Assembly (NCBI GenBank): GCA_031002005.1
Contig: CM061921.1
Location: 122,480,597 to 122,544,596 of the forward strand
Length of the DNA stretch: 64,000 nucleotides
Direction: 5' to 3'
Source: Vandiemenella viatica
Taxonomy: Eukaryota; Arthropoda; Insecta; Orthoptera; Morabidae
Shown: positions 1 to 64,000 of the stretch, piece after piece
Position numbering within the stretch: position 1 is the stretch's first letter
Layout: each line of letters begins with the position of its first letter
Translations under genes and position numbers: made by a program
Notes under the pieces: model-generated
Told to the model about the DNA's origin: nothing
The model's input: only the letters and a program-made list of their open reading frames with translations
Database searches by the model: none

Positions 1-212
1 TAGATCTCTGGAGAACGTTCAAAAGACAGTGACCGACCAGTTAACAACCCTACCAGTTGAAACCTTCCAGCGCTACTACCAAGAGTAGAAAAACGACTCC
101 GCCAGTGTATAGCTGCTCAAGGGAACTACTTTGAAGGGGATAATATTGTTGTTTGAAAAAAAAAAAAAAACTTTGGTAAGTCTAATGACTTTTCTGATAC
201 ATCTCGTATGTG
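1..212 (+). pseudogene. Mariner-like transposase C-terminus and element 3' end
   Basis: Bases 5-157 translate, with one internal stop and frameshift near position 86, to the C-terminal tail of a Tc1/mariner transposase: a segment reading LENVQKTVTDQLTTLP, then RQCIAAQGNYFEGDN before the stop. The CI...G.YFEGD tail is characteristic of mariner transposases, which cut and paste DNA through a DDD/DDE RNase-H-like domain; that domain would lie left of the window. An A-run follows, then an AT-rich end around 175-212 that resembles a mariner 3' inverted repeat. The copy is 5'-truncated by the window edge and inactive as it stands. Confidence 0.75.
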
Positions 213-556
213 GACGCGAGTTTCCCTCACGTCAGACCCTCGTTTTCGGCCCCTCTTCATCGGAAATCTTTTTGTCTGTGGTTTCTAAAAGTGTTAACCT
301 GCCTCCTCCCCAAACTCTATTATTCCAATCGAAAACATAGCCCTTACACTCTTTAATATCATTCCCTTCGTCCCAAAATACCTAACTAACTTTGTAAAAG
401 GCGAGTCAACACACGCGGAAACATCACACAACATTGCGCCAATATCTTATGTTTCATCCAACCAACAAATATTTACATCCATTAACGTTTATTTTTTGTT
501 ATGGCTTTTGGCTTCGTCGACGTCGTAGTCGCTAGAGGCGGCATACAATAACTTTA
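213..556. other. Unassigned spacer
   Basis: No coding region, repeat or RNA gene is recognisable between the mariner end and the next terminal inverted repeat. Short open frames here show no recognisable domain. Confidence 0.4.
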
Positions 557-559
557 TTA

Positions 560-1598
560 GGGAGCGTCCATAAACTACGTGTTCGGTATAGGGGTAGGGG
601 ACTTGAGTAGAAATTTTCACTAGGCTAGGGGGAGAGGGGAATGGGGAGGGGGATGGAGGGGAGGGAGAATGGGGAGGGGGGATGGAGGGGAGGGAGAATG
701 CGAGGGGGGATGGATGGGAGGGAGAATGGGGAGGGGGATGGAGGGGAGGGGGCGGGGGGTGTTTGAACCAAGTCACGCAGCTTTTTATTCATATTATTTT
801 CACAGGTACAGAACACACAATAGCTTGTGGATAATTATTACTGTTATTTAAATTTCCCCGTGCGTAATTCAGATGTCCGATATATTCACGAGTGCTGACC
901 TGGCGCATTTTAACTAAACGACACGCGACGGCACAATTATGATTCGAAAAACATTAGATTCAAATTCACTTGCAGATATCAGTCGGAATTTTTCAAAGCA
1001 GTGGCAGTTCGTATTGTTTTGCTGGTTTGAAATAAAGCTGTTTTATTAGAATAGTCCGATCACACGGCTCATTGATGAAATAATTCTAATTTTGTTCTGT
1101 CAAATAGATTTTAAAATCAAAGTGTGTTGTGAAGTTGGGCTGTAAAATGAATTTACGAGGCCTATAGGAAATGTTTTCTAAACGAGTTTTTATTATCCAG
1201 TATAAGAAGATCATAGAATCATTCCTTGGCAATGTAGAAAGAGAAGAACTTAAGCATGAGAAACCAAAACAATCAGCTCATCTTAGTTTTTTTTTTTACG
1301 CCGTAGGTATAGTTTGTTCTATTTCATTAATTAATGAACAGTGACGAATCAGATATGGATCCCTGACTGTACCTGAGAATGGTTTTTCCCAGTAATTGTT
1401 GATTTGCAGGAGAGGCTTGTGTCAACATTTCATTCAGAATATTTATAATTATAGGAAAATACATAACGCAAATGTCAGTTGAGTTCAATATACACGTAAT
1501 AATTTTAACGACAGTCTGTCAAGAGAAAACACTTCAAAACGTCTTCTGGAATTAATAAGGAAAAGCTACGACGAAGCCACGTAGTTTATGGACCCCCC
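560..1598. mobile_element. Non-autonomous TIR element, TTA target duplication
   Basis: The left end reads GGGAGCGTCCATAAACTACG and the right end is its inverse complement with two mismatches (CGTAGTTTATGGACCCCCC). Both ends are flanked by TTA (557-559 and 1599-1601). The same terminal type (GGGGGCATCCATAAATTACG) bounds the element at 44,023-44,413, so the two belong to one family of short DNA transposons. No transposase is encoded. The interior contains a G-rich minisatellite near the left end and otherwise AT-rich sequence without a convincing gene. The superfamily is not assigned. Confidence 0.65.
620..765. repeat. G-rich tandem repeat
   Basis: Degenerate tandem units of roughly 28-30 bp built from GGGGAGGGGGATGGAGGGGA-like blocks with AATG spacers. 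The plus strand is almost pure purine with many runs of three or more G, so it could form G-quadruplexes or a triplex. It gives rise to proline-rich spurious open frames on the minus strand. It sits just inside the left end of the TTA-flanked element. Confidence 0.8.
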
Positions 1599-1601
1599 TT
1601 A

Positions 1602-3100
1602 AAACTTGGCGGAAGATACGTTCCGTACATATGCCGCGAACATGTAATACGTGAATACGTAATAGAAATTTGAATAGGATAACAGAGGAAACGTTCTAAA
1701 TTTACAACTCAATTTTGATGTTATGGAGTAATTGTACCATTTTGAAATTATTGAATCAGCCATTTGATGCTTGAAATTTTTCATCAGAATGTGTACTGTA
1801 AGCTTTTTTAAAATGTCCGTAAAGACTTTCATTTTTCTCGCGAATTGTACCATCACTTGAGAGCACACTCTTCTGATTGCGGTCTTCGATCCACATGGTT
1901 AATGAAGCTTCCATGTTTACAAGTGCTGCATCACAAACAGATTTTGCTGATAGGTTGAAGCCAAATTCCTTAGTTTGTCTCCTGATTTCTTGTTTGGTGG
2001 TACATTTAAATTACCGATATTTAAAGAAACCACTCACCAAGAATTAAATCGCAGTCGTTTCCAGATTCATTTTAAGTGGTAAAATAAATTATTTTGTTTT
2101 TAGTCGACATAATAAATTAGGAACGAAACAAATAGTTGAAAGGGAGAGTGCTATTCACCCAAAAATATAGTACTGTGAAGAACAGCCAAGTTGCGGTAAT
2201 GAGACTAAAGATCATGCCGAGCGGCGTGTGTTACCCCAAACAAAAGTTGTTCCAGACACATTACTACTAAACAAATTGTCTAAACAAGTTGTCAGAATTA
2301 CAATAACGTTAGTTTCGGATCCAAGAATAATAAAATTTTCAGCAGCTAAAATAGAAAACTGTCACAATCATTTTTTCAGCAAATAATGAAACCGCAAATA
2401 AAGAGCTTTGACTGTATACTAAACAGTTAACACCAAAACCCTTTTAGGCGTTACAAACTTAAGATAAATATCAGTATTAATTCAGATTATTTAAATCATT
2501 GTTATCAAAAAATGAAAATGAGCCAGTGCATTGAACCAGCTATAATGAAAAAGAAAAGAAATTATTAAAGGAAGAAAAATTACTCTTTTACTGTAATGAG
2601 GCCACACTTCAAGCCCTCTGTTTCAATATGAATAAAATGACGAACTGAACAAAATGATAACTCCGGTCCAGTGCCTGTCTCCTAAGGGGAGGACACGTCA
2701 TTTTGGCTGAGGAAAATAGTTCTGCTCCCACCACGAGACTTAACGAGCCTAGGAATAATACCAGAACGGTTGCATGTCAAACGATTTGCTGCGAGAATTT
2801 TGAATACGAAGTGAATGGAGAGCCGAAGTGCGGCCATGATTCATTTTGTTGCTGGTTGCTAATTCGATCTCCAGTATCGATGGTAGAAGGAGAAGGTATA
2901 AGTTAGTTTATATATTCCCTCGGACAGAGCTCGAAGTGTCTCATAGGATACCCCTTGAATTTATTACTTTAATTAGCATAATTAATTAATAGATAAAATG
3001 AGTGTGGACATAGTTCTTGATAGGAATGATCGTTCACATAAACCAAAGGAATGTCATAAATGATAAAGTAAATGTAATTGATAAAAGGAAAAGTATATCT
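1602..3100. other. Unassigned AT-rich region
   Basis: No gene, tRNA or repeat boundary is recognised. The open frame at 2703-2906 (67 codons, several cysteines) has no recognisable domain and no clear context. It could be part of an unrecognised repeat. Confidence 0.35.
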
Positions 3101-3103
3101 ATA

Positions 3104-3860
3104 TTAATATTATAAATGCGAAAGTAACTCTATCAGTATCTCTGTCTGTTTGTTACATTTCTTGGGGTAAACGGCTAATCCGATCGTGATTGTCAAGGAG
3201 ATGCTATTTGGCATTAGAAGGACATATGATACTTTTTTCTGTCTAAGTAACACATATTGTCATATAGTTTTGAAAAATTAACGGCGACAGACAGACGCAT
3301 TGGATGTGTAAGTCTCTGTAGTGACTTTCCATATAGCTGTCTGGTAGCGCATGGTTAATGCGCTTGCCTACTTATGTTTGGAACGTGATCTCCGGTTCGA
3401 ATCCCGGTGGAATAAATGAGTTTTCAGGACTTTTTGATGGTATGAGCTCCGCCTGGACGGTCAGTTGTTCGGATTCCGTGTTAAACTGTACATACGACAA
3501 ATTTAGGGGTGCAATGCGTGGCAAATCGTAGGCGGTCTAGCAATGCAGTATGTGTAGACTTCTTTGCGCTATATATTTCCCTCAGGCGTTGTTTCTCTCG
3601 CAGTAAGTGTGTGTGTGATATGCAGTAATAATATTATAAATACGGAAGTAAGTCTCTGTCTTTTTGTTACGTTTTGACAACTAAATGGCTGTACCGATAT
3701 TGATGGAATTTGACAAGGAAATACTTTGTATCTGTAACAAGGGCACAGGACATTTTTTTTCGTTATGAATAATAACAGTTTCAGTTATGAAATTTTGAGA
3801 TCATATCGAATGGTGACAGAGAGACGGATGCGAGTGTTATTCTGTATGTTACGTTGGTTG
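3104..3860 (+). repeat. Pair of diverged direct repeats
   Basis: The motif TATTATAAATGCGAAAGTAA followed by CTCTGTCTGTTTGTTAC at about 3112-3160 recurs in diverged form at about 3633-3672, with similar downstream text (ACGGCTAATCCGAT versus ATGGCTGTACCGAT). Copies of this type of sequence are common in insect genomes as dispersed repeats. A SINE-like unit lies between the two copies. Confidence 0.55.
3343..3515 (+). mobile_element. tRNA-derived SINE (family B)
   Basis: A tRNA-like head contains an A-box-like TGGTAGCGCATGG and a canonical B box GGTTCGAATCCC, the split RNA polymerase III promoter. The tail GGATTCCGTGTTAAACTGTA is shared, with changes, with the units at about 26,590-26,790 and 27,370-27,590 (minus), which defines a family. 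No intact tRNA cloverleaf is claimed. Confidence 0.65.
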
Positions 3861-4315
3861 CTCAAGCTGTGCTTCCAGCCCAATCTGTTAGTAAATTTCG
3901 TTTCTAGACAAAACTTATTACTAAGTATAGATGTCGATTTGCTCTGCATTGTACTATTACTTTGTGTCTGCCTAAAAGTTTCAGGCGCCCTTATATTTTG
4001 CCTTATTATTTGACATGCCTTACGGGCTTATACCTGGTCTAAGGTATAATATGGGCAGCTAAAGTTATTAGAACCCAAGAATCTGATTCCCATGCTGAAG
4101 AAAGAAGAAAAACCCAAGCTGAAATAAAGCTGCCCTCTGTTAACCCTTCCCCCATACACCCCCGCACATTCGATTGTTTCTCTGTTCTTAAATATGTTGG
4201 AAATTGATTCTCTTCAAGAGACAGGTTCGATGATAGAATGATGGCTTTCCTGTCTTATTATCCCGACTCGGTGTAGTTTGGGGCAAATCTCACGTTACCA
4301 ACAGCTCTCTGTATC

Positions 4316-4592
4316 AGTAGAGGGGGAACAAGAGAACTCTGAATTATCTGGAAATCCCCAGTTCCGGCCAGTGGGAAGCGTTGGCGTGCTTTTGAATCAG
4401 CCAATCAGAGTGCAGGGGGCGCGTCCATGTCCTGGCGTGCCGCCTGATGGTAACAGTAACCTCAATCTGTACCGCTACACAATAGGACAGCGCACAGCAG
4501 TTACTCCAATCTGACTATTTGTGACACATTGCCGCAGGCGTACAGCGCGACCTCAGACTATTCCGCATGACTCGATAAGAAAGACGTGCCAT
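4316..4592 (+). repeat. Left terminal inverted repeat of the Polinton-like element
   Basis: The sequence matches the reverse complement of 16,040-16,327 with scattered substitutions and indels. Shared blocks include AGTAGAGGGGGAAC, TTTTGAATCAGCCAATCA (TTTTGAGTCAGCCAATCA on the right) and ATTCCGCATGACTCGATAAG. It may contain the left promoter. Confidence 0.9.
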
Positions 4593-4830
4593 CTATCAAG
4601 AATATTTTCAGGAAATGCGGCGTGGCTGCTTGCTGGTTTGAATAACCCTGTCCTAGCATGTCCAGGCCTCAGTGTTTGCTTGCCACTCACCGTGTGAAAG
4701 TATCATAGAATTGTTTTCTCGCTCTTTACAATTGCTCAGTCGTTGTCTTATGCAGGTCATGTTTTATTACTTTAAATAATAATTATGGTTTGTGTGTATT
4801 ACTGTTATTACAAATGAAATTATTATACAG

Positions 4831-5686
4831 ATCTCTCCGCGCTCTCTGAGGAGAATATAGAGATTTTTTCGCAAAATGTAAGTTAATTTCCTTTCTTGTT
4901 AACTGTTTTAGTTTAAATTTTCGATATGTATTGAGACTAATTTTTTCTCTCTCTCTGTTTGAGGTCTCTCCACTGTGGAGAATATTTCCAATGCTACTTT
5001 AGTGAGCGGTACGTTTTGCATGAAATTAATTTATTTGCTGTAGATATTTTCTAGTTTGTATGGTACTACAGATGTAATTTTTTATTTTGTAGGTCTCCCA
5101 GTTGTTTCGACTCCTGAGAATATTTTCAATGTGGAGCCTGCGTGTGCCTTTGATAGTGGTAAGTTTCGCATTGAATTAATTGATTCGTTGTAGATACTTT
5201 TCTTGTTTAATACTAAACATAAATTGTATTTTGTTGTAGATCCGCCTGTCAATATCTCTTCTGAGCTGGCTCAGTACTTTGTAAATTGTAAGTTAAATTT
5301 TGTGTTCTTAACAGAATTGGTTTAAGATTTAGCTCTCTATTAAGACTAATTATTTTCATCTATTTCCCCCAGACTGTCCTGGGCCAGTGGAAGCCACTAC
5401 TGGTAAGTTATAGTTGTTTACGATATTTTTGTGCTACTGATATTTTTAACATTTGAGTCTGACTCCATCTATTTGTTACAGATATTACCGAACAGCCTCT
5501 GCCCATCAATGATGAACCAGTTGGTGTATTTGCTAGTGGTAAGTGTTAAATCATATTTTTATTTTATTAATATATAAGCATCTCTGTCTGAAACTCTCTT
5601 TGTTTGTTACAGATATACCAGATGAACCAAGAAGGAAAATAGTTTCCGATGATGGCCCATTCAAAAGGATGAAAGTAATAGAAAAT
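4831..5686 (+). CDS. Micro-exon array upstream of the polymerase
   Basis: Seven short exons can be drawn: 4831-4877, 4964-5008, 5093-5158, 5240-5287, 5373-5402, 5482-5538 and 5613-5674 or 5686. Each is preceded by a pyrimidine-rich tract and AG, and most are followed by GTAAGT or a close variant. Exons 2-6 each begin with two bases completing a codon and end with one base, so all are phase 1-1 and can be added or skipped without changing frame. The encoded peptides are acidic and related: LSALSEENI, LSTVENIS, LPVVSTPENIFN. Later ones are proline-rich, and exon 7 ends basic (EPRRKI, FKRMK). A further acceptor at 5765-5766 leads into the polymerase reading frame, so the array may encode its spliced N-terminus or a separate protein. 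Function is unknown. The first exon and promoter are not identified. Confidence 0.6.
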
Positions 5687-5766
5687 GTATTTTATCAACT
5701 TATTTTGTTGATTTCTGCCTTATACTTGTAACCCTGAATCTAAAATTTGTTGTTTTATATTTTCAG

Positions 5767-8680
5767 GTGACTATAAACCAATGTCACCGCCGGACGTGGA
5801 AGCTTTGTGGGGCATACCCACATTCACGACCGTGGAGTACATTCCTCAAGTAAGAACCAGCGCGTGGGTAGACCCAATAGACGACGATCTACTTGGCATT
5901 TTATAAAGAGCAGATTTCCGCGATTATTTAAAATCCATCAACACCGGCTGTAAAATGCCAGGTGGGGTTGTATTGCCTTTTCAAAATTCAGAATGTCACC
6001 CGTATTTGTTTAATGCCCAAGATGCAAGAGCTCACATTAAGCACTTCCCTGAAACAATGGTATGAAGTCTATGTGTTTCAAGATATCCAGAAGAGATTCA
6101 GTGAATTCCAGGATCAGAATAGTGGTAAATACCTCTAACAAATCAACTCCCTCGACATCCATATAGCTTAATTCGAACTGTTGTATCGGACTCTTCATTT
6201 ATGGCACTGCCATTCGATATCCAAGCAAAGAAAGCAATTGTCAACATTAAAAACAATGATGAACGTTGTTTTGTATGGACTATCCTGGCAATTCGCGAAT
6301 AGGTGGAAGATCACGCAGGTACTACTAAAGTACTTGCCAAGTACGAATTACATTTTGCAGGCATTGACTTCCCTGTAAATGTCAGACATTTCTAAAGTTG
6401 GGAGGCAAAATTCTGAATATTCGATCGATGTCTACGGATTGGAACCAGAAGGTAGAAAACATAGAGGTGTAGGCCATCTCGCTGCAGTCAAACGCTGTTT
6501 CCATATTAAAATATTGTTGATTACAGAGGGTGAATATAAGTTTCACTGCTGCTGGATCGAGAACTTGTCGTCGGTTAGTTCTTCAGTATTCAATGCATCG
6601 GTTGTATTTTCATATGTGATTGGATATCTACAAGCATTTCTGGCACGAAGAGTCGACCTACCCAAGGGACGAAGACAAAACCTTAAAGTTTAAGGTTTTT
6701 GAGCACCAACAGCGTGTACCCTTCGTCCTTTACAGCGGACTTTGAATGTTTGTTGAAACCGTTTGATACGTGCAGACCACACCCTAACGCCTCTCACTCC
6801 ACAGCAGTCCAGGAACACACCCCTTTTGAAGCTACATAGCAAGTCGTTTGCGCATACGACCCACAACTGAACCGATTCGACTCATCCTTGGGGAAAACCC
6901 CGAGAATTGGTTAGTGGAACAATATGTGAAACTGGCCCATGACGTTGATGAAATTTACAAAACGGTCACACCTCTTGCAATGTCGGCTGACGATGAAGCA
7001 CAATTTACCAGTGCTACGGTATGTCACATCTGTGCTTTGCACTGGGGCCTTTAAGGTTCGCGATCATTGCCACATCACAGGTGCATTCAGAGTGGCTGCA
7101 CACAATGATTGTAATTTACAGCACAAAAATCAAAGTAATACCCATCTTTTTCCATAATTTGTCTGGGTATGAATGCACACTCCATTGTTATGGTCTTAGC
7201 ACACGTCGATGAAGATAGGATGGATGTGTTTCCCATCAACACTGAACGTTACATTCCGTTTTCTAAAAAGATTAATAGTAGCACGCCACTATTAAACAGA
7301 ACGCAGTGTAGAGCTGGACCTTCTGGCAAATGTCGACATGCTTCTCTTTTTCGAACGTGGAACTCGTGGTGGTATTTGCCAGTGCCTCCATAGGTACTCA
7401 AAGGCAAAGAACCGGTACATGGCTGGAGTACAACCACGACGCACCTGAAAATTTTATCATGTATTTTGATGTAAACAATCTGTACTGCTGGGCCATGTCA
7501 TAGTATCTACCTTCTGGAGGATTTTGATGGTTAATAGGCCAATCAGATTGCTAGCATATACTTGATGAGTTTAGCAGCCGACTCACTAAGGGGTTTCGTT
7601 TCAGAGATGGATTCATGACGATTCCCTAGGATAAACACGAACATTCTAGCAGACTTACCGCCATTTCCAGTCCACAAAGCCGCCCATGGCATCTATGTTC
7701 CCCAAGCTGATGACTAAACTGGAGGATAAGGTTTAGTATGTTCTCCATTACCTAGTCCTCCAGCAATGTGTAGGCTTGAGGATAAAGTTGGATACTGGTA
7801 CACCGGGTAATATCTTTCAATCAGTCACCGTGGTTGAAAGAATATATTTCTCTCAACAAGTGTTCTCGTCAGTCAGCCAAGTCAGAATTTGAGAGAGAAT
7901 TTTTCAAACTTATGAACAATTCAATTTTCGGGAAAACAATGGATAACATTAGAAAACGCGACGTGAAATGCTGCACAGGTTGCGCGGGCTGCCGCGGTTC
8001 CTGTAAACATGTACGGTAGCTTCACCACACTTTAAGTATTTGACTATTTTCGAGAAAGACTTTGTGGCTCTGGAGATGGCGAAAGGGCGGATACTTTTCA
8101 ACAAGCCGCTCTACCTCGAGATACGCATTCTTGATCTGTCTAAATTGCGGATGTATCTATTTCACTATAAATTCGCCATTCCGTAGTTTATATACTCAAA
8201 ACTACTTTATATGGACACAGACAGTTTAATCTATTTGGTAAATAGCTGTGATCAGTATGAAGTAATGAAAGACAAAAGGGAGGAATTCGACACGTCTGGA
8301 TATAAGCCCAACAACCGTTTCGATATAGAACCCTATAACGAGAAGGTTGTTGGGGTTATGAATGATGAGGCGAATGGTTCCCTCATTGTTGAGTTTGCGG
8401 GTCTAAGATCGAAAATGTATTCATTCCGACTAGAATCTAACCAGACCTCAAGCGTCTGGCATGAACAGTAACAAAAAAACTTTCAATAGAAGATTACATT
8501 GAATGTTTGCATGGAGCACTACCCAAATATCACGCCCAACAACGTTTTCAGTCGAGCCTGCATAAAATTATCACCGTTGAAGTTTCCAAGCTGGGTCTGT
8601 CTAGATTGGATGATAAGTACTAAATTTACCCCGACTTTATTGGGACCCTATCATGGGGGCAAAAGTCCGTACCTGAGTGA
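5767..8680 (+). pseudogene. Family-B DNA polymerase of Polinton type, broken
   Basis: Would replicate the element, by protein priming in known relatives. Recognisable pieces in order are an N-terminal region at about 5780-6060, an exonuclease-I-like ADFE motif near 6740, and a recombination-endonuclease-VII-like zinc module at about 7020-7130 (CHIC...VRDHCHITG...HNDC). Then follow HNLSGY near 7160, the conserved FFKLMNNSIFGKTM block near 7900, and the catalytic motif C YMDTDSLIY at about 8209-8235. The gene is crossed by many stops and frameshifts, so only short open segments remain. An acceptor at 5765 suggests that it was joined to the upstream micro-exons. It runs convergent to the integrase. 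Confidence 0.9.
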
Positions 8681-8689
8681 ATGTTTGTA

Positions 8690-9375
8690 AAATAAGTGTG
8701 AATGGAGATTAAATATAGCGTTTACCAATGTGTTTATTTTACAGTGCACTGGAGGGTGGGATGCATTGAATTATAAATAATTAATGATGATGTGTTGTTA
8801 TCTGGCTGATGATATGTATATAGTTGATGGTGATTTGTGGTCACTTGCCTGATGGGAAACTTGATATGTGTGGTCATCTGTTGTGAATAGTTTATGGTGA
8901 TTTGTGATCGTCTGGCTAATGTCGATTTGTAAATAGTTTATGTTTGACCTAATGGAAATTGAGGCGGGGTTTTGTTAGTGCATTGTAACTTAGTATTAGG
9001 TATCAAATATCAGTGCTTAAAATTTATGAACTGTGACACTCAAATATCTTGCAAATGTATAACTGATGCACTGAATTATGTAAAAAAAGTTTAATGTTTA
9101 TGAATATAAAAAACTGTAATAGTTATATTTACAAAAAATATGCTGTTAATATAATTATAAGTATTATATCTTTATGAATGGTTGAAATAAAACCACACAT
9201 ATGTTGCACTATTGCTTATTGATGAAAAGATAATTTATAATTTAAATAAATCTTTTACGTATCCATGTGTTATGTGATTTATCAATACCTAGCCACTTCA
9301 CTAATACCATAATCTTCATTTTCCTTATTACTCGTTCAACCAGTAATAAGCTTGTATGCTTTGTTAATTGTAATT
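8690..9375. other. Convergent intergenic region with degenerate tandem repeats
   Basis: Between the 3' ends of polymerase and integrase. Bases 8,770-8,950 contain three to four degenerate units of about 50-60 bp around TGGCTGATGATATG and TTATGGTGATTTGTG. The rest is AT-rich, with AATAAA at 9187-9192 (plus) that could serve polyadenylation. No gene is seen. Confidence 0.55.
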
Positions 9376-10175
9376 CTAGCTGGTAAAATGCTCCTGCAAT
9401 ATGTTTACCCTAAAATCTTTAAGTAAATAAGTTACAAGATTGGTTAATTTCACTTTTCTGAAGGTAAACACTTCAGTTGACCAGTTTGGTAGATAGCCTT
9501 TCTCAAACCTTTGTTTAAACCTACTGATCCTGACATGGTCACCAACTTTGAATTTTGCTGGCGTGGTAGTTTTAACACTGAAGTATACCGTTGAAAGTAG
9601 AGAGTCGTCCTTCACATCACAGGGTTTCATTTTAACAGTGCTATGCCACTTGTTGTTACAATTTGACATTAAGTGAGGAAGAATTTCAATCCACCGATGT
9701 GAATCATGTCTGCTGAATTCTTGCCACATTGCATTCTTAATAGTTCTGTTTAGTCGTTCAACTACTGATGTTTTTAGCTGAGTATATGTTGAGTAGTGAT
9801 TGTTATCATAGCTAGTCATGTGATTCTTGAACTTTGAATTGTAAAACTCCTTAGCATTGTCAGTGTGTAAGTTTTTAGGAACACGATCACCACTTAGAAT
9901 TCTCTTCATAGCAATAGCAACCACACTGCCTGTCTTAGTTTGAGCGGTACTGACCACGCAAACTTTGAATAAGTATCAATCATCATCAATATGTACTTGT
10001 AACGGCTGTTTTTACGAGAGTATGCGATCATTTCCACAATATTAGCTTGCCACACATCATCTAGTCCTTTGATTACTACATGGCATCTTGGGAAATTTCT
10101 TCTTGTTGGTCTATGGAGTTCTGCCATAACTTGATCCGCGTTACTATATAATGTCTCTCTCGCGAAGTGTTTCAA
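9376..10175 (-). pseudogene. Retroviral-type integrase (rve, DDE)
   Basis: Inserts the element into host DNA and makes the 6-bp duplication. The N-terminal piece (9906-10175) ends in ILMMIDTYSKFAW with the first catalytic Asp. The C-terminal piece (9376-9957) has LHTDNAKEFYN with the second Asp and SVVERLNRTIK with the Glu, so the D-D-E triad is visible. A basic C-terminal region (KFKVGDHVRISRFK) follows, as in Polinton integrases. The pieces overlap in different frames, so one frameshift separates them near 9,950. The rest is remarkably open compared with the polymerase. Confidence 0.92.
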
Positions 10176-10815
10176 CCACTGATAAAATTTCGTTGGAGTG
10201 TGTCGTATGTCCTACAAATGTCGACGCGGTAAGTAACTTCAGTCTTTCAACAAGTTCATTCGGATCATCCCAATACACATATTCCTTCATGGGAAGAAGG
10301 CCAGAACACGACTGACTGCAAAGTTTAGAGATTATGGTTTTATACTTCACATTGGTAGCAGGTTTCAAATCTTTACCAGATGGACTAAATTTTGCTCTGT
10401 AGGCACTCGTGTTGTTTAATATTTCATAATTTCTTTTCAAGTACTTGGCAATATACTGCTTTGGGTTTTTCAAAAACAACAATTGCATTAACCTTCTTAT
10501 TTTTTCATATTAATTTCCAACGATTAAAACAACATTTTCGTCAATAGTAACAGGTGAGTGCCCAAGCACTAATGTATCGTTCTTCTTTCGGACACCATAC
10601 ACTAAGTGACTTCAAGAAATCTTTGATCAAGAGAGGAGACTCCTGCTGCTGTTATATATGTTGCTGAGGTAAGAAAACTCTTTCCTTGTCACAGGTGTTA
10701 ATGAATCTTTGAAAAATTTCTCGGAGTCAATCTGACTCGTCTTTAGTTCGAGTAACTTTCGTCGAATTGCATTCCGGGCCTTTATTTTACCACGTTTAGG
10801 TGTTGTTTGGTCCAT
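10146..10815 (-). pseudogene. Polinton-associated protein of unknown function
   Basis: A basic N-terminal piece (10627-10815, TTPKRGKIKARNAIRRK) and a C-terminal piece (10144-10488 with LLPMKEYVYWDDPNELVERL and LTASTFVGHTTHSNEI) are joined by a broken stretch with VTIDENVVLIVGN near 10,510-10,550. Together they look like one gene of about 220 codons, placed immediately upstream of the integrase on the same strand. I recognise the EYVYWDDPNELVERL block as recurring in arthropod Polinton/adintovirus-like loci, but no activity is known to me. Confidence 0.7.
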
Positions 10816-10845
10816 GTTTACGCGCCGAATGGAGCTTGTGTGTGT

Positions 10846-11334
10846 TCACTGTACTATTTTCAATCTCATCGTTAATGTTGCTGTAAAAGGTTTGTGGGGT
10901 TGAACATTTACAATTGTTGGGAAAAAACTAAGTTTATCACCTCTCTTCACATTGAGTAACCTTGCATCGTTAAGCCAATTCAGTCTGACGTCAACCCTAA
11001 CCAGTTTGACTATTGAGAAGATTACACCATTGACACGGATTTCATAATAGTTTGGACCTGTCTCTAGTATGTATACGTGATCTTGAAGCATATCCGTTAC
11101 CGCTATAGTTACAACCATAGTCACTTCTGCCGTTTTCAATTTTTCGATAAATTTTCCCAGTTTATCAACATATCTTTTGGTAGCAGCATTATCTTCGTCG
11201 ATGAGGTCAGCAACGTGCTTCAGTATTATACCCCGACAATCCAAATTACCCTCCTTCGTAAGAAGTACGTGTTGAGGTGGGAACACCAATACCCTCTTGT
11301 TCTGTGTAACTGAAGTTCTCCCAAACTTGCCCAT
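10846..11334 (-). CDS. Intact fibre-like/structural protein, 162 aa
   Basis: A complete open frame starting MGKFGRTSVTQ. It contains the NAATKRYVDKLG segment that recurs in trimeric tail-fibre or shaft-like proteins. An N-terminal LDCRGIILKHVADL block precedes it and a beta-rich C-terminus follows. In position (between ATPase and the unknown gene) and size it may be the fibre or an attachment protein of the particle, but this is inference. It has no stop or frameshift, unlike most neighbours. Confidence 0.6.
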   Translation of the reverse strand: MGKFGRTSVTQNKRVLVFPPQHVLLTKEGNLDCRGIILKHVADLIDEDNAATKRYVDKLGKFIEKLKTAEVTMVVTIAVTDMLQDHVYILETGPNYYEIRVNGVIFSIVKLVRVDVRLNWLNDARLLNVKRGDKLSFFPTIVNVQPHKPFTATLTMRLKIVQ

Positions 11335-11367
11335 GCTTATAATGAAGCCAGTACATAGGATGTTTGG

Positions 11368-12102
11368 CTATTTATTCACAAATGAATCAAATCCGTTGCG
11401 GTATCTCCCATGAAACATGTCGCAGTCATTGTCAATAACCAAAAATCCGTATTAATGCTCATTCCAGCAGTATCCACATAGGTTTTTAAACCCCTTGAAC
11501 GTCATATCGGTGTTGACGTGATCGTTTTAAATGTATTTGAGTTTCATATCGTCCTGTTTAAAGAGCACGATCAAGTTAGCATTGTCTCTAAACAACTGAT
11601 TCGGTATCCGGCTATATGTCTGACACAATTAAAAAGAATCCACTGATCTGTGTCTACCCAAGCAAAAGTAATCTCGAATATTATTCTGCTTCCCAGACGA
11701 AAAATCGTCAAACACAAAAACAGAATTTGATATAGCTTCACTTGGAGGAGGTACACTTTGATTAATACTAATAATGTCAAATACTAAATTTCTTTAATGG
11801 GTTCTAATATTTTCCCTAGTAACTGATACTTTGGCTGATACAACAACTTGGAAAACACGTATAAATTTTCAAATCTAAGTCCATTGGGGTGTTCCAGCAT
11901 GGAGAGCACAAGATTGGTTTTTCCCACAATTTGATGGGTGGCACACTATTGCCATCACTGTCTCAGGGAACAGAGGCCAGTTTTTCCGCCTAGCATTGGT
12001 GCCGGCAGCTTCAACATTACTCACGGGTAATGCGTCTTTCTGACGAACCACATATTGACAAGGTTTGGTTGTTGCTGCGGCTATATATAGGTGCTCGAAC
12101 AA
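11368..12102 (-). pseudogene. A32-like genome-packaging ATPase, broken
   Basis: Members of this FtsK/HerA family pump the genome into the capsid. The minus strand shows a P-loop remnant ending GKTNLVLSML near 11,905-11,930. It then shows a Walker B-like VFVFDDFS near 11,700, followed by IRDYFCLGRH, RDNANLIVLFKQDD near 11,560 and GRYRNGFDSF near 11,400. Several frameshifts and stops divide these. The N-terminal frame (11875-12102) starts MFEHLY but may not be authentic. It is divergent from the capsid genes that start at about 12.1 kb, so a bidirectional promoter is likely around 12.05-12.13 kb. Confidence 0.75.
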
Positions 12103-12123
12103 GTAAAGTAAATCAATCGGTAA

Positions 12124-12690
12124 TAATGCCTCATACGAAGAAGAGGAAGTGTCGTGGGTTTTTAAACAAGCTCATCGAAAAATGCCTTTTGATACGCATA
12201 TACCTGCATAGCAGTTTTGTGGCCCCGGTACTAAACTGGAAAAACGGTTGGCGCTTGGGCAGAAGAGTATCAACCAACTAGATGCAGCCTGCAGGGAACA
12301 CGACATTGCTTATGCACAGGAGGCAGATAGGGTCGAAGCAGATCGTATACTCGCCGAGTGGGTAGCAGACAGAATGAAGGCTAAAGATGCAAAGTTTGGT
12401 GAATGTGCAACGCCATTCTGGGTTAACAGGGCCATACGCGCCAAGTTAATGTTTGAGGGAGGGGGGGTGTTATGAAAAAGAAACCGATGAAGAAGAAGAA
12501 AAAGGGGGTATTCTTCCCTTAATACCATTATTTGCCGGCATGTCAGATGCCGGTGCTTTGGCATGGGATGTGGCAAATATTGTCAAAGCTGTCAGAGCGA
12601 CTAAAGAAGCGAATAAACAGTCGGCTGAGGAGAAACGATACAGGCACTTGCAATGAGGAGAAAGGGCCTATATTTGAAACCAAACCGGAT
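12124..12690 (+). pseudogene. PLA2-domain minor capsid protein
   Basis: A parvovirus-type phospholipase A2 core is visible: the calcium-loop FCGPGT at about 12,220-12,237, then LDAACREHDIAY at about 12,278-12,313 with the catalytic His-Asp pair. In parvoviruses this domain helps virions leave the endosome, and PLA2 domains are also known in adintovirus-like capsid genes. A basic start (MPHTKKRKCRGF, 12,126) precedes it in another frame. After a stop at 12,475 the C-terminal region continues with AGMSDAGALAWDVANIVKAV and a KQSAEEKRY tail. One stop lies just before the calcium loop and at least two frame changes occur. Confidence 0.85.
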
Positions 12691-12699
12691 AGATGGGTA

Positions 12700-13060
12700 A
12701 GGATAAAAAAAGTCGGTTCCGCCGCTGGCAGACTAAGATATACGAAGGCATGTAAAGCGTTTGTGCATACCCCATTTTCGGGTTGTTTTCATGCGTGATA
12801 CATTACCCAAAAAAAAAATCGTGAATGTGAATGTGGAATTGTGAAATTGGACAGCGCTGAAAATTCTGGAACACATAGGGTTGCTTACATCAAGTACGAA
12901 GATGGTGTAGTTAAATACTTCGACAGTTTCGGTGACTTACCTCACCCGTTGGAATTGCTGGGAACAGAATACTGTACAATGTGCAACAACACCAGAAATT
13001 TGTCACACATATATGTGGACATTTTTGTATAAAATTCCCAGTATGAAAATATATGACATT
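12700..13060 (+). pseudogene. Adenain-like cysteine protease (C5 family), broken
   Basis: Processes capsid proteins during maturation in relatives. The order of catalytic elements fits family C5: THRVAYIKYEDG with the His near 12,875, YFDSFGDLPHP with the acidic residue near 12,925, and CGHFC near 13,010-13,025 with the nucleophilic Cys. The last motif is read two bases out of frame with the first two, so a frameshift lies near 12,965. An upstream VFMRDTLP segment near 12,790 is likewise out of frame. It follows the PLA2 gene closely and precedes the penton gene. Confidence 0.85.
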
Positions 13061-13091
13061 AGTCTTCAACGAACCTTGAACAGGATAAAAC

Positions 13092-13772
13092 ATGTCTGTG
13101 ACACTCTGCTTTTCAGGCAACAGTTCAGTCTTTGGCTGTGATTACTTCCCACCGATAGATTTGAGCCAAGGCGATTACACGATCGGCTTGGTTAACTTTC
13201 AGACTTACAATTCGATTACGAATATATACAAATCAAATTGTTAATTTAGTTACGCGAGGAATAAGGTAGTTGACATACCCACAGTATCATATGATACTGA
13301 TGATTTGTAAAATTATTTAGTTCAGCACACTAAAAACGACAAGCTAGTAAATAGAGCAAACAACAACTCACTCAAGTGCGAGATTCAAACAGGTTTGGAA
13401 ATACACCTTGCTAAACCAAACTCAGTTGGATCTCTGGTCGGATTTTCGAAATGTGTATTAAAATCTGGATTTCACATCTCAGACTACGCTGTACAGATAT
13501 ACAAAGTTAACGCGACATGAATAGAGTGCAGCGTATATACAGGAAATTACGTCAACGATTAGCTAGGACATACACTACACGAGTTTTTTCCAACAGTGCC
13601 GCCATTTTACAAGTTTGTAGAAGCACCCGCCAATGTCATCTATCTACCCATCACAGTGAAAACTCTCAGCAATATCAACATTACAGTTGTCGACCATGAC
13701 ATTGATCTAGTGGATTTTAGAGGCGAAACTATTACTCTGAGACTACATGCAAAGAATGGGCGCTCGTTATAA
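13092..13772 (+). pseudogene. Penton-like (minor capsid) protein
   Basis: The start MSVTLCFSGNSSVF is followed by FPPIDLSQGDYTIGLVNFQTY. Later come a RANNNSLKCEI block, KPNSVGSLVGFS, HEFFPTVPPFYKF, and a C-terminal LVDFRGETITLRLHAKNGRS. The order and the position between protease and major capsid protein fit the vertex protein of Polinton/adintovirus relatives, expected to be a single jelly-roll. At least three in-frame stops and one frameshift (near 13,560) are present. The alternative is another conserved structural protein of the same family. Confidence 0.75.
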
Positions 13773-13862
13773 CAAGAAGCGTCAGTCATGATATTACAGT
13801 GAAACGATTAACACCTGAGAACGTGGTCTTCATACAGTCTTTAGGCTATACCGTTAAAAAAC

Positions 13863-15285
13863 ATGGATGAGGCGCTTGACATAACTTCCAGTGTGGAATT
13901 TGACGAGTCGGTGATCCGCAAACAATATTTTAGCCATCAGCCGCATACGCCAGCCACATTTAAGAACAATGATGAAATTCGGATACCTATTCAGAACCGA
14001 GACACATATACACAGCCGTGCGAAAGTTACTTGCATATTGAAGGAAGATTCATCAAATCAGATGAGTCAGGAGCTACAAATTCAATGGTATCACAAGTAC
14101 ATTGAAAACGCTTATTTCTACTGATCCTCAAAAACTGGTGTGCTGAACAACGCAGTAGGGGGGCAACGTGATCTTGGAAATGGCTACTTTGATGTATGTA
14201 TTCCATTAAGTATGGTTTTTGGTTTTTACGAAGACTCTAAAAGGATACTTGCAAATGTAAAACAAGAACTGATACTATAATGGATTTTGTTGTTTTCGCA
14301 AGCGTCATATTAATATAAATGCATACGAGATTATCGCTGCGATGCTGTACTCCTCCTTCTTCTTTTCCCGGCGTTTCAACCTAGTCTTAGGTCTTCTTCA
14401 GGGGTCGTGTGCCGATTCTGCTAGCCACCATGGTCTCCAGCAGATCATAATCTGTAGCAGATTCGGCATACGACCCCTGAAGAAGACCTAAGACTGGGTT
14501 GAAACGCCGGGAAAAGAAGAAGGAGGAGTATAGCAACGCAGCGATAATCCCGTAAGCATTTATATTAAGAACTGATACTGATTCGATCTTGCGACGATAC
14601 CAATTCATTTGTACAAGCCAATCCGCATCCCCAGAAAAGTAAATTTACTATTGGCAATCTCGCATGGGCAATGCTTCATTTGCAATTAGGTGAAAGAGAG
14701 AAACTATCTCTGCTTAAGATTGTAGACAGTGAGAACCCACTTCGAATAAATTTCAGAAGTTAGGATCTATTGGAGTACCCGTTACTGCTTATAAGTAAGA
14801 CTCAAATTTGGTCTTTGAAAACATCAAACGATATTGGAGAAACCCAGGTTCGTGGTTCTGGGATTTAAAAACAAAAAGGAAACGTAATGAGAAATTAAGT
14901 GCGGCCCTGTTTGACCACTGGAATCTCGCGAATGTCAGACTGTTCCTAAATGATGTGTCGTATCCGTACGAGAACATGAATCTAGACTTTAAGAAAAAAT
15001 CGAATCGCAGTGTTGTATGACATGTATGAAAGTTTCCAACAGTCTTTCTACGAACAAAGTCATCCTTTTCCTCTACTAAGCCGTGAACATTTCAGGATTG
15101 CACCTATCGCCGTAATCGACTTTTCACACCAAAATGAGTTGGTGAAACCGGGGCCTGTAGAAATTCGTATAGAATTTGATAGCAGTCATAATTTTCCAGC
15201 ATACACCGCCGCATACTGCCTGATTCTGCACAATTGGGTTGTAGAATACGTGCCTCTAACAAGTGTCGTGCGTAAGCTGACATAA
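13863..15285 (+). pseudogene. Major capsid protein (double jelly-roll), split by an insertion
   Basis: The start MDEALDITSSVEFDESVIRKQYF is at 13,863, truncated here by frameshift after about 80 codons. Conserved blocks follow: ESYLHIEGRFIKSD near 14,020 and FYEDSKRILANVKQEL just before the insertion. After the insertion come FTIGNLAWAMLHLQLGE, SAALFDHWNLANVRLFLND at about 14,900-14,955, and the C-terminal 15010-15285 frame with PLLSREHFRIAPIAVIDF and VVEYVPLTSVVRKL. It assembles the icosahedral shell in relatives. Bases 14,264-14,579 contain a later palindromic insertion with a 13-bp duplication. Other damage consists of small frameshifts. Confidence 0.88.
14277..14566. mobile_element. Palindromic Penelope-like (pLTR) insertion in the capsid gene
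   Basis: Flanked by an exact 13-bp duplication AAGAACTGATACT (14,264-14,276 and 14,567-14,579). The inserted sequence is an inverted repeat with arms of about 110 bp (14,312-14,422 and 14,456-14,566), a short loop and a one-sided 35-bp extension on the left. Each arm carries CTGAAGA, a short imperfect hairpin, then GAAACGCC with a CCC/GGG closing pair (14,474-14,511 in the right arm), resembling a minimal type-I hammerhead ribozyme. The arrangement mirrors the larger Penelope-like palindrome at 27.6 kb. Confidence 0.7.
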
Positions 15286-15319
15286 AACCAAGTAGCGCCA
15301 TTTATTACCAACCATTACC

Positions 15320-15835
15320 ATGCCGACCATCTTGCTGGACGCACAGGGATTCAAGAAGAAGAAGGATGGTGTGTTTATTTTCAAAGAAGTTGCTGTGTGT
15401 GAAATACGATCTGACAACATTATCTCTACACATTGTATTTCTGTGTCGTCACCATCGCGTGGAGGTGATGACCCAGTAGTTAGCTGGCTGACACATAATT
15501 ACAATAGAATACCTTGGAACGCTCATGGCGTTTCCTTGAGCAAGATGTGCACTATTCTACATGCGATAACCAACGAATGTGACTCAATTATTTACGTTAA
15601 AGGACGGGAGAAGGCTCGATGGTTCCAGCAAATTATCAGGAAGAAAGTATGCTACAACACAGAAGATTTAGGGTGTTCGCCACTGCAAGAAGTCAAGAAA
15701 AATAATTTGACAAAACTTTGTAACTTACTTATATTTTGTAATAATATGTGTGTTGCTGAAAATGTATTTTTAATCAGCCAATTGGTGGCTGATATAAAAG
15801 AATGTTTAAAAAATATATACTATCTTATTATTTAA
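15320..15835 (+). CDS. Intact 171-aa Polinton-associated ORF, unknown function
   Basis: A complete frame from ATG to stop in a largely decayed element, 35 bp downstream of the capsid stop. Features seen are an N-terminal TILLDAQGF start, HCISVSSPSRGGDD, SIIYVKGREKARWFQQII, a CYNTEDLGC segment and cysteines near the C-terminus. The pattern (acidic start, KG..K...W motif, late His/Cys region) recalls small conserved proteins next to capsid genes in arthropod Polintons and might be nuclease-like. I cannot assign an activity. It is the last gene before the right inverted repeat. Confidence 0.65.
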   Translation: MPTILLDAQGFKKKKDGVFIFKEVAVCEIRSDNIISTHCISVSSPSRGGDDPVVSWLTHNYNRIPWNAHGVSLSKMCTILHAITNECDSIIYVKGREKARWFQQIIRKKVCYNTEDLGCSPLQEVKKNNLTKLCNLLIFCNNMCVAENVFLISQLVADIKECLKNIYYLII

Positions 15836-16039
15836 TTAGGATAGGTGAAATAAACAAAAGAAAAACTAGCTTTAACCGTTCGTAGACCAGTGTTAAACTG
15901 GGGCTATATGACACCTCACTGACGTGTACATTATCAAAATTCAAATATATTAGCCCTTGCATATAACAAGTGGGGTAGTCATGAATCAGTTTCGTCGGCT
16001 GTGACGTCACGCGAGCAGCGGTACAGTCCGGCCGTCGGT

Positions 16040-16327
16040 GCGTCCTACTTATCGAGCCATGCGGAATTGTCCGAGGTCCTGCTGTACGCCTGGAATAGGC
16101 GTATTGAGATTACTGCTGTACACTGTCCGGCCGTCGGCTGACCTACTTAGCGTTTGGCAGTATCGTATTGAGACACGCTGTCGGAGATTGAGGTCACCTG
16201 GCGGTGCGCCTGGACCTGGCCACGCCCCCTGCACTTTGATTGGCTGACTCAAAAGCCCACCAACGGTTCCCATTGGCGAAACTTGGGATTTCCAGAAAAT
16301 TCCAAGGTATCTCGTTCCCCCTCTACT
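16040..16327 (-). repeat. Right terminal inverted repeat of the Polinton-like element
   Basis: Reverse complement of 4316-4592 with substitutions. Bases 16,040-16,170 also carry an internal duplication: CTGTAC...CGTATTGAG and GTCCGGCCGTCGG each occur twice. The outer end is CCCCCTCTACT at 16,317-16,327, followed by TATATC. Confidence 0.9.
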
Positions 16328-16822
16328 TATATCCAATTCTGTCAATGAAATTATAAGTCCACAAGCACGAAGTCCCTGGTAATAGCTAAGAGTACAAAAT
16401 TTTTGAACTCACGAGCTTGTCTGTCTGTTGGTAGTGACTGTGTGTGATGGTCGGGTTAGCGTCTGCCGCTAGAGCAGGTGCTCATAAAATCTGGGCCTAT
16501 CTCGGAGACTTCTGCTGTCCTCTGTTCTACTCACGTCCACATTCGTCGGTACATGAAAACATGCGTCAACAATTTGGTAAAACAACGGGGGAACAGATTT
16601 GATTCGCATAGACTTTCATTCCCGCACTTACAACTTTACTCGAGCTGTTCGTTACTAGAAGGTAAACGATTTCTAGCGCTGAAATTTTTTTAACATTTAA
16701 GCCCCACTCCTGTCTCCAGTTGGCCATCCTTTGCCCGCTGTAGTCGTCCGAGGTTACGTGTCTGGAGGTAATTTTCACAGTTCACTTCCTCGAAGATTCC
16801 TCTCGCTAAAAGCTTTATATAT

Positions 16823-17063
16823 ACCGAGCGTGGTGGGTGAGCAGTTAACGTTCTTGCCTCGCATTCGGGAGGACGCCGGTTTGAATCCCCGCCCGGACAT
16901 CAAGATTTGGGTTTTCCATGGTTTCCCCAAAACACTCCAGGCGAATGCCAGGATGCTTCCTTCAAAAGGCCATGGCCGAATTCCATAACGTTCGTGGTCT
17001 CCTGTTCCATCCCGCCTCTAATGACCTTGGCCGTCAACGACACGTAAAGCAATTTTAAAAAAA
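16823..17063 (+). mobile_element. tRNA-derived SINE (family A), near full length
   Basis: The head ACCGAGCGTGGTGGGTGAGC resembles an A-box region, and GGTTTGAATCCCC is the B box. The body has CCATGGTTTCCCCAAA and CTCCAGGCGAATGCCAGGAT, and it ends in an A-rich tail. The same body occurs at 35,147-35,365 (minus), 41,427-41,575, 44,577-44,797 (minus) and 45,300-45,420 (minus). Confidence 0.8.
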
Positions 17064-17404
17064 ATCCACACAGCACTTACTCATTACATTATTACACTTT
17101 CTATTTCTCTTAAAAACATCTACTATGAGGCATTTATGTATACAGGGCAGTAACGCATGGAGTTGAACAGTCCACGTGATAATCCAAAGAACTAGCACCG
17201 TTCCCACAGTATAACAAATGTAAACTGCGTTACACAAATTTATATTAATTAAGGCTGTACAAAAAAAACAAATAATTACATTGCTTATGCAAGTGCTCAC
17301 GGATATAAAGTGTTACACTATGTGACACTTCAAGCTAGGAAGTACTATTCCATGAACATTCAACAAGATCGGATGTTGCATATTTTATTATTGTTTTTAA
17401 TTGC

Positions 17405-17451
17405 GATGGAGCTAATGCTCCGGTGGGCAATCAACCTAGTAATCTAATTGC

Positions 17452-17491
<40 letters not shown>

Positions 17492-18212
17492 TTTCTTTTA
17501 TAATTGGAACGTTAAATTCATCCGCCCTCCCTTTTCTTTTCGGATTAACGACTTTTAATTTTAAATTCCTTAAGCGTTTTTGGTAAATTATTCATCACTT
17601 CACTTAATAATTTGTTCCAATCTCTGACACCCTTAACAGCAAAAGAATATTTTCCCATTCCCTTATGCATGAAATCGAGTGCCAGCTTGTGATCATGGTC
17701 GCCTTTCCCCTTCCATGCACTATTCCTATTTCTATGACCAATATCCCTCCAAGCCCCATCACCAACAAACATATGCTCTGTACATTCCCAGCACTCTCTT
17801 CAACCTTCCTCGTTTCTTCCAATGAGTCCCAATCCATCACCTTTATCATATCAGTTACTGACTTGGTCCTGCGATAATTTCCACAAACAACTCTAGCTGT
17901 TCTTCTTGGCACACCTTCCAACTCCTGTATTTGATAGCCAAAATGTGGGCCCCAATCTACACCACCATATTCAACCAATGGTCTGACCAAAGTTTCGTGA
18001 CACAACTTCCTAACTTCTCTGGTACATTCTCTCATCATCCTTTCCAGTAAATGTAGGATTTTGTAACCTTTTCCTGCCACCTGCCCAATGTGCTCTACCC
18101 AATTGAGTTTGTTATTAAACGTTATGCCAAGATACTTACACTTCAAGCTTTGTATGCTGTTTCCGCACAAATTCGCATATCCATAGTATGCGTTAACAGA
18201 ATATAGAAACAT
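17405..18212 (-). pseudogene. 3' end of LINE family A reverse transcriptase
   Basis: The frames 17604-18212 and 17545-17772 encode the post-RT region of a non-LTR retrotransposon: CKYLGITFNNKLNWVEHIGQVAGKG, the YRRTKSVTDMIK block and GVRDWNKL. The same segments occur in the LINE at 55.9-59.87 kb, including a matching 3' UTR (CACCGGAGCATTAGCTCCAT against CACCGGAGCGTGTGCTCCAT). It is a 5'-truncated dead copy. A (TA)n microsatellite (about 17,456-17,487) lies next to its 3' UTR. Confidence 0.85.
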
Positions 18213-18663
18213 TTCATATTGAATGGTTCGCTTGTGGCGGAGGTATAGAGAACTGGTCTCTAACCTTATACGAGCAGTTCATTTCAGTGTGCAAACGCAG
18301 AGCCTGACAGTGCCGGAAGAATATTTCAATGTCCTAATTTAAAATTACCACACATACAGTGTGCACAAAACCGTAATAACACTAGCCTGTTTTTATACTT
18401 TTGATGATTGATTCCCATGTATCTTGGTTCGCTGAACCCGAAAATGACCTTAGTTCAGTTTCATTAAGTCAGAATTTTTTTGTAATTCGCATTTAGCCAG
18501 ATTTGGTATATGACGAAAAGTATCAATATGAGACTGACTGACCGATTGAAATAGGTTTGTTTCGTATTGAACGTATTATTTTGTGGCTTATAATAAACAA
18601 TATAATGTAATATAATATAGAAATAGAATATATAATAGAAATTAGAAAATAGAACACTCGCCA

Positions 18664-19262
18664 TTTTAGTCGTTGTGTCGACGTCTCTTGGGACTAGCCA
18701 TGCTTTTTTTCAGGCTTCTCCGTGCATATGATCTTCTGGAATCATCTCGATGCAACATCCAGCAATAGTCCACTGTCATTAGTATTCCATCGGCTTGGTA
18801 ACGCTTTTCCATGTCTTTCATGTCTTGATGAAATATCTCACTCATTTCTTCACCAACTGCATCCAGATTTTCGGGAAAATAGTCTAAATGTGCATGTAGA
18901 AAATGAACCTTGAAACTCGTGGGACGGCCTAAATTTTGGTACTTCTGCAACATTGTCTCAAAGATAGACTTGAAATACGATCCTTCTTGTTGCCCTGAAA
19001 CTTGGTTACTACGTCTTTAAAGGCGACCCTGGCTTCTTTTACAGCAACTTCCATTTCTTTTTCAAAATTTCCATTTTTTAAACGTTTTCTAATGTCCGGA
19101 CCTATAGAGATACCCTCCGTTAGTTTTGCGGTTGACAATGCTGGAAATTTGCTACAAATGTACTGGAAACATTTACCATTTTTTGGTAATGCTTTCACAA
19201 ATTGCTTCATCAAGCCTAATTTGATGTGTAAGGGTGAAAGGAGAACTTTCGTCGACTAGATG
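18664..19262 (-). pseudogene. Multicopy insect coding unit, C-terminal part, split by hAT
   Basis: Frames 18929-19213 (LGLMKQFVKALPKNGKCFQYI, FPALSTAKLTEGISIGPDIRK) and 18666-18953 (SFKVHFLHAHLDYFPENL, EEMSEIFHQDMKDMEKRY, VDYCWMLHRDD) form one protein C-terminus in two frames. I recognise this block as a high-copy protein family in insect genomes, probably transposon-borne, without known function. Upstream coding sequence (GGYTKFP-like and EWDSRD) lies at about 22,853-22,960, beyond the hAT insertion, so the unit was interrupted by it. A basic tail (SPKRRRHND) precedes the stop. Confidence 0.6.
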
Positions 19263-19354
19263 AGAGTTTTTTGGTGCACTTTTTTACTCTACTTTCCAAT
19301 GAAAGTCATTGTGGCCATTATTTCCATGTCTCTGCTAGTGTTGCCCAAATGCAA

Positions 19355-19475
19355 GAACAAGACAAGACTTGGCCAGTCTTGGTCTTGGTCTTGCATCAAT
19401 ACACCTGGTCTTGGTCTTGGTCTTGGTATTGCACTCCCAGTCTTGGTCTTGGTCTTGGTCTTGCAGCAAGAGTCT
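19355..19475. repeat. Left subterminal TCTTGG array of the hAT element
   Basis: Tandem TCTTGG hexamers, interrupted by CACTCCCAG and CATCAATACACC, lie just inside the left end, preceded by CAAGAACAAGACAAGAC in the opposite orientation. Ac-like hAT elements carry short subterminal repeats that bind transposase, so this array may serve that role. Confidence 0.8.
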
Positions 19476-19649
19476 CGCAAGTCTTGCAATTACCTATTAG
19501 CCTGTCGCTATTTATTAAACGTTACTTTAGATATTAGAACAACGCAACAGAATAGGTATATTTTAAGCTTGAATTAACATAGCCATGGTAAAGACCAACC
19601 AAATTAATAAATGTCTAAACATTTCATGAGAAATTCAAAAAATCAACTG

Positions 19650-19730
19650 ACACCAGTTGGGGTTTGAACCCACGACCTAAGCGATCAGTGGCGATGCTCT
19701 AACTAACCAACTGAGCTATCAACTGTGTCC
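19650..19730 (-). mobile_element. tRNA-like SINE head
   Basis: On the minus strand, TAGCTCAGTTGGTTAGTTAG (A box, with an insertion) and GGGTTCAAACCCC (B box) give a tRNA-like segment starting GTTGATAGCTCAG. The D-arm spacing is irregular, so a SINE or tRNA pseudogene is more likely than a working tRNA gene. Confidence 0.6.
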
Positions 19731-20432
19731 CGCGGGAGTCAGTCTGTTTCTTAATAAACGTTTACATTTAATAATCTTCAATGTACTAAAACATGGTATA
19801 AACATATAGAAAACAAATTAATGACATTAACTTGACTGTATTATAAACAACATTATCTGTCTAGAAAGAGATTGATAGACCCTCACCTTAAATGAAATGG
19901 AATAAAATAATTATACAATTTACTGAATTTACCATTTATTTCAATAAAAATACAACACAAATGAAATTACAGAACAGTACACAATAGCTGACATTACTGT
20001 TACTTTATATTAATTCTTTTGTGAATATATAAATGCAGTAAAAGAAAAGGATTGTGAAGCGAGTCTTCTTCATTATTTGTAGTGTCCTGCATTTCGCTCC
20101 TATGTAGCTTCCATAATAATAGGGAACATGCAGTTATAATAATTATGGTATTTTGTCATTAAAATGTTAAAAAAAATATAAAACAAAGACTACAGCAACA
20201 TTTTAATTTTGGTTAATATTGATTTTTTACAATAATTTCGATTTTATGTTACTTGAAACGGAACGTATTTTAAAACACCAATCAACGTCTAGTGACGTCA
20301 CTACTGTTATGACAGCTTATTGTTGTCAAAGAGAACATTGTTTTATTGAGAAAATTATTTGTATTTTTCAATAAAAATGGAAGTCAGATTTAAAAAGCGG
20401 ACTCCAGGAATTTACCGAAAGTCAGTGTAGAT

Positions 20433-21636
20433 ATGGTCGTAATTTTTTTTGTCGAAAGTGCTGAGTATTCAAGTGTAGAAATGAAAGGGTCTAAACTACT
20501 ATGGTACGTATAAATCGCATTGAATTTTCCTATTTCGTTTAGCAGCTTCTATACATAGCTCTTATTTCAGCTCAACAAGGGAATCTTATGGCCATAATAC
20601 AATCGGCTATGTCCAAATTAAAAGAGATGGCGAATTGTGTATAGTAAAAAGTAGAGTTCCACCGGAGCATAAAGTTCGCAAAGAAGGTTATCATGTTACA
20701 GCCATTATAAATGAAAGGGAAGGTTTAGTCCAGTCCTGCCAATGTGAAGATTGTGCCACTTCTGAAGGTAAAGTTTGTATGTTATTTATGGCCTATAAAA
20801 TGTCATGCGGACAAATGGGGAGCAGAAAATTCTCATCGTCTCGCCAGAGAGTTCAGTTGTTCTGTGCTCTCACCACACCCCTAATTTAGCACATTATTAT
20901 CACTAAAATCTTATTCCAGGTGGGTGTAAGCATGCTGCTGCACTCTTGCTATGGTTACACAGAAGATCTGTGTAGCCTGCGCTTACATCTATAACATGTT
21001 ACTGGAAGAAATCAAATTTATCTAAATGTGCTTCTGGAAAATCTTTTATAAAAGCCAAAGAAATAGGTCACATTCCTGTCACTAACAGTTTCGCTCAAGT
21101 AAGCAGTTCAGTATACCTGTTTATTTGATGAAACTATACATCTTTATAGAAAGAAAAGATGGAACTCACCACAAGATGGATTCGAACCTGCAGCCTTTGC
21201 CTAACAAGGGCAATGCTCTGTATCCCAGAGCCACCAAGGTTCTCACAAGCCGTGGCGGAATCCAACTTGTGGTGAATCTTTCTCTATACAGGTTTATAAG
21301 AATCTCTAAAGAGTGCATAAATGCTGTTAAATAAATAGTATCAATGAAATTAATAAATATATGTTATATGCTACAATAATAACCTCATATTTTTAGGTGG
21401 ATATTATGAGTGAATATATAAATGCAGTAAAAGAAAAGGATTGTGAAGCGAGTCTTCTTCATTATTTTGGAGAAGATTTACAAACTGTAAACATCCATAA
21501 AGTGTGTTCAAGCTTGATTGGAAAGTTGAACTCTTCACAAACTCTCCTTGAAATATTATCAAAGACAATGACCGCTGATATGATTAACATAGTTTTTTCC
21601 ACCACAAAACGACAAGTTTACTTCCACAGCAACTGA
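20433..21636 (+). pseudogene. Spliced gene fragment with SWIM zinc finger inside the hAT
   Basis: Four exons can be traced: 20433-20503, 20571-20767, 20920-21098 and 21397-21636, with GT-AG introns whose phases join correctly. The first encodes MVVIFFVESAEYSSVEMKGS. The second ends QSCQCEDCATSEG and the third begins GCKHAAALLLWLHRRS, so the CxC...CxH SWIM zinc finger is assembled across an intron. SWIM domains bind DNA or protein partners. In many invertebrates this type sits next to a YqaJ-like nuclease domain, which is not seen here. One in-frame TAG lies in exon 3 near 20,973. Exon 4 encodes SEYINAVKEKDCEASLLHYF, and its start is duplicated at 20,021-20,078. Intron 3 contains a tRNA-like repeat. 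It looks like captured cargo. Confidence 0.65.
21125..21290 (-). mobile_element. tRNA-like SINE in intron 3 of the cargo gene
   Basis: The minus strand has an A-box-like TGGCTCTGGGATACAGAGCA and a perfect B box GGTTCGAATCC, and the ends (AACTCACCACAAG and CTTGTGGTGAATCTT) are inverted. It lies between the splice donor at 21,099 and the acceptor at 21,396, so the insertion is intronic. Confidence 0.5.
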
Positions 21637-22669
21637 CAGGTCAGAAAGGACTTGACAGGAGTGACGTCATCGGCTCTGGAAGTCAGTTTTGGCGTGCAAA
21701 TTTAAACTGTCAGTTTCAGACCGCCGTTTTGCGAGACATATTACCGTTTTAATTTTTTTATGTTATTTGTGGTGTATTCTGCATGAAGTTACTTAAAATG
21801 AAAGCAAAAATAAAAATATTGCATGTTTCCCTATTAATAAGGTAGATAACCTTATTAATTATTATTAAAAGCTAGATTTTAAATTAGTTTGTAACTTTAA
21901 CTTTCGAAACTGTAACTTTTGAAATATTAAGAAAATAAACATCTTCTCGGTAACATACTACATATAATTTGATTACGCATATTCTATATAGTTTATTTTT
22001 AGTTTTTATTATTTCGATTTTCGATACTTCAATTAAGTGTCATACTTACTACATTTAATATATTATTTTTTATTTACTTATTCAGACCGTCAATTCCTTC
22101 TTCAACGAAAACGCACTGATAGTCATTTATATTATATCAGTACTTTACGTCTTCCTACATATTTTCTGCCTATTTTCTTCTTCAAAATTCTATGTACTAG
22201 TACTTTAAGTTTCGTTTGTTTTCTATGTGTCAATTTCTTGTATTATATAGGATAAGTATATAATTTAAATTAAGCCTGTCCGGTCAACTGACTCTGGAGT
22301 TTACTCCTCGAGTTAAAATTGTGCAAATACTATATATTCTTTACATGTAAATGAATATTTGCAAAAATATATTGTGATCCAACAGTCAATATATCAGTTT
22401 ATTTATTTAAACAGTTCTCTTATATATTATTATATTCGGGCTCCTAAACAGTACATAAATCTTATTGCACGCTTTTTATATTATTCGATTACTATTATAG
22501 AAAAATTTTTCACCTTTGAAGTGTATTAAAAGTGTCTACAATATTTATTAAATGGGTGACGACATATTTAAGCACTTTGTGTTTTAAAACCACACAGAAC
22601 ACATCAGCATAATGTATTCGTGTCCATTCTAAGCACCCAAAAACTTATTTTGTATAAAAAAAAAGTCCT

Positions 22670-22826
22670 AACTGCAAGACGCAAGAGTCTTGCAGGCTTG
22701 GTCTTGTTCTTGCTTAAATCTTGCACAGTCAGTCTTGCTCTTAGTCTTGCTAAAATTAGGCGGTCTTGGTCTTGGTCTTGGTCTTGCAAAAATGCAAGAC
22801 CAAGACCAAGACTGCAAGACCAAGAC
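22670..22826. repeat. Right subterminal CTTGGT/ACCAAG array
   Basis: Blocks of CTTGGT on both strands: GTCTTGGTCTTGGTCTTGG near 22,762, then the inverse ACCAAGACCAAGAC near 22,799. The two halves can fold into a hairpin. It mirrors the array at the left end. Confidence 0.8.
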
Positions 22827-22960
22827 CGATTTTGGGCAACACTAGTCTCTGCTATCCCACTCATGGAAACTTTGTGTACCCGCCTTGCTGTCTAAGGATC
22901 ATAGGTATTACTTTGAGATCACCACTCATCAGCCACTTATAATCGTCTTACTTAATTTTC

Positions 22961-23580
22961 TGGAGAAATTGTAAATTGACATGTTTTCATCGTAAACCGA
23001 CAGATGGCATCATTTCAAATATCTTTAAATCTGGCAGTACGTCTTATGTTTTTGATTTCTTTTGGTATATAACACCTTTGACAGATTGCGATCTGTAAAA
23101 CATTTTGACTTGATGAAGAAAAATGCGGTCAGTTTTGGATTGAGCGCACAAAAATACAAAGGAATCCCTCACCAGAACTTGAAAAACATGATACAACCGA
23201 AAACATGCAGGCCTGTGTATTTAATAGCCTGTGCTCTATATCAACTTCAAATGTTTGGCTGCTTAAATGTTATTGTAACATGAAATTTCTGTCGATTTTG
23301 TAAATAATGAAATTTGTAAAAACCAAAACTAGATATCTGTAATTCGCTTCACCTTTCACAGAAAGAAAATCACCTTGATAATTTTAATTTGCTTCTAAGA
23401 CAATGCCGTCTTATATACGGTCAGCAAGCGGTTTTCTGTATTCTTTTGTACAAATGTTTGGATAATCAAACGGCTACGTGACAAATGGGGTGTAAGGGTT
23501 TGTGAGGTAAACTAAGCCCAGCCCAACCACATTAGTACAAGTGTATATGCCAACGTCACAGGAAGATGACGAAGAAATAG
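22961..23580. other. Unassigned spacer
   Basis: No clear gene. The plus-strand frame 23062-23283 (73 codons) has no recognisable domain. The region may contain more of the multicopy coding unit interrupted by the hAT, but I cannot show it. Confidence 0.3.
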
Positions 23581-23589
23581 AAAATTTAT

Positions 23590-25931
23590 AATTTATCTGC
23601 TTCATATATTCTAATCTCTGTCGTCCTCTACAGTTCTTACCTTCACCTGTTCCCTCCACTAACAAATTAACCAATCCTGCATGTCTCAAAATATGACCAA
23701 CCAGCATGTCTCTTCTTTCTATAAGCTTCTTCCACAAACTTCTTTTCTCACCCATCATTTCCAAAACTCGTTCAATTCTTACTTTGTCTGTCCACTTAAT
23801 TTTCAGCATTCTTCTATAGCACCACATTTCAAATGCTTCAATTTTCTTTATATCAATCTTTGAAACTAAAAGGTTTCTCTTTTTCATGAAGGCTCTCTTT
23901 GCTAATAATATTCTGCTTTTAACATCATTCCTGCTTCGCCCATCGGTTGTAATTTTACTTCCCAACTAACAGAATTCTCTTACTTCTCCTATTGCATCCG
24001 ATCCTATTTTTATATTTAATCCACTAGTATTGGTATAATTTCTGCTACATTTCATCACTTTTGTCTTGCTTTGATTTATATTCAGTCCAAAATCTTCCTT
24101 CAGTATTTTGTTCATGCCATTCAGTAACTTTTCAATATCCCCAACCATCTATGCTAACAAGACAATGTCGTCAGCAAATCGTAGCATACTGATTTTTCTC
24201 CCGGAAAACTTATGCAACATGGAAATTTTTCTTTGACTTTCTTCATTGCTTCTTCTACATACAAGTTGAATATTAAGGGGAATAGACTACAGCCTTGTCT
24301 CACACCCTTCTTAACTGATGCATGTCTCTCGTGATTCTCTACTTTTATTATAGCCACCTGATTCTTATATAGTTTATAGTGTATTCTTCTATCTCGATAC
24401 TATAGACCTGAGTTCTTTAAAATTTTGAGCATCTTGTCCCACCTAACATTATCAAAAGCTTTTTCTAAATCAACAAATGCCATAAAAGTATCTTCGTTTT
24501 TCTTGATCCGCCCTTCAAGTATTAATCTTAAAGACAGAATTGCTTCCCTTGTATCGCGATTTTTCCTAAACCCAAACTGATCCTCACCTACTATCTCTTC
24601 TACTACCCTTTCCATCCTTCTGTATATTATTCTGGTCAATAATTTTCAAGCATGTTTTGTTAGACTAATGGTGTGATAATTCTCACATTTGTCGGCTTGT
24701 GCTTTCTTTGGAAGTGTGAAGATGATATTTTTATTAAAATCAGTTGGAATTTCTCCTGTTTCATAACTTTTTGATATCAGCTTGAATAATCTTTCGATTA
24801 CTTCCTCTCCCAGGGATTTAAGAAGTTCTGAAGGGATCTCATCAATTCCAGCTGCCTTATTTACTTTCAAGTCATTCACAGCTTAATTAAATTCTGTCCT
24901 CAAAACAGGATCTCCTAAGTCATCAATGTCGACATCGTCTTCCTTTTCCGTTACACTATTTTTCAAGTCGTCCCCAACATACAGTTTCTCAATGAATTCA
25001 TTCCATCGGTTAGCTCTATCTTCTGAGCTTAAAAGCGGTTTCCCATCAGAAGCTTTAATTTTCATTCCTCTTTTCTTCATTTCTCCAAAATTCTGTTTGA
25101 TCTTTCTATCTGCAACATCTACTTTACCTACTACCATTTCCTTTTCTACTTCTTCACATTTTTCTTTTGCTATTTTGCATTTCCTATTTATTTTATTTCT
25201 AAATTGCCTGTACTGCTCTCTTCCTGTTTCACCCTGAGCATTTTTGTACATTCTTCTCTGATCCATCAGCTCCAAAATTTCTTCTGTGATTCAAGGTTTT
25301 CGGTCAGCTTGTTCTCTAAAGCCTAATGTTTCTTTACCAGCTTTCATTATTTCAGTCTTTAATGCATTACATTCATCCTCGGTTGAACTCCTTTCAGAGT
25401 TACTTCTTAGACCTAAGTCCACCATTCCCGCAAAATTTTTCTCTTGTGCTAGATTGTTTCAGTTTATTCACTTCCAGTCTGTTCTGTTTATAATGCTGCC
25501 TTATTCGCTTAAATTTCAGCCAGCAATTCATTATTATCAAATTATGGTCAGAGTCTGTGTCTGCTCCTGGTTACGCTTTACAGTCTAGAACTTGATTCCT
25601 GAATCGCTGTTTGGCCATGATATAATCTAGCTGATATTTGCCTGTATCCCTAGGACGTTTCCAGGTGTATATTCTTCATGCATGGTTCTTAAATAGTGTG
25701 TTTGCCACTACTAGCTTATATCTTTCACAAAATTCTAGCAACCTGCTTCATCGCACATTTCTTTCTCCTAGACCAAAACTTCCTACAGTATTCCCCTCTT
25801 TTCCTTCTCCCACTATTGCATTCCAATTACCCATGATTATTAGATTTCCTCCCCCTTCAAATATTGGATTAAGTCTTCAATTATATTACAAACGTTGTAG
25901 GAAATTTTGTCCTCTTTCAAACTGGAAATGA
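23590..25931 (-). pseudogene. LINE family B, endonuclease-RT, frameshifted
   Basis: Reading down the minus strand: the endonuclease C-terminus near 25.6-25.85 kb (GSFGLGERN and DYIMAKQRF segments), then a linker (24883-25275) rich in basic residues. RT follows, with NKAAGIDEIPSELLK and YHTISL (24646-24879), GEDQFGFRKNRDTREAI and FVDLEKAFDNV (24400-24639), VRQGCSLFPLIFNLY (24154-24357), and an FADDIVLLA catalytic box at about 24,150-24,180 in another frame. The tail has GSKITTDGRSRNDVKSRI, FEMWCYRRMLKIKW and GHILRHAG (23474-23965). It is an RTE/jockey-type APE LINE, 5'-truncated and lacking the last 3' part present in the copy at 51.1 kb. Confidence 0.88.
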
Positions 25932-26589
25932 AATTATTTCTCGCTAGGACTCATCAGGAAGGAGTTATAGACGAAAAACTGAAAAAAGTAGCAAAATGTT
26001 GAAGTTTTTTGGCCATAGAAAATTGTGCCAAGGTTTTCGGCTGTCGCAAACTTGGTTTCTGCATACTCTCATCAATATATACAATATAAGAGAAGGAATC
26101 TTCTACGTGAGATAATGCAGGGTAAAACTACCCCGTTACTGGACTACTAAGCTGGGGATACAGATAGCTTATGTAGTCGGTCAGGAAATATGATACGTTA
26201 TGAATTCTCGATGATACTGAGTCCAAAACCATAAAATAAGATTTTTTTCTGTCTGTCCGTTTATCACGCAGAAACTAACGAATTGATTTCAACAAACCTT
26301 CACAAAGTAATATATTATATCAATGGTTAGGATATAGAATAATTTATATCCTTATTACAACGTACTTCCCAATGACACGGAATGAAAAACCAAAAATTTT
26401 GCATTTTTATCTATCTATGGACGATAATCACACAATCTATAGAACGAATTTCATCTAAATATAGCCCAGTGATAGTTGACGTCATGAGTTAAAATGTAGG
26501 ATGGTATTAATTTTGATTACAAGGATATATTGTCCATGATACGAAGGATTATAAGGTAATTTTTGTATATACATTTAATGGTCACTAAG

Positions 26590-26790
26590 GAGGTAAGGTG
26601 GCTCAGCTGGAGGTACATGACTGGGGAATGGAAGGTCACCAGTTCGAGCCCTGATCTCAGTTGTAAAGTTACGGGCCTCAAAATTTACCTTCTCCTCTGG
26701 CAAAGCTTTGCTTTACTAATATGAAGATTCTAGGATGCTCTATGGTTTGGATTCTACGTTAAACTGTAAGTACGATTATCAGGTTAGGTT
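26590..26790 (+). mobile_element. tRNA-derived SINE (family B)
   Basis: A-box-like GGTGGCTCAGCTGG at about 26,597 and B-box-like AGTTCGAGCCC at about 26,641. The tail TTTGGATTCTACGTTAAACTGT matches the family B tail at 3,470-3,490 and, inverted, at 27,440-27,470. Confidence 0.7.
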
Positions 26791-26869
26791 AGGTGGCTTA
26801 TTACAGTCCCGCCGCTAGCTGAGCCCGCGTGTAATACCGATTATGCCACCCCCAGTATAACTACAGCCA

Positions 26870-27200
26870 GTGTTGGATCTAGGAAATTTCCGAACCGGGT
26901 CAAGATTGCCGCCCCTTCGAACATTATTTGCCGCCCCTATTGTTGCCATCCCGAGTGTCACCGGCCGCCCGAAGCATCTGTTGAGCTAAAAAAAAAAAAG
27001 TTGCCCGCTACATAATACGCTGCAAATTTCGTCGCGGCGACAACGGAGTGGCATCTATCGCGGGCTGGCGACTGTCGATCACTCGTTTTGCCGCCCCCCT
27101 CGACGTGCCGCCCGCGTGCGATGCACGCCTTGCACGCCCGCTTACGGTGGCCCTGGGTGGCTATGACAGAGTCGCACTGCGCAGTTGTTAAAAAAAAAAC
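26870..27200. repeat. GC-rich repeat-like block
   Basis: A sharp rise in GC (GCCGCCCC repeated, TGCACGCC-rich) against an AT-rich background, bounded on the right by an A-run near 27,190. No coding domain is recognised. The minus frame 26958-27323 is probably not a gene. The composition suggests a transposon fragment. Confidence 0.4.
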
Positions 27201-27369
27201 TGTCGTTAGGTCTTCGAGACCGCATGAAATTATATTTTTTTGCAGATATTTCTTGCAGTCGGAATGTCTACTACTGTAATTATAATGTGTTCGAATTAGT
27301 AATTGTTTTAGAGTTTTTACCACAGTTAAAAATTATTATTCCATAACCAAAAATGTTTGTTGCATCTTC

Positions 27370-27590
27370 CCGAAGGAGGCATTCTAAGCCATCGTGTTGG
27401 AACTAGGAAATTCAGTTCCTATCCACAAGGCCCTACAGCTTAACGTGGAATCCAAACCACCGAACAATCTAGAATAGCTCATGACTCATGAGCAAATATA
27501 ACACTTGAAAACTCTTAGCTCCACCAGTAATTGAACCCAACACTGGATTCCGAAACTTCTGAAAGTAAACCATTGAGCTACCCGACCACA
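27370..27590 (-). mobile_element. tRNA-derived SINE (family B)
   Basis: The minus strand starts with a tRNA-like head GTAGCTCAATGGTTTAC, has a B-box-like GGGTTCAATTACTGG, and carries the family tail GGTTTGGATTCCACGTTAAG. The Penelope-like palindrome inserted just beyond its head. Confidence 0.65.
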
Positions 27591-27809
27591 CATATTGCGC
27601 AAATAAAAAAAAATATCTTTTTCACGGCGTTGAATATTAATATATTTTTCTCGAGCTTCCAGCCGTGTTAATATGTCATATTTGCGGGACGTTTCGAAGG
27701 CGTCCATCTCTGCCTTCATTTTCAACCTGATGTCAATGTTTAACTGTTTGTTTATTCAGCCGCTGCTACGGAAACGGTGGAAGACAAAAACCAACACAAG
27801 GCGATTACG

Positions 27810-28226
27810 TCATCCGCTCTTCTGCTCGAGACCGACGCGAAACTGTTTCAGCATTTTAATCGCCGGGTTCCAGGCCGCACTGAGTTGATAACCAGTGTCC
27901 CTGTTGACTAATAAATCAGTTAATCTAATTTCCACAGCCTCTGTAATAACGCTGGCCCAAAAATCTTTGACCCGGGCTAAAATGGTTGTCTTTTCAAATT
28001 CAAAAGTGTGACCCTCTTGCACACTATGTTCGGCCACCGCAGATTTTTCTTCTTGCCCAAGACGAACATTTCTGGCGTGCTCTACACATCGCTGAACAAT
28101 GCATCGCTGTGTCTGTCCAATGTAGCCGCGGCCACATTCACAATAAACCAAGGGCCTTGCGTTTCTGCCGTTTGTGGGTGCCCTAAGTTTCAAAATAGGT
28201 AGACTGCTATCACAACACGGAGTCAA
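27810..28226 (-). pseudogene. Penelope GIY-YIG endonuclease, left arm
   Basis: The open frame contains YCECGRGYIGQTQR, the GIY-YIG-type nuclease core of Penelope-like elements, with the Arg of the next helix in VQRCVEHARNVR. Downstream lie HTFEFEKTTILAR and an acidic ITEAVEIRLTDLLVNRD, which supplies the catalytic Glu in the family. It nicks the target DNA to prime reverse transcription. The RT part is missing, and the first residues read through into unrelated sequence. Confidence 0.85.
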
Positions 28227-28653
28227 GACAATTTATAGACCACCCACTAAAATTAGTAACTTGGTCGGCAGCGTTAAAGATGACCTAGGTTTACGAACCC
28301 CTGGTGTATATTATATACCATGTGAATGTGGCCGCGGCTACATTGGACAGACACAGCGATGCATTGTTCAGCGATGTGTAGAGCACGCCAGAAATGTTCG
28401 TCTTGGGCAAGAAGAAAAATCTGCGGTGGCCGAACATAGTGTGCAAGAGGGTCACACTTTTGAATTTGAAAAGACAACCATTTTAGCCCGGGTCAAAGAT
28501 TTTTGGGCCAGCGTTATTACAGAGGCTGTGGAAATTAGATTAACTGATTTATTAGTCAACAGGGACACTGGTTATCAACTCAGTGCGGCCTGGAACCCGG
28601 CGATTAAAATGCTGAAACAGTTTCGCGTCGGTCTCGAGCAGAAGAGCGGATGA
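28174..28653 (+). pseudogene. Penelope GIY-YIG endonuclease, right arm
   Basis: Mirror of the left arm but extending further 5': it adds TIYRPPTKISNLVGSVKDDLG and TPGVYYIPCECGRGYIG, so this copy retains the linker between RT and nuclease. It ends at a stop after VGLEQKSG, as on the left arm. The start codon lies in the junction and is unlikely to be real. Confidence 0.85.
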
Positions 28654-28840
28654 CGTAATCGCCTTGTGTTGGTTTTTGTCTTCCACCGTTTCCGTAGCAG
28701 CGGCTGAATAAACAAACAGTTAAACATTGACATCAGGTTGAAAATGAAGGCAGAGATGGACGCCTTCGAAACGTCCCGCAAATATGACATATTAACACGG
28801 CTGGAAGCTCGAGAAAAATATATTAATAAAAAAAATATCT

Positions 28841-30230
28841 GTTCGTGCACACGCTAGGCACTACCATTTGAAGTATTGCTTGCAGAGAAGCCACGTGAAC
28901 AATATAGAATTGTGCCTGTGGACTACCAGCACACATAAACATTCACAGTGAGTGGTAGAAACAAATGATGTGCTCAAACGTGATTAAATCATTGCATTCA
29001 ATGTAAATTAAGAAGGAAAGAAACAAACAGGACTACTCCTCTACTTTTACCTACCCATAAAATATTTCTTTGATAGCATAACTGTAAATTAACAGCACAA
29101 ATCTCAAATCTCTCGGGAACCACTAGTTCAACATAATGGTTTTCACGGAAATGAAATTCTCCATGACTAGTCAATTCTATGAAGTATTTATTTCTTCCGC
29201 TTCCATCGAATATAAAAGACACGTCTATAATCTGTTTACTCAGAGGGTACTCACATCACGACACTATCTGCAGCACTCCTCATTCCTGATTTTCTCCTTT
29301 TGCAGAAATCGATTTCGTCAACTGTAACGTTATTATTTTCTACCATACCCGAATTCCTGATCAATAACTCTAATTACTTCTATGCTGGTGGGGGATAAAC
29401 TCTTGAAAGGCCAACTACAGTTCATCTAACAACAGGTTTTACAGCTAGTGATATGTGCGGCTGAAGGTTGTTAATCAGGAGGATGTGTAGAGCAGATGCA
29501 AAGCAGCGGCTAGTAGCGGCGAGTTGGCTTTGAGTGTGCTGGCCTGCATATCAAATGCGGCCAGCCTTGCTTTTCACTCAGACCACATATAGAGCCCAGC
29601 TCGTTTGTATATCGAAATGCAATTCCAATTAGAATATTGCTCCATACCTGGAAAATCAAACAAACACTGCTTTACAGAATTATGATCGTAGGGTACTTAA
29701 CTCGTATGAATTTTGCGAGAGAACAATATATTTGATGAATTACTTTACGCTGGAGCGTAATTAGACTATTTCGTAATGAAAATTTGACATAAACCGCTAT
29801 AGATGGAAGAAGTAATTTGAAACTTTCTTGTTCATTTGGTAGAACGTAAAACACAAAATATCGGAATCAGGAATATCAGTCTCAAATGACCGCTACAGGA
29901 TCTATTGTTACGATCACTATGCAGAACGAAAATGACGACCTAAAGGCCAGCCTCTTCTTGTGTGTCAGTCGGGGAGAACTATTTTATATTCGGTACGTTA
30001 ATGGGTACTGCTTAAAGATCATCTGCCATAGTTATACTTAATGCGGGTGCCAAATACGAGTGACATAACTTTCAGGGCAATACAGGATGAATGTGCGTAA
30101 ATTTACAAACAATTATAAAGCAGAGGACTTGAGATATTTCACAATCAATGAATTTATAACTAACAAATGAATCACTTGCAGTAAACAAATATTTACAATG
30201 AACATGGCCGTGATATATTTACTCAACAGT
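28841..30230. other. Unassigned AT-rich region
   Basis: No recognisable coding segment or repeat boundary. Short open frames here look random. Confidence 0.35.
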
Positions 30231-30879
30231 TAACGCAATTGGTGATCTCCCTCATCAATCCCTGTATAGCCGAGATGAGTCGACGGCAGCCAGAATGTTT
30301 TTTTTCTCCACGTACTAGGAAACCTCGGTTTCAAACCACAGGTTTTCCTCCAGACATTTGATGGCCAAACCGGTCCATCGTCTAAGTCATCTTCCGTTGG
30401 CAATGGCTTCAACATACAAACATGTACAACAACACATCAGAATATTGTGATAAAATGCCCTGGTTGGCCGACATCCACTTTACCGATACCACGCATTCCC
30501 AACACAAGGAACGTGGAGCCGCTATTGCCGGTAAACAGTCATGTGAGATTGTGGTAGCTTTTTCATTTTAAGCGCGAGTGTTGGAAAATAACTTGATTTA
30601 CTCGTCTTAAAGTGTTTTCGTGGATAGCAGCCTGCAGTTAATTTAGGAGTCGACAGGCTACCGTCACTCTTTGAAAGGTTTTTCAACCCAGGGCGCAACT
30701 TCCGCACAAAACAGTGGGGCCGGCCTACGCTTATTGCAGAACCTCCAGCCATACTGAATGAAACGGTGCCTATAATTTCAGTTTATTACAAGATATTAGA
30801 TGAAGAGCTGTTTCGACGTAGGAAAAACTGGGGTGTTAGGAAAGCAATTAATGCTTGGAGGGCAGACCAATAAAACCAA

Positions 30880-30913
<34 letters not shown>

Positions 30914-31185
30914 CGCTTCTGGAAGTAGAAAATGTCTTTGATAATAATAGATGGACAAGATGTTCAAAATCATAAAGAATTCGAATCTAGATATTTGATT
31001 TTTAATCCATATAAGAATCACGTGACTATAATAAAAGTAGAAAATCATGAGATACTTTCATCATTCAAAAAGTACGCGATTATAGGCTGTAGCTTATCGG
31101 CATTTATATTCAACAATATGTAAAGGAAGCAATGAAAGAAGTAAAGAAAAATTTGAATGTAGCGGATGAGTTTGTGGTGAAACCA
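30880..31185 (+). pseudogene. LINE family B RT relic next to a poly(T) run
   Basis: A run of about 30 T (30,880-30,912) is followed by a diverged RT fragment: HVTIIKVENHEILSSFKK and IIGCSLSAFIFN align with the RT box of family B at 24,154-24,357 (IIKVENHERHASVKKG, CSLFPLIFNLY). It is short, with no intact catalytic box. Confidence 0.65.
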
Positions 31186-31689
31186 GAGCTTTCTCGTGTG
31201 AAATTCACTCATTTGTTTGAGATGGGATCGAGGACAGGCGAACGAGCAAAATTAAGCAACGTTACGAGAGCCACAACCCGTAAAGTAGAGCACGAGTCAG
31301 CGATTCGTCAATTGTCAGGCGCTGAACGAGAACGCAAGCTGGCATTATGACCGCATGCAGTTAGGTGATGTTAAGATTTGCCTCTCCAGACAGCTAGAGT
31401 GGAGTGAGGGTTATCATAGTAAAACTATCAGCACAGCTAGCTCGATAAGCTGTCTGTCAGTCTATCTGATTGTCGCATTGTGCAGCCTATAGCCTAGTAA
31501 CTGCTCCGTTGAGCAGAGTATAGCGGAGTGTTTGTCGCTAGACATTTACTCCTACAGCATTTGGATTGGTTGTAGCTTCACTGTCGGTGGGTCTTCGCGA
31601 TAGGCTGTTGATGATTTTCTTCTCTAATGGTTGCCGCCGCGTCCTTCTTGTTACATCAGAAGTGGTACGCCGCGTTTTATGTGGCGAAG

Positions 31690-33321
31690 TTAGGGCTGCC
31701 TCGAGGAGGCAGACATGTCTTCTTTTGTTGTCAGGTGATTTATCAACTGCGTGAGAAGGGTGATGAGTTCGTATAATCTTCTTTCTCGTTGATCGGCAGC
31801 GTGTCTGGAGAAGGAATGGTCGCATGTTACTCTGCCTCCTCCGCTGCCTTCCCCTCTGGTGATCTTCGGCCTTACTTGTTTCTGTGATGGCCGCTGTCTG
31901 GTAGTAGTAGCAGCACGTTGCCCAGTTGATTCCGCTGTTGTGGCTCTACTTCGTTGTTTTCTTGGCTGCGAGTAGGCTTCTCGGAACTGCTCAGTGCGTG
32001 TGGTCACTGGAGGGCAGGGCCCTCGCTCTTGGCGACTTGTTGCGGGCTGCATATGGAACCCACTACGTTGGCTTCGTTTCTTCTTGCTACGTTGCTGCTT
32101 CCAAGCTCGACATCCGCGATAAGAAGCAGCGTGTGACAAGCCGCAGTTGCAGCAAACAGCGTCCTCGCGACGCTTGTCGCAATCAGCAACATAATGTCTT
32201 CCTCCGCAGCGGACACATCTAGCTGGTTCAGTGCAGTCGCTTGCGAGATGTCGAAAATTCTGACATCTGTAGCACTGAACCAGCTCTCGTGACGGTGGTT
32301 TTTCTGCTGTACTCGGCGTATTGATGCCTGTCTTCTTTGTTCTGTGACCAGGAAGCATGATGTCGAAGGACAGGGAGGCTTCCCGTAGCATCTGGGTGGC
32401 AGCCTCGAAGTCTGCGGGGCAGGACAGCAGGATCTTAAGTCCCAGATGGTCTGGCCAGCTGAACATGGGGAGCTTCATGGCGCTCTGCAACTGGACCAGT
32501 AATTGCCAGTAGTTACCAGCGCAGTTAACGTGGATTGGTGGCACCGGACCCTGTTCCGGTCCCAGGAAGACTGCCGGTGTTGAGGAATCAGATGACGGTG
32601 TTACAGGTTCATCACCTTGTGAAGGTGATGGAGTTGATGCTGGAGTCGCAGCTGCAATTTCGTCACTTTGTGAAGGTGATAATATTGTAGACCTAATCGG
32701 TGTGATCTTGTAGTTTCGGCAGGTAGTAGGATCGTAGCTGGAGGTCTTGAATCTTCTCTTGGTTAGTTCGACGTATTCCTCCCAGTCGAAATCGCTGGCC
32801 AGCGGGGTCGGGAACTCGAGTGCCTCCGGCCACGCCTCGAGATCAACTGGTCGGCACTTCAGAGCAAGGTGGCGGTGCTCTCTGCTGGTCAAGACCTGCT
32901 CGAAGGTGGTGACGTCACAGGTTGGTATCTTCCAGGTGAATCGACGTTCATCAAGGAGGATTGAGATGAAGAAGCACCACTTCTTCGGATTGCCCCGTTC
33001 GAGGCGTCGTCTCCATACATTCAGGGATAGGTCTTCTGGAGTGGCACCTTCAAAGACGCGTTCAGTAGACCCCGGTGGATAATGGGAGGTTTCCGCCATG
33101 AAACCTACTGCACGTGGGAAGGCGCCGCCTAGTTTCGTCTTCTTCTTCTTGGTCTTAGCCTTCATAGCTGTTGCATTGTGGACTGGCGTCTCGGATGCAC
33201 AAGAAGCTGCTGAGTTAGACATGCTCGTAGTGAGTGTAGCGAGCCGAGGACGCACCAGTGCATTGTGCAGCCGGGAGTCGACGAGAGAAGTTACCGGGCT
33301 CCGGCCTCGGAACGGAGCCAT
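31690..33321 (-). CDS. LINE ORF1 (Gag-like) with three zinc knuckles
   Basis: A long uninterrupted frame. The start at 33,321 (MAPFRGRSPV) is preferred; a Met further upstream at 33,426 would add 35 unlikely residues. An N-terminal basic run (KAKTKKKKTKLGG) precedes a domain of unknown type. A Pro/Ser/Thr-rich linker with repeated TPSPSQGDEP-like text follows. Next come CYRCQNFRHLASDC, CVRCGGRHYVADC and CCNCGLSHAASYRGC, which are CCHC knuckles. The C-terminus is Arg/Gln-rich. This is the nucleic-acid-binding ORF1 of a jockey- or R1-type LINE. The matching endonuclease-RT is not downstream, so it is a stranded or truncated half. Its intact state suggests recent activity. Confidence 0.8.
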   Translation of the reverse strand: MAPFRGRSPVTSLVDSRLHNALVRPRLATLTTSMSNSAASCASETPVHNATAMKAKTKKKKTKLGGAFPRAVGFMAETSHYPPGSTERVFEGATPEDLSLNVWRRRLERGNPKKWCFFISILLDERRFTWKIPTCDVTTFEQVLTSREHRHLALKCRPVDLEAWPEALEFPTPLASDFDWEEYVELTKRRFKTSSYDPTTCRNYKITPIRSTILSPSQSDEIAAATPASTPSPSQGDEPVTPSSDSSTPAVFLGPEQGPVPPIHVNCAGNYWQLLVQLQSAMKLPMFSWPDHLGLKILLSCPADFEAATQMLREASLSFDIMLPGHRTKKTGINTPSTAEKPPSRELVQCYRCQNFRHLASDCTEPARCVRCGGRHYVADCDKRREDAVCCNCGLSHAASYRGCRAWKQQRSKKKRSQRSGFHMQPATSRQERGPCPPVTTRTEQFREAYSQPRKQRSRATTAESTGQRAATTTRQRPSQKQVRPKITRGEGSGGGRVTCDHSFSRHAADQRERRLYELITLLTQLINHLTTKEDMSASSRQP

Positions 33322-33429
33322 CGCAACCAAAAGAGGTGTTCGACAGCAACCCAGCAGGTAGGATCTACTGAGGAAGAGTGGGGTATGGAAACAGATCGGG
33401 TTAGTTAGGCAGAAGTTCCAATACATGGC

Positions 33430-34870
33430 AATAGTCCTGTCGTTTTGGGTTAGAGGTACCCATGTTGCAAAGCTCGCTCTCTTTCCTCGTTCCCATAATG
33501 TTGGTGGTGGTTATCAAGGCGCCACTGCACCCGTTTTATCAGTTTCAGGCAGTAATAGTTAAACCTGAAATGTTATTCACAGCTATTTCCATTTATGTAC
33601 AGTTGTTGGTATTCATGCCCTCAGAAACCCTATGTAAATAAATATTCAGCAATGATTATCCCTGATTTTCCAAGTAATAATCCTATCACAATTCTCATAT
33701 CTGAACAATCGTCGATTTCTACGTAGACGCTTATCCATGCCTCGCTATGGCAATCTCTCCTTGTCTCACGGCTCGGCTGGACAGAGTATCCTCGAGGATC
33801 ATCCCAAAGGGTGGCTGTCAGGTCACTTCAAGTTTACACAGGGAAAATCAGTATGCTGCTCTTTCTGTTAGCGAAACATATTGAGGATATTGAAAGACTA
33901 CTGAATAACATGTCCAGGATACTGGAAAAATATATCGCCAAAATATGAACGAATGTAAGACAAAATTGACGAAATATAGCAGAAAAAATAGCAATAACAG
34001 TACATTGTTATAAAAATAAGTGACAGCAATAAAAGTAGATCAGATATTAAAATAAAAAAGCAGTAAAAGTATATGAAATATGAAAATAAGATCAGGTATA
34101 AGGAGTAAGAGATTTCTTTTATTTTTGAAGTAAATAGCTAAGGGCTGAAGCAATACGAAAAGAGCGTTGTTCAGAAAGATAGATCATTCATTTCCATTAA
34201 CTTAGGGGCCAGAAGTTTCAAAAACTTACTTGACACTTGGACTTCGGGAATATCAGAAAAAAATTAACCGAATCTATTGAAGTGTGATGTTACAGAAGGA
34301 TGCTGATTCTTATTTTGACGGATTAGCTACAAAATTAATTTGGTTAGGAAATGAGGAAGGAAAAGTGTAGGTTTTGAAGGGGAAGGCAAAGATGAGAACA
34401 TGTGAAGAAGACATTTGACGACGTAGATTGTAAATGGTAGATTGAAATGAAGAGCATTCGATATGTTTTATTTATTGGCATTTAGCCTTATTAGCCATGC
34501 AGTCAGCCTTCCAATACGAGTCTACACTAGCGTTTATAACAGCGTTTTCTTCTAATTAATTGCTTAACAATAAACGTTACATATATCTAGCGTTGCACTG
34601 AAATGACTCAATATGCAACACGAAACGATGCATATAGATACAATCATGGGTTGAAATGAACGTTATGAATCTAAAGGATACATATGCGTTAAAATAACAA
34701 GAGACAAAGCTGTTTAACAGAATCAATTTTCCATTGTGTACAAGTAAAACTCAGACAAAATTTTTTCCCTCTTTAAAACAGATCATGAAGGTTCTGTAAA
34801 TGTTCAGCAAAATAATTGCTTTTTTAGTTAATAACTCTCTAAACATTTTGTCACTAAGCAAGCTATAAAT
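33430..34870. other. Unassigned region
   Basis: Apart from sequence just beyond ORF1 that may be its 5' UTR (33,430-33,560), nothing is recognised. It is A/T-rich without a convincing open frame. Confidence 0.35.
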
Positions 34871-34874
34871 TTTA

Positions 34875-35030
34875 ATTTTTGTAAACGATCTCGGAGACAA
34901 CATTAATAGCAGTTTAAGATTGTTCGCTGACGATGCAGTTATCTAAAGGTATGTAAGGAATTCGACAGATTGTCTAGAAATTCAACGCTATCTGTATATT
35001 AATTCGGCATGATGCGACAAAGTAAGCAGA
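34875..35030 (+). pseudogene. RT relic with FADD box
   Basis: Translation gives NDLGDNINSSLRLFADDAVI, the catalytic aspartate box of a LINE RT with its preceding helix. A stop falls right after it and no other RT motif survives nearby. A short dead fragment. Confidence 0.65.
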
Positions 35031-35146
35031 TCAGTTATTGATAGGTTGATTCCTAAAGAATTTGAGCGTAGAAGTACAAAGCAACTTGAAATAGGGCCTG
35101 CACATTAATTCGGTAGTTTTTTAATTTTTTTATTATTATTATTTTT

Positions 35147-35365
35147 ACTTATGGCTTTACGCCTTGTCGAGATCTTAGAGGAGGGATGGGACTGTGGACA
35201 AGGAATGGGAAGGAATTCAGCCACGGCATTTTGAAGTAAGCATCCAGGCATTCGCCTGGAATAATTTGGGGAAACCATGAAAAACCCAAATCTGGATGCC
35301 CGGACGGGGAATTCAGTCGCGTGGTAAGCCGAGCGGAAGCTAATATGCGACTAACCGTTTGGATT
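35147..35365 (-). mobile_element. tRNA-derived SINE (family A)
   Basis: On the plus strand, ATGGCTTTACGCC, CTGGAATAATTTGGGGAAAC and TGCCCGGACGGG match the complement of the family A body. The head lies near 35,330-35,365 and is diverged. Confidence 0.75.
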
Positions 35366-36325
35366 CGTCTCGACCTTCACCAACCAATCGGTAAGCTCAG
35401 CTATCTCTGAAGTTAATGTCGAGAAATTAGGTAATTACTTAGTACTTACTGTTAGTATACAAGCTTTGCAGGCAGTATAGATTATATTCTGTTAGTATTG
35501 TGATTATCTGACAAACTGAATACTTAGTATAGTTTTTTTAGAATTATTCGTATATTTATTTTGAGATCAAGTTTACTTTGAAGAAAACACACGAGTAAAC
35601 GACAACTATTGGTTATTTATTGATAAACACTTTTGAAGGGAAAAATAAACTTGGATAAATAATTCAAGATAAAGATGTTATTTCGTAAACACACTGAATG
35701 CAAGGTAATTACTATGGCACTGATAAACTTATGATATGATTGCTTAATATGGGTACTAGGCTTGAAATGGATTCGACCTATAGTATGTGTTGGAGGATTG
35801 AATGACTTAAGATGGAATAATTCCTAATATACTGCAATCATGAAATACTAAGCTGCCCAAAATGGAATATATAAAAAGCAGCGGATTACCTGAGTGAATT
35901 GATGCTGCGAATGTGCAAGATGGTCCGTGACTGACTAGTAACGTGAGGCCGTGGGTAAGGCTAGCATGTGATTCGATTGGTAATATTTTAGTAACAACAA
36001 GTGCTCTCAAAATGGTACTTGGAGTATGGGTAGAGCTTTGTGTAGCAACTTGTGTGCTGAGAAGGTTTCCCATGTCCTTGGGTTTGCCAGTTTGCTGTGT
36101 ATATGGTTCTAAAAGTTGGCCTTGTTTTTCAGGCATGGTCAGGAGACGGCTGCAATTGCACGCGTAGCCTGGTTGCGACAAGACTGGGAAAACTGCGCAG
36201 AGCATCCGGTCGCTTAAGTTACGAGCTGGGAAACAGGTCTGGGCTTGTCTCCACTATTACACCAGAAAAGCAATAATGCGACAGAACTAGGTGCAGGCTG
36301 CGCTTCGTCGAATTTTGAAAAAAAA
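35366..36325. other. Unassigned region with a doubtful 132-codon frame
   Basis: The minus frame 35807-36205 has no recognisable domain and contains no conserved motif; I do not call it a gene. Nothing else is recognised. Confidence 0.3.
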
Positions 36326-36329
36326 AGAG

Positions 36330-36490
36330 ATAGCTTACAAAACTCCCATGCGTCCACTTTTGGACTACTGCTGCGCCGTTTGTACTCCGTTTTGCAAAGG
36401 GGTTGATTGACAGTATAGAGTAAGTTTAGAGAAGAGCCGCTCAATTCGTGACTACTTGCCACAGTCCTTACGAAAGTGTGACAGAATTGA
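36330..36490 (+). pseudogene. LINE post-RT relic
   Basis: The frame gives RPLLDYCCAVCTPFC followed, after a stop and frameshift, by RRAAQFVTTCHSPYESVTEL. This is the conserved post-RT region also seen in the LINE at 59.3-59.5 kb (RPLLEYG, KRAARFVSGNY, LTDMI). It lies in a region of mixed LINE debris. Confidence 0.6.
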
Positions 36491-36734
36491 TTTATAGATT
36501 GAAATGAAATTCTATGGTTTTATGAAATATATATCAACGATATGGAAAACCACTTCTTTCCTAACGTTAAAATCCTCAGTTTGTATACGAGTTACCCCCA
36601 CGAGTTCAGTTCAAATTAATACGCCTTCGACATTAAAGAAAGAATTGCAATTAAAAGGTCCTGTGCCCTGGAAAATGAAGGTATAATACTGAATTTAAAA
36701 ATTTGGGATTTGTTATTAACACCATAAGATGGAA

Positions 36735-38575
36735 TGCTTTTTTTCTAGGCCTATTACAGCTAAATGTTGAGGGGACATCTGGATATAAAATGTGATGTGC
36801 TCTCAAAGATCCTACTGGAGCATAAAGTTGATTTGGCCGCATTTGCAGGAAACGCATACGCCAGACGAACTGGATCTCTATCACAGAGGAAAAATTCCAG
36901 GCATCAATCACCCTAAGTATGTCATTGCAACATATGCTTGCGGTGATATAGTGAAAGTAATGTTTGTACCTAAGGAGAACATGGATGCCGTCATGACACT
37001 GGTGGTTCAAGTAATCAACCTGAAAATAGGTAACGTCTATAAACCTCCCAGCAAATGCTGGCCATCCTATGTGCTACTTACAATGCCACATCCGGCACTC
37101 TATATTGGAGATTTTAATATCCATAGTAGCGACTGGGGATATGATGAAGATGAAGATGGCCGCAAGCTCTGTGGCTGAATTAAAAAAAAAAAAAAAATGT
37201 AAGCCTTGTCTACGACGCCAAGCGGAAAGGCGCCTGTAGATCGTGACTTGTGTATGGTGAGGCGTCTATATCACGCTGGAATTTTCGTAAAACTAATTGG
37301 GAGATGTTTCAGAACACCTTGGAAAAACTTGTTTGCGCCTGAAAACCATAAGAAATTCATTAATTTAGTGATACTGCAGCCAAACAAAGTATTCCAAGTC
37401 GTTACAGAAAGGTGTAGCTATATACCGCGTTGTGATCGTGATAGTGAAGATCTATTTAGCATTTTAGGAGCTCTGGTGACCGTGACATTGCCACAAGGTT
37501 CCTACAGGCCCTAAACGTTTCTAACAGGAAGATTAGGCAAGAAAAAACAGCATCGATGGTTTACGTCCACTCTAGCAGGAAAGTTTTGGCACTAATGCGG
37601 TAATTAGGTGTATCTCAACCACCTGAAAAAAAGTCAGTGCAGTATCATGCAACGCTTTAGCGTAAACCCTACAGAAAGTGTCTTAAGTTCCAGAAGACAA
37701 AAACCATGCGCGGCAAGTCAAGGGGAACCCTAACCTTACCAACAGGTCGCTGCTCCCAAATGAAACATATTCCCAGAGGAACTGGATGAAGCGCTGTTGT
37801 TCGCCAAATGTGGAAACGCGGCGGGGCTGGACAAACTCTCCACGGAGTCCTTTAGGCACGCTGACCCTGTCACACAAGCCTATCTTTTAAATATATTTAA
37901 TGTGATTCTGAAGTTACTTGAGGCGGTTAAAAATGTGAAGATTGTCGCCATCAAAAACCCGGGGAAGGGAGGTATTAGTCCTGATCACTTACGCGCAATT
38001 TCTCTCCTGAGCACCGCCAATAAACAGCGTGAGAGGATGATCCTTTCACCAGTTGAAGATCAGATCAATGCTATTGTTCTGCCGGAATAAGTAGGATTCA
38101 GAGGATGCTGTGTACAAATGATGGCACTGACAACACACACTGAGAAGATAATGAAGACTGGAGCGGTGTTTGTTGCTTTGTTTGCGGAATAACATACGTT
38201 TGGAATGAGGGTTTGTTTCTTAATTTTGTATGTGCAAATCGACGCCAGCCCCTCGCTAACGTATTTAATGAGATAGGTCGCCTGTTTAAAGTACATTATG
38301 GTGATTAAAGTAGCGCAATGAACAAACAGCCAGCTTCTACAGGGATCTGTCCTATCGCCATTTCTTTTCAACTTGTACACGGCAGATACTACATTGCGCA
38401 AGTACGTGCACGCTGATGACCCTGCGATTACTGCACAGCTAAGAAGCATGGAAGAGTATGAGGAAGTACTGACAGAGGACTTAGGCATCCTCCATGAATA
38501 CTTCACTAAATGGCGAGTCAAACCAAATCTTACGAAAACGGGGCCTGTTACTTTCATTTATCAAGCAAGCAGGTA
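36735..38575 (+). pseudogene. LINE family C, endonuclease and RT relics
   Basis: The endonuclease frame 36792-37178 has LQETHTPDELDLYHRGKIPG, NVYKPPSKCWP and YIGDFNIHSSDWGYDEDEDG, typical APE-type endonuclease blocks. RT follows in pieces: NAAGLDKLSTESFR and HLRAISLLST (37797-38090), then VLSPFLFNLYTADTTLRKYVHADDPAIT (38340-38430) with the catalytic box as HADD, and FTKWRVKPNLTKTGPVTF. An A-run at 37,184-37,197 and many stops intervene. A single decayed copy. Confidence 0.8.
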
Positions 38576-39450
38576 AAGCAACAGCCGCCTTCTCGATTCG
38601 GAACTAGCACAGTTACCTATTCACTGAATTAATAAGTACAAAGTGTCAGGGTTAATAGGCACCGAGTGCTCGTACAGTATCTGCGGGATGTTGGCGGTGC
38701 AGTATGTTCCAAACAGACAGTGCTACGTGACGCAACAAAGCACCCAGATTTACACGCCCACGTCAGATGAGTGACTAAACATTATACCCGGCTTGGGTAT
38801 TCAGTGGACTTATTGCCCATAGTGAAGAGCTTTGGCTCGCTTTCCATTTTGGCACGTTTCGGAAAACCCCCGCCAAATGCCGTTAGCTAGTGCCGGCGAC
38901 CGAAAATAGTCCTTATTGCCGTTTCTCGGAAAAGATGCGCGCACGAAGTGTGTGGGGGACGATCCAGCCACTAACGAAATTCGTACAAAAATATTATTAA
39001 CGTTTTGGTGTTTTTTGTGTATCTGTTAATACAACCACGAGCAATCATCTTGGAGGTCAAAGCTGTGATTCGCCGAGTGTCATACGCCACATCGCTGTGT
39101 GAAGAACAAAGAGTTTTCCTCGGAACAGAGGAATGGATGGAGGGACATTCTGCTTCTGAGGCTGATCTGGTGCAGCGACTAGTAACCTTCACCAAGGCCT
39201 GACCATTGTACGAGAGGGGAATGAACGACGTGGCTTGAGAAAGAATTTAATACGTCCCGGCAGGCGAGAAAGCTGGCTGCGCAGGTTCGCGTGGGTCCTC
39301 TGACCTCACTAGCGGCAAAACAGTAAATCTTCGTTCGCGACGGAAGCTTATGCAATCAGTTCCACCCTGTAAATGACCCTGAGAAATATCAAATTACTCT
39401 TGACTGTTTAAAAATCAAAGACATTCTAAAATGTGTAATTGTTCACATAT

Positions 39451-40565
39451 TAATAAAATAAACTTCAAGTTTGCGTAAATTTCGCCATGCAGAAGTTTCA
39501 ATAAATTGTACACCCACTTTTCATTGATCCTATCAAGTCCAGTAAGATATGTGACTAGCTTAAGATTCATAATCACTGCAGGTAAAGTAAAAAAAAAAAA
39601 TCGTATTCGATGTTCATATAACTCATTTGTCGCAGAAATATAAAATTACCATTTCGATTTATGAAACAAAAACGGAATTATTTATCCTTTATTTGGGAGA
39701 TGGATATGTCTTAATTTGGATAGTCACGATACTTTACCACTTACAGGGTATAATACTGTCTTGGTAGATGTGTATAATGGGATAAATAAGTCCCAGGAAG
39801 AAATGTAGCGATGTGCAATTCAGGTCGTTCGGATACTTATGAGCATGGTTGGTCATAACATTAATACAATAATGTTCACAAATACAATTATCACAGCTAT
39901 AGGGTGGCAACGACGGAGTCTAACCATTCAGTTATGCCTCCAGTAACAGACAGACCACCAATAAACATCTGGTTGGTGTGCTCAACCGTGAGCCCCAGCG
40001 ATGCAGACCATGGCCTGTCCTGCAGTGGTTAAACTGGCTCCAGTATTTCCTTGGCAGGACTGCGTAGGATCAGCTACCAGATGTCCGTTCCGTGGCAAGC
40101 TTTGCTGCCACTGTTGTCTCCATTCCATAGCAGATAAATTGGGGAGAAACTGGTTGGTCAGAACAACAAATGGTTTTCTCAATCCAGGGAGACTTGAGGG
40201 ATAGTGCTACATGTCAGCCCATAAAGTGATCTCTGCCACTGAATAACTTAAGCTGATTGGTGTCTGATATTCGGGGAATAAATGTTGCTTGCAGTACACG
40301 AGTGATCTATCAATTTTTACCCAACGTATCTAGGGTTGGCGTTGTAGGTGTGGTGTCTGCTTTTAAGGAAACTAAATTCTCAATCATACTGTTGTAAGAA
40401 ATTAAAAAAAAATCAACTTTTAATGTTATTAATGATTATGAATCTTAAGCTAGTCACATATCCTACTGGACTCAATAGGATCAATGAAAAGTGGGTGTAA
40501 AATTTATTGAAACTTGAGCATGGCGAAATTTACGCAAAGTTGAAGTTTATTTTATTAAAGATGGT
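39451..40565. mobile_element. Element with about 120-bp terminal inverted repeats
   Basis: The left arm (39,451-39,575: AATAAAATAAACTTCAAG, CCACTTTTCATTGATCCTAT, GTGACTAGCTTAAGATTCAT) and the right arm (40,430-40,562, complementary) match with few differences. The 850-bp interior has no coding domain. No clear target duplication is seen, so ends are approximate. It may be a foldback-type DNA transposon. Confidence 0.7.
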
Positions 40566-40669
40566 AACCCTAGCTGCACTTCAGGGACCACGTGGGAGTG
40601 GAAGCTAAGTGGACGCAGAGGCATTTCCAAGGTTTTATTGTCTCACCGTATCCAGCATAGGACATACCA

Positions 40670-41270
40670 ACCTTTGGCCTCATTTGATAGTAAACTCTAT
40701 TGGATAGGACACACTAGGCAGGTGGTAGGAAAAAAGTTTCAAAATCTTTCGTTAATTGGAAAGTGTGATGAGGGGATGTGCCAGAGTACAGAAGAGACAG
40801 GTTTACAAACTTTTCTTCTGACCATTATTTGAATATGTTTTTATAATTTTGGGTATCAAATACACTAGTTGGAGGGGATGCATATGAGAGCAGCTAAATT
40901 TGTCTTTTCAAATTACCGTAGAAACTAATCATCAGTAAATGACATGATAAAGGAGCTGGATCGAGACTCATTGGAAGTCAAGTGCAGGGTGAATAGAGTA
41001 CTTGTACAAGGCTTATATTGTTAATGAGTCTTGGGAAGATATTGATGGATGAATTAAGAGGGGTGCTTGGAAAGGAAATGACGGCTATGTCCACAAGATA
41101 GCACTAGATTTCAGATATAACACAGTCGGAAAATTTTCTCTGTCTGTTAAGGAGTCAGGCATTAGAATAAATTAAGAAGTAAAAAGATGAATAATTTACC
41201 AAAAGCGCTGAAATAATTTAAAATTAAAATTCGCAAAGGTCAAATTAAAATGGAGGGAGCGGAATTTGCA
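40670..41270 (+). pseudogene. LINE family A relic, RT 3' region
   Basis: The sequence matches the LINE at 55.9-59.87 kb from its 59.2-kb region to the 3' end, with about one change in five bases: GGCAGGTGGTAGGA against GACAGGTGGTAGGA, and ATGACATGATAAAGGAGCTGG against ATATGATAAAGAAGCTAGAA. It has many stops and frameshifts. It begins right after the TIR element. Confidence 0.7.
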
Positions 41271-41426
41271 CTCAAAGGATTTAACGTAGTGAAAAAAGGT
41301 GGAAAAAGAGTGAATATGAAAACTGCAATCGGAAATTGGGCTTCATCACAATATGAAATTAAATTCTCTCAATTACATCGGCACCAAAAAACTAAAACTC
41401 TTTAAACACAACGTTAAATGCATCCG

Positions 41427-41575
41427 ATATAGCCGAGTGTAATACCTCGCATTCGGGACGACGCATGTGCGATTCTCAGTCCTTGCCCTCTTTCCTTTCC
41501 CGCCTCTAATGACCAAGATGTCGTAGAAGCGCGTAAGGACATAACAAAAAAAAAAAACAAAAAAAAAATCACCCT
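41427..41575 (+). mobile_element. tRNA-derived SINE (family A), internally deleted
   Basis: The head ATAGCCGAGTGTAATACCTCGCATTCGGGACGACG and the tail TTTCCCGCCTCTAATGACC match family A, but the middle body is missing. It ends in A-rich sequence (41,550-41,575). Confidence 0.65.
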
Positions 41576-41579
41576 ATAA

Positions 41580-43785
41580 AATCTGTGACGAGACTAATTT
41601 GTTGAAATGGGGCTATATGTGTGGTAAAAACTACATAGAGAATCGCATTCGGCAAGGTATACGGGAAACTTGGTGACTGGGATGTACAGTAACAAAGTAA
41701 CTTACGAGAGATGTAAGAACAAATTTCTCTGAAAAATAAACATTATTTGAGAGATTTGTGGAGTCTGTAAATTAAAAGGATTTACTCTGAACTATGAGTT
41801 TGAAGCAGTGGTTCTAATGAACCTAATTGTTTCGAGATTTTTGTCCATTGTCGTTAGTTCAACGGAGCGAGGACAAAATTTAATTTAAAACTGTTTAAAT
41901 TGATCAACAACATCATAAAGCTGTAGAGAATAATTTTGAGAACTTTTCTGTGGGTCGCATAGTTGGTTCGACTGGATTTGAAGAAGTTGGAGAATAAACA
42001 AGTTTAACGGTTTTTATGGGTGACTGCTGTGTGAGTGGATTGTCGTATATGTAGCCATAATCTGCGATCGTGGGAGTATGAAGTTTTCCCACGGTCAGAC
42101 TTGGGGGTTTCTGTGGGAGTTAAACTGTCTCATCATTAAACGAACTGTGAACTTAAAGAATCAATCTTATTATTTGGTAGGTTGGCTGCCTAAAGAGATC
42201 TTTATCGTATTGTTTCGTCGTATGTAGAAGTGGCTGCCATATTAACTTAAAAAATAATCTTCTAGTTGCAATCAAGTGCTTAAAAAAAATAATAAACCTG
42301 TTGTAGTAAGAACCACGCAAATCCCCATTCAGTTCTTTCATGACACCATAGAGACATTTTATAACTATGTGCGACCTTGAGTGTCTTGCGACATATTGTC
42401 CAAAACATTGTTTCAAACAATCCCGGGGGAACAAATATTATTTGAGAATTCAGAAAAAGTATTAACAAGCTGAGGTGTTAAAAATAATGGGATGACTATA
42501 TTTATCAAGAGCTCCATTGCCACTATAAAAAGAAAAAGTGGGTTGGAATTTATTCTATTTTGTTTGAGTAAATTAATTAACGGGCAACTCAATATAATGG
42601 AGGTAACAAACACACATATTTTGCAAACTGATATTAACGGCAGTTGAAAATCAAAGCATTTACGAAAAGATTAGTTTTGTTGAAATAATGACTATCTCCT
42701 TCATTCTTGTTTCGGGTGTTACTATGAGATGTGGCGGCAATCAAGTTGTGTAACTTTATTAAAAGAATGAGAGCATTTTTTTTCCATTCCGCGTCCATAT
42801 GTGACGTTAGGCGAGTGCTGAGGGACGCTGTGTTTGTCTTTAACAAGTGTTCCTTAATAATACACAAGGCTCGTGCCCGGATCGATGCTGAGCGTCGAGC
42901 GGCGTCCAGCGCAGGTAATTATCAGTCACTCGCTAATTTCCAACTCGCGAATAGATTGAATTTTTGAATTATTATTGATATGGGTAACAGCGTTGTAATT
43001 ACAAACGAGACCCGATGATAAATAATGTAGTTTAGAATTTAACCGAGTTTCAAGGGCTAAGCGATAGAAAATGTAATCGATAGGTGTGTTGAGTGTGAAA
43101 TTAAACCGGTAATTACCGACGTATGCTCATATTCGCATATTAAGCCGCCACCGGAAAAAAAATTTCCACCTGAAATGCTCGCTTGATGGAATCAATACGC
43201 AATATGGTTCTACATATTGACCAGCTGCGTGTATTCAGACGCAACAAAGCGCCTTTACTGAAACTGAAGTTCGCCTTTATCAGTAGGGTAACAATGATGC
43301 CGTCATTGTGGGATTCGCGAGCACGAGAAAAAAAATTGTAGGCTACTAACGACATTCTTTTGGAAAACGGATTTCACGTTTCTGGAAAAAGTGGATTTAA
43401 ATTAGATATATCTTTTATTGTACAATAAACATTATACTGACATCTTTTGACGGAATCAACCATGCAATTGAAGTAAAGAAAGTTAAAACCACTGATGTGA
43501 ATCAAACTGTGATTTTTGCACATGTAATAATTGATGAGAGACGGAAGTGAGAGCCACATGCTATTTATTCGGTATCAGTGGCGCTTCTTGTTCTAACGTG
43601 TTAGCGGTTTACACTCAGCTGTTAGGTTGTTTGCTGATGATATGATATTGTAAAACAGGATGAAAACTAGACAGGATTGTTAATATGAGAAATTATCAGG
43701 TCAATGTAAAACTTAGGTGAATGCCAAAGAGTCAACTTATTAGGCACGCTGTTTGAAAGAAAAAATATTTTAATTTGAATTAAGT
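41580..43785. other. Unassigned AT-rich region
   Basis: No coding segment, SINE body or repeat boundary recognised on either strand over about 2.2 kb. Confidence 0.35.
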
Positions 43786-44022
43786 ATTGCTTGCGGAAGG
43801 CATAACATGTGTGCTTCTCAGCATATCACTTGATACTGGCATGTACCAGGTAAATGGGATAATCGGGGTACTAACCTTCAATAGTAAGGTAAAGGTCACG
43901 GGGTTTCGACGGCTCCTGCCGCATCCCGCAGGATTCACGGAGGTAGAGGTCCGCACTCCCTGTACAACCTTCGGCACTAGAATGGATGTACGGGGTCAGC
44001 GCCACGTTCCGGCTGTTCTTTA

Positions 44023-44413
44023 GGGGGCATCCATAAATTACGTGAGGTGTTTTTCCGGATCTTTGGACCCCCCCCCCCTCCCCCCTGGTGAGATTTCGTG
44101 AGATCTGGCCGGACCCCCCCCCCCCCCCCTCTGGTGAGATCTGGTCCGTGAGAACCCCCCCTAGAAATCGCCCTGGAAACTTTTTTTTTTAGGTCACACC
44201 CTAACTTTTTTGACGAAATACCCTCCTAAAATCGACTTTGCCGCAAATTTGAGACTTTTTTTTTTTTTTTTTTTTTTACTGTCCCCAAATTTTTCGCAAA
44301 ATCTCACGTGAGATTTCCGTAGACCCCCTCCCTCCCCCTTGGTGAGATCTGGTGAGATTTCGCCGGACCCCCCCCCTCCCCTATTTCACCTCACGTAATT
44401 TATGGATGCCCCC
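44023..44413. mobile_element. Short TIR element (MITE-like), TTA target duplication
   Basis: GGGGGCATCCATAAATTACGT at the left is inverted at the right end (ACGTAATTTATGGATGCCCCC), with TTA on both sides (44,020-44,022 and 44,414-44,416). The interior has C-runs and repeated GGTGAGATCTGG/GTGAGATTTC units, a T-run, and no gene. It is the same terminal family as 560-1598. It interrupts a GC-rich segment (43,790-44,019 and 44,417-44,550), which is itself probably a repeat. Confidence 0.85.
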
Positions 44414-44576
44414 TTACCTTCCCGCGGAGTTTTCTCCCGGCACTCATTGAATAGCAGGCTGAATGGGCCTGACGTTCAGCTTCGAGGAAACGCCTCGGCT
44501 TCGTCGTGGCCGCAGTCTGGCGCTCTACCGCCTGCTTCAATAGTAAGGGACCCAATTTAATGGATTTTTTTTCCCT

Positions 44577-44797
44577 CGGGCTTTACGCCTCGTGGACAGC
44601 GGGGTCATTAGAGGCGGGAAGGGACAGGGGCAAGGAACGGGAAGGAATTCGGCCATGGCCTTTTGCATCCGGCATTTGCCTGGAGTGATTTGGGGAAACC
44701 ATGGAAACCCCAAATCTGGATGCCCGGACGGGGATTCGAACCCGCGTCCTCCCGAATGCGAGGCCAGAACGCTAACCGTTCACCCACCACGCTCGGT
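44577..44797 (-). mobile_element. tRNA-derived SINE (family A), with target duplication
   Basis: Complete inverted copy: CCGAGCGTGGTGGGTGAACG and GGTTCGAATCCCC are visible on the minus strand near 44,722-44,797. AATTTAATGG on the left (about 44,554) and AAATTAATGG on the right form a near-perfect 10-bp duplication, which makes this the best bounded SINE copy. Confidence 0.85.
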
Positions 44798-44899
44798 AAA
44801 TTAATGGCATCATTTACGGATTTTAGAGGAGCTACTTAGAAGATATACTGTATAAAAATCACGTGACAAATCATAACGACGTTTGGTTGGGAGACACTG

Positions 44900-45090
44900 G
44901 AAGATAGGAGGCGGATGAGGATGAATGTTGGTAGAAGAAATACCACTTTCTATCGGGCGTAAAGGAGTGGGCAAAATTTTTATCTTGTATTTAAGGGATT
45001 CAGGAATTGAAATAAATTGTGAATGAGTCGCTGAACAAGTTACTCCAAGCAATAAACGAATTTAAAATGAAAATCCCAGTTCTTAGAAGT
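44900..45090 (+). pseudogene. Possible LINE family A 3' relic
   Basis: GGGATTCAGGAATTGAAATAA and ACAAGTTACTCCAAGCAATAAACGAATTTAAAATGAAAAT resemble, with heavy divergence, the end of family A copies (GGAGTCAGGCATTAGAATAA and following). No frame survives. Confidence 0.4.
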
Positions 45091-45269
45091 AGATGTATAG
45101 GGGAAATTTCAACAGGAACATCAAATTTACTAGCTTGAAAATTAATAAAAGTATTATAAGAACATCTTATTATCGGTTTGTGACGTAATATTCCTGTTCT
45201 TATAAAGCAACAAAATGTAATGGATGTTTCCGGCTAGGAGATGATATATTTTTTTTTATTTTTTTTTGG

Positions 45270-45420
45270 GGGGGGGGGGGGGGGGGGGTTTCTGTTCGTT
45301 GACGTCTAGGTCGGCTAAGATCTTTTGAAGGAATCATCCGGGCTTTTGCCTTAAGTAATTTCGAAAACTGGATGGCCTGGCAGGCATTCGAACCCACGTC
45401 AACCTGAGAGCCACGTCCAG
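45270..45420 (-). mobile_element. SINE family A fragment next to a G-run
   Basis: A run of about 23 G at 45,267-45,289 is followed by GACGTCTAGGTCGGC, GGAATCATCCGGGCTTTTGCC and GGCATTCGAACCCACGTC, an eroded family A unit on the minus strand with a recognisable B box. Confidence 0.55.
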
Positions 45421-47930
45421 GAAATAATGGCTACTCATATTACCAAGGATACTCGAAAAGTTTATTTAGATTTGAAATAAAAATATTTTGCTGTTACTAA
45501 ACACTGTTCCTACTGAAATCTAAATACGATTTACATTATTTATTGTTTGTGGCTATTGTGGATAATATCGCTTTTTCGTTTTTTATTACTGCGCAAAGCG
45601 TTTAAAAATGATATTCTTCAGCCGTTGAAATAATAAGGATTATAGCTTAAATGTTCAACCGGATATTAGAAATAAAACATGTTTTCTCGCTAGCCCAAAG
45701 ACGTATTACCGTCTAGAGATGTTTATTGAATATAGAGTATTTAAATAATGTTATCCCTCTTTATTGAACGCTCAGTGTGCAAAAAAGTGTAAATTATGGT
45801 TACTTTTAACATGATAGTCAAGTTCTTCAGCTACAAAAACTTCGGTTCTGATCATCACAATTTCAGGATCGGCTACCTGATGGGTTCTACTTATCGATGG
45901 CATGGCCAAATTTTGAGTAATGATTTTAATGGCGCCAAGCATTTTGTAACTACTGCCAGGCCGTACTAAGTACTCATGAGGAAAGTGACGTTTAAGTATG
46001 TTCAGCGTGTGGTAAGAGTATGAGGCGGAGAAGGAAATTCGTTTGATGGCAGGGGACGGCCATAACGCGGAGACCCTACACAGTGCTCGGAACCACACTC
46101 ACGGGTACCTACGAATCTTCAGTTGCCTGATACAAATACAGCGAAAAGGAAAAAACCAAAAATACATATCTGTTTTAACAGATATTCACATCGTATCCAT
46201 ACATTTGCTCTACAAAAAATTCATTGAACGTATTTTGTAATATAAATATCTTTTGCATTCGTGAATTGTTCGCTGTACGTGGACGCCGAATCTTGCAAAA
46301 TATACTGGCTTTCTTAATTCCGAATAAGATGTTTTTCTAAATATTATGCCTTAAGAGTTACATAATTTTTATTCACAAAAACAATGATACATATTTAAAT
46401 ACGGTTCAACATATTTTATGTTATGAATCCATCAGGAAGGACTTGTTTGCGGGCTTAAAGTTGTTCCTATTATGTAATATTTACAGCATATTAAATATAT
46501 ACCATAATATATTTAAATGATTATGCATAGTAATAATCGATAACGAAACACTATATGTATACGAAACAACAAGTAATATAATCGTTATAAAGATATGTTA
46601 CATACTCACGATCATTGTAAAAATTGTTATTGATGAAAAATATATAAAGGCATTTTAAATACATACATTATGGTTAAGCATAGTGATGAAAGTTTTATAG
46701 TTAATTCAATAAGCTATAGTTTTTAAAAGCTATGCAAAGAGATGTTTTTTTCAGAATATGCTTCGGCCTATTGTAGGTGAGTAATTTATCATAAATTCGT
46801 GAACGAACGCAGCTTGAATGTCTTAGTCCTAGTAGCGCATTCTCACAATTTAAGTACTACCACGCTCATATGTATCCGAACAACCTGAATCACTTACCAC
46901 TGAATTTCCTTCTGTAGCTTATTCAACCAATTAAACAAAGCTACAAAGACAGTGCTATATGCTGTAGGTTGTATAGTCATACGACTATCCAAAATTGACT
47001 CTGACCCCAGTCACAGAAAAATTACTTTTTCAGATGATCCGTTTTACAAACTAAAACGATGGTTGTTTTTCGGTAATAGAATTGTTTAGCAACAATTGAA
47101 TGTACATAATTTTTCATTTCTAAAACATTTGACAGTACCTATAGACACATGAAAGATATCATATTTACACAAAATCTCAATTTTTAGAGGGTACTATGGC
47201 AGAAAACATGTTAAATGGAAAATTCAATAACAGAATAACTAGAAATACAAAGAAAAATGAATGTTAGCAGTGTTTTACAGTGTAATACAGTTTGCGCAAA
47301 TCATACAAAGTTATCTAAACTATTTCTTATGGTATTACTGATAAGACATGTTTAACGTCATAGAATCTTCAGACTGCTTGTTCTAACGCGAGCATATTTC
47401 TCACTTAAATCTATTTCTGGAGCACTCATAGCATATAAAAGCGCGAAAAAAATTGAGAAATAACTATTATCGGTAACTTACGAAGGCACCAAAGCAATCT
47501 GCGACGGCCAAAAATACAGAAGTAGTAACCAAATGAATTTTAACATCACAAAACTTATTTTCACTCACCACTAGTAAGGGCAACTACTTGAAGTATACGG
47601 AAGATTCTTTATTTTTATTAAAACCATGAAACAACATCGTTGAGTAGCTCAAAAACGCTCTAAACTGTTTCTGCCAGAGCAGGCTCCTGTGAGCAGCTGC
47701 AGGTAAACGGTTTGAATCCGGTGTCAAAAATAGTTAATGCAAATGCACATGCACCGAATATTGTTTAGAGTTTTACTTTTACACCTATTATCATAAAATT
47801 CATTGATTTTAAATCGGATGATATGTTTATAATTGAGACATGCAGAATTGGTTAGTTTGTTAGTGAAAGGAACAGTAGAAGGTAATAACATAAATTATAA
47901 AATACGAAACAGATAATTGACTTCTTTGAT
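45421..47930. other. Unassigned AT-rich region
   Basis: No gene or bounded repeat is recognised. One inverted similarity stands out: 46,852-46,892 (GCTCATATGTATCCGAACAACC) resembles the complement of 39,818-39,856 (GGTCGTTCGGATACTTATGAGC), suggesting an unrecognised dispersed repeat. Confidence 0.35.
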
Positions 47931-47933
47931 TTT

Positions 47934-48025
47934 AAGGGGTATGTTGAGATGAAGAGGATAGCGCAAGATAGGAAGATATGGAGGATTGCATCAAACCAGT
48001 TGAAAGACTGATTGCAACAAAAAAA
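47934..48025 (+). mobile_element. LINE family B 3' tip
   Basis: GTATGTTGAGATGAAGAGGAT and GATATGGAGGATTGCATCAAACCAGTTGAAAGACTGAT match the last 80 bp of the family B copy at 51.1 kb, ending in an A-rich tail. A very short 5'-truncated insertion. Confidence 0.75.
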
Positions 48026-48304
48026 GAAAGGAACTAATCTTGTATGGTGTTCCGAAATTTTATAAACTACGTCTTTCAGTAAAGATAAAGAGCTGGAATT
48101 AAGACATCGTACTAAAATTTGTTACAAAATTATGTCAATCGGCTCTCTTAGTCTCTGCGAGTGTAAATCAGAAACAAGATGGCAGGCGAAAAATCAGTGT
48201 TTATAAAGTGTTTAATACGGCTTCCCTGTACAACACTGACCTTCTATCTCTGCGCTCCTTATTCCACTCACAATGCTCTGACTGAATACTTCAAGACTTC
48301 CTAA

Positions 48305-48733
48305 CAAGGGCGTATCCAGGATCAGAACTAGAGGGGGGCAACTCATATTGGTTTCGAGGATATATGGTGGGGAACTGAAACAATACGATTTCTTACAAAA
48401 TGAAACTCAAACCTATTGAGAAAACTATTTTTATTATTGATTAATATAGTAATCCAACCACTTAATCTAAGGACCTACTTTGTAGTAAATTACGATCGTA
48501 ACTCAGTTATAGTTTATGTAAATATGAATCGTCACGGATTCTTAGAAAAGTTTTCAATAACTTTGTTTCTCGTTTTCTCACTGTGTTCTTTCACGAAATT
48601 TCGATGCACACTCATCAGGCATAATCCAGTCAATCTTTCATCTCCCAAAGTTCTCCCGAGCCAGTTCTTCACTCGTCGAAGAGTACTGAAGGCAACTTAA
48701 ATTTTCTTCTGCCCCTCGTTGGTTACGCCCATG
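48305..48733. mobile_element. hAT-like MITE, 8-bp target duplication
   Basis: CTTCCTAA flanks both ends (48,297-48,304 and 48,734-48,741). The ends CAAGGGCGTATCC and, inverted, CATGGGCGTAACC are imperfect inverted repeats starting with CA, and both are followed inward by a G-rich patch (GAGGGGGGC / CGAGGGGC). The 429-bp interior has no transposase. Confidence 0.75.
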
Positions 48734-48741
48734 CTTCCTAA

Positions 48742-51098
48742 CATCTTAACATCTGAAAGAAAGACTTCCTCTTCGTTCAGAAAGACGCATCATAATTTGT
48801 AACGATAAGTTCGACCAAATATTCAATAATTATTGTTTCCTAAATGCAATTTTCTTTGCTTCCTGCAGTTTGCCACGAATTCACGTCTGTCAGGTAGATG
48901 GGACATAATCCAATTAAAATTTTATAATTTACGACACTGAGAAGAAACTTAATAAAAAAAAAAACAATCCTGTAACAGATCGCTGCTATCTGATTCTGTA
49001 AACGTTTTTAATCGTAGGAGAACAACGTTCATTACGAATAGACATAGATTTCGTAGCTATTAATGAGGTATAATTGAGTTTAATGTTTCCAGTGATCCCG
49101 CCACTACATTTAAGTCGTAACACGATTTTCCAAACTACTGCAGTGTATTCAGCTCACAGATCTTTATTTTGTAACCAGAAGCAGATACCATCTTAGGATA
49201 CGATTATTCTGACCAGAGCGAAAAGAAAATACAGTTTTCTCCTCATTTTTTCCATGTTGTCTTTTTTCATACATCTATTTATCTTCATCATAAATCTTGA
49301 AATCATCATCTCGAGCATCATTAAAAAAACTCTCATAAGCACGAAAATCAGCCGCAAAAGCCGTTATATCTTGGTGATAGAAAAAAATAAACTTTTATTG
49401 CTACTACCAGTTCTAGTAAAAATAAACGAAATGTCATAGCATTCTTCAAACTACAGATATCCGTGATTTGTTAACTCTGCAATAGCTACGATATTTACTA
49501 TATTTCGGCAAAAACTGTGCTGCAGTATCATTGAAAATGCTCCCTTCCAGTTTTTATATCAGCTAAGAGTACCCACATGCCTTCACATAATCTAAACATT
49601 TCAACAAGTATCGGTACTTGATGGAAGTTTTATGATAAACTGGTCCCAGACAAAGTAAAATACAAAATGCTTTGTGTACAATTTGCCAAAAATTTTGGAA
49701 CCAACAAATCGTTGTTAAATCAATTTTACAGTTTGCTAATGTTCAAAATATAAAGTATTATGGCTTTCCGATCTCGCAGTTCTTATATATCCGACTTTAA
49801 AATTATCTACTGGTCATAGAATGTGATTAAATGAAAACAAGGAACTATTAACTGAAAATTGTCAATTAGCTTTGTGTTAGCAAAAACTTCACAATCAGTT
49901 TCTATGACTTGAGCCAAAAAAAAAGAGAAGAAAGAGATCTACGTCATCCATTACCATTACCAATGGAAGGTTAATGCTTAATGAATGAGAACTAGTTAAA
50001 ACTAAATTTCTTATACTTAAACATTGATACATAGATCTGTTACTTTTTTGAGGTAGTTCTATTACCCTCCCCAACGCCAGCACTGGATTTAACCAACCCT
50101 TCCACACAGACATTTTGAAGGAAGAGTCTACTTCCTATGGGGAAAGGTAGGTACGAACCTAATTGCCAACCTCTTAACAAATCTCTATTACGGACTTACA
50201 CATGGCTTCATCCTAATAGTTTTAAGATACTTTCCTATTCATTATAACAACATTTTTCCCTTTTTGTTACATATCCTACACATTACGGTGGTGGCAAATT
50301 TGGCTATTTGGCAATTTGGATACTGTCCAAATGATCAAGTGAAACAAATAAAAAAAAACAACCAGCGTATAAAACTCTGCAACTTAGTGTGCTATCCGAG
50401 AAACAACAGTATGGAGAAATTGAGAAAAAGTGCGCAGTGGGTTTTGACCGCTTGTCACTGCCCTTAGTATTGATACATAGTTTGGGATGGGAAAGTATAT
50501 CCAGATGATATAATACAATGAGAAACACGGATATCAACTGCAGTTAAATACTTCTCCGAACAACGTATGTCGTTAGCTTATACATAATATATAAGATCAT
50601 GGAAATAAGGTACCGAAATGTTCACTGTGTGTATTGTTAGATATAAGTCACTATTACCAGACATATTCAAAACGTTTTAGAGTTCGGAGAGAAAGGTTAA
50701 TGGGTACGGTAGAATTGTAATGGTAACTAGAACCTTAGCATGTGTATCTATAGCTCTCACGTTTTAGTTGATGATGCTGAGAGTGGAGTAATTTATGGCC
50801 CGGCTGGGCTTCCGCCGCATTAGCGAGGTGATTGCCAGCGCCGAAAACTTGAAGCCGCCCACTTCTCTCTTCGGACAACATTCAGCCGGCTTCTTCTTTT
50901 CCACCAAGTTGACGGGCTAATGGAAACTAAAAGCTCTGGGAACTAGATGTTGGGAAGACTGAATGACATTGTGCGAATATATTACATTTAAGCAAACATC
51001 CTATATTCACCGTGAAAATGACACAGTACGTGTACCAGCAGAACATGTTCAAGAAAGCAGAATGGGTAAGATGATTTTTTTGACGTATTTCAAAACTT
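48742..51098. other. Unassigned AT-rich region
   Basis: About 2.3 kb without a recognisable gene, SINE or LINE segment. Confidence 0.35.
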
Positions 51099-51108
51099 AG
51101 CACTGATT

Positions 51109-51827
51109 TTTTTTTTTTTTTTTTTTTTTGCTGTCATCATTCTTTCGACTGGTTTGATACAATCCTCCATCCTTTCCTATCTTGTGCCAACCTCTTCATC
51201 TCTACATATCCCTTACAACCCACGTCCTCAATTATCTGCTTCATATAATCTAATATCTGTCTTCCTCTACAGTTCTTACCTTCGACTGTTCCATCCACTA
51301 ATAAATTAAACAATCCAGCATGTCTCAAAATATGACCTACCAACCTGTCTCTTCTTTCTGTAAGCTTCTTCCACAAACTTCTTTCCTCAACCATCATTTC
51401 CAAAACTCGTTCATTTCGTACTTTGTTTGTCCATTTAATTGTCAGCATTCTTCTGTAGCACCACATTTCAAATGCTTCAATTTTCTTTATATCCCGTATT
51501 CCTAAAGTCCATGTTTCGCTACCATAAAGTGCTGTGCTCCGCATGTAGAGTTTTAAAAAGTTTTTTCTAATTCCTAGATCAATATATGACAGTAAAAGAT
51601 TTCTCTTTTTCATGAAGGCTCTTTTTGCTAGTGCTATTCTGCTTTTAACATCATTCTTGCTTTGGTCATCGGTTGTAATTTTGCTTCCCAAGTAGCAGAA
51701 TTCACTTACTTCTCCTATTGCATCCGATCCTATTTTTATATTTAATCTACTGTGATGGGTATCATTTCTACTACATTTCATCACTTTTGTCTTGCTTTGA
51801 TTTATATTCAGACCAAAATCATCCTTC
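51109..51827 (-). mobile_element. LINE family B, 5'-truncated copy with target duplication
   Basis: AGCACTGATT occurs at both borders (51,099-51,108 and 51,828-51,837). A T-run at 51,109-51,129 is the poly(A) tail on the minus strand. The open frame covers FGLNINQSKTKVMKCSRN, FCYLGSKITTDDQSKNDVKSR, YGSETWTLGIRD, AFEMWCYRRMLTIKW, GHILRHAG and the end WRIVSNQSKE. The 231-codon frame is uninterrupted, so it is much younger than the copy at 23.6 kb. Confidence 0.92.
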
Positions 51828-51837
51828 AGCACTGATT

Positions 51838-53214
51838 CCTGATTACTTTCGTCTGATTTCTCTGTTGTCCAAATTTTATTTTGTTCTTAACATCGCTTAT
51901 CTAACAGAAACTGTTTTTTTATCCTTAACACAGCTGTGAATTTTCAATCACAGAAACCGTGGTTAAAATTAAGAAACAGAAAATTAAGAGGAAGACTGTA
52001 ATGCACGCTAGTATGAATCGATTTGAAATGCTTTTTTCACTTCAACACATTACCGCATCGTCAAATAGAAATGTAACACACTGTCATATTGAATAAAAAA
52101 TCGCCATTATATTACCTACACCACCTTTGATAAACAAATCTTATGTGACGTCGATACATACTGAACTTTCTTTCTTGTGACACTACAATTATTATGCGAA
52201 ATTTAAATTAGAAATTGTAGTAATCTAAATTATTTTCCAGATCTTCAAATCACTGGTGAAAACCGTCTTCTGCCTTCTTTCTACACAACACTTCTATCAC
52301 TTCGGTCAGTTAGTAGTTCCTGAGTTCTTTTACTCAATGTTTTCCTATTGGCTTTTGTCTCATTGGCTTTATGCTTTGTTTGTAGTAATTTATTCTTGAT
52401 GTACCCGCCCGCCCTATTTCCCGAGACCTATACTAACTTATTAGTTAAGTGAATAACGTCTGCACCTTTTGACTTTCCTTTTTCTAGCGCTTTTCAGTGT
52501 CCACAGTTCTTCTTCAAGACCCCTGACCTCCTGAGTGTCATAGTCCTAAAGCATGGCCAAACAGTATTCTTATTTGTGTGTTATAAATTTTCTTCTTCAC
52601 ACTTCGTTCAAGATATTTTCTTTTTCCTAGTTATCCTTCGCAAATAGATCGGAATCCTTCTCTTGGTGCAGTAGGTGTCCATTATACGGGAATGTTGCCA
52701 GATGTACCCTCTCCACTCCCACATGAGCCCCCCCCCCCTTTCTCACAACACTCCTGTGTTGCTAATTTGGGCCGAAGGTATAACTTTCATTCTGCGTATT
52801 ACCTGCAGATATTACTTATATTTAACTTAAATACATATATAGTTAAATCCCGTAGATGTGTACGCTTTTCGAAGTTGGGGCATGCGTTTTCGTACCCGTG
52901 GCTGCCTACCCCACAAGCCTCTGCACTCGTCGCTCCTCATAACTTTTACCTCAAGGCAAGTGGTTACGAAAATAGATTATTTAATAACAGTATCCTAAAA
53001 TTAATAAAATGGGCTAGATTACAGATTTTGAGACTCAGATAAAAATTATTTGGAAACCATGCATACTTGCTTCTTGCGTAAACATCCCTTGACAACACAA
53101 CTGGAAAAGTTTGTATGCGCATCTTCTTCCATATTGCTTCGTTGTTCTCGTATGATTGTGTGTCTATGTCTGGATTTGTCATTATCCTGTAGTTTGTTTC
53201 ATAGTCTGGTTGTT
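51838..53214. other. Unassigned region
   Basis: No gene or bounded repeat seen. A C-run lies near 52,725-52,738. Confidence 0.35.
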
Positions 53215-55020
53215 TCTTCATTGGTGGTCTAGGAGTTTCCTTGGCCACCTTAGTGTATTGTCATTAGTTGGTTCAGCTCCTAGAGCTATTATCAGTGGAT
53301 TGGTAGACTTGGTTAGCCATGCTAAACTGGGCCGCCAGTGGAGTGGGGGTAAACCACTTATTTGGTGGAGTTCGTCTACCCTCGTCTCTCTTGGTGTGTC
53401 TGATGACCCTGTTCTGGATTTCCTGCAGAAGTTGAAGGTGAGAGGCTGCAATGTTACCCCAGACGACTACAGTACTGATCTTATAAGCGCAACGTAAAGT
53501 CGGATTCCTAAATCAAGTTTCAGTGCTGAAGAAGGGTTCAGGACAGGATACAATATTCTTAGTATCCCTGTAGCCTTTCCGCGCACGTTGGTGACAGGGG
53601 CCTTCCACGTCATCCTCCTGTCCATTTTGACTCCTAGGTAGGTGACTGTCCTGGTCCAATTTATGCCTTCCCCAAAAAGGGTCAGTTGCGTTAGGTCTGG
53701 TGGTACTTTCCTCCAGGTCATGATGTTCGCTTGGCTCTTTGGCGCATTATAGGCCAGGCGCCATTTCGTTGCCCATTGCTGTATATTATTACAAGCCTAT
53801 TGCAGTCTTGTTCACAGGGTGTTGAGGTTTAGGCTGCTTGCATACAAGGATTCAGAACACGAGCTCTGCTTGGAGTATCCGCCGTGTACAGCATGTAGAG
53901 CACCGGTCTCAAGACGAAGCCTTGCGGGACACCTGCAGAGATATTCTTTACTGATGGGTTGGCGCCGTCCAGCATAATTCGGAAGGTCCGTCCTTTCAAA
54001 TAGCTCCTCAGCAATCTGACATGGGAGAGTGGGACCCTCTGTGCAAGCAGCTTGTATTGAAGGCCTTGATGCCACACGGAATCAAATGCGCGGCTGACGT
54101 CGAGTATGACTGCGCTAAAATATTCTCGACGCTCGAAGGTAGCGAAGGCTTCTTCAGCGACGCGGAGCAGCTGCTGAGGTGTGGAATGCTACTTCAGGAA
54201 GCCAAACTGATCGTCTCGTAGAAAAACCTCTCGCTGTCGATAATCCTGCTTAGCCTCTTTAGATAAATCTGCTCACACGATTTTGACAGCGTTGGCAGGA
54301 GGCTGATGGGGTGATAAGATTTGGGACACCACCTATCCTTACCCGTTTCGGGATCGGATCACCTCGGCGTTCTTCCATGTTTGGGGATATTCGCCCCTTC
54401 GAAGCATTTCATTGAAGTCGTCTGTGATGCACTGGATAGCGGCTGGAGGCATTTGGCGAAGGATGCCTCCACCGATTCCATGACCTGTCGCTTTGTTGAC
54501 TTGCAGTCTGGCGAGCTTTGTCGATACTTCTTGAGCCGTGATCTCCTCAATGACGTTCTACCCTGGTGGAACAGCTTCTAAGAAGCGCCGCAGTCGCTGT
54601 TCCACAAGGATGATATGTAGGTCATCCCTTGGGACATAAACTGGTTGGAAGTTCGTTTTGAAGGTCTCTGCGAGCGCTTCAGCCTTCTCCTCGGGTTCGC
54701 AGATGTAGTTGTTGCCAACCACTAAGGGCGATATCTTCTGCCGTCGCCATCGTGGTTCTCCACTCTTATCCATCTTGGAGAGGTCCAGAGTGGATTTGAA
54801 ATTTTACCAGTCAGAGATCCTGTGCTGTTCCAGTACAGCCTTGATCTCTCGTTGCAAGCGATTGATGATCCTCTTGGTTTCTGGATCCCTGGTGATGTGC
54901 CACTCCCTAGTCAGTTGGTTTTGGCGGCCATTGCCTCTGAGATGTGGGGAGGCAATTCTCTCGATCGGGCATCGTAGATCATCATGGGCACATGGTCGGA
55001 TGACAAGGCAGTTTTGGTGG
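53215..55020 (-). pseudogene. LINE family D (jockey-type) RT, broken
   Basis: On the minus strand: an N-terminal RT region (54558-54773, EPRWRRQKISPLVVGNNY and EKAEALAETF), then VPQGFVLRPVLYMLYTADTP with LLRSYLKGRTFRIMLDGANPS (53829-54077). The post-RT frame 53467-53721 follows (TVTYLGVKMDRRMTWK and GIRLYVALIRSVL). The catalytic YADD/FADD box between these is lost. Strong jockey-clade wording (LYTADTP). Several frameshifts, no endonuclease in view. Confidence 0.8.
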
Positions 55021-55024
55021 TGAA

Positions 55025-55900
55025 GTCACATTAAGCCAAGGCTGCCCAATCAGTTCTCGAGATTGACCACAGTTTCAATTCTAAGTTATCCTGCCGGCCA
55101 CATAATACTTGCCAATAGTTTTACAAAGGATATTTAAATATAACAAAGATAAAAGTAACACAGTTTAATTACAATCAATATTAAAAACCATCAATGACAG
55201 CTATGTAGAGTTTTTTTTCTTAGTTATAATCAAAAAGTAAAAAACATAAATTGAATATTTGCAGATGTTTTTGAGCTAGCATATCCTAGACCGTGGCCCA
55301 CGGGCCTTGCATTAAGCACTTCTTTGACGAATGGTATGGTTTATGAGGTTCAAGATTTCATGACGAGATTCCAGGTTATAAACAGTGGTAAATGCCTTGT
55401 GTATCGAGTCTTTAAGAGTGGGAATGTTGATTGTCAGAATTTAGGCCAATCTCGTTAACTTCAATAATTTGCAGAATTTTAGAACATGTCATATTTTCAA
55501 ATGATAATGCATTTTTTTTATTTTTGATGAAAGGAAGCTATTAAATTAAAAATAGCATTTAAAAAAAACCTTTCAACGCTGTAACTCACTAGGTTACCTA
55601 CGATCTTACGGCTATGGCATATTTAGACAAATATTCAACTGGATTTGCGACTTCTTGAAGGAAAGAACACCGAATCTAATTAGGTCTGTGGTCCTAAAGG
55701 GCCCCTGCTGTTTCTCATATGCATCAATAGTTAGTGCCACGTAATAGAGGGGAAAATAAAAGTATTTTTTCATGGTGATACTGTATTATTCGAATTGCAA
55801 AAATATCCCAGGGCTAATGCGCTTTGCTACAAGCCGATGATGTGGAGATAATTTTTTTATTTTATTAGGCTTTTGTCATATGCCATACAGCCATCACCAT
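55025..55900. other. Unassigned region, possible hAT-like relic
   Basis: GGCTGCCCAATCAG near 55,040 and GCCCACGGGCCTTGC near 55,298 recall degenerate hAT terminal sequence in inverse orientation, but no duplication is clear. No gene is seen. Confidence 0.3.
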
Positions 55901-55903
55901 CAT

Positions 55904-56235
55904 ACATCGTACATCATTTACGATAACATTTTCATTATTCACTATTTACAATAATTACAATATCTTATAACATCAGTTACTATAATTCAATATTTACAAT
56001 AACTTATAATAATTTAAAGTCATTTACATTACAATTTACAGGTCTCACTTCAACTGTCGTTGCAAATTCAGTTTGTATGTACATCATATATCATTTACGA
56101 TAGAATTTATATTATGCACTGTTTACAGTAATTGCAATAGCTTATAATAACAGTTATATAATTCAATATTTATAATAATTTTAATAATTTAAAGTCATTT
56201 ACATTATAATTTACAGGTATCAATTCAACTGTCAG
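55904..56235 (+). repeat. Tandem 5' monomers of LINE family A
   Basis: Two units of about 177 bp (from CATTTACGATA at about 55,915 and about 56,092), each ending AATTTACAGGTNTCANTTCAACTGTC, with a few substitutions and small indels between them. Their location just before ORF1 suggests promoter monomers; each ends in a plausible splice-acceptor-like TTTACAG/GT. Confidence 0.7.
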
Positions 56236-56273
56236 GAGGAGAACAGCCTCATGTAGATGTAGGAGTAGGTAAG

Positions 56274-56870
56274 ATGCAGCAGGCCTTTAGGAATAAGGGC
56301 GTGCAAGGCAAGAATAGGAAGAAAACGGTTCTGCTGTTAGGTAGTAGCCATGGGAGAGGTTTCGGCCCTCTTCTGCAGGATCAGTTAGGTACAGGTTACC
56401 AGGTCACAAGTTTTTTCAAACCCAGTGCAACATTAGGTCAGGTAATAGAGGATATAGGATCACTTTGTAGGAGTTTCACTAAGGACGATAGAGTAGTGAT
56501 AGTGGGAGGTGCGGGGAATATTATTGATAGAAATGCGAGTTATAGTATAGAGAGTGACCTCAGGAAGGTGGTGAAGGAGGCACAGCATACCAGGTTGGAG
56601 CTCATGCAGGTCGTAAGTCGCCATGACCGGCCGCAATTGAACTACGCTGTGAGGCGTGCAAAAGTGGAAACGGAAGTGCTTCTTGGGAAAGGCATTAGTT
56701 GTGTGTTGGGGGTTGTGCCTGTGAACACCATTGGAAGGTGGGGTTTCACTTGGCATGGCCTACACCTAAATAGAAGGGGGAACGGAGTACTTTCTGAGTT
56801 ATTATCTAAAGCAGTAAGGGAGCCCATTTCCAGTGATGATGGGGTCAGGACTGTGCCTTTTTTAGGTTAG
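56274..56870 (+). CDS. LINE ORF1: SGNH/GDSL-type hydrolase domain, 198 aa
   Basis: An intact frame. After a basic N-terminus (KGVQGKNRKK), VLLLGSSHGRG (residues about 20-30) is the block I nucleophile motif. VVIVGGAGNIID (about 74-85) is block III, and FTWHGLHLNRRGN (about 168-180) matches block V with the catalytic His. The Asp that normally lies three residues before that His is not seen: His or Trp stands in its place. Such esterase domains in LINE ORF1 may act on lipids or membranes; their role is not known. No zinc knuckle or coiled coil is present, so it is a single-domain ORF1. Confidence 0.8.
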   Translation: MQQAFRNKGVQGKNRKKTVLLLGSSHGRGFGPLLQDQLGTGYQVTSFFKPSATLGQVIEDIGSLCRSFTKDDRVVIVGGAGNIIDRNASYSIESDLRKVVKEAQHTRLELMQVVSRHDRPQLNYAVRRAKVETEVLLGKGISCVLGVVPVNTIGRWGFTWHGLHLNRRGNGVLSELLSKAVREPISSDDGVRTVPFLG

Positions 56871-56897
56871 TGGCTGCTGGTGACGGGACGGAAATAG

Positions 56898-59745
56898 ATG
56901 ATCAAAGTAATAGTGATCCACGATGGGAAAAATAACAAGTGTAAAGAAATAGATGAAGTTGTTGAAACAATAACTGACTGGGGTAAAACTGGGAAAGAGG
57001 ATATAAATGCTGAAAATATAAAGCCGGTAATAAGGTTGATAGTGGTAAACTGTAGAAGTATAATGAACAAAGTAATCGAATTTGCAAACTTAATAGAGAT
57101 ACACGAACCACAAGTAATAATTGGGGTAAATAGTTGGTTAAAAGAAGAAGCACTAGACAGTGAGGTTTTTCCTGATGGTTACAGAGTGTACTGCACAGAT
57201 AGAGGAGAAATTGGTGGAAGAGTCACTTACTTGTTAGCATAAACTACCACAGTTCACTGGAGTTCATAGATCAAGACCAATAGTTACTTGAGGTAGATTT
57301 CTGGGGTAATAAAAAAGAAAATATCAGAATGTTGGCTGCTTACCGCAGTGGAAGAATGACAGATGAAGATGAGGCTCATGGGGAGAAATTAAAGTCATAC
57401 GCAGATTTCAGAGGGGAGAATAGAATGATCATTGTTGGTGGAGATTTAAATTTATCAGGTGTAAACTGCGAAGGAAGTAAGATTAATAACACACGGGAAC
57501 AAAGATTTGCAAATACCTTAATAAGGGAAGAAGGATATACACAAGTGGTAGAGCAAAACACTAGGGGATAAAATGTTTTGGATATATTCCTAGTAAAGCC
57601 TGATGATAACCTTGTTGGGTGTCAAGTAACGGAAGGAATAAGTGATCATGAAGCAGTTCTGATGGAAATTAGAGGATTCTGTGAACCAGCAGCCAAAATT
57701 GAAGGGGCAAAAAGGTACAATTATAAAAAGGCACAGATTTCAAATTTGAAGAGATATTTCAGAGAACGATTCAGCAAATGGAAGGAAGGCACAAGTACAG
57801 TAGAGTCAAGGTGGGAAGAGTTCAAGGAGATAATAAGAAAGGAGGAAGAAAAATTTATTCCAAAGAAGAAAATAAAGAGAAGTAGAGAACCTGTGTACTA
57901 TAATAGGCAAGTGAGGAGGTTAAAGAGGTTGGTACGAATAGAACATAACAGAGTTAAGAGACAGCAGGGTAGTAGGGAATATTTGAAACAACTAAACAAG
58001 GACTTAATAACAGCAAAGAAAGTGGCTAAAGATGGGTTTATGAAGAGTATTGTCAGTGCAGGAGGACCATTGATTGATGCATCTAAAAATTTCTATGGCT
58101 ATATCAGGAAACTGAGAGAAAGGGAGGGTGTAGAGACGCTTATAGATAAGGATGGAGAAGAAGTTACTGAGGATTTGAAAAAGGCAGAGATTTTAAATAA
58201 CTGGTTTAGTGAGAGCATTAGGGACAATGAATCAGAAATGGGATTGTCTAATTCGCAGAACGAACTTAACAATATGATTAGAAATAAAGATACTAAAAAG
58301 TTTGAAATTCATCCTGAGGAAATCATGAAGGAAATAGGAAAGCTGAAAAAATATAAAGGGGCTGGTGTAAATAATATTACTACAGATATCTTAGAGATAG
58401 CCGGATGTGACATGGTACCAAATCTTGAAATATTATTTAAAATGAGTCTGGATACTTGCCGCTTACCACAAGGACTGGAAAAGTGCGATAGTAGTTCCGG
58501 TACATAAAGGAGGGGTGAGAAATAGAGTCGAAAATTACGAGCCAACCAGTTTGACATCAGTGGTGGGTAAATTAATGGAAAGATTGATATGGAACCGTAT
58601 CAGAAATGTATGTGAGGATCGTAAGTGGTTTTCAAGTAGGCAACATGGGTTCAGGCAAGGATATTCATGCGAATCTCAGTTGGTGGGATATATCCAAGAT
58701 ATTTCAGATGAAATGAACAAGGGAGGACAAATTTATAGTGTAGCACTAGATCTTTCAAAGGCGTTTGACAGAATGAGCCATAAAATGGTAGTAAATAAGG
58801 TAAAAACCATTGGAGTGGATGAGAAAGTGATTTGCTGGGTAGAATAATTTTTAAAAGGTAGAAAACAGAAGTTTAGGGTAAGAATTGCGGTATCGAAAGA
58901 AGTGGAAGTAAAAATGGGAGTGCCGCAGAGTAGCGTATTGGGACCATTGCTATTCATTATTATATTGAATAATTGTGTTGATTGTTACTATCCGAAATTA
59001 GATTGTTTGCAAATGACATAACGCTATATAAAAGGATCAAAACGATTGAGGACTGTAAACAGTTGCAAGGTGATCTGGACAGGATATGTAGTTGGGTTGG
59101 TAAACATGGGATGAAGATAAATGCAAAGAAGGGTCAGCTTATTAGATACACAAATAAAAAAAAGGTTAATTATGAATATAAGGTGGAGAAAGAATTGCTT
59201 GCTGAAGACTTGGAATGTAAATATCTTGGCATTACATTTGATAACAAGCTTAACTGGGCAGGACACATTGGACAGGTGGTAGGAGAAGGATTCAAATTCC
59301 TGCACTTGTTGGAGAGAGTGATTAGGGGATGCACGAGATAAGTAAAGGAATTAGGTTACAAAACTTTGTTCAGACCATTGCTCGAATATGGTAGTGTAGT
59401 ATGGGACCCACGTTTCAAATACAGGAATTGGAGAGGGTGCAAAAAAGGGCTGCTAGATTTGTTTCTGGAAATTATCGCAGAATGCAATCATTGACAGATA
59501 TGATAAAGAAGCTAGAATGGGATTCATTGCAAGACGGGAGGGTCATGGGAGTGTACAGGGTGTATACTGGTGATGAGGTATGGAAAGATATTGGAATAGG
59601 TAAGAAAAGTAGTGCATGGAAGGGAAAAGATGACCATGACCACAAGCTGGCACTCGAGATCAGGCACAAGGTTGTCGAAACATTACTTTATTTAGGTAGG
59701 GGTGTCAGGGATTGGAATGAGTTACCAAGGGGAAATGATGAATAA
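56898..59745 (+). pseudogene. LINE family A ORF2: APE endonuclease and reverse transcriptase
   Basis: The endonuclease has IVVNCRSIMNKVIEF (56,898-57,242 frame), SWLKEEALDSEVFPDGY, then IIVGGDLNLSGVNCEG (57,329-57,571) and EGISDHEAVLMEI (57,578 on), which carry the family's catalytic Asn/Asp/His signature. RT has NYEPTSLTSVVGKLMERL, QHGFRQGYSCESQL, LDLSKAFDRMSHK and VLGPLLFIIILNN. The aspartate box reads FANDITLY, so its first Asp is replaced by Asn. The tail has CKYLGITFDNKLNWAGHIGQVVGEG and a RAARFVSGNYRRM block. Stops or frameshifts occur near 57,240, 57,571, 58,507, 58,847, 58,980 and 59,341. Inactive. Confidence 0.88.
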
Positions 59746-60399
59746 CTTACCGAAAACGTTAAAATAATTTAAAAGTTAAAATTTGCAGAGGGCAAATGTA
59801 GGTGGGTACAGGATAGTGGGAAGATAGGTGTGTAGGGAAATTGCCACCGGAGCGTGTGCTCCATTGCAATTAAATCAAATTATACTGCGGTTGCAATTTC
59901 AATTTATTTTTGGTTGGTTGGAATGTTTACAATTGGTTTATGATATTAATTATTTTTATTGCTCTTGTGTTGTTTCGTTGTCCTTTTCTCACGTTGGGTG
60001 TGATTTTATAAATTTGTTCATATGTGGTGGCCGGTTTCGTTTAGGTATTTAATGATTGCTGATAAAATCCGATGGTTATTCTCATACAAAATGGTTGCGA
60101 TGATGGTAGGTAAAGGGATATTTTGTTATATTATGCAGCTAAGTTATTTATTTTGTGAGGTGTTATATTTTGAGCAGATGGTTTAGGTTGGATGTTTCTG
60201 TGGCGTGTTCTTCACAGTAGGGGGTTTCGGACACCTTACTACGGTGCAGGTGGGCCGGGTAACAACAATGCCCGTCATCTACTCAGGTTTATATTATTGA
60301 ACCAAGGTTTTGATGGTATTTCTGATTGGATAGTCGCGTAATGTCGTCCTTTTTCCATTTTTCAAAGTGCTTTTTTTTTATTATTTAACTGTGGAAATC

Positions 60400-61030
60400 G
60401 GTGTGGGGTAACGGAATTGCTTTGAATTTTCTTTCAACTACCGCAGCCTTTGCCAGGTCGTCAACAATTTGTTAGTTATTCCTGTGTGTCCTTTAATCCA
60501 CATTATATTTATTTCCTTATTTGCTCGTTTGAACTGTAGTATCAAATTTATCAAAGTGTATATATATGGGTTTGTACGTGTGGTCCAGTACTGATGCACT
60601 GTTTTGCTAAGTCACTTTTTCATCTGTGAGAATTAGGATTTTTTTTTTTTTATGGCCTTCGGTTTTTTCGACCATTTAGCCAGCTCCAATTTGTTTACGT
60701 TGCAATTGCTGTATCAGAAATTCACTATGATATTGTGTACACTACAGTGAGGACAACACAAGACGAACACAACACATTAAAACCATCCATGCCCGAGGCC
60801 GGACTCGAACCGGCGGCCCTTGCAATTCGAGGCCAGCGTGAATTAGGATTTTTCTAAAATGTTGTACTCCGTATTGAATTGCTTCCGTTATTGCCAGTGT
60901 TTCCGCCGTAAATATGCTTGCCTGTAGTGGAAGGGTGTACTTTCCAGTGGCTCCTGATTTGGGGCATTAGAAAGCTTAGCCCACTCATTCTATGGTTTTA
61001 GATCCACCGTTATAAGTCACGCCAGTTGGC
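60400..61030 (-). pseudogene. RNase H domain of LINE family E, split by a SINE
   Basis: From the 5' side: TYNGGSKTIE (for the family's Y-D-G-S core, with the Asp changed to Gly), SIFTAETLAITEAI (acidic Glu near 60,910), an ILTDEKV-like stretch ending at the SINE, then after the SINE IYTLINLILQFK and NIMWIKGHTGITN, and finally VDDLAKAAVVERKF near 60,440 in another frame. RNase H removes the RNA of the RNA-DNA hybrid. The first Asp and the reading frame are damaged. Confidence 0.75.
60651..60837 (-). mobile_element. SINE inserted in the RNase H region
   Basis: Bordered by GAATTAGGATTTTT-type duplications (60,629-60,643 and 60,840-60,853). The minus strand has GGTTCGAGTCC (B box) near the head and a body of 130 bp ending in an A-run, which appears as the T-run at 60,641-60,650. 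It is not the same body as families A and B. Confidence 0.8.
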
Positions 61031-61451
61031 CCTGATATGATTCTGTACGTAATTGTTGATTATTCCTGCGTAGGTTTCTATGCTTGGTTATTGATGGATC
61101 GGTGGCTTATAAAGGTTTAGTTTATAGGGATAGCTGTAGCTGGAAGCTCTCGGTCTCGGTAGATTAATGGGAATATTGTCCTAAGTTGTTCAAAACATTT
61201 AAGTATAAATGATTTCCTTCCTTGGTTTGCGTTTCTTTGTGAGTTTCTAACTCTCAATAATGTCTTCAGTTTGCTTTGGAGTGGGTGTGAAGTTATTGCT
61301 GCTCGTCGAATGAGAAAAATGTTAGTCACTAGTCCTCTTCTGATGTGAAGAGGAATCTCTTTCGCTTCTACTAAAAGTGTATTGGTGGAGGTTGATCTCA
61401 TTGCTCCCAAGCATATCCTCAAAACTCGGTATTGGAGGATGCCAAATTTTT

Positions 61452-62246
61452 TCAGTATATATTTTTGGGGGCATTTCCATAAAAGATACATCCATAGTCA
61501 ATTGTTGATCGAATGAGAGAACGGTATAATGTTATCATTGTTGCTGTGTTGGCTCCCCACCAAACGTGACTGACTGCTCTCATTATGTTTAAAGCATTCC
61601 CAGTCCTTTCTATTGTGTGTTCGGCCCAGGTAAGCCTGCTATCTAAATAAGGACCTAATAGCAATGCTGATGTTTTAATCGGAATTAAATATGGGCCTAA
61701 GGGCATTTGCGTCTGACTGATTGGTTCATGTTTTCTAATAAAGATTACTATGGAGGATTTGGATGGTGACAGGTTCAATTGATTTTGTTCCATCCATTGC
61801 ACTATGGCTTTTGCTGTTTCTTCTAATCTCTTCCGTGTTAAAGTGAAGCTTACAGATGACGAATATACACATTTATCATCTGCATATTGTAGGATCTTTA
61901 CTGCCGGTGGTATAATAAGTTCTATGTCGGCTACGTATATTGAATATAACCATGGACTTAATATTGCTCCTTGTGGAAGGCCTTTAGTTATTACTCGAGG
62001 GCCGAACAGAGTATTATCTTTTTTGCGTAGGTATATGACACGTGTGTTTAACAATTTGTATATTCCTTTAAGGTAGATGTCTGGTAGGTTTAAGGCTTGT
62101 AGTTTTTTAATGAGTAGTGTAATATTCACTCCATCATAGGCTCCGTAGATGTCAAGAAATAATGTTGTAAGAGAACTATCGGTCGAGAATGCTTGTTCGA
62201 TATCGGCTGTTACCAGGCTTAGATTATCTAGAGTGCTCCTTGCCAC
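61452..62246 (-). CDS. LINE family E reverse transcriptase core, open 264 aa
   Basis: An uninterrupted frame with FLDIYGAYDGVNITLL (first catalytic Asp), KGLPQGAILSPWLYSIY, and ILQYADDKCVYSS (the YADD catalytic box). It is followed by LNLSPSKSSIVIF, DSRLTWAEHIERTGNALNIM-like text and LIRSTIDYGCIFYGNA. All RT catalytic residues are present, in contrast to the other LINEs. The first Met of the frame lies within the domain, so the true N-terminus is upstream; the 62336-62518 frame continues it. Confidence 0.85.
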   Translation of the reverse strand: MARSTLDNLSLVTADIEQAFSTDSSLTTLFLDIYGAYDGVNITLLIKKLQALNLPDIYLKGIYKLLNTRVIYLRKKDNTLFGPRVITKGLPQGAILSPWLYSIYVADIELIIPPAVKILQYADDKCVYSSSVSFTLTRKRLEETAKAIVQWMEQNQLNLSPSKSSIVIFIRKHEPISQTQMPLGPYLIPIKTSALLLGPYLDSRLTWAEHTIERTGNALNIMRAVSHVWWGANTATMITLYRSLIRSTIDYGCIFYGNAPKNIY

Positions 62247-63330
62247 TCTAAACCCGTACTGAGAGTTGGGAAGTAGGTTTTTACTTTCAAGCCACCATTC
62301 TAAACGAAACTTGAGTATTCTTTCGAACTTATTTGCTACACAAGATGATAGTGTTTTTGGTCGCTTTGATAATGCTTTGCTTGGATCTTTTTTTTTTGTT
62401 TCAGTGTTGGCACGATGATCTGGGTTGTCCAGGTTTCAGGAAATTGGCTTTCATTCCAAATGTTATTGTACAGTTTCAGTAGGGTTGTTTTCACCGATAT
62501 TGGTACATTCGAGATCATGCAGTAGTGAATGTCGTCGATTCCAGGAGCCGTTTTGTTCGTGCTTTTAGGGCTTTCTCAAATACTTCCATCGTAAATGGTT
62601 GCGTTAAATCTTCGTTTTGGTGTGACGGTTCTTTGGTGTTGATATTCCAGATGGTTTCCAGTTGTGGCAGTACTGCAGGTGGGGCTAAGGTGTCTGCAAA
62701 CTCGTCTGTAACTTCTGTCGGTGGTTAGTGTGACCTGTTTTCCCCTTTATTTTAGATTGTGGCGCAGTATTTTCTCGCAGAACAGTTTCCAAGATGAGCG
62801 TTTGGTTTCTTTGAGAAAGTGCTTTGTTTCAGAATCTATCTTCTTATATTGTAAGTAGTTCACCCAAGTGCTCCGTCGCTTGTATATAGTAAATGCTAAC
62901 CTCCTTCTAGCGATTGCGCAAGAACATTCTGCATTCCATCATGGTACTGGTGGTGTTCTTAGGTTGTCTTTTTCTTTTCTACGAGGGATGGTTATGTTAG
63001 CTACTTCGTTTATTATGTTGATAAATTCTTTATGCATTAATTCAGTTGTTTCTGCCCTAGTCACTGTGTCGAATTTCTTGTCTATGATATTACTGCATTT
63101 CTCCCAGTCCACTTTGTTTACATTCCATTTGGTTGTTGGTTTATGGTGGTTAAAAGTATTTGCGAGTTGTAATGATATTTTTGTGGCAAGATGGTCAGAT
63201 CCCTTGGACTTATTGCTTACTTACCAACTAAGTTCTGTTGCGATGTCTAATGAACAAATAGTGAGTTCGACAGCTGAGAGTCGTCGTTCTGCAGTCTGTA
63301 TTAGAGTGGGTGTGACGTCGTTTAAAATTG

Positions 63331-63624
63331 TTAAATGGAATTCATCAATATGTCTAAGATTGCGTTTCCACCAGCATCGTTGTACGTGCAGCCCCAACTG
63401 GTGTGATGAGCGTTGTAATCTCCACACAACAGGTACGGTGGTTCCAGTTGTGACATCAGTGTGTAACATCCTCTGAGTGTTGTAACTGTTTTTGGAGGAC
63501 AGTAGATGGATACAATTGTAACTTCTCGCTTATCAATGCGCACACGTGCTGCTACTGCTTGGAGGCTCCATTCGTTACAGTTATTTAGATTGATTTCTGC
63601 ATGTGGTATGTCCAATTTTATCAT
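63331..63624 (-). pseudogene. APE-type endonuclease fragment of LINE family E
   Basis: ATCGTSIYCPPK-type wording (VTIVSIYCPPKT), then YLLCGDYNAHHTSWGCTYNDAGG, the conserved GD.NAHH..WG block with its catalytic Asp and His. About 97 codons are open; more endonuclease continues upstream toward 63.8 kb in broken frames. Confidence 0.8.
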
Positions 63625-64000
63625 AAGTGCTACACCGCCTTTTACATCTTTTCTTTTATGTGTGATATCCTGGAAATGTGATACTTCTTCCCGGTTTTAT
63701 CCATGTTTCGGATATGGCTGCTACTGTTATTTTCTGGCTGTGTAGTTTTTGCTGTAATGCTTCTATATTTGCGACAACTGACCATGCGTTCAGTGTAACA
63801 GTTTTACTATGGTTTTTAGTTAAAATGCTCTTTAATCATCTCTATTATTGCAGCCGAATCTATGTTGGGGGTTTGTGGGCCCTGGATCCCATTAATTATT
63901 TGCATGATGATACTGAAAACTTTTTCTACTATGGTGTCCTCCCAGTGATCAGTGTGTGCTGTGCGTTGGTTTATGTTAGACGATCCTACTGTTTTTGTCT

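What the first reader, a model, noticed from the sequence alone, without database searches (positions are those of the whole stretch)
4831..5766. Symmetric micro-exon run feeding a Polinton/adintovirus polymerase
Seen: seven 30-74 nt exons, each with a pyrimidine tract plus AG and most with GTAAGT-like donors. Exons 2-6 are all phase 1-1. They encode related short peptides and lie between the left inverted repeat and the polymerase frame, with a final acceptor at 5,765. Viral or Polinton genes are normally intronless or nearly so. Phase-symmetric micro-exon runs are a mark of variable secreted proteins in some parasites and gall insects. This may be an exon-shuffled, alternatively spliced N-terminus, or a host-like gene captured by the element.
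Basis: partly seen in the sequence, partly recalled or inferred. Interest (0 to 1): 0.88.

Follow-up and report, generated by a model that had tools for sequence, protein, structure and literature searches.

The report
Spliced micro-exon leader of Polinton polymerase
A decayed virus-like mobile element in a large animal genome carries, just before its DNA polymerase, a row of tiny exons that dozens of related copies share but in differing numbers, which suggests that the element's polymerase gene began with a spliced, easily re-sized leader, something not expected of these usually intron-free elements.

Summary
Inside a 12.0-kb decayed Polinton (4316-16327; 6-bp target duplication, 5 of 6 matching) seven micro-exons run from 4831 to 5674, then the acceptor at 5766 and the polymerase. 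Exons 2-6 are symmetric phase 1; shuffles gave no such run. I fetched 59 sister copies from the same 3.72-Gb genome. Most share the chain; they place a first coding exon at 4731-4755 (start codon not intact in the window copy), show exon 7 as symmetric, and differ in exon number by whole exon-plus-intron units. A second subfamily has phase-1 chains of up to ten exons with another repertoire. In the predicted phase the array's pN/pS is 0.78 (0.67-0.90), against 0.95-1.06 in wrong phases and introns. So this was a coding leader under purifying selection that grew and shrank by tandem duplication; its frame runs on into the polymerase. The window copy is dead. RNA was not available, no spliced retrocopy was found, and function is inferred: a flexible N-terminal extension of the polymerase with a basic, possibly nuclear-targeting last exon. 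Host capture or a secreted protein is not supported. New variant of a known kind.

The parts
4310..4315 (.). left half of the 6-bp target duplication
   Evidence: TGTATC against TATATC at 16328-16333, 5 of 6
4316..4586 (+). left terminal inverted repeat
   Evidence: 4312-4586 matches 16041-16331 at 71% over 297 columns; outer part 104 of 124 identical
4731..4755 (+). first coding exon (E0), 25 nt, ends in phase 1; start codon not intact in this copy
   Evidence: start codon at this column in 24 of 33 copies, 25 nt long in 28 of 33, donor GTAATG in 23 of 33
4831..4877 (+). exon 1 (47 nt here; 48 nt in several other copies)
4964..5008 (+). exon 2, 45 nt, phase 1-1
5093..5158 (+). exon 3, 66 nt, phase 1-1
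5240..5287 (+). exon 4, 48 nt, phase 1-1
5373..5402 (+). exon 5, 30 nt, phase 1-1
5482..5538 (+). exon 6, 57 nt, phase 1-1
5613..5674 (+). exon 7, 62 nt here without a good donor; 72 nt and symmetric in several other copies; carries two basic clusters
5767..5903 (+). exon 8, start of the polymerase frame entered in phase 1
   Evidence: acceptor 5765-5766 score 9.6; phase-1 frame open at least 100 codons in 11 of 36 copies, longest 208, other phases at most 81 and 73
5767..8690 (+). decayed type-B DNA polymerase region
   Evidence: 7750-8249 matched by 110-114 of the 120 listed Polinton polymerases; at least 21 stops or frame changes; PF03175 weak, under cut-off
9376..10211 (-). integrase (two overlapping open pieces)
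   Evidence: PF00665 weak, under cut-off; 1528 homologues of the first piece, top hit 54% identical
12212..12472 (+). phospholipase A2-like domain
   Evidence: PF08398, E 1e-7
16041..16327 (-). right terminal inverted repeat
16328..16333 (.). right half of the target duplication

Best explanation
The micro-exons are the spliced, protein-coding 5' part of the DNA polymerase gene of a Polinton family. A short first exon (MAQSLSDA-like) ends in phase 1; the following introns are also phase 1, so each exon can be added, lost or skipped without changing the frame, and the last acceptor opens the polymerase frame. The exon number grows and shrinks by tandem duplication and loss of whole exon-plus-intron units, while the two ends (exon 1, exons 4 and 5 and the basic exon 7) stay recognisable. 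Shown by sequence: anatomy, phases, homology of the units, number variation, phase-specific constraint on the array, frame continuity into the polymerase. Inferred: that the transcript is really spliced and that the leader is translated as an N-terminal extension. Guess: the leader is a flexible spacer, and exon 7 (two basic clusters) helps bring the polymerase into the nucleus. The window copy itself is a dead relic.
For: Runs of symmetric phase-1 exons: at least 5 exons in 5 of 40 copies of the first set (window included) and 10 of 20 of the second; 0 of 60 in phase 0 or in phase 2; reverse strand at most 2; at most 4 in 800 and 3 in 400 shuffles. pN/pS of the array (exons 1, 4-7) in phase 1 0.78 (0.67-0.90); phase 0 0.96 (0.82-1.13), phase 2 1.06 (0.89-1.25), introns 0.95 in each frame. 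First exon with a start codon in 24 of 33 copies and a stop as the first in-frame signal upstream in 19 of those 24. Unit number 1-5 in 33 copies, by distance; 11 changes on the best tree of 30 copies. Polymerase pieces downstream in 6 of 6 copies tested. Second subfamily: polymerase piece 92.7% identical (median), array repertoire different between copies.
Against: No RNA evidence. Two short exon-junction probes found no spliced retrocopy in the genome. For exon 8 the constraint test is not phase-specific (0.84 in phase 1, 0.79 in phase 0), and 22 of 36 copies have a methionine codon within the first six codons of exon 8, so the polymerase could start there and the leader could be a separate product. 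Most copies, the window's included, are broken: in the first set a chain of five or more is intact in only 5 of 40. Well-supported branches of the tree alone force fewer changes of unit number.
Confidence: 0.77

Rival explanations
1. The array is a separate small gene (or an alternatively ended transcript) next to the polymerase: the micro-exons code for a repetitive disordered protein, and the polymerase starts at its own methionine in exon 8.
For: A methionine codon lies within the first six codons of exon 8 in 22 of 36 copies; exon 7 of the window reads on into a stop.
Against: Exon 7 has a GT donor in 27 of 39 copies and the acceptor of exon 8 is AG in 33 of 36, and exon 8 is entered in the same phase as the array introns; its frame is open before the methionine.
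Confidence: 0.15
2. Introner-like intron invasion: one ancestral exon was cut up by copies of a mobile intron.
For: In the window copy the introns resemble each other more than the exons do.
Against: In seven other copies neighbouring units match in exon and intron alike (exon 0.60-0.89, intron 0.62-0.93; introns higher in 11 of 14 comparisons, small difference), and number changes in steps of one exon plus intron.
Confidence: 0.04
3. Non-coding spliced 5' leader: the exons only serve export or expression of the polymerase RNA.
For: Translation was not shown; exon 8 often has its own methionine.
Against: Exon lengths multiple of three, one open phase, phase-specific pN/pS and a conserved in-frame start exon.
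Confidence: 0.05
4. Chance or a repeat artefact: pyrimidine-rich tandem repeats that imitate splice sites.
For: The units are tandem repeats, so splice-like sites are copied together.
Against: Shuffles, wrong phases, reverse strand, 60 copies and the constraint test.
Confidence: 0.02

Closest known systems
Polinton/Maverick elements and adintoviruses
   Same: terminal inverted repeats, 6-bp target duplication, type-B polymerase, retrovirus-like integrase, phospholipase A2-like domain
   Different: polymerase gene begins with about 6-10 phase-1 micro-exons; PMC8097293 (passages seen) reports no introns in intact vertebrate elements, and in three other Polinton contigs read here the polymerase is one open frame (L002, L007, L008)
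Aphid bicycle genes (putative gall effectors)
   Same: many small internal exons that nearly all start at codon position 2, i.e. the same intron phase as here (PMC9168663, passages seen)
   Different: not a host salivary gene, beside a Polinton polymerase; no cysteine-tyrosine-cysteine pairs (recalled hallmark) or signal peptide seen by eye; sequence similarity not tested
Schistosome micro-exon genes (MEGs)
   Same: short symmetric exons that can be left out without breaking the frame (PMC8293314, passages seen)
   Different: exons here are mostly 30-96 nt, in a mobile element, no secretion signal by eye
Introners (PMC9860276, search listing only)
   Same: related introns within one gene
   Different: here exon and intron are duplicated together as one unit

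Membership tests
Polinton/Maverick | type-B DNA polymerase | tested here: met
   110-114 of the 120 listed Polinton polymerases match 7750-8249
Polinton/Maverick | retrovirus-like integrase | tested here: met
   1528 homologues, top hit 54% identical; PF00665 at 0.0013 and 0.033, under the cut-off
[quoted passage not shown]
   (duplication 5 of 6)
Polinton/Maverick | capsid proteins, packaging ATPase, protease | tested here: inconclusive
   open pieces look right by eye (recalled motifs); the two such pieces given to Pfam gave no hit, the capsid pieces were not given
Polinton/Maverick | intronless genes (usual, not strictly defining) | tested here: not met
   micro-exon array before the polymerase; spliced RNA not seen
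Bicycle genes | many small internal exons starting at codon position 2 | tested here: met
   definition
Bicycle genes | host gene family with signal peptide and CYC motifs (recalled) | tested here: not met
   copies lie beside a Polinton polymerase; exon peptides judged by eye
Schistosome MEG | mostly exons of at most 36 nt, symmetric, encoding host-exposed proteins | tested here: not met
   1 of 7 window exons is at most 36 nt; symmetric; no signal peptide by eye
Introner | homologous introns in non-homologous exons | tested here: not met

The most novel reading that the evidence does not exclude
A virus-like element makes many versions of its own polymerase: phase-1 micro-exons that turn over much faster than the enzyme are combined by alternative splicing and by tandem duplication, so that the N-terminal tail differs between copies and between transcripts, perhaps to escape a host factor that binds the tail or to tune nuclear entry.
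Probability: 0.2. Interest if true: 0.93.

Novelty: new variant of a known kind. Interest (0 to 1): 0.8.

Why it matters
Polintons are seen as simple, intron-free ancestors or cousins of many DNA viruses. A family whose polymerase starts with a row of symmetric micro-exons that multiply by whole units would show that such elements can use the host spliceosome to build and re-size a protein part. It also offers a natural record, in the 60 copies read here from one genome, of how micro-exon genes (as in gall insects and schistosomes) may arise, which is an open question and directly testable here with RNA reads.

Tried and rejected
Accelerated exon evolution: in the window copy introns are much more alike than exons, but in seven other copies the difference is small (introns higher in 11 of 14 comparisons) and pN/pS across copies is below 1 (0.69-0.94 by exon), so positive selection is not claimed. 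Selection after insertion: not needed; lesions in the polymerase are at least 21 in 2,924 nt, so the absence of a lesion in exons 2-6 is not surprising, and exons 1 and 7 and the start codon are damaged.

Searches that gave nothing: viral contigs with a polymerase piece, an internal ORF and the integrase, alone and as an alignment; protein search with the 162-aa ORF. A terminal-repeat probe gave one viral contig, of which only the ORF list was seen. The loose placement of the terminal repeat (33 of 40) is not trusted; BLAST finds it in 16 of 40, window included. Literature searches for Polinton introns or micro-exon leaders: (listings; one search found no paper); passages of six papers; a seventh holds none of the words. 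None of what I saw describes such an array, but the library holds open-licence papers only; the adintovirus paper and a paper on nematode Mavericks, looked up by DOI from memory, were not held, and Kapitonov and Jurka 2006 was not looked up.

Rows dropped: of 40 first-set copies 7 gave no usable exon 1 to exon 4 distance (L030, L045, L047, L050, L055, L059, L060), leaving 33; L049 and L052 (exon 1 placed doubtfully) and L053 (exon order) were left out of the tree, leaving 30. The first set is the 40 places into which I grouped the 73 stretches by hand; the second set is 20 of 41 long stretches other than the window. Only 40 of 337 and 40 of 761 candidates were scored, so family sizes are lower bounds. 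Codons that are stops were skipped in the pN/pS counts.

Full report
WHAT THE WINDOW HOLDS. The first 17 kb hold a decayed Polinton. Its ends read AGTAGAGGGGGAAC at 4316 and, reversed, at 16327 (two exact sites, one more with 3 mismatches), and are flanked by TGTATC and TATATC, a 6-bp target duplication with 5 of 6 matching. The inverted repeats match at 71% over 297 columns, the outer part at 104 of 124. Inside are a type-B polymerase region with at least 21 stops or frame changes in 2,924 nt (matched by 110-114 of 120 listed Polinton polymerases at 7750-8249), an integrase on the other strand (1528 homologues) and a phospholipase A2-like domain (PF08398). Protease, ATPase and capsid pieces were recognised by eye only.

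THE EXONS. Between the left repeat and the polymerase lie seven exon-like units. Exons 2-6 have 45, 66, 48, 30 and 57 nt, all multiples of three, and all start at codon position 2; introns have 74-92 nt with no such rule. Phase 1 is the only phase open in all seven. Exons have 44% GC, introns 26%. My splice-site matrices are approximations from general knowledge; with them (scores of at least 5) the best run is five exons, the best of the other phases and the other strand is 2, and 150 whole-window and 2,000 local shuffles gave at most three. Twelve Polinton contigs from other sources gave at most two. BLAST shows that the units arose by duplication of exon and intron together (4938-5102 with 5075-5249, E 2e-10).

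SISTER COPIES. The window lies in an assembly of 3.72 Gb (species not given; I take it for an insect only by recollection of its repeat types). The array with the start of the polymerase matches 73 stretches, 40 of 337 candidates scored, which I grouped by hand into 40 places. I fetched the 39 others. With loose thresholds exons 4-7 are placed in 40 of 40 (window included), exons 1 and 8 in 36 each, and 32 of 40 are collinear. Acceptors are AG in 27-33 of 36-40 copies and donors GT in 21-37 of 36-40, roughly what sites would show that were intact and later decayed (my estimate). Exon 7, 62 nt and without a good donor in the window, is 72 nt and symmetric in nine of the chains. Upstream, a 25-nt exon with a start codon in 24 of 33 copies, a stop as the first in-frame signal before it in 19 of those 24, and a phase-1 GT donor completes the gene; 15 of 33 copies have it fully open. 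In the window copy this start codon is not intact. So in copies with sound exons 1 and 7 all eight introns of the leader are phase 1.

IS IT CODING? Pairwise over the copies, the array (exons 1 and 4-7) in phase 1 has pN/pS 0.78 (bootstrap 0.67-0.90), in phase 0 0.96 (0.82-1.13), in phase 2 1.06 (0.89-1.25); intron pieces read in three frames give 0.95 each. The constraint is thus tied to the predicted phase. For exon 8 the test is not phase-specific (0.84 in phase 1, 0.79 in phase 0, 1.02 in phase 2). From the exon-8 acceptor the phase-1 frame stays open for 100 codons or more in 11 of 36 copies (longest 208), in other phases never beyond 81 and 73. In 6 of 6 copies for which I read the next stretch, polymerase pieces follow.

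VARIABLE NUMBER. The distance from exon 1 to exon 4 falls into steps of about 140 nt, one exon plus one intron: one unit in 2 copies, two in 14, three in 9, four in 7, five in 1, of 33 (counted by distance; L049 and L052 are doubtful). On a tree of 30 copies built from the exon 4-7 region the number needs 11 changes (shuffled labels 14.8; as low in 2 of 200); only 10 of 27 inner branches are well supported and these alone force fewer. Units were thus gained or lost several times. End branches have a median of 0.073 changes per site, which fits copies that have decayed since insertion.

SECOND SUBFAMILY. The polymerase piece 6200-6700 matches a larger group (82 stretches, 40 of 761 candidates scored). 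Of 20 places fetched (of 41), 20 have the polymerase and 19 an array-like match at 60-74% identity. Phase-1 chains reach ten exons (at least five in 10 of 20; phase 0 at most 3, phase 2 at most 4, reverse strand at most 2, shuffles at most 3 in 400). In the first set the same count gives 5 of 40 with at least five, 0 of 40 in the other phases, and at most 4 in 800 shuffles. Exon peptides at the ends stay recognisable (such as LPVLSAADVDNFFTN, a piece with SSELARYFAN, CPEHDSNQPGDIFV, and a basic exon ending DEGPSKRIKMA or DDGPSKSIKMS), while the middle consists of other repeats (PVNASEYLAETNFSGNDFAR, LPVEPVSASA and others). The polymerase piece is 92.7% identical (median; 84.4-97.5%) among these copies, although their exon sets differ: the leader seems to turn over faster than the enzyme. 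Some of these polymerase pieces lie as close inverted pairs, so rearranged derivatives exist.

HOW IT MAY WORK. Shown: a coding leader of symmetric exons, under constraint in the active family, re-sized by whole units, in frame with the polymerase. Inferred: spliced by the host and translated as an N-terminal extension. Guessed: a flexible spacer, with exon 7 (two basic clusters separated by acidic residues, by eye like a bipartite nuclear signal) targeting the nucleus. Other Polinton polymerases read here have a free-form N-terminus too: zinc-finger-like in L002 and acidic in L008, both in one uninterrupted frame (by eye). The array may be this clade's answer to the same need.

AGAINST. There is no RNA evidence. 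Junction probes for exons 4|5 and 6|7 found nothing in the genome, while an exon-intron probe of like length matched 24 of the 39 fetched first-set copies (its whole-genome run did not complete), so spliced retrocopies of the first set are absent or rare; the probes do not fit the second set. This does not speak against splicing. A methionine codon near the start of exon 8 (22 of 36) leaves room for a separate product. Most copies are broken.

KNOWN THINGS. PMC8097293 (passages) states that no introns were observed in intact vertebrate Mavericks. Bicycle genes share the small exons and the same phase (PMC9168663, passages); schistosome micro-exon genes share symmetry (PMC8293314, passages). 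Neither is a mobile-element polymerase. PMC12220804 (passages) reports group I introns in some protist Polinton-like viruses, another kind. None of the ten literature searches listed a micro-exon leader in a Polinton; papers outside the library may.

Noticed in passing
window 27635-28142 and 28321-28828: Inverted repeat with 508-nt arms, 100% complementary, 178 nt apart: a very young palindrome or an assembly fold-back.
   Followed up: no
window 14310-14568: A 127-nt-arm inverted repeat (90%) sits inside the presumed capsid region of the Polinton, like a small inserted hairpin transposon.
   Followed up: no
window 31690-33426 (-): 578-aa open frame with CCHC-type knuckles by eye, gag-like ORF of a retroelement, GC about 50%; no Pfam or NCBIfam hit.
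   Followed up: partly
window 61452-62246 (-): Reverse transcriptase fragment (PF00078, E 4.7e-24).
   Followed up: no
window 629-750: G-rich minisatellite with a unit of about 28 nt.
   Followed up: no
G000:C7:358375865-358380012, C4637:3345-4443, C7:242332262-242333362: Polymerase pieces of the second subfamily as close inverted pairs, perhaps deletion derivatives with the piece in both arms.
   Followed up: no
L025/L026, L024/L027, L033/L040, L054/L056: Pairs of closely similar array copies 23-107 kb apart on one contig, probably segmental duplications.
   Followed up: partly
L001-L012: Polinton-like contigs binned in prokaryote MAGs (for instance the Escarpia symbiont), probably contamination from eukaryotes.
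   Followed up: partly
L069, L070, L073, L076, L077 (ends of the chains): Phase-1 exon-like pieces around and after the exon-8 peptide (such as VYMSPPDLAALWGIPIVDINQPST), which hint at further introns in the polymerase start of the second subfamily.
   Followed up: no
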